This document shows, one piece after another, positions 1-40,613 of a stretch of DNA of 40,613 bases. Origin of the DNA: Patescibacteria group bacterium (GTDB lineage Bacteria; Patescibacteriota; 4484-211); contig JAHJGY010000018.1 of the NCBI GenBank assembly GCA_018824115.1, positions 1-40,613 on the forward strand, written 5' to 3'. How positions within the stretch are numbered: the first letter of the stretch is position 1; each line of letters begins with the position of its first letter. The notes beneath the pieces were generated by a model that had not been told where the DNA came from, did not search any database, and worked only from the letters and a program-made list of their open reading frames with translations. The position numbers were made by a program, and so were the translations under genes.

Positions 1-37
1 CCTTGCTTACCTCAAATCCTTTTGCTATCATTCTTTT

Positions 38-280
38 ATGGATATAAAAGACGATTTTAAGGGCAAGCTGATTGTACTGGAACAGTGGTTGCACGAAAAA
101 ATTAATAGACTGGGCGACGAACCATTTTGTAGCAGGGAATTAGAGGCTGTAAGAAGCGAGGCGGGGGTGAAGTTAAATGATATGGAGCTTGTTTATCAAG
201 AGTTTGGAATAAGAGTGCGTCAGTTAGTAGATTCTACTAAAGTTGAGATCGACGAAGAGAGGGGTGGTAAAAATGAGTAA
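38..280 (+). CDS. hypothetical protein, 80 aa
   Basis: ORF with a TATCAT -10-like box exactly 6 nt before ATG; stop overlaps the next ORF. Confidence 0.6.
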   Translation: MDIKDDFKGKLIVLEQWLHEKINRLGDEPFCSRELEAVRSEAGVKLNDMELVYQEFGIRVRQLVDSTKVEIDEERGGKNE

Positions 281-476
281 CCATACAATACATGGTGAGC
301 AAATGAGGGATGGAGAGCAATTAGCAAGTGGGGTAATTGCTATGATGACCGAGATGGTCAGAACTGGTTGCACAGTAACCGAAATTGATGCGGCCGTTAA
401 AGGGGCAAGGGAGGCATATTTTGCCCAAGCTCGTGAGGTTGTAGGTCAGGCCACCACAGACATTCTAGCTTATTAA
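273..476 (+). CDS. hypothetical small protein (start reset from 243 to ATG 273)
   Basis: overlaps the stop of the preceding ORF; purine-rich GAGAGGGGTGG upstream of ATG 273. Confidence 0.5.
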   Translation: MSNHTIHGEQMRDGEQLASGVIAMMTEMVRTGCTVTEIDAAVKGAREAYFAQAREVVGQATTDILAY

Positions 477-631
477 TACGGACCGACTTTGTTCCAAACG
501 ATTCACTTTCTTTTCTTTTCTAACATTACCCACGGTGTCGTATCTGTGGTTTAATCCGCGGTTATAGAGTTACGGCTCCCTTGCCGAGTCTAGCTGTTAT
601 TTGCTATCATGCTTGTAGAATAAGAAATCAT

Positions 632-2989
632 ATGACAACTGAGAGATTCTCTAAACGATACAACCGAAAAGAGATTGAAGAAAAATGGAGAAGGAAATGG
701 TCCGAGGATAATATTTATAAATTTAGGTATGACCCTGAAAAACCAATGTATGTTGTGGACACCCCGCCGCCTTATGTTAATGCCGAACATTTGCACGTTG
801 GGCATATTATGTCTTATTCCCAAGCCGAGTTTGTGGTTAGGTTTAAAAGAATGAGGGGTTACAACGTTTTTTACCCGATGGGATTTGATGATAATGGCTA
901 CCCTACAGAAAAGTTTGTGGAGAATAAGTATAAGGTTGATAAACGGACAATTTCCAAGCAAGAGTTCATTGATCTATGTTTAAAGGAAACAGAAATTGGG
1001 GCTCAGAATTATAAGGATCTTTGGACACAGCTCGGAATTTCGGTGGACTGGGATTTAACCTACAGCACGATATCCCCCTTGGCAGTAAAAGTTTCTCAGC
1101 GGTCCTTACTAGACTTAAATAACAAGGGGTTGCTCTATAGGAAGGAAAGCCCAATCCTATGGTGTACACAGTGCGACACAGCCGTCGCTCAAGCAGATTT
1201 AGAAGATAAAGAGTTTACCGTTAAGCTTAACTACATAACCCTTAAATCTGTCAGTGGCAAAGATTTAACAATTGCGACTACCCGCCCGGAATTGTTGCCT
1301 GCTTGTGTAGCTTTATATGTGAACCCTAATGACAAAAGATACAAAAAGCTAGTAGGGCTAAAGGCAATAATTCCGTTATTTCAACATGAAGTGCCAATCA
1401 AAACAAGTGACGAAGTTGATCCGGAATTTGGTACCGGATTAATGATGGTTTGTACTTGGGGCGACCAAGGTGATGTTAAAAAATGGCTAACAGATGGATT
1501 GGACTCGAGAATAGTGTTAGGCCGTAATGGCAAGTTAAACGAACTGGCTGGTGTGTACCAAAACCTGCGTGTAGAAAAAGCTAGGCCGCTGATAATAAAA
1601 GATCTGGACCGTAAGGGATTTTTAAGAAAACAAGAAGAACTAACCCATACGGTAAATGTCCACGAAAGGTGCAACACTCCGATCGAATTTGTTAATAGTA
1701 AACAATGGTTCATAAAGATTGTAGATAATAAAAATATATGGCTGGAATTTGGTAGCAAGATAGATTGGCATCCCAAATCCCGATTCAACGACTATAGGGT
1801 GTGGGTCGACTCACTTAAATGGGATTGGTGCATAAGCAGGCAAAGGTACTACGGAGTGCCGTTCCCCATTTGGTACTGTAATGATTGTGATGAACCGCAT
1901 TTCGTGCCGGAGGAGCAGCTGCCTCATAATCCGGCTACGGATAATTGTCTTTTTGAGAAGTGCCGTAAATGTGGTTCCAGTAAGTTTATACCCGAAGTAG
2001 ATGTGGTGGAAACCTGGGCGACTTCTTCTTGCACACCCTTCTTGATAAAAGAATTAGTTAAGAATCAAGAGATAAAGGAAAAGGTATTCCCAAACAGCTT
2101 GCGGCCCAACGCCTTTGAAATCATTAGAACCTGGGATTTTTACTCGATAGTTAAATCCTACTACCACTTTAATACAATTCCCTTTAAAGATTTGATGATC
2201 TCCGGGCACGGGTTAGATGAGGAAGGAAGGAAAATTAGTAAAAGATTGGGAAACTATATTCCCTCTGCGGAATTACTAGAAATGTATGGGGCTGACGGAA
2301 TCAGGTATTGGGCTACAGGGGCGGAATTAGGGAGTAATCTTAGATTCAGTAAAGACGAAATAGAAAAGGGAAAGAGACTCGCAACCAAACTTTGGAATGC
2401 CGCAAGACTAATTTGCTCGCACGTTGACGAATTTAAGGAGATCAATCTAGCGGATCTAAATTTGGAATCGGTTGATATCTGGATTGTTCAACAACTTAAC
2501 AAAACAATAAGTAAAGTGACCAAAGGGTTTGAAGAATATACTTATTCAATTTCCAGAAATGATTTAGAAGAATTCTTCTGGCGTATATTTGCTGACTATT
2601 ATGTAGAATTTATTAAATACCGCCTCTATGGTAGTGATATAAAGTCCAAAGAGACAGCTACAGCTACCGCTTATGTGGTTTTTCTTGCAATACTTAAGAT
2701 GTATGCGCCTATTCTCCCTTTTGTAACCGAGGAAATTTACAGTCGGATTAGTTTTGGCAGTGAAGAAAGCATTCACCTGTCTAACTGGCCAGAGCCAATA
2801 AACCTAAAAAAGTCCGTAAACGATTTTGATCAGGTGATCCAAGCAGTAGACGAAATACGAAAGCATAAAACAAGCCAAGGTGTTTCTTTAGGAGAGTGGA
2901 TTGAGAGTTACAAATTTGATACCAATGTTGATTTAAAGAAATACAAAGAATTCCTGCAAAACGTCGGCAGGGTTAAAGTATTGGAATAA
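632..2989 (+). CDS. valS: valyl-tRNA synthetase, archaeal-like type
   Basis: HVGH (HIGH) motif, PMGFDDNGYPTE, DWCISRQRYYGVPFPIW, WATSSCTP, KISKRLGN (KMSKS position); ATG at 632 preferred over 581. Confidence 0.93.
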   Translation: MTTERFSKRYNRKEIEEKWRRKWSEDNIYKFRYDPEKPMYVVDTPPPYVNAEHLHVGHIMSYSQAEFVVRFKRMRGYNVFYPMGFDDNGYPTEKFVENKYKVDKRTISKQEFIDLCLKETEIGAQNYKDLWTQLGISVDWDLTYSTISPLAVKVSQRSLLDLNNKGLLYRKESPILWCTQCDTAVAQADLEDKEFTVKLNYITLKSVSGKDLTIATTRPELLPACVALYVNPNDKRYKKLVGLKAIIPLFQHEVPIKTSDEVDPEFGTGLMMVCTWGDQGDVKKWLTDGLDSRIVLGRNGKLNELAGVYQNLRVEKARPLIIKDLDRKGFLRKQEELTHTVNVHERCNTPIEFVNSKQWFIKIVDNKNIWLEFGSKIDWHPKSRFNDYRVWVDSLKWDWCISRQRYYGVPFPIWYCNDCDEPHFVPEEQLPHNPATDNCLFEKCRKCGSSKFIPEVDVVETWATSSCTPFLIKELVKNQEIKEKVFPNSLRPNAFEIIRTWDFYSIVKSYYHFNTIPFKDLMISGHGLDEEGRKISKRLGNYIPSAELLEMYGADGIRYWATGAELGSNLRFSKDEIEKGKRLATKLWNAARLICSHVDEFKEINLADLNLESVDIWIVQQLNKTISKVTKGFEEYTYSISRNDLEEFFWRIFADYYVEFIKYRLYGSDIKSKETATATAYVVFLAILKMYAPILPFVTEEIYSRISFGSEESIHLSNWPEPINLKKSVNDFDQVIQAVDEIRKHKTSQGVSLGEWIESYKFDTNVDLKKYKEFLQNVGRVKVLE

Positions 2990-3003
2990 ATTACCATCTA
3001 CTT

Positions 3004-4473
3004 ATGGCCAAAGATTTAGAGTATCGCTTGCTTGTTATCCCCATAGATTTTAGATTGTGGCTTAGAACAAAGGGATTAAAGATCCTGGTTGGTATTATTG
3101 TTAGCGTCGTTGTTGTTGCGGGAATAGTTGGTGTTAATCATTTGTTAGTTATTATTTCGCAGCGGAAGGCGGATGAGTTTATCGATACTGGCGGTCAAGC
3201 GCTGGCTAATTTACGGTACGGTGAGGCGCTAACTTGTTATTTGCAGGCGCTGGATTATGATCCTAGCCGGTATGAAGTATATATGAGCATTGCCCATATC
3301 TACCGGGTTAAAAACGAGTTTGAGCAAGCGGAGCAGATTTTGCTGCAAGGCCTCAAGGGAGTGGATGAGATTGAGGATGTTAATTTTAATCTCGGCGATT
3401 TGGCGTTGGAGGTTAGGGATTATCAGGCAGCTGTGGAGTATTTCCTAGGAGCCAATCAGGACCAGTTAGATGTGAAGCGGAAGTTGGTTGAGACATATTT
3501 GCAGCTGGGGGAAATTAACAAAGCTAAGGAAAAGATTGAAGAAATGCTGGACCTAGATGATCAAGATGCGTGGGTGCACTATTACCAGGCGCTCATCGAG
3601 TCTTTAGACAAGCTGGAGAAAGGTTTATCAGAAGTGTCGTTGGCAAAGGACCTTTCTTTGGGAAAGTCGAGTATTCCTATTAATGACAGAAGTACTCGCT
3701 TAAAGACGAATTTGGAAAACGCTCAGCAAGCCGAAACTGCACCGTATCAATCAACACTGTTGGGGTTTGCCCTTCTGCAAGAGGGATATCCGCGCTTAGC
3801 TTTAATTACTTTAGAAGAAGTGGTGAAAGAGAAGCCCGAATATCGTGATGCACAGGCCTTGTTAGGAGCAGTTTACCTTGAACTCAAGGAGTATCCTTCT
3901 GCGGAAACGTCTTTAAAAAAGTCGGTGGAAATTGATCCCAATTATGCCTACGGCTATTACTTGTTAGGCCAGTGTTATTCTCAGACAAGCAAGGGCGAGT
4001 TGGCGAAAGAATTTTTCCAAACTGCGATTACCCATGATTCTTCTCAGCTTTCGTACTTTGATGCCTATCTTTCTTTTCTAAATGAGCAGGATGACTATTC
4101 AACCGTTGAAACGGTGTTAAATCAAATTGTTGGCAGTGATAACTATGGTGATTCTCAGAAGGAAAAATACGAGACTCAGTTGGCATACCTTTATTTAGAT
4201 CAATTAGGTAAACTTCAAGAAGGGATGCAGTTGGCCCAGAAGTATAAGGGTACCGAGGTGTATGCTTGGGCATTATACAAGAATGAACAGCCAGAGGCGG
4301 CGTTGGCGGTTATTGAGGGATTACTTAAAGAGAGGTCCGTGACCTGGTTATATTATCGTCAGGGTAAAATTCAAACAGAGCTTGGGCAGATTGCCGAGGC
4401 GCGCGAATCGTTTGATCGTGCGCTGGATCTGGATACTGAAGGAGAAGTAACTAACTTAATTAATCAGAAGTAG
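3004..4473 (+). CDS. membrane-anchored TPR-repeat protein
   Basis: N-terminal TM segment then repeated TPR-like units (e.g. YAYGYYLLGQCYSQTSKGELAKEFFQTAI). Confidence 0.85.
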   Translation: MAKDLEYRLLVIPIDFRLWLRTKGLKILVGIIVSVVVVAGIVGVNHLLVIISQRKADEFIDTGGQALANLRYGEALTCYLQALDYDPSRYEVYMSIAHIYRVKNEFEQAEQILLQGLKGVDEIEDVNFNLGDLALEVRDYQAAVEYFLGANQDQLDVKRKLVETYLQLGEINKAKEKIEEMLDLDDQDAWVHYYQALIESLDKLEKGLSEVSLAKDLSLGKSSIPINDRSTRLKTNLENAQQAETAPYQSTLLGFALLQEGYPRLALITLEEVVKEKPEYRDAQALLGAVYLELKEYPSAETSLKKSVEIDPNYAYGYYLLGQCYSQTSKGELAKEFFQTAITHDSSQLSYFDAYLSFLNEQDDYSTVETVLNQIVGSDNYGDSQKEKYETQLAYLYLDQLGKLQEGMQLAQKYKGTEVYAWALYKNEQPEAALAVIEGLLKERSVTWLYYRQGKIQTELGQIAEARESFDRALDLDTEGEVTNLINQK

Positions 4474-4531
4474 TTAGTAATGAGGCCGGGACGACCTGAC
4501 ACGAGTGTTTATGTCCTGCTCGCAGTTAATA

Positions 4532-5314
4532 ATGTTCCAGTTCGCTAGTAAACCAACGATAGGACTATCAATAATCATTGTTTCCTGGAACGTGAAAGAT
4601 TATCTAAGGAATTGTCTGCAATCAGTAATCGATTCCTGTCAGGAGATCAACTACGAGATTATTGTGATTGATAATGCTTCTAAAGATGAAAGCGTGAAAA
4701 TGGTGAGAAAGAGTTTTCCGCAAGTGGAACTGATCGTCAACCAGGATAATTTGGGTTTTAACAAAGGGAACAATCAGGGAATCCGTATGGCTAAAGGTCA
4801 ATACTTGATGCTGATTAATCCGGATACCGTGGTGAACAAGGAAGCCATGCAAGGCCTACTAGATTATTTGAAAACAAACCAACGGGTCGGGATTGTTGGG
4901 CCGGAGCAGTTAAGTGAAAGAAATCGAACCGTCAGTACAGCTAGCCGGTTGTCGATACGAGGGAACTTAGAGTTTACAGCAGAGCATTTGGTTAGTTGGC
5001 TGACAGGTAACTACCAAATTATTTTTAATAAACCATACAAGGTGGGTATCTTGAATGGTGGTTGTTGGTTGGTGAGGAGAGAAGTTTTTGAACAGGTGGG
5101 TTTATTTAACGAGGACTTGTTTTTGTTTGGTGAAGAACCTAAGTTTTGTTATCGTACGATAAGGCGGAGGTGGGAAATACACTTTGCAAGGCAATTTTAT
5201 ATCCATCATTTTCGGCGTAAGAGTATTGAGCAAATGGAAAAGAGCGAAGCGAATCAATTTATCCGTGATTACTATAATCTTATAAAAAACAAACTCTTGG
5301 GCCGCAAGGTATAG
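4532..5314 (+). CDS. glycosyltransferase family 2
   Basis: LSIIIVSWNVKDYLRNCLQSV, IIVIDNASKDES, NLGFNKGNNQGI, LLMINPDT-like motif. Confidence 0.88.
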   Translation: MFQFASKPTIGLSIIIVSWNVKDYLRNCLQSVIDSCQEINYEIIVIDNASKDESVKMVRKSFPQVELIVNQDNLGFNKGNNQGIRMAKGQYLMLINPDTVVNKEAMQGLLDYLKTNQRVGIVGPEQLSERNRTVSTASRLSIRGNLEFTAEHLVSWLTGNYQIIFNKPYKVGILNGGCWLVRREVFEQVGLFNEDLFLFGEEPKFCYRTIRRRWEIHFARQFYIHHFRRKSIEQMEKSEANQFIRDYYNLIKNKLLGRKV

Positions 5315-5357
5315 TTATTTTTTGACGAAAGGGCGAAGATTTGTAATAATAGACGAC

Positions 5358-6308
5358 ATGCAGGAACAAGTTGGTTTTCTGGCAGATTTGAAAGGAACGT
5401 TTTCTTCGCCCGCGTATTATGCCCGGGTGCTTGGACAGCCTTTAAAATCCTCTTTAAAATTTTTCTTCCTTTTTTTTCTCCTATATTCCGTAATAATTAC
5501 TACTTATGTTACGGTCAAAGATTATTTACCGCAGCGCGAATTGCTTAATTATTTACCGGAGGAGTTGGTTAATCTTTATCCCGAGGAGTTAGTTGTTACG
5601 GTTAAAGACGGAGAGGTTTCGATCAATGTGGATGAACCTTACCGGATTCCCGTTTCCGCTATCAATGAGATGCTGGAAAATATTGACCAGCGGGTTCTTG
5701 GGCAAAGCACGGGTACGATAGAGAATATATTAGTGATTGATACCAAAGGGAAAATAGAGGATTACTTTACCTACCAGACTTTTTTCTTGCTGACAAAAAA
5801 CCATCTTTCATATTTGAACGAAAGCGGAAACGTAGAGGCAATTTCTTTAGCCGAAATTACAAATTGGACAATTGATCGAACTGTAGTTAGAGATGTTATT
5901 AATACGATTGCGCCTTACCTTAGATACCTGATACCTTTAATGATTATTGTTACGTTCCTATTTCTGGTTGTCGTATTTCCCGCCGCGACACTTTTCTACT
6001 TACTTATTCTTGCGGCGATTTTATGGGTGGTGTCTAAGCTTGTCTCTTACCCGCTTTCTTATAAGAAAAGTTATCAAATGGGTATGCATTTAATACTTGT
6101 TGGTGTTGCCCTTCTTATGATTATTAATGTGAGTGGTATTAATTTGGATATTCCCTATCTATGGACAATAGTTCTTGTTCTTCTTGGCGGAGTAATTTTA
6201 GTAAAGATAAAGTCACTGCCGGAATCTACGCCAGTAGCCGAAGCTTCAATAGTTGACGAGTCAGCAGACTCTTCAGAAGTTATTAAAGAAGATACCCCCC
6301 ACTCCTGA
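5358..6308 (+). CDS. DUF1189-like multi-TM membrane protein
   Basis: SSPAYYARVLGQPLKSSLKFFFLFFLLYS N-terminus followed by extracytoplasmic domain and C-terminal TM helices. Confidence 0.6.
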   Translation: MQEQVGFLADLKGTFSSPAYYARVLGQPLKSSLKFFFLFFLLYSVIITTYVTVKDYLPQRELLNYLPEELVNLYPEELVVTVKDGEVSINVDEPYRIPVSAINEMLENIDQRVLGQSTGTIENILVIDTKGKIEDYFTYQTFFLLTKNHLSYLNESGNVEAISLAEITNWTIDRTVVRDVINTIAPYLRYLIPLMIIVTFLFLVVVFPAATLFYLLILAAILWVVSKLVSYPLSYKKSYQMGMHLILVGVALLMIINVSGINLDIPYLWTIVLVLLGGVILVKIKSLPESTPVAEASIVDESADSSEVIKEDTPHS

Positions 6309-6387
6309 CTAAATCGCGCCAGTTTTACCTACCCGTTTCTCAATGGCTTAGCCATTGAGAAGGCTGTAATACAAGGGAAAAATGAAA

Positions 6388-6423
6388 GCCCCGGGACGAG
6401 GGGCAGGGTGTGTGTCCCGGGGC
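6388..6423 (-). terminator. stem-loop terminator of the SIR2-like gene
   Basis: GCCCCGGGAC (6388-6397) / GTCCCGGGGC (6414-6423), T-rich on the minus strand afterwards. Confidence 0.7.
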
Positions 6424-6437
6424 TGGTCTGTCAACGT

Positions 6438-7187
6438 TCAGGTTGACATTTTGATGATAGTGTCGCTGAGCGAACTGGCTAATAGGAAGATCTCCCAGCC
6501 GGCTGCTCGCGCGAAAATCAACTGCTCGTTGTCAAAGGCATCTTCGTGGGCAAGGGCGATGGTTTTGCCCCTTGCCGGTTGGGTCATGAATGGATCAAAG
6601 AGATAGTCGTGAAGAAGGCCAATCTCTTCGAACGATAAACCCAGGCCGATGAGTGGTCGGGATCTTATTTGGTCGGCAGTGTATTGCCAAACACCTGGTT
6701 GTCCGTGGCGACCGATGGCTTTATCGAAGTGGTCATGCGTCAGGATAAGGCTGTCCGGGCGTTCGCGTAGGCCTCGCAGGTAGACAATAGTCCGGTCACG
6801 GTTGTAGAGGTAGGCAAGATCATCTTCAGTTACAAGTCGATCTATGCTTAGCCCGCTGGTGCGACAGCCGCGGTCAAAAAGATCACACCAAGTGAGGTCG
6901 ATGACCAGATGTGAGGGCCATTGTGCCAGGTGTTGGAATACGACTGGTGTTTGACCTACCACGCTGGTGGCGTCGCGTACAAGGCGGATTAGACCGTTGA
7001 GTCCGAATCGTTTTTTGTACATTTCGGCCATGGTCTCAAATGGTTGTACTGGGCGTCCTTCAAGGCGCCTCGCCATTTCGTTTGCCAGATCAACTCTGCT
7101 TTGACCGGTAATCTCGGCAAGCAAGCCGTGACCGAGTACCAACACGGGCGGGTTAGCAGTATCTAAAAGAGCGATTGCTGATTGCAC
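6438..7187 (-). CDS. divergent SIR2-like domain protein, probably catalytically altered
   Basis: order of SIR2-like motifs: VLVLGHG..., HLVIDLTWCDLFDR, VYLRGLRERPDSLILTHDHFDKAI, RPLIGLGLSFEE; GTG start with AAGGAGGT SD. Confidence 0.6.
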   Translation of the reverse strand: MQSAIALLDTANPPVLVLGHGLLAEITGQSRVDLANEMARRLEGRPVQPFETMAEMYKKRFGLNGLIRLVRDATSVVGQTPVVFQHLAQWPSHLVIDLTWCDLFDRGCRTSGLSIDRLVTEDDLAYLYNRDRTIVYLRGLRERPDSLILTHDHFDKAIGRHGQPGVWQYTADQIRSRPLIGLGLSFEEIGLLHDYLFDPFMTQPARGKTIALAHEDAFDNEQLIFARAAGWEIFLLASSLSDTIIKMST

Positions 7188-7252
7188 AGTATACCTCCTT
7201 ATCCTTACATCTATGTGCTAATGCGAGTAATGAATACTAACAGTCAAGCCAG

Positions 7253-7281
7253 ATTATAGCATTAATGTGCCCCCTAGTCAA
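7253..7281 (-). promoter_or_regulatory. sigma70-type promoter for 6438-7187
   Basis: TTGACT (7281-7276) - 17 nt - TATAAT (7258-7253) on the minus strand. Confidence 0.8.
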
Positions 7282-7314
7282 AGGCTATATGGTGTTTGGG
7301 GGGGGATAAATCTG

Positions 7315-7379
7315 GTACACATGGGTAAGAAGGGTTTGTGAGTTTGTTAGCAAACTTACCCATGTGTACGCGGATTTGG
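7315..7379 (-). terminator. long-stem terminator of ORF 7416-7628
   Basis: perfect 15-bp stem GTACACATGGGTAAG / CTTACCCATGTGTAC with inner AGTTTG-TTAG-CAAACT hairpin. Confidence 0.65.
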
Positions 7380-7415
7380 TGGGGCCTAAGGTCCCGCCGT
7401 TCGAACTTTTTGGCT

Positions 7416-7628
7416 CTACTGTTTATGCGGTTGTTCAACCTGGAAACCGCAGAATGCGCTTTCGACCTCGATTTTTGCCGCGGCGTGATCGGTAGCTTGA
7501 GTAACGTACCGGTTGGATCCGTTGGAAGACCAGCAGTCGTCTGCTGTTAGCCACCAGCCGTCGCGAGTCCTCTGTATGTGGAATCCTTGATCACAGGAAA
7601 CAAGCCTTACTTCCGTTGTTTTATTCAC
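7416..7628 (-). CDS. hypothetical 70-aa protein
   Basis: GTG start preceded by AGGAG; TATAAT upstream; long-stem terminator downstream. Confidence 0.6.
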   Translation of the reverse strand: MNKTTEVRLVSCDQGFHIQRTRDGWWLTADDCWSSNGSNRYVTQATDHAAAKIEVESAFCGFQVEQPHKQ

Positions 7629-7876
7629 GTGAAATCTCCTTTTTCGATCTGGGCACTTGGTATGTGCTAAAAAGTGAACGCCACAAGGCTGGATTATAAC
7701 ATTATTGGAAGGAAATATACTAAAACTTCCGCTGATCCTAAATTTTGGGATTACGAGGAAGTCGGTGGCGGGCCCCGTGGTCTTAGTTTGGGGTTTGTTG
7801 GTGTTTATGAGACCGAACGGGCGGATGTCGTGGGGAAAACAATTAAGCCTGCAGATGTAAAAATTATAAACTAGAG

Positions 7877-8674
7877 TTACTCACTCAGTAGTTCTACCAC
7901 GGTTTCGGTTTTTCCTTTTTCTAGCGCGTGGTCCCAGGTAAAGATGGCTACGCCTGCGCTTGGTGGTTTTATTGCTTCCTGGTAAGCTTGTTCTAATTCT
8001 TCTACCGAATACTCATCTGGCAAATTATCGGGCATATCTTTAACTTGAATAATGGGGACAATGTGCTGATAACCAAGATCGTGCAGGTATTGGACGTATG
8101 CACTAATGTAAATTGGCGGTTTGTTAATCGCTCGGTGATAAAGCATCGGGCTAATCATGTCGACAGAGTCTTTAATTTTCTGGTAATCAAGACCTAGAAT
8201 CTGTGGGTAGTCGGGGAATTCTTGGGTGGTGAAAGGGGCGGCAAAGAAGCCAAGTTTAATGGTGTCGGGGACAAGCTTTTTTACTTCGGTAAAATAACTG
8301 GCGACAATTTTTTTGCGGTCGATGTTCTCACAGAATTGACAGGGAAGATGAGAATCAACGAGTTGTTTTACCTCAGTTTCCCATCGGCCATGAAAGCGCA
8401 AGTGGTCGATCCAAATTTCGTCGGGGCTAAGAGAAACCAAGTGAGTTACTTTTTCCTTTAGTTGCAGGAGTGACTGAGGGTCAGCGGCACATTCCCCTTG
8501 GTAAGCCCCAGCGCATAATCCAATTTTTAGCCCGGCTGCTTTAGCTTTTTGCAGTAGATGCGGATCGGGGTCTTCGGTGTAAGAAGTAACCATTAGCTTA
8601 TTCGCGCCCGAGTTTAAAATTGGCTCTGGATCAACGTTTCCGTGTTTGAATTCGACAAAGAGATATTTGTCCAT
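7877..8674 (-). CDS. putative TIM-barrel glycoside hydrolase-like protein
   Basis: IWIDHLRFHGRWE, VDMISPMLYHRAI, VAIFTWDHALEKG pattern of GH-like TIM barrels. Confidence 0.5.
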   Translation of the reverse strand: MDKYLFVEFKHGNVDPEPILNSGANKLMVTSYTEDPDPHLLQKAKAAGLKIGLCAGAYQGECAADPQSLLQLKEKVTHLVSLSPDEIWIDHLRFHGRWETEVKQLVDSHLPCQFCENIDRKKIVASYFTEVKKLVPDTIKLGFFAAPFTTQEFPDYPQILGLDYQKIKDSVDMISPMLYHRAINKPPIYISAYVQYLHDLGYQHIVPIIQVKDMPDNLPDEYSVEELEQAYQEAIKPPSAGVAIFTWDHALEKGKTETVVELLSE

Positions 8675-8739
8675 CCGATTAAATTGTAATCAACTAGTAT
8701 GTAAATATCAAGCGGGCGGGGGAAGGTATAAGTTGGTGA

Positions 8740-8782
8740 GTAAGAGGCACACAGTCGTCAGAGACGAAGGTGTGCCTCTTAC
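8740..8782 (-). terminator. stem-loop terminator of 8794-9483
   Basis: perfect 13-bp stem GTAAGAGGCACAC / GTGTGCCTCTTAC. Confidence 0.7.
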
Positions 8783-8793
8783 AGGCGTTGGTG

Positions 8794-9483
8794 TCAGCGG
8801 ACCGAGAACCAGATGCGCTCGGGTCGGTAACCAAGGTGCTGGTAGAAGAGGTCGCCGACAGTGTCGCAGATTTGCACCCGCGTTGCGTCAGTCATGGCCT
8901 CCAGCCAGTTGACTTGGATTTCATACCGTGTAAACCATTGTTGCAGTCCTCTTACCAAGGTTTGTGCCTGGCTTTGGATTGCGTGGTGGATGGCTTCGAT
9001 CAACATGACCGCGTGCCCATCTTCCGGGTTGGGGCACGGCAGTCCTCTGATGTTTAGGACATCGTGCGTGCCGGCGGCGAGTAGCGGCGCGGCAGGGTCA
9101 AAGTCGGGCGGGTAGGTCTGGAGGACGGTTAGTGCCAGGGTCTTTCGCACCATGCTTATGAAATTGACGGCTACGAGAGAGTGGAGACCCTCGGTGTGGC
9201 ACGAGCCTTCCACCGTGGCGGTCACGATCAATTTGCCGTGACCTTTTGAGAAGTTCCCATACTTGTCACAGGTCTTTGAACCAGCTACACTCATGAAGAC
9301 CGCGGCGATGCCAGCGGCGTTCAGTTTGTGTTTCCAGCCGGGTATTTGGGTCTCGACCCATCTTAACTTACCGACGCTGCAAACACCTGGTAATTGCAGC
9401 GTGACGGTAAACGAGAACGTGCCAGGTCCTAACTGCTGCTCAAGTCCGCCTATTAAAAGGCTTCTTACGGTTAGTTTCTTCAT
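8794..9483 (-). CDS. hypothetical protein, ~229 aa, no family recognised
   Basis: ATG 9483 preceded by AGGAGG; own promoter and terminator. Confidence 0.65.
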   Translation of the reverse strand: MKKLTVRSLLIGGLEQQLGPGTFSFTVTLQLPGVCSVGKLRWVETQIPGWKHKLNAAGIAAVFMSVAGSKTCDKYGNFSKGHGKLIVTATVEGSCHTEGLHSLVAVNFISMVRKTLALTVLQTYPPDFDPAAPLLAAGTHDVLNIRGLPCPNPEDGHAVMLIEAIHHAIQSQAQTLVRGLQQWFTRYEIQVNWLEAMTDATRVQICDTVGDLFYQHLGYRPERIWFSVR

Positions 9484-9504
9484 CGGATATCCTCCTATCC
9501 TTTC

Positions 9505-9596
9505 TGCCGCTCCCACGCGGCAATGAAAAAGAAAATCGAACGACAAGTGAAAAAATTTCGCTAGGCACCTCCTTTCTGCCGTTTTAATAGGCAGAA
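9505..9596 (-). promoter_or_regulatory. structured leader: two hairpin + GGCAGAAAGGA/SD-like modules
   Basis: TTCTGCC/GGCAGAA (9574-9596) and TGCCGC/GCGGCA (9505-9522), each followed by a GGCAGAAAGGA/AGGAGG-type segment on the minus strand. Confidence 0.5.
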
Positions 9597-9633
9597 TACA
9601 AAAATACGGGTTGAAACGTGCTACAGAACCTGA

Positions 9634-9662
9634 ATTATACCACCTAGTTATCTTATAGTCAA
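9634..9662 (-). promoter_or_regulatory. sigma70-type promoter for 8794-9483
   Basis: TTGACT (9662-9657) - 17 nt - TATAAT (9639-9634) on the minus strand. Confidence 0.8.
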
Positions 9663-9735
9663 AGCTCCTCTGCGGAATGGTTGGAGTTATCGAGATATAG
9701 GGAGTGAAACATAAATGGCTTCATTGGTTGTAAGA

Positions 9736-9776
9736 GCTCACTTTAGTGAGCGACCTTATCGCAGATTAAAATCTGC
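9736..9776. repeat. tandem small hairpins
   Basis: GCTCACTTTAGTGAGC (9736-9751) and GCAGATTAAAATCTGC (9761-9776). Confidence 0.6.
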
Positions 9777-9802
9777 TACTACGGGTAGAGCAAGAAATCA
9801 GG

Positions 9803-11353
9803 TTACTTAATAGAGTGTAATATTTGCTCTGCCTCTCTGGCTGTTGCCAGCCTAGGTTGGGCGTAGTCCTCAATGATTATGGGAATTAGCTCGTAAGCAA
9901 CTTTCTTATCTTTACCGATTATAAGTTTTACTAGCAAGCCCTGGCGGGTTTTTTCGCTCCACATTTGGTCAAAGATCAAATTGCCCAGCCCGTAGAAAAT
10001 TAATCCACTGTTATATTCTTCGTACTTTTGCACCCAGTGGGCCTGGTCGCCGGTTACTACGTTTGCTCCCCAATCGACCAGCTTCCTTCCGATATCGATC
10101 TGTCCTTGTGTCGGTTGGTGAGTGTATTCGGGGCCCCAATTGGGCATGGTAATTAGGACGTCAACTAGAGGATCAATTTGTTCAACCACGGTTTTAATAA
10201 CTGTCTCGTCCCACCAGGCCACGCCAGTAGAATTCTCGACAGCAGAGCTCAGCTCAGCTGATGCCGCAGGTGAAGTGCCAGCAACAGTGTTAAAAGCAAG
10301 AAATCCCACTTTTAATTGATTGCTAGAGCTATCTTGTAAAGTGATGATTTGCGATTTTAGGGCCTGTTCTATATTCTCACCTGCGCCGGTAAACAGAATG
10401 TTGTTATCGGCGAGCACCTGGGTAGTGTATTCAATGCCGCTCACACCGTAGTCACCGAGATGATTACCGGCAATGCCGACTACATCAACCCCTGCAAAGG
10501 GTAAGCCCTTGATGTAGTTGGTCTGAGCGCAAAAAACGGGTTTGTCGGCAACATAAGGGCAGTCTTCTACGAACGGAGATTTTAAGTTAATAATGGTAAG
10601 ATCTGCGGCTTGGGTTAGAGGCGCGATTTTTTCCCAAGGGTAATTAACATTATTGTATTTGCGGATGCGTTCATCGACGCCGCGAGATAAAACTACCGTG
10701 CCGCCGATTAAGATTTCCCAATCAGCCGCTTGGTGATTGTTGGTGGTAATTACCAGAGAATCTCGGGGCAGTAAGTCGTAGAGTTCAAGGATGTCGTTAT
10801 TATTGTGATAGACGCAGCCTAATCCAAAGTTGGTGCCAATTTTTTCCGGTTCGTTTGTTCCATGGAAGGCGCGGGTGGTTTTCTTGAATGATGTGCTATC
10901 CCAGACTTCTAGGAACATCAATCTGGGCCCGTAAATTCCGCCCAGATCTTGTTTCTTTTCTCCAATCCGCCAGACACTCTCTAGCATATTGTTTTCGCCA
11001 GATCCTGTCGATATAGTGTAAATTTTTAGTAGTTCCTTGCCATAGAAGATATAGTTTTTTTGTTCCGGGATAACTACTACCGACAAGTAGTTAGTGAGAT
11101 CTACTGTGCTGGGGATTTTTGCGAGCCAGTTTTTGAGTCGCGGATCGGTGAGTCGATCAGTTTGCTGGGCGTTTGGGGTTGGGATTTGAGCGGACATAAT
11201 AGTGGGTGAAGTATTGGAAGTTGGCGGTGGAGAAGTGGTTTGGCTAGGTTGTGGGGGGCCTTGCGGTATTCGGGCGATGATTGTGAGTTCTAAAATGATC
11301 AGAAGAAGGGCGACAAGGAGGTTACGGTGAAGCCTGGTCCCGAGGAAATTCAT
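9803..11353 (-). CDS. fusion of YkuD-like (L,D-transpeptidase) domain and CapA/PGA_cap-like metallophosphatase domain
   Basis: N-half AFHGTNEPEKIGTNFGLGCVYHNNNDILELYDLL; C-half IGGTVVLSRGVDE, LTIINLKSP, GIAGNHLGDYG, FYGLGNLIFDQ. Confidence 0.82.
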   Translation of the reverse strand: MNFLGTRLHRNLLVALLLIILELTIIARIPQGPPQPSQTTSPPPTSNTSPTIMSAQIPTPNAQQTDRLTDPRLKNWLAKIPSTVDLTNYLSVVVIPEQKNYIFYGKELLKIYTISTGSGENNMLESVWRIGEKKQDLGGIYGPRLMFLEVWDSTSFKKTTRAFHGTNEPEKIGTNFGLGCVYHNNNDILELYDLLPRDSLVITTNNHQAADWEILIGGTVVLSRGVDERIRKYNNVNYPWEKIAPLTQAADLTIINLKSPFVEDCPYVADKPVFCAQTNYIKGLPFAGVDVVGIAGNHLGDYGVSGIEYTTQVLADNNILFTGAGENIEQALKSQIITLQDSSSNQLKVGFLAFNTVAGTSPAASAELSSAVENSTGVAWWDETVIKTVVEQIDPLVDVLITMPNWGPEYTHQPTQGQIDIGRKLVDWGANVVTGDQAHWVQKYEEYNSGLIFYGLGNLIFDQMWSEKTRQGLLVKLIIGKDKKVAYELIPIIIEDYAQPRLATAREAEQILHSIK

Positions 11354-11379
11354 AACCCAATTTTAACACGTTTCTTTGG

Positions 11380-12084
11380 TTAAGAATCGGACTTTTTAGT
11401 TTTTTCTTCGGATGGTTCTTCTTTAGGTTTATCGTCTTTTTTCGCAGTTTCTTCTCCCTCTGGAGCAGTTTCTTCTCCCCCTGGTACTTCTTCCGCTTGG
11501 GCCTCTTCTACTTCCTCCTCGGTCTGTGCCGGCTCGATTTTACAGACCACTTCGTCCGGATCGAGATCAGTCTTAACTTTTGAGGGTAACTTAAGGTCTT
11601 TTACAATAATTGCGTCATTCACGTCGGCAAGTTTAGAAATGTCAACCTCGATTTCAGAAGGGATGTCCGTTGGGAGGCAAGTAACTTCTAGTTCGGTGAG
11701 TATTTCTAATAGCATTCCTGTTCCCACTTTAACGGCGGGTGCCTCTCCCACAAAGGTTATTGGGACATCGGTCGTGGTTTCTTCCGTTAAGTCTACTTGG
11801 AGGAAGTCCGTGTGGAGGATTTGGTTTGTTACTGGATGAGCCTGAATGTGGCGGATGAGTACGGGTCGCTTTTCTTTCTCCCCTTTAACTTGGAGGTAGA
11901 TAAGCTCAGTTTCCCCGGCCTCTTTGAATGTCTTAAGGAATTCATCTACAGACAGTTGAATGGTCAGCGATTCTAGGCCCGAACCGTAGATGTTTGCCGG
12001 TAAAATCCCTTGCTTGCGGAGTTTCTTGATTTTGCTCCCCAGGATTCCCCTTTTTTCTGCTTTTAGTTGTGTTTCTTTTACCAT
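11380..12084 (-). CDS. rplY: ribosomal protein L25/Ctc with long acidic C-terminal tail
   Basis: KAEKRGILGSKIKKLRKQGILPANIYGSG, LIRHIQAHPVTNQILHTDFLQVDL; start reset to ATG 12084. Confidence 0.9.
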   Translation of the reverse strand: MVKETQLKAEKRGILGSKIKKLRKQGILPANIYGSGLESLTIQLSVDEFLKTFKEAGETELIYLQVKGEKEKRPVLIRHIQAHPVTNQILHTDFLQVDLTEETTTDVPITFVGEAPAVKVGTGMLLEILTELEVTCLPTDIPSEIEVDISKLADVNDAIIVKDLKLPSKVKTDLDPDEVVCKIEPAQTEEEVEEAQAEEVPGGEETAPEGEETAKKDDKPKEEPSEEKTKKSDS

Positions 12085-12103
12085 GGTGATAGTATCAAAC
12101 CGA

Positions 12104-12880
12104 ATGAGCAAGCAAAAGCTGCCTCCCGAAACTGTCGATTACGATGCCTCAGGGTGCGATTATATAAAATATTGGTCCGATCGTCAATACGAGCACCAGG
12201 CGGAGAAAATTGCGTTGGAAAAATTAATTCCTTCTAGAGGAGATTCAATCCTGGATTTGGGAGGGGGGTATGGAAGGTTGACCCCTTTGTACGTGAATCG
12301 TTTTGAGCGCGTTACGATCTTGGATATTTCCGAGAGACACTTACAGCAAGCACAAGTGATGATCGAGAGTCTTGGCCTAAAAGGAATTGAAGTGAAGAAA
12401 GGTGATGTTAATAACATTTCTTCTAAGAATAGCAGTGTTGAGGTTGTCTTGATAATGAGAGTTCTACACCATATCACCTCGCCCGAACGGGTATTTAAGG
12501 AAGTAAACCGCGTTTTGCAATCAAGGGGGTTACTTATTTTAGAGTTTCCCAACAAGTGTAATTTTAAAGCTGTTGTTAGGAATTTGATTAGGGGGCGATG
12601 GCGGTTTTGTCTAAATCGCGAGCCCTATGAGCAAGCGGCCGCTGGGGAGGAAGGAATTTTCTATAACTTTCATCCAAAGTATATTTTCGAGCTGTTGAGA
12701 ACTGCAGGTTTTAGAATAGAGAAGCGAATTTCTGTATCAAACCTGAGAAGCCCGACTTTGAAACGGATATTACCTTTGGGGGTTTTAGTATTTCTTGAGA
12801 AGGTTTGTCAAGTAATTCTTACGCCAGTAAATTTTGGACCATCTTTGATTTTGCGTTGTCGTAAGGTTAAAGATGTGTGA
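12104..12880 (+). CDS. class I SAM-dependent methyltransferase
   Basis: DSILDLGGGYGRLTPLY, VTILDISERHLQQA, VLIMRVLHHITSPERVFKEVNRVL. Confidence 0.88.
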   Translation: MSKQKLPPETVDYDASGCDYIKYWSDRQYEHQAEKIALEKLIPSRGDSILDLGGGYGRLTPLYVNRFERVTILDISERHLQQAQVMIESLGLKGIEVKKGDVNNISSKNSSVEVVLIMRVLHHITSPERVFKEVNRVLQSRGLLILEFPNKCNFKAVVRNLIRGRWRFCLNREPYEQAAAGEEGIFYNFHPKYIFELLRTAGFRIEKRISVSNLRSPTLKRILPLGVLVFLEKVCQVILTPVNFGPSLILRCRKVKDV

Positions 12881-12948
12881 TTAACGTCCCGGGTAGCTCC
12901 GGGAGCTACTTAATGCTGTCAGGGCAATAAAACTAGGAGATTTGAAGA

Positions 12949-14988
12949 ATGAGCAGTAGACAGGAACAATCAACAATCTTTAAACAGCTCGATCGCTGGG
13001 GTACGGCTATCGTGCATTGGCAGGCAGAAGCGGTCGCCAGTTTATTTTTTGGTATTCCCCTTGTTCTCATTATCGGGGTGTATCTTAATTTTGGATTATC
13101 AACTCTAGTAAAACTTCTTGCCCTGGTTTTATTCTTGGCAATTGGCGTTTGGGTACCGCTGTGGCTCCTCTTGGCCAAGTTTTCGATTAGGCCAGTTCGG
13201 GGAGTAATAAAAAGGTATTTAAAGGGAGAGGAAATAGGGGAGAAGGAAATTATTAAGACAATCGAGTTCTTCCTGGCTTATCCGCGCCGGCACGCGACAA
13301 AAGCTTTCTTCCTCACCCTTTTTGCCTATGTGTCTGGAGCTTTACCGCTGTGGCTGGGAATTGTTCCCGAGATGATTCCGAATCTGAAGAAGTTCACTCT
13401 CATTAGCACGTCCATAGGTTTTGTCGTGGGATTAATAGAAGCTTTCTTAAACTACGCTTTATTAGAGACTTATTTGCGTGGGGCGATTGAGTCACTTTTG
13501 TCTACGTATGCTGGAAAAGTAGGTCGTGTGTATAAATATTTAAGAGTTACCCTGTTTACTAAGATTTTTCTTTTGGTATATTTTGTGAGTTTAGCGGTTC
13601 AAGTTGCTTTGCTAACGATATTTTTGGGTAGAATCCTGATTTTTTATCCCGGTGAATTTATCTTCCATTTTACCGTACTGGTTACATTTGTTTTGTTTGG
13701 TACTTTCTTCAGCCTAATTATGGCAACAATTTTCGCTCGCAATCTCACTAGCCCGTTGCACCGGGTTGTTACTTGGAGTCGAGAGATTATCAGGGGAAAC
13801 TTAGACGCAAAAATTTACCTAGCTACCGACGATGAATCAGCTGATGTTCTTGAATATTCGGAAAAGATGGTTGAAAACTTGAAACGGGGTCAGGAACTGA
13901 TGGCGGCAGAGAAAAATAAACTTGCTGTTGTTCTTTCTGGGGTTGCTGACGGAGTTGTCGCCGTGGATCAAAGCTATAGGATTGTGGTGTTTAACAGCGC
14001 GGCCGCGGGTATTACGGGATGGCTTCCCGAAGAGGCTATTGGCAAGAATTTAGATACAATCTTGTTAATTTATGGTTTGGATCATAGTCGGGTTTCAATT
14101 GATCGTTTGTGTCCACGTGAAATTGATAATGTGACTGATAAGATTACCTATTTCGAGCCGAATTTAAGTTTAAAAACTAAAACTGGATCAGAGAAGCAGG
14201 TTAATTTAATGGCAGCGACAATAAAAGAGGGATCAGTAGCAGATGTTAGTTACATTCTTACTTTCCACGATGTTACAGAAGAGCGAGAATTAGAGAGAAT
14301 GAAGCTAGACTTTGTGGCGATGGCCGCTCATGAATTGCGGACACCAATTACCTCAATTATTGGCTATCTATCGGTTTTACAAGACGAGTTAGGCTCAAGC
14401 TTAAATATGGAACATCAACAATTTTTCCGACGAGCTTTGACATCCGGTAAACGATTGATTGGACTAATGGAGAACTTGTTATCAATTACTAGGATAGAAA
14501 AGGGGAGACTGACCCTCCGGCTTGCTTCTATTGACTGGCAGGGTTTGGTGAAGGAAGCAGTTACGGAATTCACGCCACTGGCAGACGAGAAAGGCTTGCA
14601 GCTAAGGTGGAAACCCTTGAAAACGTCGTTGCCAATGGTGCTGGTGGATTCGTTGCGAATCTCGGAAGTCCTTAATAATTTATTGAATAATGCTATTACG
14701 TACACCGCAAAAGGGGCAATTTCTATTTGGTGTGAGTATGATGATAAAGAGAAAATGGTGATTACGCACATAAAGGATACTGGACCAGGGATTCCGGAAG
14801 AGAGCATGCCTCATTTATTTGAAAAGTTTTACCGGATTGCGGGGCCATTAGAGGAGGGCTCCAAAGGGACTGGGTTAGGTCTTTATATTTCCAAGTCAAT
14901 TACTACTATGCACGGGGGGCGCATTTGGGTTAAATCAGATTTTGGTAAAGGATCAACTTTTAGTTTTAGTTTGCCGATTGCGGAATAG
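12949..14988 (+). CDS. membrane sensor histidine kinase (HAMP, PAS, HisKA, HATPase_c)
   Basis: AAHELRTPITSIIGY (H-box), NNLLNNAITYTAKG (N), DTGPGIPEE (G1), GTGLGLYISKSI (G2); AGGAG SD. Confidence 0.92.
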   Translation: MSSRQEQSTIFKQLDRWGTAIVHWQAEAVASLFFGIPLVLIIGVYLNFGLSTLVKLLALVLFLAIGVWVPLWLLLAKFSIRPVRGVIKRYLKGEEIGEKEIIKTIEFFLAYPRRHATKAFFLTLFAYVSGALPLWLGIVPEMIPNLKKFTLISTSIGFVVGLIEAFLNYALLETYLRGAIESLLSTYAGKVGRVYKYLRVTLFTKIFLLVYFVSLAVQVALLTIFLGRILIFYPGEFIFHFTVLVTFVLFGTFFSLIMATIFARNLTSPLHRVVTWSREIIRGNLDAKIYLATDDESADVLEYSEKMVENLKRGQELMAAEKNKLAVVLSGVADGVVAVDQSYRIVVFNSAAAGITGWLPEEAIGKNLDTILLIYGLDHSRVSIDRLCPREIDNVTDKITYFEPNLSLKTKTGSEKQVNLMAATIKEGSVADVSYILTFHDVTEERELERMKLDFVAMAAHELRTPITSIIGYLSVLQDELGSSLNMEHQQFFRRALTSGKRLIGLMENLLSITRIEKGRLTLRLASIDWQGLVKEAVTEFTPLADEKGLQLRWKPLKTSLPMVLVDSLRISEVLNNLLNNAITYTAKGAISIWCEYDDKEKMVITHIKDTGPGIPEESMPHLFEKFYRIAGPLEEGSKGTGLGLYISKSITTMHGGRIWVKSDFGKGSTFSFSLPIAE

Positions 14989-15053
14989 GTTGCTGATTAT
15001 CTTTTAGACTTTCAGCGTTTTTCAAAGTTTTGTAGTTTCCAAGTGCTGGTAGT

Positions 15054-15401
15054 TCAAAAGGCGCTTTGGTCTGGCGCCGCTGTCGGTGTTGGGGTGGTAT
15101 CGGAGGGGGTGAGAGTTATTCCTGTTGGTTGTTCTGATGATGTCGGTGTTAAGTTTTGATGTGGACTAGCTTGTGGAGTTACTGTGGGTGTTGGCAGTTC
15201 ATTATCATAGAGCGAAGAGATAAAATCCGGGATTTCGTTCTCGGTTTTAGTAGGAATTGAGATTTGTAAATTACGAGTTTGACCGAGTGGATGATAGGTA
15301 TCCGAGTTTCGTAGGTAGATGGATAAAATAATGAGTACCAGGCAAATAACAATCATGAGGATGACGAAAAGTGTTGATAGGCGAGCCCCCTTTTTTCTCA
15401 T
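15054..15401 (-). CDS. single-TM protein with Thr/Pro-rich extracytoplasmic tail
   Basis: N-terminal TM helix; TPTVTPQAS...TPTPTAAP low complexity. Confidence 0.6.
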   Translation of the reverse strand: MRKKGARLSTLFVILMIVICLVLIILSIYLRNSDTYHPLGQTRNLQISIPTKTENEIPDFISSLYDNELPTPTVTPQASPHQNLTPTSSEQPTGITLTPSDTTPTPTAAPDQSAF

Positions 15402-15429
15402 TGTGGGTATTTGTTAATATTATAGCTAT

Positions 15430-16485
15430 ATGCGGGAGGTTACACAACTAACTATAGAGGAGCTAAAAGGGAAGAGAGTCTTAGTTGCGGCGGATTTGGA
15501 TGTGCCTTTAGAGACTGGTGGGGGCACTGACGAGCTTAGCGTGGCTGACGATTATCGCTTGCGCGGAGTTGCGGAGACAACGAGGTTTCTTTTGGGGCAG
15601 CGAGCAATAGTGATTTTGGCTGGTCATTTAGGCCGGCCAAAAGGTCAGGTTGTCCAAGAATTACGGATGATGCCAGTAGTAACAAGGTTAAGAGAACTGC
15701 TTGGTCAGGTTGATATTTTTAGAGCGAAAAGTGTTGTAGGAGTTGAAGTGAGTAAAAAAGCTGCCGAGTTAAAACCTGGTCAAGTTCTGATTCTGGAAAA
15801 TGTGCGTTTTGATCCTCGAGAAGAGAATAATGATGCCGATTTTGCTAGAGAATTAGCGAAGTTAGCGGATTATTACGTGAACGAACTTTTCAGTACGTCG
15901 CACCGTGAACACGCATCGATAGTTAGTGTGCCTAGATTATTGCCCTCTTACGCAGGAATTCGATTCGCCCAGGAGGTGCGTGTTCTTGATAAGATTAGGG
16001 TGCAACCTGGACGACCTCTTGTTTTTATTGTTGGTGGTTCAAAGAAAGGCAAGGTATCTTTCGTGAAAGACATCGCTGTCTTGGCAGATGAAATACTGTT
16101 AGGGGGAACGTTGTCTTATGCCCAAGAGCTGGAGGGAGTTCCCAAGGTTCGTTTCCCGGTAGACGCAGTGAGAATAGACGATATTGGGCCAGAATCGGTG
16201 GCGATGTTCTGTCGGATCATACACCGTGCAGGAACGGTTGTGTGGGCGGGACCTCTTGGTCGGTTTGAAGATGAACGATATATTAAGGGAAGTGAAAAAA
16301 TTGCTCACTGTATTACTGAATCTGATTGCAATAGTGTGGTGGGAGGAGGAGATACATTAGCGATGCTCGGACGTCTTGGATTGCGTGAGAGATTTGGGTT
16401 TTGCTCCACGGGGGGCGGTGCTATGTTAGAATACTTAGCGAATGGCACTTTGCCGGGAATTGAAGCACTGGAAGGCGGTTTGTAG
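15430..16485 (+). CDS. pgk: phosphoglycerate kinase, divergent short form
   Basis: AADLDVPL, LAGHLGRPKG, LILENVRFDPREE, VWAGPLGRFE, VVGGGDTLA, CSTGGGAMLEYLANGTLPGIEAL. Confidence 0.92.
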   Translation: MREVTQLTIEELKGKRVLVAADLDVPLETGGGTDELSVADDYRLRGVAETTRFLLGQRAIVILAGHLGRPKGQVVQELRMMPVVTRLRELLGQVDIFRAKSVVGVEVSKKAAELKPGQVLILENVRFDPREENNDADFARELAKLADYYVNELFSTSHREHASIVSVPRLLPSYAGIRFAQEVRVLDKIRVQPGRPLVFIVGGSKKGKVSFVKDIAVLADEILLGGTLSYAQELEGVPKVRFPVDAVRIDDIGPESVAMFCRIIHRAGTVVWAGPLGRFEDERYIKGSEKIAHCITESDCNSVVGGGDTLAMLGRLGLRERFGFCSTGGGAMLEYLANGTLPGIEALEGGL

Positions 16486-16543
16486 GAAGATGGCACTACC
16501 GGTATTAGTAAGTTGATTCCCGTAAACTACTAGCTAAAAAGAG

Positions 16544-17230
16544 ATGTTAATCGTAGCTAATTGGAAATTACATTTTAATCTTCAGGAAGTAAGAGAATGG
16601 CTATCCGAGTTCGCGGAAAATATAAGCGAAGTAGATGATTCTGTGGAAATTGTAATTTGCCCTTCTTTCCCATTGATCCCCGAGCTAAAGAGGATAGTTA
16701 GTGAGCAAGTATTACCTGTTAAGTTAGGTGCCCAAGATATCTCTATTTTCGAAGAGGGTCAGTATACCGGTGAAGTGAGTGGGAAGCAGTTAAGAGATTG
16801 GGTTAATTATGTTATCGTCGGGCATTCCGAGAGGCGTTCGTATTTTAATGAAACAGATCAGGATGTGTTGAAGAAGATTCTTCTTACACAAAAATATCAG
16901 CTGAGACCCATTGCCTGCATTAGTTCGCTTGATCAAGCGGAGGTTTTGGAGGGAGAATTATTAGATAAGGAGAATCTTGTTATTGTCTATGAGCCGTTAT
17001 TTGCTATTGGTACGGGTCAGTCGGACAGTCCCAGTAGCGCGGCTGAGCAGGCGCAGCGGATAAGGTCTACTTTTGGTAAAGATGTAAGAGTGTTATATGG
17101 GGGGAGCGTTGATTTAGCAAATGTTACCGATTTTCTTAGAGAAAGTATCGATGGAGTTTTAGTTGGTACTGCTAGTTTGGACCCGGCGGAGTTTGCCGGG
17201 ATTGTAAAAAAGGTTTCAGCCAAAGGCTGA
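16544..17230 (+). CDS. tpiA: triosephosphate isomerase
   Basis: VANWKLHF, VIVGHSERRSYFNETD, VYEPLFAIGTGQ, VLYGGSVDLANV, GVLVGTASLD. Confidence 0.93.
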   Translation: MLIVANWKLHFNLQEVREWLSEFAENISEVDDSVEIVICPSFPLIPELKRIVSEQVLPVKLGAQDISIFEEGQYTGEVSGKQLRDWVNYVIVGHSERRSYFNETDQDVLKKILLTQKYQLRPIACISSLDQAEVLEGELLDKENLVIVYEPLFAIGTGQSDSPSSAAEQAQRIRSTFGKDVRVLYGGSVDLANVTDFLRESIDGVLVGTASLDPAEFAGIVKKVSAKG

Positions 17231-17268
17231 TGGGCCCCTGGCCCAAATTCGAACATCGGACCGATGTT
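17231..17268. repeat. two tandem intergenic hairpins
   Basis: TGGGCC-CCT-GGCCCA (17231-17245), AACATCG-GAC-CGATGTT (17252-17268). Confidence 0.55.
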
Positions 17269-17290
17269 ACGTCGGACCGGTTCTCATTAA

Positions 17291-18463
17291 ATGGACTATG
17301 TTGATTTAGGAACCCTTTCACGGAAAACAATAACTCGACGGCGGGGGCAGAGAAAAATTAAGTTGCCTTCGAAACTAGTTGGAGTGTTGTTAATCATAAT
17401 TATTGGTTTTGCGACGGTGAAACTTTTGTTGTCGTCGGCGACGACAGTATGGGCTGATTTTTGGTCTGCTTCCGGATCGGTAATATCTTATATGCTGCCA
17501 GGATCTGTGAAGGTAAAGAAGGATGGCGGGGTAACTAATGTTTTGTTAGTTGGAATAGATCGCCGGGCGAGGGTGCCTTATACATACCAGGGGCCGGATG
17601 ATACTCTAATGCGCAACGGTTTCCTCGCCGATACAATTATTGTTGCCTCACTGAATTACGAAACAGATCAATTAAGTATGCTTTCTTTACCGCGCGACCT
17701 GTGGTTAGAGATCCCCGAGTTTGGCAGTTTACAAAAACAATATTCTAAAATCAATGCCTGTTATGCTTTGGGTGATCGTTTTTCCGGCGAGGAAGATGGG
17801 GGAATGTTGCTGCTTAGTCAAGTACTCGAGGATGTCTTAGATATACCTATCCATTATTGGGCGAGGATTGACTTTGTTGGTTTCGAGAAAGGGGTAGATG
17901 CAATTGGGGGGATAGACCTTATTGTTGACCAGGCATTTGATGATTATCAGTTTCCTCGAGTTGGTAACGAAGGAGCACCTTGGGATCAACGATGGGAGCA
18001 CGTTCATTTTGATGCTGGTTTGCAGCATATGGATGGAGCAACCGCATTAAAGTATGCACGCTCGCGACATGCTTTAGGGCCGGAAGGTACTGATTTCGCT
18101 CGATCCAAGCGGCAGCAAAAAGTAATTATTGCTGCTAAAAACAAAGTTGTTTCTTCGTCAACCTTGTTCAATCCCATAAAGCTCAAAGAGCTTTTTGAAG
18201 TAGTGTCGGATAATCTAAATCTAAAGACCGACATTAAGCTTTCGGAAATACCTTTATTCTTTTCTTTAGCTAAAGGGTTGGTCGATGAAGAGGTCCAGAC
18301 ATATAGTCTTACTGATGAGGGATTAAGCCTTCTAGCTACGCCACAAGACTTATCGATGTACGGAGGAGCGTGGATCTTGCTGCCGACCGCAGGTTTTAGT
18401 GATTATTCCGATATTCAAGGATTTGTTAAAGGAGCTTTTTACTCAGCTATTAGTGAGCCCTAG
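17291..18463 (+). CDS. LytR-CpsA-Psr (LCP) family protein
   Basis: NVLLVGIDRRA, ADTIIVASLNYETDQLSMLSLPRDLWLEIP, YARSRHALGPEGTDFARSKRQQ. Confidence 0.9.
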   Translation: MDYVDLGTLSRKTITRRRGQRKIKLPSKLVGVLLIIIIGFATVKLLLSSATTVWADFWSASGSVISYMLPGSVKVKKDGGVTNVLLVGIDRRARVPYTYQGPDDTLMRNGFLADTIIVASLNYETDQLSMLSLPRDLWLEIPEFGSLQKQYSKINACYALGDRFSGEEDGGMLLLSQVLEDVLDIPIHYWARIDFVGFEKGVDAIGGIDLIVDQAFDDYQFPRVGNEGAPWDQRWEHVHFDAGLQHMDGATALKYARSRHALGPEGTDFARSKRQQKVIIAAKNKVVSSSTLFNPIKLKELFEVVSDNLNLKTDIKLSEIPLFFSLAKGLVDEEVQTYSLTDEGLSLLATPQDLSMYGGAWILLPTAGFSDYSDIQGFVKGAFYSAISEP

Positions 18464-19323
18464 CTGGATAAGACAAATTCCTCTAGTTGCCTTTTATATG
18501 GCGTGAGAAAACTTGCTGAAAGTTCTCCTTTAGGAACATGAGTTTTCAAAGGTACGATAACTACTTGGTGTTGAGGTGCAATGTCTTTAAGGATTTTTAG
18601 ATTCTTTTCAGTGTCATAGTATTGATTGTCCTTACTTTCCACGATCAAAGTTGGTACATGGATCATTAGAGGTTGATCTGATACCTTAGTATTAACGATT
18701 GAGTGATTAGTTTGCATCCAGACTGAGGAAGACATCTGACGCCATTGTTGTTTCTCGAATTTAATAATGTCGGGCTTTCTATCGTTTGGATCGAAATTTC
18801 TGGCAAGGAGATAATTCATTAATCTGTCACTGTGGATAATACGATCTGCTAGCCAGGGAACGATTTTTGTTTTGACTAGGAAGGGGAATGAGCGAATATA
18901 CAGTTGATATTTTTGCAGTTTTGGTTTCCATACCGAGTCATCAGCCGGGGTAACTAGTAACACTACCTTGCGAATTCGGGATGAAATTAAGGGAAAGAGT
19001 TTTAATGCCACAAGCCCGCCCATTGATCCCCCCAGAAGGACGATTTCATTAAGATCGAGTGTGTCAACAAATTCGGCCAAAGTTTCAGCATAGGCGGTCA
19101 TGGTATGCCTCTGTCTCTGATATGGTGAGGTTCGCCCGCAGCCCGGGAGGTCGGGTGCAACAACATAAGCATACTCAGCGAGAGTTGTTAGAATGCCCTT
19201 AAACCGTAGAGCGTCTGAACGGTGTCCGTGAATAAACAATACAGTAGGCCCTGATCCGAGGGTATAGTAATAGATTTTTTGGTTGTTTAATTGGAGATAT
19301 TGGCCATTAATAGCTGTTGACAT
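18460..19323 (-). CDS. alpha/beta hydrolase
   Basis: VLFIHGHRSDALRF, VVAPDLPGCGRTSP, VLLGGSMGGLVALKL (GxSxG nucleophile elbow). Confidence 0.88.
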   Translation of the reverse strand: MSTAINGQYLQLNNQKIYYYTLGSGPTVLFIHGHRSDALRFKGILTTLAEYAYVVAPDLPGCGRTSPYQRQRHTMTAYAETLAEFVDTLDLNEIVLLGGSMGGLVALKLFPLISSRIRKVVLLVTPADDSVWKPKLQKYQLYIRSFPFLVKTKIVPWLADRIIHSDRLMNYLLARNFDPNDRKPDIIKFEKQQWRQMSSSVWMQTNHSIVNTKVSDQPLMIHVPTLIVESKDNQYYDTEKNLKILKDIAPQHQVVIVPLKTHVPKGELSASFLTPYKRQLEEFVLSS

Positions 19324-19354
19324 GGTAGAATTATACTAAATTTACTAAGATACC

Positions 19355-20503
19355 ATGAAGATTGGTCTAGTTTGTCCCTATCGTTTACAGACCCCGGGAG
19401 GGGTGAGTGAACATGTTCGGGCCTTGGCAAAGGAGTTAAGGCTCAGCGGTCATCAGGCAACTGTTATTTCACCTGGCTTTGGTGTCAAGAAGATTGGTGA
19501 GAGTTCTTTGTATGTTGGTCGGGCAGTGAAAGTGCCCTCACCCAACAAAAGCTGGAGTTACGTAAGTGTTTATGTTGATACTTCTTTAGAGTCTCTGCGA
19601 AAAATTATTGATACGTACAATTTTGATATCATCCATTTTCATGAACCCTTAGCTCCGTTTTTGTGCTGGCAGGTGTTAAAAGTGTCAACAGCAGTAAATG
19701 TGGCAACTTTCCATAGTGAGTGGGCCCTAACAGCTGACTCTTTTCTTGTGGATTCTCTTCAATTTTTATTGAACCCTCTTTTACCACGTTTTAAAGAAAA
19801 ACTCGCAGGTGTAATTGCTGTGTCCGAAGTGGCACGCAGGAGTTGGAGTGAAGTTTTCGACGGTTCAATATCCGAGATAGTTATTCCCAACGGTGTTAGC
19901 CTAAGCCGTTTTAAACCGCAGAATTCACCATTACGTGTTTTTGGTGATAAACCAACAATTCTCTATGTTGGGCGGGTTGAAGCACGAAAAGGTCTGCACT
20001 ATCTCATTGACGCGTTTCGATTATTAGAGAAAGGAATGCCCGAAGTGCGATTAGTAGTTGTTGGTGCAGGGCCATTGTTGGCTAAGCACAAACTATGGGT
20101 TCTAAAAAATAATTTAGCTGACAAAGTTTTTTTTGCCGGGCGAGTGCCCGGGCAGGGGTTGCCCTCGTATTATCGAGGGGCCGATGTTTTTTGTTCACCA
20201 GCTACGGGAGGGGAAAGTTTTGGTATTGTTCTTTTAGAATCGATGGCGTCGGGGACACCGTTGGTTGTTTTTGATAACCCAGGGTATGGTGAACTTCTCC
20301 AAAGATGTCCTTGGCCAGAGGTATTAGCCACATGTAGAAATACTCAAGAGTTAAGTGATAAGTTGAAAGAGATGTTAACTAACTCACGTCTCCGTAAGAA
20401 GGTAAGGCAATGGGGGTTAAAGGAAGTGAGGAATTATGAATGGTCGCGGATTACTAAAAAGGTGATCAGGTTTTATGATGAAATAATGGAGAAACACTCT
20501 TGA
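19355..20503 (+). CDS. glycosyltransferase family 4 (PimA-like)
   Basis: MKIGLVCPYRLQTPGGVSEHVRALAKEL, ILYVGRVEARKGLHYLIDAF, ESFGIVLLESMASGTPLV. Confidence 0.9.
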   Translation: MKIGLVCPYRLQTPGGVSEHVRALAKELRLSGHQATVISPGFGVKKIGESSLYVGRAVKVPSPNKSWSYVSVYVDTSLESLRKIIDTYNFDIIHFHEPLAPFLCWQVLKVSTAVNVATFHSEWALTADSFLVDSLQFLLNPLLPRFKEKLAGVIAVSEVARRSWSEVFDGSISEIVIPNGVSLSRFKPQNSPLRVFGDKPTILYVGRVEARKGLHYLIDAFRLLEKGMPEVRLVVVGAGPLLAKHKLWVLKNNLADKVFFAGRVPGQGLPSYYRGADVFCSPATGGESFGIVLLESMASGTPLVVFDNPGYGELLQRCPWPEVLATCRNTQELSDKLKEMLTNSRLRKKVRQWGLKEVRNYEWSRITKKVIRFYDEIMEKHS

Positions 20504-20559
20504 CGAGAGACCTGGTTATAAGACTTATTGTCCACTAACAATCCTGGTAGAATAGGATT

Positions 20560-21645
20560 ATGCAGTTAAATGCTCTGCGGTTACATAATTTCCGTAATTT
20601 TGGAACATTTGTTGCCAATTTTGATTCAAAGATAACTGTACTCGTTGGTCCAAACGGGACCGGAAAGAGTAATCTTCTGGAAGCTATCCATCTGCTATCG
20701 TCGGGCAATTCGTTCCGGCCAGGGGGTAGTCGATACTTAGTTAGGTTTGGGGAAACCAAGGCGGTTGTTGAGGGAGGGATTAGTGATTCTCAAGGGCTAA
20801 AGGTTAAAATTTCCATGGTTTTACAGCGATCGAGTAAACAGTACCTGGTCAACGGTAAAGTAAGCGATCAAGAAGATTTTTTATCCCGTTTTCAAGGAGT
20901 TGCATTTCTCCCACGACATCTAAACATTATTACAGGTAACCCTGGATTAAGACGTAAATTGTTAGATGACGTTCTATCGGGGGTGTCATTTGCTTATCTG
21001 GCAACACTCAGTCGTTATCGGCAGGTACTTCGGCAGCGCAACCGTCTTCTATCGCGGAGAAATTTCAGGGGGGCAGAAATGGTCTATTGGAATGAAGAGC
21101 TGGCTAATTTGGGGGCAGGAATCCTCGTAGAAAGAAGGAAATTGGTTGCCGGCTTTAACAAGCTGTTGCGTAGTTTAAGGATGAGATTAGATTATTATCC
21201 CAGCCCGCGTGTAATTGGGAGAGAATTGGGTTTGGAGAGCGAATGGAACCCTTTAACAGTTGCTAAATATATCATTCAGAAGCTTGAGCAAACCGCAGAG
21301 AGGGAGAGAGAGCTTGGTTTTACTATAATCGGGCCGCAGCGAGATGATCTTAAAGTAATGGGACAAATGGATCAAACTGGAGAATTGAGAGACTTGTCGT
21401 TATATGGGTCCCGCGGCCAGCAGCGTTTAGCGGTTGTTCATTTAAAAAGTGCTCAACTTAGCTGGTTGGAAAGCGAGCTTGGTGCACGACCTGCTCTATT
21501 GCTGGATGATGTTTTTTCCGAATTGGATTCGCTTGCCCGAGCAGAATTAATACCCTTATTTAGTAAACAGCAAACAATTGTTACCGCGCTGGAAGTACCG
21601 GATGGTTTAAAGGACTCAACAGTAATTCAATTAGCAAGAGAATAA
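20560..21645 (+). CDS. recF: DNA replication/repair protein RecF
   Basis: LRLHNFRNF, VGPNGTGKSNLLEAIHLLS (Walker A), GSRGQQRLAVVHLK, LLLDDVFSELD. Confidence 0.93.
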   Translation: MQLNALRLHNFRNFGTFVANFDSKITVLVGPNGTGKSNLLEAIHLLSSGNSFRPGGSRYLVRFGETKAVVEGGISDSQGLKVKISMVLQRSSKQYLVNGKVSDQEDFLSRFQGVAFLPRHLNIITGNPGLRRKLLDDVLSGVSFAYLATLSRYRQVLRQRNRLLSRRNFRGAEMVYWNEELANLGAGILVERRKLVAGFNKLLRSLRMRLDYYPSPRVIGRELGLESEWNPLTVAKYIIQKLEQTAERERELGFTIIGPQRDDLKVMGQMDQTGELRDLSLYGSRGQQRLAVVHLKSAQLSWLESELGARPALLLDDVFSELDSLARAELIPLFSKQQTIVTALEVPDGLKDSTVIQLARE

Positions 21646-22532
21646 TGATTTATCTAGTTTACGGAGAAGATACTTACCGAGTGAAAAAGAAGGTCAATGA
21701 GTTACGTCAGGGATTTGCCACCCAGAAAGTTATTTGTGATATTGACCTGGATTTTAATTGGGATCAGCTGGAGGTTAATCAGGGGTATTTGTTTGGCGAG
21801 CCACAGGTTTGGGTTTTTGGGGATGTCTTAGATACTTCCCGCGGTGCGGAGTTCTTTGGGAAATTGCAGCACGTTTTAGAAAGAAAGATGGAGGCAACAG
21901 TGATTATTATTTGGCAGAGTGGAGGATTAGATGAGCGATTCAAGTTTAGCAGATGGTTAAAGAAAAATGCCGAAGTGCATAAGTTTGGGCCAATGAATCC
22001 GCCAGCAGTTGAAAAGTGGATTAAGGATTGGCTGGGCAGTCAGGAAGTCGAGGATGCGGCGATAAAGAAACTAGTTGAATATCATGGCAGTAACTTGTGG
22101 TTAATTGAGAATGAGTTAAGGAAATTGCGAGCTTATACTAATGGAGAGAAGATTGCGATTGGAGAGGTTGAGCTGCTGGGTTGTAAAAGTGTGGAGGAAA
22201 ATATTTTTCGGTTCATTGATGCACTGAGTTATAGAAACGTAGCTGAAGCAGGGTCTCTGTTAGATATCTTACTGACCGAAGGTCAAGATCCAGCCTATTT
22301 GTTTTCTATGATCGTCCGCCAATTTAGGTTATTATTGTTAGCAAAGGGCGATGATGGATTAAAAGGCCTGCATCCCTATGTGGCCAGGAAAGTGAATCAG
22401 CAGTCACCGAGATGGGAATACCCGATCCTTAAAAGGATTTATGCGAAATTATTGGAAATTGACGTAGATACAAAGATGGGAGAGAAGGAATTAGAGACAG
22501 AGTTATGGCTGTTAGTTGCTGAGTTGAGTTGA
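21645..22532 (+). CDS. holA: DNA polymerase III delta subunit
   Basis: MIYLVYGEDTYRVKKKVNEL, LIENELRKLRAYTNGEKI, SVEENIFRFIDALSYRNVAEA, MIVRQFRLLLLAK. Confidence 0.85.
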   Translation: MIYLVYGEDTYRVKKKVNELRQGFATQKVICDIDLDFNWDQLEVNQGYLFGEPQVWVFGDVLDTSRGAEFFGKLQHVLERKMEATVIIIWQSGGLDERFKFSRWLKKNAEVHKFGPMNPPAVEKWIKDWLGSQEVEDAAIKKLVEYHGSNLWLIENELRKLRAYTNGEKIAIGEVELLGCKSVEENIFRFIDALSYRNVAEAGSLLDILLTEGQDPAYLFSMIVRQFRLLLLAKGDDGLKGLHPYVARKVNQQSPRWEYPILKRIYAKLLEIDVDTKMGEKELETELWLLVAELS

Positions 22533-22564
22533 ATCCTCGAGGAGAAATAATTTATGATGGGGAA

Positions 22565-22927
22565 TTATTTTTTTCGCTTTGCTGAAGATTCAGATTTTGT
22601 TTTTGGACGTTTTACTGTTTTCTTAGAACTCTTCTTTATACTAGTTTTCTCCTCATCCCCTTTTATTGTGAGCTTCATTGTTGCTTTAGCTAATCTTGAT
22701 TTAAGACGTGCGGCTTTATTCTTGTGGATAACGTGCTTCTTGGCCGCTAAATCCAGTTGTTTATAGACTTTAGGCAGAGCTTCCAGAGCCAATTTAACAG
22801 ACTTTTTTGCCGCTGCCTTGCGGATATCCTTAACTGCGGCTTTATATTTTCTTTTCGTTCTCAGGTTATGGACTTTCTTTTGCTGCGAAACACGCAAGGC
22901 TTTGGTTACGGACTTAGTTTGCGGCAT
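22565..22927 (-). CDS. rpsT: ribosomal protein S20
   Basis: MPQTKSVTKALRVSQQKKVHNLRTKRKYKAAVKDIRKA, lysine-rich; start reset to ATG 22927. Confidence 0.85.
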   Translation of the reverse strand: MPQTKSVTKALRVSQQKKVHNLRTKRKYKAAVKDIRKAAAKKSVKLALEALPKVYKQLDLAAKKHVIHKNKAARLKSRLAKATMKLTIKGDEEKTSIKKSSKKTVKRPKTKSESSAKRKK

Positions 22928-23028
22928 AGTGTTCCAAAGTATACCATGGGAGTGTATAATGTTCAATGAGGCTCAAAAATCGCAAACGTAGTGCCGTGAT
23001 TTTAGTAAGCCGAATTAATTCCGGGCTC

Positions 23029-23083
23029 TTCGAGTCTGAGCCTGAGGGCTTTTCCCTCAGAGTCGAATGACCTGTCGAGTGGG
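23029..23083. repeat. dispersed hairpin repeat B, copy 1
   Basis: TCGAGTCTGAGCCTGAGGGCTTTTCCCTCAGAGTCGAATGACCTGTCGA; near-identical copy at 28478-28530. Confidence 0.8.
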
Positions 23084-23240
23084 TTCAATGAGACTCAGGA
23101 AACTTGAGCAGGAGGAGAGATTTACGTCAGTCGAATTTCAGCCAGAGGATGACGGGTCTTTGGCCTAAATCCGCCGACTTGTCCCCCGTAGTTTTAACGT
23201 AAGAGGAAGCCTCGGCGGAGGGGGTTTAATTAGAGCTAAT

Positions 23241-24923
23241 ATGTTCAGGTTATTTAAGAACGGTTTCAAAAATGGGACAGCAATACTATTTCAGCAGCAA
23301 AAGACAATTCTGTCTGGGGCGACTGTAATTGCGTTGATGGTTTTCATTTCTGCCGTCTTGGGGTTGGTGCGAAAACGTTTGTACGCTGGTATTTTAGCTG
23401 CCGGGCCGGAGTACGATGTGCTGGTAGCTGCCTTTAGGGTGCCGGATTTGATTTTTCAGTTACTAGTGGTTGGTTCGTTAAATGCGGCTTTTATCCCGCT
23501 ATTTTCGCGTTATATTGTAGGTAATAAAGCTGATCATGCTTGGAAGTTTGCCTCGGCGGTAATAAATTGGACCCTAGTTTTCTCAATGGGCCTGGCGGCG
23601 CTGGGCTTTGTCTTTGCCCCACAGCTCTCTCGAGTTTTAACACCTGGATTTTTACCAGAACAACAGCAGCAGCTAGTTGGCTTAATGCGCATTATAATTT
23701 TGTCGCCTCTTTTGTTGGCATTAAGTAGTTTTATTGGAGGGATGATTCAGTCATTCCGGCGTTTTTTATTACCGTTCTTTTCCCCAGTGATGTATAACCT
23801 GGGCGCAATTATTGGTATTTTGTTTCTTTACCCACCGCTGGGAATAAAGGGTTTGGCGTGGGGAGTTCTGCTGGGCTCGGTTTTGCATCTTATAGTAGTA
23901 ATTCCGCTCCTGCGCCACTTAGGGTTTAAGTTTTCTTTTTGTCTACCTTGGAGAGATCCGTCTCTGCGGGAAATGGTGCGCTTAGCATTTCCGCGCACAT
24001 TATGGGCGGGTGTCTACCAGCTTCGTGAGGTAGCCGAGGTGGGTTTTGCTTCCCTGTTATCCGCAGGATCTATTAGTGTGCTGGATTATGGTCAATCATT
24101 GGTTAGGCTGCCAGTAAGCATATTCGGTGCTTCAATATCTCAGGCTAGTTTACCGGCGTTGAGTGAGCTCGCCGCTCGTAATAAAATGGAGCAGTTTAGG
24201 ACAACATTTATTAATTCCTTCCTCCAGATTTTGTATTTAGTTATGCCTGTTAGCGTTATTTTCATTGTCCTCAAAATTCCTATTGTTCGGTTAGTTTTTG
24301 GGACTGGAGATTTTGCCTGGTGGGATACCGTTTATACTTCATGGGTTTTGGCTTTATTCTCCATTAGTTTGTTCGCTCAAGCTGGTAAGGAGTTGATTAT
24401 TCGCGCTTTTTATGCATTGAAGGAAACCGATACTCCGGTGATTATTGGTATCTTATCGCTACTAATTGGGATTATTCTTGCGGCAATTTTAATGCCTCAA
24501 TGGCGAGTGCGAGGATTAGCATTTGGTTTTTCGGTTGGCATAATTTTAGAATTTGTAGTTTTATTAGTAGTTTTTGTGAAGAGAGCTGAGATTAATCTTG
24601 AAAAGCTGTCGTGGCCGGCGGCTAAGATATTTTTTGCTTCAGCGGTTATGGCTGTAGCAATATATTTGCCGGTGAGAATTTTGGATGAAGTCTTTATTGA
24701 TACAACCAAGGTTGTTAATTTGTTGGTACTCGTCTGGGTAGTGCTAACTTTTGGTGGCAGTGTTTACTTGTTTCTTACTTGGATATTAGGCTGTGAAGAA
24801 ATTCGGTTGTTTTTCTCGATATTGCTAAAAATTAGAAGCTGGAGGGATGCATTGGTGGGGATGAATGATTTGACGGTCGATTCTGTTTCTTGCGAAGGAG
24901 AAGAAATGGGCGGGGTGGAGTAG
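23241..24923 (+). CDS. murJ: lipid II flippase MurJ (MviN)
   Basis: multi-TM; GLVRKRLYAGILAAGPEYDVLVAAFRVPDLIFQLLVVGSLNAAFIPLFSRY. Confidence 0.92.
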   Translation: MFRLFKNGFKNGTAILFQQQKTILSGATVIALMVFISAVLGLVRKRLYAGILAAGPEYDVLVAAFRVPDLIFQLLVVGSLNAAFIPLFSRYIVGNKADHAWKFASAVINWTLVFSMGLAALGFVFAPQLSRVLTPGFLPEQQQQLVGLMRIIILSPLLLALSSFIGGMIQSFRRFLLPFFSPVMYNLGAIIGILFLYPPLGIKGLAWGVLLGSVLHLIVVIPLLRHLGFKFSFCLPWRDPSLREMVRLAFPRTLWAGVYQLREVAEVGFASLLSAGSISVLDYGQSLVRLPVSIFGASISQASLPALSELAARNKMEQFRTTFINSFLQILYLVMPVSVIFIVLKIPIVRLVFGTGDFAWWDTVYTSWVLALFSISLFAQAGKELIIRAFYALKETDTPVIIGILSLLIGIILAAILMPQWRVRGLAFGFSVGIILEFVVLLVVFVKRAEINLEKLSWPAAKIFFASAVMAVAIYLPVRILDEVFIDTTKVVNLLVLVWVVLTFGGSVYLFLTWILGCEEIRLFFSILLKIRSWRDALVGMNDLTVDSVSCEGEEMGGVE

Positions 24924-24940
24924 TTATTTAAGAGATAATT

Positions 24941-26794
24941 TTAGCTTTTGTTTAAATTTTTATACACCTCGGGAGGGAGAGTTACCTTTCCAAACTGCTT
25001 CATTTTTTTCTTGCCTTTTTTCTGTTGCCGCAAGAGTTTATCCTTTCTAGTACGATCCCCGCCGTAAAGTTTAGCGGTGACATCTTTGCGGAAAGCTCTC
25101 AGATCTGCTCTAGCAACGACCTTGTTCCCAATTGCTGCTTGAATAGGAATAGAGAATTGTTGCCGCGGAACGAGATTTTTTAATTTATCAACTATCGCTC
25201 GCCCTTTCGCTTCTGCGTGCTGGCGCGGAACTAAAAGGGAAAGAGGGGTAACAATTTCTTTATTCACCAGAAAATCTAATTTAACAATATCTCCTTTTCG
25301 AAAATCTATAATTTCGTAATCAAACGAGGCAAAACCCGAGGTGGCAGATTTTAGTTTATCGAAGAACCCCTCAAGTAACTCACTGAGCGGCAAGTGGTAA
25401 GTTAGTCGGAGGCGCTCATTATTCATTTGACCTATATTTTCTGCATGCTGCTGTTGCCCTCGGCTGTTTTGACAAATCTGCATAATAGCACCTAGGTATT
25501 CCTGTGGGGTAATAATCATTGCTTTAATCCAGGGTTCACGTATTTCATTTATCCGGCTAGAATCTGGTAGTTCGTCAACTGATGTTACAGTAATTAAATT
25601 CCCGTTGACCAGCAGGATCTGGTACTCAACAGTGGGAGTGGTTGGGATGACTTCGGTATTAAACTCTCGGTGCAGGCGTTCCTGACTGATTTCTAGATGG
25701 AATTGTCCTAGGCAACCAATGCGGAAACCACTACCTAAAGCGGGTGAGGATTCTGGTTTGTATGTCAGCGCAGCATCATTAAGAGACAATTTGTTAAGTG
25801 CATCACGGAGTTCGTTAATCTGGCTGGCTTTGGCAGGATAAATCCCTGCAAACACCCGTGGCTTAATTTCTTTGTATCCCGGCAAGGCTTTGATATTTGA
25901 CATTTCGGCTTCGATATTTGTTACAGTATCTCCTGGCCGGCAGAGTTTAATATCTTTGATTCCCGTAGCCAGGTATCCGACTTCCCCTGTGAGTAATTGG
26001 TTTTGAGGTAGTAAGTTGGCCTTTAGGTACCCACATTCCGTCGGAGAGAAAATAATGTTACTGGCTATTAATCTTAATTTTTGGAAAGAACTGCCAAGCT
26101 TGGCAATTTTACCATCCACGACTTTGACTAGGAGGACTACGCCTTTATGAGGATCGTAAAAAGAGTCAAAAACTAGCGCCCGTAGTGGACCAGACTCTTG
26201 ACCTGTCGGGTGTGGAACTCTGTTAATGATGGCTTGTAGAAGTGAGCGGGTCCCTTCACCGGTTTTTCCTGAAGTGTATATGAATTCATCCTTGGTGAAT
26301 CCGAGATTTATAAGCTGCTCCTCTGCAGTTGAATCAACATTGAGATCAATTTTATTAATTACGGGTATTAGTCTGAGTGAGAGATCTTTAGCCTTCTGGT
26401 AGTGGGCTAGCGTTTGTGCTTGTACACCTTGCGCTAGGTCGACTAGTAAAACCGCGCCTTCGCAAGCCGCTAGGGAGCGGGAAACTTCGTAGGAGAAATC
26501 AACATGACCTGGGGTGTCAATGAGATTGAGGATGTAGTTAGTATCCTCTAAAGCTAAGCTTTGAGGATCTTTAAAGCTTAGCTTTGTTGGCGGTGTATAT
26601 TCGATTCGAATCGGTTGGAGTTTAATGGTAACCCCCCTTTCTTGTTCTAGGTCTAGTTTATCTAGATATCGCACCCGCATTTCCCGTTGAGGGATGGTGT
26701 TGGTGATTTCTAGAATTCGATCCGCCAAGGTGGATTTTCCGTGATCAATGTGAGCGATGATAGAAAAGTTGCGAATGAATTTTTGTGATTCCAT
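24941..26794 (-). CDS. lepA: elongation factor 4 (LepA)
   Basis: IRNFSIIAHIDHGKSTLADRILE, LIDTPGHVDFSYEVSRSLAACEGAVLLVD, C-terminal AKLYGGDRTRKDKLLRQQKKGKKKMKQFGKV. Confidence 0.96.
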   Translation of the reverse strand: MESQKFIRNFSIIAHIDHGKSTLADRILEITNTIPQREMRVRYLDKLDLEQERGVTIKLQPIRIEYTPPTKLSFKDPQSLALEDTNYILNLIDTPGHVDFSYEVSRSLAACEGAVLLVDLAQGVQAQTLAHYQKAKDLSLRLIPVINKIDLNVDSTAEEQLINLGFTKDEFIYTSGKTGEGTRSLLQAIINRVPHPTGQESGPLRALVFDSFYDPHKGVVLLVKVVDGKIAKLGSSFQKLRLIASNIIFSPTECGYLKANLLPQNQLLTGEVGYLATGIKDIKLCRPGDTVTNIEAEMSNIKALPGYKEIKPRVFAGIYPAKASQINELRDALNKLSLNDAALTYKPESSPALGSGFRIGCLGQFHLEISQERLHREFNTEVIPTTPTVEYQILLVNGNLITVTSVDELPDSSRINEIREPWIKAMIITPQEYLGAIMQICQNSRGQQQHAENIGQMNNERLRLTYHLPLSELLEGFFDKLKSATSGFASFDYEIIDFRKGDIVKLDFLVNKEIVTPLSLLVPRQHAEAKGRAIVDKLKNLVPRQQFSIPIQAAIGNKVVARADLRAFRKDVTAKLYGGDRTRKDKLLRQQKKGKKKMKQFGKVTLPPEVYKNLNKS

Positions 26795-26799
26795 AGGTG

Positions 26800-26842
26800 A
26801 AAAATAGGGATCATCCCTAAAATAGGGATGATCCCTATTTTT
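26800..26842. repeat. dispersed double-palindrome repeat A, copy 1
   Basis: perfect 20-bp inverted arms AAAAATAGGGATCATCCCTA / TAGGGATGATCCCTATTTTT with AAA centre. Confidence 0.9.
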
Positions 26843-26963
26843 AGTTACTTGCCCGCAGGGATATTATACCGGAGTTCTTCGTAAAATCCTTCTTGTGGTA
26901 AGAGTTTACATCGTATGTGGCGAGATGGTAAGATGAGGTTGTTTTTAAAGTGATAGCCTTATT

Positions 26964-28394
26964 ATGATGCAGGAGAAGAAAGTAATTACTAAGAAAAGTG
27001 GAGACTTTTCCAAATGGTATATCGATGTTATCAAACAGGCTGACTTAGCTGATTATGGCCCGGTTAAAGGAACGATGGTGTTTAAACCATATGGATATGC
27101 ATTGTGGGAGGGAATTAAGAGGGAGCTGGATGCCAAGATAAGAGCAATGGGCGTGGATAACGCCTATTTCCCGCTTTTTATACCAGAGAGCTATTTAGAA
27201 AAAGAGAAGGATCACGTGGAAGGTTTTTCTCCGGAACTAGCGGTGGTTACTATTGGTGGGGGAAAAAAGTTAGAGGAACCGGTGATTGTTAGGCCAACTT
27301 CGGAGACAGTGATTTATGCCATGTTTGCCAAATGGATCCAAAGCTGGCGAGATCTTCCTTTAAAAATGAACCAGTGGTGTAATGTAGTGCGTTGGGAGAA
27401 AAGGACGCTGCCGTTTATCCGTACAACAGAGTTTCTATGGCAGGAAGGGCATACAGCTCACGCCACACATGAAGAAGCTTTAGTGCAGGTAGGGTTAGCG
27501 ATCGAAGCCTATGCCGAGGTTTACCGGGAGCATTTGGCGATGGCTGGTGTGGCTGGTTATAAGAGTGAAAGTGAGAAGTTTGCGGGTGCGGTAAAAAGCG
27601 TTAGCTATGAGAGTTTGATGCCGGATGGTAAAGCATTGCAAAGCTGTACATCTCATGACCTTGGTCAAAATTTTTCGAGAGTGTTTGATATCACTTTTCA
27701 GAATAAAGAAGGCAAAGAAGATTATGTCTGGCAGACTAGTTGGGGTTTTTCTACCCGTTCTATTGGCGGCTTAATTATGGTTCACGGAGATGATAACGGT
27801 TTAGTCCTACCGCCTAAAGTATCTCCAGTGCAAGTAGTCATTGTACCCATTCAGAGCGATCGGCCGGAGGTTAAAGAATTTTCGGACAAGGCGTTTTCTG
27901 CCCTCAAGGAAAAATTTCGCGTTCATCTAGACGATCGTGCTCAGTACACTCCGGGGTGGAAATACAATGAGTGGGAGCTTAAAGGGGTGCCGTTGCGGTT
28001 GGAAATCGGACCTAGAGAAGCAGAGAAAGATGAAGTGGTGATGGTTCGACGAGATACTTTTACGAAAGAAAGCGTGCCTGTAGCCGGGTTAGCAGAACGA
28101 ATTGACGAGATGTTGTTAGAGCTTCAGCGAGCTGCGTTTGAGCGAAGTCGAACATTTATGGATAAAAATACCCGCGAAGCGGGAACGTATGAAGAATTTA
28201 AAAAGATTATGGCTGGCCCCCGGGGATTTATTAGGGCTTTTTGGTGTGAGGATGCGGAATGTGAAGCCAAAATTAAGCAGGAAACCAAAGCTACTACCCG
28301 TTGTTTACCCCTGGATGCTAAAGAGGAAAAGGGAAAATGCGTTCATTGTGGTAGTGATGCTACCCACCGCTGGCTTTTTGCCCAGGCGTATTAG
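26964..28394 (+). CDS. proS: prolyl-tRNA synthetase, archaeal/eukaryotic-type
   Basis: DFSKWYIDVIKQADLADY, RPTSETVIYAMFAKWIQSWRDLPLKMNQW, FLWQEGHTAHAT, C-terminal CVHCGS zinc-type domain ending in Tyr. Confidence 0.95.
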   Translation: MMQEKKVITKKSGDFSKWYIDVIKQADLADYGPVKGTMVFKPYGYALWEGIKRELDAKIRAMGVDNAYFPLFIPESYLEKEKDHVEGFSPELAVVTIGGGKKLEEPVIVRPTSETVIYAMFAKWIQSWRDLPLKMNQWCNVVRWEKRTLPFIRTTEFLWQEGHTAHATHEEALVQVGLAIEAYAEVYREHLAMAGVAGYKSESEKFAGAVKSVSYESLMPDGKALQSCTSHDLGQNFSRVFDITFQNKEGKEDYVWQTSWGFSTRSIGGLIMVHGDDNGLVLPPKVSPVQVVIVPIQSDRPEVKEFSDKAFSALKEKFRVHLDDRAQYTPGWKYNEWELKGVPLRLEIGPREAEKDEVVMVRRDTFTKESVPVAGLAERIDEMLLELQRAAFERSRTFMDKNTREAGTYEEFKKIMAGPRGFIRAFWCEDAECEAKIKQETKATTRCLPLDAKEEKGKCVHCGSDATHRWLFAQAY

Positions 28395-28477
28395 TGAAAC
28401 TCTGAAAAAGCAAGCAACAGCACAGCTTTTTCAGCAAGTTGAACTAACCCTGCTTGTCCGCCTATGGCGGAAGCTAG

Positions 28478-28530
28478 TCGAGTCTCAGCCTGAGGGCTTT
28501 TCCCTCAGAGTCGAATGACTTGTCGAAGGG
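28478..28530. repeat. dispersed hairpin repeat B, copy 2
   Basis: TCGAGTCTCAGCCTGAGGGCTTTTCCCTCAGAGTCGAATGACTTGTCGA. Confidence 0.8.
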
Positions 28531-28539
28531 TAGACTTGA

Positions 28540-28821
28540 CTAAATCAGATCGTCTGGGCCAATGGGTTCGGACTTTTCCCCTGTTGGCCGCGCCTGACAA
28601 GGGCTTACCCTTTGTTGGGTTGGTTCCGCAAATTCCTGCACGCGGCCAATAATGCCGGTAGTCAGCCGCACCTTGTGACCGCGCGGATGGGTGTCTTTTT
28701 TAGTTAACACATCTTGGACAACCCCTGTTGTAAGTTCCCCAGTGGTGTAATCTTTCTTCTGTGCTACCCTTACTTTGTCACCCGGTTTAGGCTTGCGTTG
28801 GTTCATCGTTCGCTCGGCCAT
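28540..28821 (-). CDS. YwbE-like (DUF2196) family protein
   Basis: PGDKVRVAQKKDYTTGELTTGVVQDVLTKKDTHPRGHKVRLTTGIIGRVQE. Confidence 0.8.
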   Translation of the reverse strand: MAERTMNQRKPKPGDKVRVAQKKDYTTGELTTGVVQDVLTKKDTHPRGHKVRLTTGIIGRVQEFAEPTQQRVSPCQARPTGEKSEPIGPDDLI

Positions 28822-28927
28822 CTAATGATTCTATCACAAGAGCGAAACAGACTCGCGCCAGATATGCTATAATACTATAGGTTGGCAGGCACAAACAATT
28901 TATCTTTATACCTTTAGGAGGTGAAGG

Positions 28928-29683
28928 ATGTACCTTAAGTCACCAGATGGTCGCACGACTGTATTTTTTGACGTGTCCGGAAGTGTTACGGGTGCGTTTT
29001 ATGACGTGACCAAGTACGTAGCTACACCAATGGTAGTTCGGGTTGGTGACAAACTCAAAGTGCGGTCTCACTCGCATGCCTGTTTCCCCTACTTCGGTAC
29101 GCCTAAGCCGGGAGGGCCCTTTCAGAGCCTGGATCCGCACGGATTCCTGCGACAGCAAATCCTTGAGGCGCAACTGCTAGATCCTCAAACGGTGCAATTT
29201 GGCTTCCAGGGCGGCGAGTGGGGAAGTCCCCCACGGCCTTGGGATTACCAAGGGCTGCTAGCTATCCGTGCTCTGGATAGGGGTTTGTCATATTTTGTCA
29301 AGATTGAGAACTATGGCGCATTGGCAATGCCGTTCATGTTTGCCTGGCATTTGTACCTCTGCAGGCAAGGACTGGCGGTCATCGGGATCGATGATGAGCA
29401 GATTAGAGTCGAAGGGGCATACGCAAAGATGCACTCTGCGCCCAGGAGTGGGATTGTCACTGCCAATCTGCACGGCATCGGGACAGTGAACATGCTACTC
29501 TCTGGTGCTTTTGCGGATCCGACGTCACAAGTTATGGTCTGGACTGATTGGGCGCAGGCCCCTGGTGGTGCGGGCTATGTATGCTGTGAGTCTTTGACAA
29601 ATCACCCAGATGTTCCAGGTTTGCTGCCTCCAGGCGGCGAGATGTGGGCGCAATGCGTCCTACAGTTTGTCCCTTTGGAGTAG
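28928..29683 (+). CDS. aldose 1-epimerase-like (galactose mutarotase fold) protein
   Basis: LDPHGFLRQ, ALAMPFMFAWHLYLC, VMVWTDWAQ...GYVCCESLTNHPDVP; AGGAGGTGAAGG SD and TGCTATAAT extended -10 upstream. Confidence 0.65.
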   Translation: MYLKSPDGRTTVFFDVSGSVTGAFYDVTKYVATPMVVRVGDKLKVRSHSHACFPYFGTPKPGGPFQSLDPHGFLRQQILEAQLLDPQTVQFGFQGGEWGSPPRPWDYQGLLAIRALDRGLSYFVKIENYGALAMPFMFAWHLYLCRQGLAVIGIDDEQIRVEGAYAKMHSAPRSGIVTANLHGIGTVNMLLSGAFADPTSQVMVWTDWAQAPGGAGYVCCESLTNHPDVPGLLPPGGEMWAQCVLQFVPLE

Positions 29684-29702
29684 CAACCAAACAGAATCAG
29701 AT

Positions 29703-29744
29703 GGGGGAGTTGGCGGCATGCCTGCCAATTTAGTCAACTCCCCC
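29703..29744 (+). terminator. stem-loop terminator of 28928-29683
   Basis: GGGGGAGTTG / CAACTCCCCC, nested TTGGC/GCCAA, followed by GTCTCGATTTTT. Confidence 0.8.
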
Positions 29745-29854
29745 GTCTCGATTTTTCTACCTCGACCTTCTCGTTTCAATTTCAGGAGAACCATAGACCC
29801 GCTTTACTAATTTGGGGTTGCAAAATTATACGTTTCTAACTAGAATTGTTCAAC

Positions 29855-30325
29855 ATGGCCGATTGGTTGTTTTCGAACAGTTATCGTTTTTTAAAGATTT
29901 GCGTGTCAATTACAATTGCGGGTACTCTCATTTGGTGGGGTGTAGGACGTGCGGTCGATTATGATGTGCGGTTTGGAGAGATGGTAGCCAATCCCGGGGC
30001 TTATATTGGACAGAAGGTTTTTGTTTGCGGAAGGATTGTTGCTAAAGATAGCGAAAGAATAACATTAGTTGACCGCGGTGAGGAGATTCTTCTTTCTTTT
30101 ACTAATAAACCGGAGATGGCAGAGATGCCTCTTCAAGGAGTACTAACCGGGGAGGGAGTCTTTACAGCGAATGGCGTAATTGAGGTCACGGAATATCGGT
30201 ATCAGCAGTTTCGCGATATTAAAGTGTGGTTGTCATTGATTATTACACCCGTAATGCTTTTGGTGTTTTTATGGAAGTTTAGATGGGATTGGGGGAGAAA
30301 GGAGTTTGTTGGGAGAGATGCCTGA
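29855..30325 (+). CDS. membrane protein with possible OB-fold-like central domain
   Basis: two TM segments flanking ANPGAYIGQKVFVCGRIVAKDSERITLVDRGEEI. Confidence 0.6.
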   Translation: MADWLFSNSYRFLKICVSITIAGTLIWWGVGRAVDYDVRFGEMVANPGAYIGQKVFVCGRIVAKDSERITLVDRGEEILLSFTNKPEMAEMPLQGVLTGEGVFTANGVIEVTEYRYQQFRDIKVWLSLIITPVMLLVFLWKFRWDWGRKEFVGRDA

Positions 30326-30800
30326 TTTAACCATTCATCTATTAACAACTTATATTGCCAACCATAAACTAAAACTCAACCCCTACTTTATTCTTGTTGG
30401 GGGTATTTTCCCCGATTTACTGGGGAGGCCATTGATAATCCTTTTGCCTCAGAACTATCTGTTCAGCTGGGTTTCGGTTTTACTGCACACGCCTGTACCG
30501 GTATTTTTACTTGCCTATGTTGCCAGCCTTTTGTTTACGGAGTTTAACCGGAAAGAGGTTTTCGCCGCCTTGTCAGTTGGCGCGCTGGGACATATGTTAT
30601 TAGATATGACCCAGAAACACTATGGAGATGCTTATTATTGGTTATTCCCCTTTTCTTTTAAAACTTTCGATATACCTCTGCTGTGGTCGGATGAGTATAT
30701 CTTAGCAATTCCAGTTTTTGCGGTGGCAGCTGGGTTAATCTGGGTTGCAAAAAAATACCGATACATGAAAACATTAAATCACGAGATCGTAAAAACATGA
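30318..30800 (+). CDS. YdjM-like membrane-bound metal-dependent hydrolase family
   Basis: MPDLTIHLL, GGIFPDLLGR, LLHTPVP, LGHMLLDMTQKHYGD histidine/aspartate pattern. Confidence 0.65.
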   Translation: MPDLTIHLLTTYIANHKLKLNPYFILVGGIFPDLLGRPLIILLPQNYLFSWVSVLLHTPVPVFLLAYVASLLFTEFNRKEVFAALSVGALGHMLLDMTQKHYGDAYYWLFPFSFKTFDIPLLWSDEYILAIPVFAVAAGLIWVAKKYRYMKTLNHEIVKT

Positions 30801-30842
30801 AAACATGAAAACAATTGTTCTTGTGTTATCATGATTTCATGT

Positions 30843-31769
30843 TCACTGCCACCACCCAGGATTGTTCTGAAACCATTGGATTGTTTTCTGTAGTGATTCA
30901 GTGAAGGTGGTCTTAGGTTCCCACTTAAGAACACTTTTTGCTTTAGCTGAATCGAGCGGAGGAGAGGAAAATACCTGCTTTTCTTCTGCAACAAATCTTA
31001 TTAGACTTTCCGGCCTATCTAAATTGTTGAGAATAAGCTTAGCAATATCCAGAATAGAGTGTTGGGCGCCCCAGCCGAGATTAAAAATCTCACCGTTTAT
31101 TGTTTTTAAGTGGATGATTTGATCGATAGCGGTGCATAAATCATCTATGTAGAGCCAATCTTGTGCCTTTTTCCCTTCTTGATAAATGGGCAGAGGATTA
31201 TTTTGCAGGGCACTAGTGATTAATAAAGAAATAAGGTGCTTTGGTTTTAGCCAGGGACCCAAAGTTTCTGCTGGACGGAGGATAATTACAGGTAGTTGAT
31301 GTGTGTGGTAGAAGGCCAGGGCTAGAGAATCAGCGGATATTTTGTGAGCACTCTCAAAATCGTGTGCCTGGATTGGGTTGGTTTCTAAAACAGCTTTCGG
31401 GGAGATGTTATCTGGATTGCCAGCGTACACTTTATTCGAGGAAATGTAGATAAACCGCTCCAGTTGATTTTCACGGGCAGTGTCTAGAAGAATGTATTGG
31501 CCGCAGATGTTACTTTCTACTTGTTTAATTCCTGATTCTGATGTGTCGTGAGCTAAGTTGATTAATGCTTGAATCTGGTGTTCTATAATGGTTTTACTGA
31601 CTAATTCCTGATTGCGGATGTCTCCTCTAATAAGGGTATATTGGACCTTGTTGTAATCCCAGCTTTCCTGATCTAAGTTGACGATCTTATAGTCGGGGTA
31701 TTTGTTGATCAAGTACTGGATCAGGTTGCGGCCTATGAATCCAGACCCGCCAGTTATTAATAGGTTCAT
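30843..31769 (-). CDS. NAD-dependent epimerase/dehydratase (extended SDR)
   Basis: MNLLITGGSGFIGRNLIQYL, YISSNKVYAG, KISADSLAL, ILRPAETLGP. Confidence 0.88.
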   Translation of the reverse strand: MNLLITGGSGFIGRNLIQYLINKYPDYKIVNLDQESWDYNKVQYTLIRGDIRNQELVSKTIIEHQIQALINLAHDTSESGIKQVESNICGQYILLDTARENQLERFIYISSNKVYAGNPDNISPKAVLETNPIQAHDFESAHKISADSLALAFYHTHQLPVIILRPAETLGPWLKPKHLISLLITSALQNNPLPIYQEGKKAQDWLYIDDLCTAIDQIIHLKTINGEIFNLGWGAQHSILDIAKLILNNLDRPESLIRFVAEEKQVFSSPPLDSAKAKSVLKWEPKTTFTESLQKTIQWFQNNPGWWQ

Positions 31770-32395
31770 GGTAAAACGTTATTTTGTAACGGATATAGCT
31801 CCAATCCCTGCATTTCGTAGGTGCCGAGAACGGTCGATGGGTTGGTTGCCTTATAAGATAAACTGTTGTTATTAGAAGCTGGTCCAAAGATGACAGTGGA
31901 GATTTCATTTGTCCAGAATTCCCCTAGATTTTCGCTCCTGGTTTTTAAGAATTCTTTTAATTGATCTCTATTTGCAGAATGTCTTTCCAGAAGATCACTA
32001 AGCTTTGTGCTCCCGACGGTTACGTTTTGGGTTATTTGTTCTAACTCACTGAAATGCTCTTGGTAGCGTTTTATAACAGTAAATAGTTCTTCACCTGGGG
32101 TGAGTTGGTTTTCTTGGGATATTTCGTGGTAGATTTCTTGGAGCCGTGCATTGCAAAAAGTTAACAGTAATTGAGCGCGGATTTCAGAGTTAGGGGTGGA
32201 AAGGAAGAGCTGAACATTTTCCCAGAGTGTCTTTAAATAATAGAGAGGTGAAGAGGGGACAACGGTTATTTCTAATCCGGCACTGGAGAAGTAGTCGCTA
32301 ATTACACTTGCCTGCGCACTTGCTGGTAAATACACCAAGGTGACGATAATCACAAGGCAGCAGACTAAATGAAAGTGTTTGTTGCGGGATAACAT
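31766..32395 (-). CDS. DUF5667-like secreted/membrane protein
   Basis: signal/TM N-terminus, PSSPLYYLKTLWENVQLFLSTPNSEIRAQLLLTFCNARLQEI. Confidence 0.6.
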   Translation of the reverse strand: MLSRNKHFHLVCCLVIIVTLVYLPASAQASVISDYFSSAGLEITVVPSSPLYYLKTLWENVQLFLSTPNSEIRAQLLLTFCNARLQEIYHEISQENQLTPGEELFTVIKRYQEHFSELEQITQNVTVGSTKLSDLLERHSANRDQLKEFLKTRSENLGEFWTNEISTVIFGPASNNNSLSYKATNPSTVLGTYEMQGLELYPLQNNVLP

Positions 32396-32440
32396 ATGCT
32401 GTAAGTGGCGACTTAATTTTAATCTAGAGACAGGGTAGAG

Positions 32441-32782
32441 TCAAACCGGTTTTGTTATATTTGCTTCTTTCCCGTATTCGGGTGCAGCAAATTTCCCAAT
32501 TGGTTGATCGTTGATAGGTATGTTTAGAGCGAAGGCGAAAGAATTTGCAACCGCGACTCCGATTCTTAAACCAGTAAATGATCCAGGGCCTAAGTTTACA
32601 CTGATGGCTTTTAGGTCAGATAGAGGGATCCCGGTTTTTTTAAGTAATTTATCGATTTTAGGCAGTAATTTTTGAGAAAGTTCTCTTTTAGCAGGAAAAA
32701 TATTTTCGGCCAGACATCGGTTATTTTCGAGTAAGGCGATTCGAGCTTTTTCGTAATTGGCGGTATCAATAAGTAGAGTCAT
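32441..32782 (-). CDS. tsaB: TsaB-like protein, short (113 aa, N-terminal domain only)
   Basis: MTLLIDTANYEKARIAL, ISVNLGPGSFTGLRIGVAVANSFAFALNIPI. Confidence 0.8.
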   Translation of the reverse strand: MTLLIDTANYEKARIALLENNRCLAENIFPAKRELSQKLLPKIDKLLKKTGIPLSDLKAISVNLGPGSFTGLRIGVAVANSFAFALNIPINDQPIGKFAAPEYGKEANITKPV

Positions 32783-32795
32783 TACTTCGAATTAA

Positions 32796-32866
32796 GAATT
32801 ATGAATCATGGTTTTAAAGTCTGGTTTCCTTATTTTCCATAATTCACTATTCGTAATTCATAATTC
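32796..32866. repeat. 11-bp inverted repeat between tsaE and tsaB
   Basis: GAATTATGAAT (32796-32806) / ATTCATAATTC (32856-32866). Confidence 0.6.
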
Positions 32867-33277
32867 CATTCCAGTAATTATTCTCTCGCTTTTCGACTTA
32901 TATTCGAACATTAGATAAATTGTCTCTTGGGGTAACAGGGCTTTCGCCTTCTCCGCCCACTCGATGATAACAATATTTTGAGGGTGGTACCAGATTTCTT
33001 CTAAACCGAGAGTTTTTAATTCTCCGGGGCGGTCAATACGGTATAGATCCACGTGGTAGAGACTAAATTTTGGGCTTTGATATTGGCGGATTAAAACAAA
33101 TGTTGGACTGATCACTCTTTCTTTAATTCCCAGCTCTTTAGCTAGTCCCTGGACAAAGGTGGTTTTACCACTGCCCAGTTCCCCAATTAAACCAATTATT
33201 TCCCCACCTTTAAGTTTTTTGGCAATGTTAGTGCCCAACTTGAATGTTTCCTGTGCGCTGTGACTCAAGTGTTTCAT
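32858..33277 (-). CDS. tsaE: tRNA t6A biosynthesis ATPase TsaE
   Basis: IIGLIGELGSGKTTFVQGLAKELG, ISPTFVLIRQY, LYHVDLYRI, IVIIEWAEKA. Confidence 0.93.
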   Translation of the reverse strand: MKHLSHSAQETFKLGTNIAKKLKGGEIIGLIGELGSGKTTFVQGLAKELGIKERVISPTFVLIRQYQSPKFSLYHVDLYRIDRPGELKTLGLEEIWYHPQNIVIIEWAEKAKALLPQETIYLMFEYKSKSERIITGMEL

Positions 33278-33568
33278 GAGTGACCTGGCTGAATAATACT
33301 TATTATATCAAGCCTGAATACAAGTGCCCCTGATTCTCCTGGGAGCCGCAAGCATGGTTCTCTTTGCGATCCAACGGTGAAGTGATCAATTCCCATGAGG
33401 CCGACTTTAATCACTGACAAGAGTACTGTCTTCTTTCCTGCAGATTTGCGAACTTTCTAGTAGTACTGAAAAAGGAAAGGGTGTTTTCTGTAAAATAACA
33501 GGCTCGTGTATCATACTTAACGGAGAGAGCCAGGTTAGCTGAAAAAAGGAGAGTGTAATAGGAGATTA

Positions 33569-34351
33569 TTAGCTTTTTGGGGTCTGCCGATGGAAGGTTT
33601 CTTTAACTGCGGTTAGTGTTGCGCTAAGGGTTTTGTAGGAGCCGTTGAAGAAAACGGCGGCACCGATAGTCATAATCATTAGCCCGGTTACTAGACCCGC
33701 AGACATTCCGGAATTGGTATCGGGTAATTCTTGGGCACCTAAAACCTCACCTTCATTTTCCGGAGTAGGAGTAGGCATTGGTTTATCGGTTGGTGTCGGG
33801 GTGATTTCCGGAGTTAATGTAGGAGTTGGTTCTATTGTTGGTGTAGGCGTAGGTGTAGGTTCAACTGTAGGAGTAGGGGTAGGTTCTGGCGTAGGCGTAG
33901 GTGTAGGTTCAACTGTAGGAGTAGGAGTAGGTTCTGGTGTGGGCGTTGGCGTAGGAGTTGGGGTAGGAGTCGGAGTAGGCTCCGGCGTGGGGGTAGGGGT
34001 AGGTGTAGGGGTCGGTGTTGGTTTACAGCAATAACTACCTCCAAAATTTATTGATTCACTACTGTATCCAACCAAGGTAACTTTAAAAATGTGGCTGGTA
34101 CAGATGTCGATTTCGTAGTTAAGCCAATTTATTTCTCGGATATCTTCAGGCCATACATTTTCAAACTTTTCAATCTCATTGCCATCAACGTAAAAGATAA
34201 GTGTGTAAAAAGTACCCGGTCCGGAAACTTTAGCGCCCCCTGTGTAACAGTCGGCCCAAATCTCCGGGTGACAAGCATAAGTAGGCTTGCTGCCAACAGA
34301 AAGGCAGAATATGATCGTAGTTATTAGAAAAGGAATCAGCTTTTTTTTCAT
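33569..34351 (-). CDS. secreted Pro-Thr-repeat surface protein with LPxT-like motif and C-terminal TM
   Basis: signal peptide, long (TPTP/EPTP) repeat, then [15 protein letters not shown] + TM segment. Confidence 0.8.
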
Positions 34352-34454
34352 TGTTATATAGCGATAAACTTTAGGGCAGCAACAGAACGGGATTAAACTT
34401 ATAGCGAGATTATATCACCGCTACCCCGATATGTCAATAGGAGATATACAGCGG

Positions 34455-35282
34455 CTATCTTGACATTGTTTTATCGGACACACAAGTTTTTTTCTCAAGT
34501 TTAATAAACACTGTTTTTACGACGTAGCGTTGTTTCGAGAGAGATCCGTCACAAGTGATGAGGGTTAGTTGGGGTTTGTCAGTGGGATAGAATACATTGA
34601 CTTCCTTGGGGTCAACTTGGGTCAGTTTCTCAGTTACCTGATATGTGAAGCGGAAGTTTTTAGTGAATAGGATGATCTCGTCACCGTAAGAGAGTTTTTT
34701 GATACTGGCAAATGCTTGCGGGCGATCATGCCCAAACAATCCGGTATTTCCGTATATGGCGTTAGGTAAACTTGTGCCTTGAGCATAATTCGCTACATAA
34801 TCATGAACTTCCCAAGTTCCGTCTTTTAGAGGTACCAACTTGATGTCTAAGTCTAAGTCTATTTTGGCTATAGTTAGTTTTTCTGGTTCTTCATTAGGCT
34901 CGGGATTATTAGTATCGCAAGGATAGGTGATGGTAGGTGTTGGTTGACCTGCGCTGGGGTTAATGGGTTCTTCTTCTCTGACTGTAGGCGCAGGAGTGCT
35001 CAGAATATCGATATTAAACCAGTCCCGAAGTGGAATTAAAGCAGAGGAAAAGTAGATTACTTGTACGGTTCCCAGGATGAAGAGGAAAATCCAGAGTGTT
35101 AATATGGTTAAGGATCTAAAATTGTCCCACGCAAAAGAGGTTCGGAAGGAATCAAATAGATTCCGCATTGCGGAAGGCAAGGTTGATACTAATCGATTGA
35201 AAGCGATCAGCTTGTTCGGTAATAACGAGCTAGTACTTTTTTCATTATTTGCTTTTATATTAGGGGTTAACAAGATATTCAT
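34455..35282 (-). CDS. sortase family transpeptidase
   Basis: TM, YGNTGLFGHDRP (His), LTLITCDG (TLxTC), SKQRYVV (Arg). Confidence 0.88.
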   Translation of the reverse strand: MNILLTPNIKANNEKSTSSLLPNKLIAFNRLVSTLPSAMRNLFDSFRTSFAWDNFRSLTILTLWIFLFILGTVQVIYFSSALIPLRDWFNIDILSTPAPTVREEEPINPSAGQPTPTITYPCDTNNPEPNEEPEKLTIAKIDLDLDIKLVPLKDGTWEVHDYVANYAQGTSLPNAIYGNTGLFGHDRPQAFASIKKLSYGDEIILFTKNFRFTYQVTEKLTQVDPKEVNVFYPTDKPQLTLITCDGSLSKQRYVVKTVFIKLEKKTCVSDKTMSR

Positions 35283-35377
35283 ACGTATATTATATCAGAC
35301 GCTAGGGGATATTTCAGCTCATGCTAATTGACGGTCGACAGAACTATGTGTAGACTGAAGTAACTGAGAATCGGGAT

Positions 35378-35755
35378 ATGACGAAAGAACAACAACTCCC
35401 AGCTTTAGAGGATGAATTTAGTCGTGAATTAACGAATTCCATGGTGGAGAAGTTTTTGCGGCGGGTGGTTGGTTGGGTAGGGTCGTGGTTTTTCCTTTTT
35501 CTTAATGTTATTTGGTTTTTTATTTGGATCATTTGTGGACGGTATTATGACTTATTAACTTTTTGGGTTTCTTTAGAAGCGATTATCTTAGCGATATTGA
35601 TTTTAATCAATGGGAATAGAGGTTTAGAGAGCGATCGTAACCGCGCGATTAAGGATTACAAGATTGATTTGAGTACGGCCAGGAAATTAAAAAATATTGA
35701 GAAAGAGATTAAGGAGTTGAGGAGTTATATTCAGAACCGCTTTCCCGTAACTTAG
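35378..35755 (+). CDS. DUF1003-like membrane protein
   Basis: GSWFFLFLNVIWFFIWI, FWVSLEAIILAILILINGNR, DRNRAIKDYKIDLSTARKLKNIEKEIKELR. Confidence 0.75.
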   Translation: MTKEQQLPALEDEFSRELTNSMVEKFLRRVVGWVGSWFFLFLNVIWFFIWIICGRYYDLLTFWVSLEAIILAILILINGNRGLESDRNRAIKDYKIDLSTARKLKNIEKEIKELRSYIQNRFPVT

Positions 35756-35914
35756 ATTTAGCGCAAGCAACTCATCGTTCGCTGGGCAAAAAATCACTCA
35801 TACCACAATTTTAAACACCCGAATATAAAGACAAAGCCTACCGTGATAGGAGAAACGATTTTACGAGCTGAGCGGGCAGTTATATTTTTGGTGATTATTA
35901 GATTCCAGCGAATC

Positions 35915-36115
35915 TTATTGGGCCAACATCTTCCTGCGATTGATTAGGTAACGCGAGAGGGTTGAAATAGCTATAACTATTGATATTGAGCTTATGACGA
36001 CAAACCCTGCAATAATAAGTTTGTTGGCGTGATTTAGAATTAAATAAGCAGAAGCACTGGTTGCTGGTAATACGGTTGCAGTTCCTAGAACTTCGCTTTT
36101 TCCATAATCTGGCAT
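35915..36115 (-). CDS. 66-aa small membrane protein with LPxT-like motif
   Basis: EVLGTATVLPATSA + TM + NRRK tail; GAGGAGGTGA SD upstream of ATG. Confidence 0.7.
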   Translation of the reverse strand: MPDYGKSEVLGTATVLPATSASAYLILNHANKLIIAGFVVISSISIVIAISTLSRYLINRRKMLAQ

Positions 36116-36215
36116 TATTGTTCACCTCCTCAATGAGCGCCAGAAAAACCTGTCAAGGTTTTCTGTTGCGCGAATTAGTCCGCCGCAGCTTGAAGAGCGG
36201 AGGCGGGCTCGATGA

Positions 36216-36233
36216 CCCCGATGTCCATCGGGG
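36216..36233. repeat. intergenic hairpin
   Basis: CCCCGATG-TC-CATCGGGG. Confidence 0.6.
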
Positions 36234-36315
36234 CAATTAGTCCGCCGATGGATGGGCTCAATAAGACATTTATTTTTACTTTAAGAGTATCTTCTCGGGG
36301 CAGTTGAGCAAAAGT

Positions 36316-37464
36316 CTATCTTGTACACCAAGTGTCTGTGTAACCTAGGCTCCCGAATAATTTAAGGCCTAGAGCGTTAATTATACCATAGCTTGGTAAG
36401 CGACGTGCAAGTTTTGGGGAGATAGTCCTGTAGAGATAGAAAAAATAGGAGCCGAGTAGGATAAGCGTAAGGATGTTGCTGTAGACGAATTTTGGAATAA
36501 GAGTGAAGTAGATGAACCAATCTTTTAGATCGGCCTGCTGGTAATGGATCATCGCTATAGTATTGTAGATTATAGATGTTATGAGTTGGATGCCCGTGAC
36601 AATGTAGATAGTGGCTACATATTGGGGAGGGCTGGGGTTGGCGCGCATAAAGAGGGAGAGTAAGATTAGGCCTAATGTGCCAATGAACAGCAGATGGCCA
36701 ATAACGTCCTGGATTACTGATGGGGGATAATGGAGGAAGTTTCTAAGTACAATTAACCCGTTGTAGGTCCAGCGGATTCGCTGTTTACGTAAGGAAGATA
36801 GATTATCCGGGACTTTGGTCCAGCTCGTTGCTCGAGGAATTATTCTTACCAGCCAGCCCAATTCCTTGATGCGGGCGGTTATCGCGTAATCCTCGATAAG
36901 AATACTCTCATTAAACCCTCCAGCCTGTTCTAGTGCTTGGTAACGGAATGCGGTAAGCATGCCTGGCATTACCATAGGTCCCTGGAAGACCTCATTATCG
37001 GCTAATTTTGTGATATTAAAGCCATGATATTCTAGGCTTTGTAATCTGGTTAGTAGATTTCTGTTTTTATTCCTAATTTTAACGAGAGAGCAAACAGCGC
37101 CGAGTTGGTTATTTCCGTAGAGAGCTTTAGTAAGGATGGTAATGGTGTCTTTCTCAATGAGGACGTCGTCGTCAAAGGTAAGTATAATGTCCGGACGAAT
37201 GTTTTTTTGCTTTACGAACTCGAGGCCAAAATTTAAAGCCCCTGACTTATGTCTATTTTGCGTGGTGTGAATTACCTCTAGTCCAGGGAGGTATCTGGTA
37301 AGATTCATAATTTCAGTAAGTACGCGTTGGTGTTTTGCCGGAGTACAGTCGTCGACAACAATGATTTGAACCTCTGGATTCCAGAGATTCAGTGCACCCA
37401 CTAATTTGAGTGTTGTTGAAGAGGGTTTGTAAGTTGGGATAATGGCAACGACTTTCGTTTGCAT
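36316..37464 (-). CDS. membrane-associated glycosyltransferase family 2
   Basis: VAIIPTYKPSSTTLKLVGAL, LTFDDDVLIEKDTI, ILIEDYAITARIKELGW, RKQRIRWTYNGL, C-terminal TMs. Confidence 0.88.
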   Translation of the reverse strand: MQTKVVAIIPTYKPSSTTLKLVGALNLWNPEVQIIVVDDCTPAKHQRVLTEIMNLTRYLPGLEVIHTTQNRHKSGALNFGLEFVKQKNIRPDIILTFDDDVLIEKDTITILTKALYGNNQLGAVCSLVKIRNKNRNLLTRLQSLEYHGFNITKLADNEVFQGPMVMPGMLTAFRYQALEQAGGFNESILIEDYAITARIKELGWLVRIIPRATSWTKVPDNLSSLRKQRIRWTYNGLIVLRNFLHYPPSVIQDVIGHLLFIGTLGLILLSLFMRANPSPPQYVATIYIVTGIQLITSIIYNTIAMIHYQQADLKDWFIYFTLIPKFVYSNILTLILLGSYFFYLYRTISPKLARRLPSYGIINALGLKLFGSLGYTDTWCTR

Positions 37465-37548
37465 GGGCAGCTTGCATTATACCACACGCTAGAGGATACT
37501 TGACGTGGAGCGTGAGAGCAAACAAAGCAGGTTTATAGGATTAATGTA

Positions 37549-38184
37549 TTAGAGTCGGAGAAATGACTTTAAGAAGGTTTCTTCCTCACCGATGGTAGTT
37601 GTTTCTCCGTGCCCGGGGTAAACAGTTGTTTCTCCTGGCAGGGCTAATATCCTCTTTAGAGAATGTTGGAGTTGTTCAAAATTGCCATAAGAGAAGTCTG
37701 TTCTGCCGATGCCCTTTTTAAAGAGCGTGTCTCCGGAGAGGAGGATTTTGTATTTTTTGCTGTACAGGCATACGCCGCCAGGCGTGTGTCCGGGCGTGTG
37801 AATAACCTGGAGTTTTACTATTCCAAAGGAGATAAACTGTCCCTCGGTCAGAAATTGGTCTACCTGAGGCGCCGGTACTGCTGTTTGGACTTTTGTCCAG
37901 TAATCAGCGCTTTGGGCGGCGTTTTTTAAGATAGCCTGGTCGGCTTTATGCAGATATAGGGGAATATTTAGTGTAAGCTTGAGATCGGTGATGCCAAGAA
38001 CGTGGTCGAAATGGCCGTGCGTGGCGATGATCGCCCGGGGGATGCATTGGTTTTGCTGGAGTTTGGCAATAAGAAAATCGGCGTCGTCACCGGGGTCAAT
38101 AATGGCTGTTCGATGGGTCTGTTCGCAGATGACAAAATAACAATTAGCTTGGAGCTGTCCAACGGGAAAGGTGAGGATTTTCAT
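37549..38184 (-). CDS. MBL-fold hydrolase (glyoxalase II-like)
   Basis: AIIDPGDDADFLI, IIATHGHFDHVLGI, VIHTPGHTPGGVCLY, LLSGDTLFKKGIGRTDF, VYPGHGETT. Confidence 0.92.
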   Translation of the reverse strand: MKILTFPVGQLQANCYFVICEQTHRTAIIDPGDDADFLIAKLQQNQCIPRAIIATHGHFDHVLGITDLKLTLNIPLYLHKADQAILKNAAQSADYWTKVQTAVPAPQVDQFLTEGQFISFGIVKLQVIHTPGHTPGGVCLYSKKYKILLSGDTLFKKGIGRTDFSYGNFEQLQHSLKRILALPGETTVYPGHGETTTIGEEETFLKSFLRL

Positions 38185-38207
38185 TTACGTCTTGGCGGTT
38201 TTCGAGG

Positions 38208-39242
38208 TTAATGTTCGGATTTGCGGCGCTTTTTTTCTTTTAAGCGTTTTTCTTCCGAGTCAGTAAGTCTCCCGCCATGCCGCTCCTCGCGCATGAGGAA
38301 TGTATCATAATCTTCCAGAGCACTGGCTACTGCCTCTTCGGCTTTTTCCAGTAATTCGGCCGATGCGGGATCTTCGGCTAGAAGTGCTTTTTGTGCTGAC
38401 GTTACTGCGGACTGTAACCCAGCTTGGAAGCTAATTCTAGGAATTCCGGAAATAGCATCATTTAAGCGGCTTAGTCGCTCCCAGGGCCTTAGCTGTCCTT
38501 GTATTCGGTCAGATTCGGCACGCAGGGCGGTAAAGTCTTCAACGGGAATTCTTTCTTGGTCCAGAGTGTCTACTAGGTTTTGGTCTAGGCTGGCAAGCAT
38601 TTCCGAAAAGATAAGCTGGGCTTCTGGAGGTAATTGGGCGATTCTTTCCCGGAGATTTGTTAATGTATCTGCCAAGCCTTGAGCCTGGCGTTCAGCTACT
38701 TCCACGTTATCGGTAAGTCTTTTCCCCTCCTCCTGATTTGCCACTTCTGTTTCTGCCACTGTTTCTTCTTGCGGAGCTGGAACAATTTCCTCTGCCGGGG
38801 TAGCAACCTCGGCCGCAGATTTGGGTGTAAGGTGCGTCTCTTGGATTGCCTTTACTATTAGCCCGTCTTGTACCAATATTTCCGGCCGAAAGTTGTCCGG
38901 CCGTCCTTCTACAACGGCCAGGGGGACAGGTTTACCGTCTTCATCATGTGTGTAGACTAATACTGCCTGCACAGGCTTGCCATTTGTTTCCGGGTCTTTG
39001 ACTGGTTCTCGCCGGTACACGGCCTCCATTGATACTTGCGAGCGTTTGTCTTCTGTACCGAGAACGCCTCGGCCATCGTAAAAATTACCCTCGTGGTCGA
39101 GTAGTGTTACCGGGGTAACTCGGATGACTCCGTCCCCAAGTAACCGCTGGATTCTCGTCTCGTCGGTTTCTACGGGCGCGGTTGTCTCTGAAGGAACTCC
39201 TGCTTCCACTCCCGCTCTTTGTTGTGATCCTGTCATAACCAT
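38208..39242 (-). CDS. hypothetical protein, acidic/coiled-coil-rich, basic C-terminus
   Basis: 344-aa ORF; EKRLKEKKRRKSEH tail; no family recognised. Confidence 0.7.
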   Translation of the reverse strand: MVMTGSQQRAGVEAGVPSETTAPVETDETRIQRLLGDGVIRVTPVTLLDHEGNFYDGRGVLGTEDKRSQVSMEAVYRREPVKDPETNGKPVQAVLVYTHDEDGKPVPLAVVEGRPDNFRPEILVQDGLIVKAIQETHLTPKSAAEVATPAEEIVPAPQEETVAETEVANQEEGKRLTDNVEVAERQAQGLADTLTNLRERIAQLPPEAQLIFSEMLASLDQNLVDTLDQERIPVEDFTALRAESDRIQGQLRPWERLSRLNDAISGIPRISFQAGLQSAVTSAQKALLAEDPASAELLEKAEEAVASALEDYDTFLMREERHGGRLTDSEEKRLKEKKRRKSEH

Positions 39243-39304
39243 ATCAATAATACTCTACAGTTGTACGCTAGAGGTGTCAAGGAGATATTCCGGGTAGGCG
39301 GGTT

Positions 39305-39337
39305 TAGGGATCATCCCTAAAATAGGGATGATCCCTA
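39305..39337. repeat. dispersed double-palindrome repeat A, copy 2
   Basis: TAGGGATCATCCCTAAAATAGGGATGATCCCTA, identical to 26805-26837. Confidence 0.9.
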
Positions 39338-39359
39338 TTATTTGCCTTTAAGTCAGGGT

Positions 39360-40613
39360 TTATTCCCAGCCGCGGAGTCGGTAGTACTCGGTGAGCATTT
39401 TCTCAAAATTTTCTTTACCAATGGCTATGGTTTGATCTCTAATTTCCATAGGATAATCCATTATTCTGGTTGGAACGGAGTCATTTTCCTTAGTTAGTCC
39501 CAGTTTCTTATTGATCTCTCGTTCTTTCTGGACAATTCTCTCTCCGAATTCCTGGGGAGTATTAGCTGGTAATTCAACGTTAAATAAGACTTCGAAGCTT
39601 TTGATATATGAATCGTTGTCCAAGAAATCGCCGGCAAACATACAAATACCAATACTGTCTCGGAAAGCGGATTGGTTTTGCTCACTAATGACGAGCGCGG
39701 CTTTGTTTTCTGTACTTAACGCGGTTGATTTGTCTGCTAATTCGGCCCATAGAGTTAGACCTTTGCAGTGATCTCCTCCGGTAGGGCAGGTGGCGTAGTG
39801 GAGAATTCCTCCCCAGGTTCCGCGCGGATCCCAAGCGGGTAATTCTAGCCCTTTGGCATGGGCCAGGTTAGAAGGTGTTCCGGGGAATTTTTCCGCGGCA
39901 CGAATTGAGCCCTCGGCTAGAACATCTCCAATACCTTTTCTATCTCCGATCAACTTGATTAGTTCTAATTCTTTCTCAATAGTTACTGGTTGATCGTTAA
40001 TTAATCCTTTTTCTACGCATTCTTTGTACCAGGCAATAGTGGCGCCGGTACTAATAGTGTCAAGGCCATAGTCATCGCAGAGATAAGCGGCTTCGCTAAT
40101 GGCGTTTAAGTCGAAGTTACCGCAGCTAGCTCCTAGTGCCCAGATAGATTCATATTCTGGCCCGTGGATCTCTTCTTGGCGGTAGGAAGTTTTAACATAA
40201 CGCGTGCAGGCCAGGGGGCAGGACCAGCATGCGGATTTTTTAGTGACTATCTTTTGGAAAGCTTTGTAACCAATGGAATTAAGTTCCTCTGCCGTTAGGT
40301 GATTGCGGCGGTAGTTACTGGCCGGGTACGTTTGTGAGTTCGAGGAGATATTTGTGGCGATTGGTGTGCAGTGAGAGAGAAAATCTGGGCTTTGTTCGTA
40401 TTCAAGCCGTTTTTTGGTGAGATCCTTAATTAGTTCGGTTACTTCGGGTTTGTTCGCTGTCTGACTCATTGTTTGGTTCCTTTTTACAACAATGGCTTTA
40501 AGTTTTTTATAGCCAAAGTGCCAGCCAGTACCAGTTCGGCCGGCGGCGCGGTCATCAAATTTAAGACAGGCAAACCGGGCCAGGTTTTCTCCACCCCGGC
40601 CAATACAGCCAAC
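39360..40613 (-). CDS. aldehyde:ferredoxin oxidoreductase (partial, runs off the right edge)
   Basis: CWSCPLACTRYV cluster motif, LELPAWDPRG, SIGICMFAG; upstream of the predicted Met the frame stays open to the edge and encodes VGCIGRGGENLARFACLKFDDRAAGRTGTGWHFGYKKLKAIVVKRNQT. Confidence 0.92.
   Translation of the reverse strand, partial: VGCIGRGGENLARFACLKFDDRAAGRTGTGWHFGYKKLKAIVVKRNQTMSQTANKPEVTELIKDLTKKRLEYEQSPDFLSHCTPIATNISSNSQTYPASNYRRNHLTAEELNSIGYKAFQKIVTKKSACWSCPLACTRYVKTSYRQEEIHGPEYESIWALGASCGNFDLNAISEAAYLCDDYGLDTISTGATIAWYKECVEKGLINDQPVTIEKELELIKLIGDRKGIGDVLAEGSIRAAEKFPGTPSNLAHAKGLELPAWDPRGTWGGILHYATCPTGGDHCKGLTLWAELADKSTALSTENKAALVISEQNQSAFRDSIGICMFAGDFLDNDSYIKSFEVLFNVELPANTPQEFGERIVQKEREINKKLGLTKENDSVPTRIMDYPMEIRDQTIAIGKENFEKMLTEYYRLRGWE

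Follow-up and report, generated by a model that had tools for sequence, protein, structure and literature searches.

A dispersed, REPIN-like double palindrome and a probable cognate RAYT-like transposase in a 1-Mb genome of the Patescibacteria

The window, that is, the whole stretch of 40,613 nucleotides analysed here, carries lepA (elongation factor 4) on the minus strand at 24941-26794 and, diverging from it, proS on the plus strand; the Pfam assignments of the two genes agree with the divergent arrangement given in the preliminary description. Between them lies a 33-nt double palindrome, TAGGGATCATCCCTA-AAA-TAGGGATGATCCCTA, which is found letter for letter at 26805-26837 and again at 39305-39337, so that the identical repeat described earlier is exact at both loci. 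The number of matches to the 33-mer expected from 100 dinucleotide shuffles is 0. The left 15-nt unit, TAGGGATCATCCCTA, occupies 26805-26819 and the right unit, TAGGGATGATCCCTA, its reverse complement, 26823-26837, neither being assigned a strand. The unit (TAGGGATSATCCCTA) is itself a near-perfect palindrome of 15 nt, and the doublet consists of two such units, inverted relative to each other and separated by 3 nt. At the lepA copy, A5/T5 edges extend the feature to 26800-26842 (no strand assigned), and the arms (26800-26819 and 26823-26842) are perfect over 20 bp around a 3-nt centre, as had been noted. The distance of 5 nt from the lepA start codon reported for the element holds for these 20-bp arms, whereas the repeat proper lies 10 nt from it. 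The second copy (39305-39337, no strand assigned) is located between an aldehyde ferredoxin oxidoreductase-like ORF (39360-40469, minus) and the ORF 38208-39242 (minus), 22 nt past the stop of the former.

RNA folding of 26796-26860 yields a single 20-bp stem (−31.9 kcal mol−1, z −6.8), that of the 33-mer alone a 15-bp stem of about −25 kcal mol−1, and that of a lone 15-nt unit a 6-bp hairpin, in line with the earlier suggestion that the element can fold as one long or as small stems. A search of the whole window against Rfam gave no match over the gathering score.

The gene lepA is a neighbour and not a part of the element. A TATAAT on the minus strand at 26863-26868, a consensus match that may be the lepA -10 hexamer, sits 68 nt upstream of the lepA ATG with the element in between, and at the outer edge of the element, 6 nt from the ATG, a weak TATTTT remains. 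Because of this placement between TATAAT and ATG, and of the weak hexamer at its edge, both of them consensus matches, an effect of the element on lepA expression, either as a structured leader or through a changed promoter, is possible. In five relatives (loci L177-L181) 5-7 nt separate a -10-like hexamer from the lepA ATG (compared with 26795-26868 of this window), and the arrangement of these sequences suggests that their lepA transcripts are leaderless. The lepA copy is most simply regarded as an insertion upstream of lepA, and neither window copy is likely to exist in order to serve the gene next to it.

Other repeats are present in the window. A 54-nt repeat, 93% identical between 23025-23078 and 28473-28526, contains the hairpin CTGAGGGCTTTTCCCTCAG and has no Rfam match; it was considered as a second family and set aside, as it has only two copies genome-wide and no link was found. 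Degenerate repeats with a 12-nt period at 33759-34025, within the ORF 33569-34351 (minus), encode a low-complexity repeat, and an imperfect 20-bp inverted repeat with a 3-nt spacer, GTAAGAGGCACACAGTCGTC / GACGAAGGTGTGCCTCTTAC, is located at 8740-8782.

Copies were counted by pattern searches, allowing at most 3 mismatches, of the genome of 1,008,991 bases (86 contigs, 95.8% complete). Doublets were found at 14 loci, 9 of them identical to the window copies. One of these multi-unit loci (C27) is a triple, with three units at an 18-nt period. Single units occur at 2 further loci, so doublets are the commoner form (14 vs 2). The preliminary description had proposed such a count and had allowed that the two copies of the window might be the only ones, which the 14 doublets contradict, or that they might be an artefact of duplication in the assembly. 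The latter is ruled out by comparison of all loci, at which every copy has its own, unrelated flanks. Contig breaks place a few copies close to contig ends.

The column profile of the copies shows conservation at or near 2 bits across the 15-nt unit at each end of the element, which falls to 1.1 bits at positions +1/+2 outside the unit and to <0.8 from +3 onward. This sharp edge of conservation indicates a copied unit rather than shared neighbourhoods. The outward flanks display a weak preference, TTATTnGCTT, which may belong to the element or reflect a preference for certain targets. On the outward strand, the base that adjoins the TAGGG foot on its outer side is T or A in 27 of the 28 ends, and the GTAG form of the GT[AG]G foot of classical REPs is present at most once among them. 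No consistent polarity of the flanks was found when copies were oriented by their AAA/TTT spacer, and inspection by eye revealed no constant direct duplication in the flanks. The T-runs seen at the ends of the lepA copy are not conserved in general.

Of the 14 doublets, eight fall between genes, as do both single units, and the other six lie inside ORFs. Several copies are near gene starts (10-26 nt), and others are in the middle of ORFs or past stops. The reading frame is open through all six in-ORF doublets, which are placed in the genes of Elp3 (C21), two glycosyltransferases (both C34) and UvrC (C78), in the last codons of a SufB/D-like ORF (C47) and, as the triple unit, in pheT, the gene of the phenylalanyl-tRNA synthetase beta chain (C27). 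The element exactly fills a 14-residue gap in Elp3 and a 15-residue gap in UvrC relative to solved homologues, and on account of these gaps both copies truly add sequence, about 42-45 nt. The glycosyltransferase copies are in frame, and there the insertion is unproven as the Pfam and PDB alignments do not cover the element. For PheT, the linker with the copy is not longer than its counterparts in relatives, with no net lengthening.

Four genes of the Y1 transposase family were found in the genome, and one of them, RAYT-like, lies between two doublets (C39:22158-22190 and C39:22881-22913). This gene (C39:22217-22873) has a GTG start, encodes 218 aa and is intact; it is situated 26 nt past one doublet and 7 nt ahead of the other. 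A candidate for the REP-associated tyrosine transposase that the preliminary description had proposed to look for is thus present. Alignment of the protein with homologues from 21 related genomes or loci spans its length, and H85, H87, Y145, H147, N149 and P150 (HFH; Y145-I-H-x-N-P) are invariant in all 22 sequences. The protein has the HUH motif, the single catalytic Tyr (Y145) and, as predicted, the Y1 fold by which a RAYT is recognised. Its match to the NCBIfam model of REP-associated tyrosine transposases (NF047646; E 2.6e-7) scores 30.6 bits, below the cut-off of 80, and that to Pfam Y1_Tnp scores 20.2, below the gathering score of 23. The AlphaFold model of the protein (mean pLDDT 91.9) has 4er8, a RAYT bound to a REP hairpin, as its top PDB fold match (E 4.2e-6, TM 0.66 by target); this is the sole fold match with E <1e-3, and transposases of the IS200 family rank next.

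The other three Y1 genes of the genome score over the Pfam gathering score, and each is adjoined by a palindrome of its own. The C71 gene is flanked on either side by AAGGGTAAGCCCTT, of which the genome has eight exact copies, and the C58 gene likewise by CAAGAGCAAGGCTCTTG, with three exact copies and variants; the C44 gene is followed by a larger palindrome with a related copy nearby. In the window AAGGGTAAGCCCTT occurs twice, at 10497-10510, inside the PGA_cap-domain ORF 9803-11353 (minus), and at 28599-28612.

The pairing of transposase and palindrome extends to relatives. The two closest homologues of the C39 RAYT (56% and 53% identical) belong to other genera of the same family, and the doublets flanking them have the same plan in other letters (AGGGTGACACCCT/AGGGTGTCACCCT and AGGGTTTAACCCT/AGGGTTAAACCCT), with 9 and 25 doublets genome-wide, respectively. 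The exact sequence of the element is found in 0 of 96 relatives, nor does it occur in the GTDB contig collection, from which its own genome was left out. As the exact letters are absent from relatives and the plan is common, the letters are species-specific and the plan is shared. When the generic plan (AGGG-N5-CCCT, spacer, AGGG-N5-CCCT) was searched in 380 genomes of the phylum, doublets were obtained in 19 genomes, with a maximum of 25 copies in one; the reversed pattern, used as a control, matched 1/380 genomes, so chance matches are rare. A RAYT homologue is present in 17 of the 19 doublet-bearing genomes as compared to 137 of the 380 overall (Fisher p 1.2e-6). The two units complement each other at 205/230 of their central positions among the 46 distinct doublets listed. 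A shared word of at least 14 nt between the 200-nt flanks was detected at 58 of 81 RAYT loci, a few of which are near-duplicates, as against 1 of 241 controls, taken as intervals of the same length from the same loci. The named records with the nearest RAYT homologues are overwhelmingly Patescibacteria, among them Woesebacteria, Amesbacteria, Levybacteria, Daviesbacteria, Saccharibacteria and others.

The element is very probably a REPIN-like, non-autonomous miniature mobile element that relies on its cognate RAYT, acting in trans, to move. This reading brings together the multiple copies with their sharp boundary, the RAYT bracketed by doublets and its fold match to 4er8, the pairing in relatives and the extra residues in proteins. 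We infer that the C39 RAYT moves the doublet, and does so in trans and through a single-stranded mechanism. As single-stranded DNA the doublet would fold into one long or two small hairpins, which the RAYT probably recognises; it would then cut with its catalytic tyrosine and copy or move the doublet to new sites. RAYT mobilisation of hairpin doublets has been proposed for REPINs (PMC3116915), and the fold match to a hairpin-bound RAYT is consistent with such a mechanism, the most likely one for the C39 protein. In the material covered, one genome per species with relatives too distant for empty sites to be seen at the DNA level, neither movement nor excision of a copy, nor polymorphism between strains, was observed.

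The preliminary description had considered the element to be either REP/MITE-like or a regulatory switch, and had likened the lepA copy to a bidirectional terminator. The REP/REPIN part is upheld by the 14 doublets and the bracketed RAYT, while a switch as the general role disagrees with copies in all gene contexts, six of them in ORFs; for the same reason the terminator is unsupported as a general role. That the copies are bidirectional terminators or attenuators, the repeat at two loci being a coincidental reuse of a good terminator, is very improbable. The A5/T5 edges of the lepA copy, one terminator-like prediction on the minus strand, the stability of the 33-mer stem and the position of the second copy shortly after a stop codon would suit such a role; however, it does not require 9 loci to agree in every letter over 33 nt, and the varying T-runs, the mixed contexts with copies in pheT and uvrC, and a lepA copy that is upstream of its gene all speak against it. 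Still less credence is given to a binding site of a regulator whose regulon takes in lepA and other genes. Palindromic symmetry and the several copies close to gene starts are what such a site would show, but the neighbours (lepA, Elp3, glycosyltransferases, uvrC, pheT and sufB-like) have no evident theme, copies also occur mid-ORF and past stops, and the motif is wholly different between genera, where it tracks the local RAYT.

A MITE of a DDE-transposase insertion sequence, with terminal inverted repeats and target-site duplication, is just as improbable as a regulon: the element is short, non-coding, dispersed and inverted-repeat, but its palindrome makes up the whole of it and leaves no room for internal sequence, the flanks as inspected by eye share no constant direct duplication, and the sole gene that it brackets is a Y1/HUH transposase. 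It is unlikely, too, that a domesticated RAYT has the palindromes as its cellular substrate (e.g. for DNA maintenance) and that they are homogenised by gene conversion and not by transposition. Nine identical cores in diverged flanks are also expected from conversion, and the three-unit arrays in the same pheT linker of two genera, with other letters in each, can be read in this way; the Elp3 and UvrC insertions, however, show arrival at new sites, and the absence of the sequence from the 96 relatives implies fast turnover.

The arrays concerned have an 18-nt period and lie at C27:40060-40110 in the present genome (G000) and at C7:7127-7157 in G001. In the PheT linker of G002, a search for a degenerate array gave a best score of 10/15, which is met by 9% of random windows. 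The two arrays may go back to an ancestral one that was rewritten in place, or to two insertions. A phylum-wide reading, in which palindromes of RAYT systems throughout the Patescibacteria evolve with their transposase, invade genes in frame and have their old copies rewritten in situ to the current type, is doubtful; if true, such rewriting would make RAYT an agent of concerted sequence replacement besides insertion.

RAYT and REPIN are known from large genomes, mostly of Proteobacteria, and have been reported to be tied to large genome size (PMC6006769), a paper from which Patescibacteria are absent. No paper on RAYT, REPIN or REP-associated transposases in Patescibacteria, candidate phyla or Microgenomates was found in the literature searched, which excludes subscription papers and preprints. 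The present data show RAYT homologues to be common (137 of 380 sampled) in Patescibacteria genomes of roughly 1 Mb. Their palindromes are very small and easily recognised, and their letters vary between genera under a constant plan, which provides a natural series of matched transposase-hairpin pairs of use for deriving recognition rules. The in-frame copies in Elp3, UvrC and the phenylalanyl-tRNA synthetase beta chain represent peptide insertion by palindromes with a known candidate for the mobilising enzyme. RAYT-like genes accompanied by palindromes that lack GTAG have been described before (TIRtrons, PMC3733652; subclass 2.6 and class 3, PMC6006769), as have intragenic REPs that keep the reading frame (PMC3733652).

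Like the REPINs or REPs with RAYT (TnpA-REP), the 'REPtrons' of Pseudomonas and E. coli, the element is a dispersed inverted doublet that flanks a Y1/HUH transposase gene; as in REPtrons, each transposase of one genome has its own palindrome family, and single units are rarer than doublets (PMC3116915, PMC6006769). It differs from REPINs in its unit, a near-perfect palindrome of 13-15 nt with a 3-5-nt spacer and 33 nt in all, whereas about 71 nt separate the two 16-mers of P. fluorescens GI (PMC3116915, PMC6006769). Its copy number of 14, modest for a REP/REPIN, is low as compared to Pseudomonas REPINs, and its RAYT is hosted by 1-Mb genomes rather than the mainly larger ones reported (PMC6006769). 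TIRtrons are tyrosine transposases with non-GTAG inverted-repeat flanks, some of them double-palindromic (PMC3733652), and the present system resembles these TIRtrons/TIRYT in its RAYT-like gene, palindromic flanks without GTAG, moderate copy numbers and dimers; they are known from other bacteria, and the likeness concerns these described features (PMC3733652). The in-frame palindromes in protein genes, including a repair gene (uvr), recall the Rickettsia palindromic elements (RPE) and other intragenic REPs (PMC3733652). The CGTC repeats, including the intragenic RPE-4 and RPE-6, had no associated transposase in the survey (PMC3733652), whereas a cognate RAYT is present in the genome here. The Y1/HUH fold and subterminal hairpins are shared with IS200/IS605 elements (IS608, ISDra2), but the C39 gene is not multi-copy with these ends and is nearer in sequence and fold to RAYT than to TnpA-IS200. 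The element works like a REPIN/RAYT system, and as a classical REP it fails in one tested feature, the GTAG foot.
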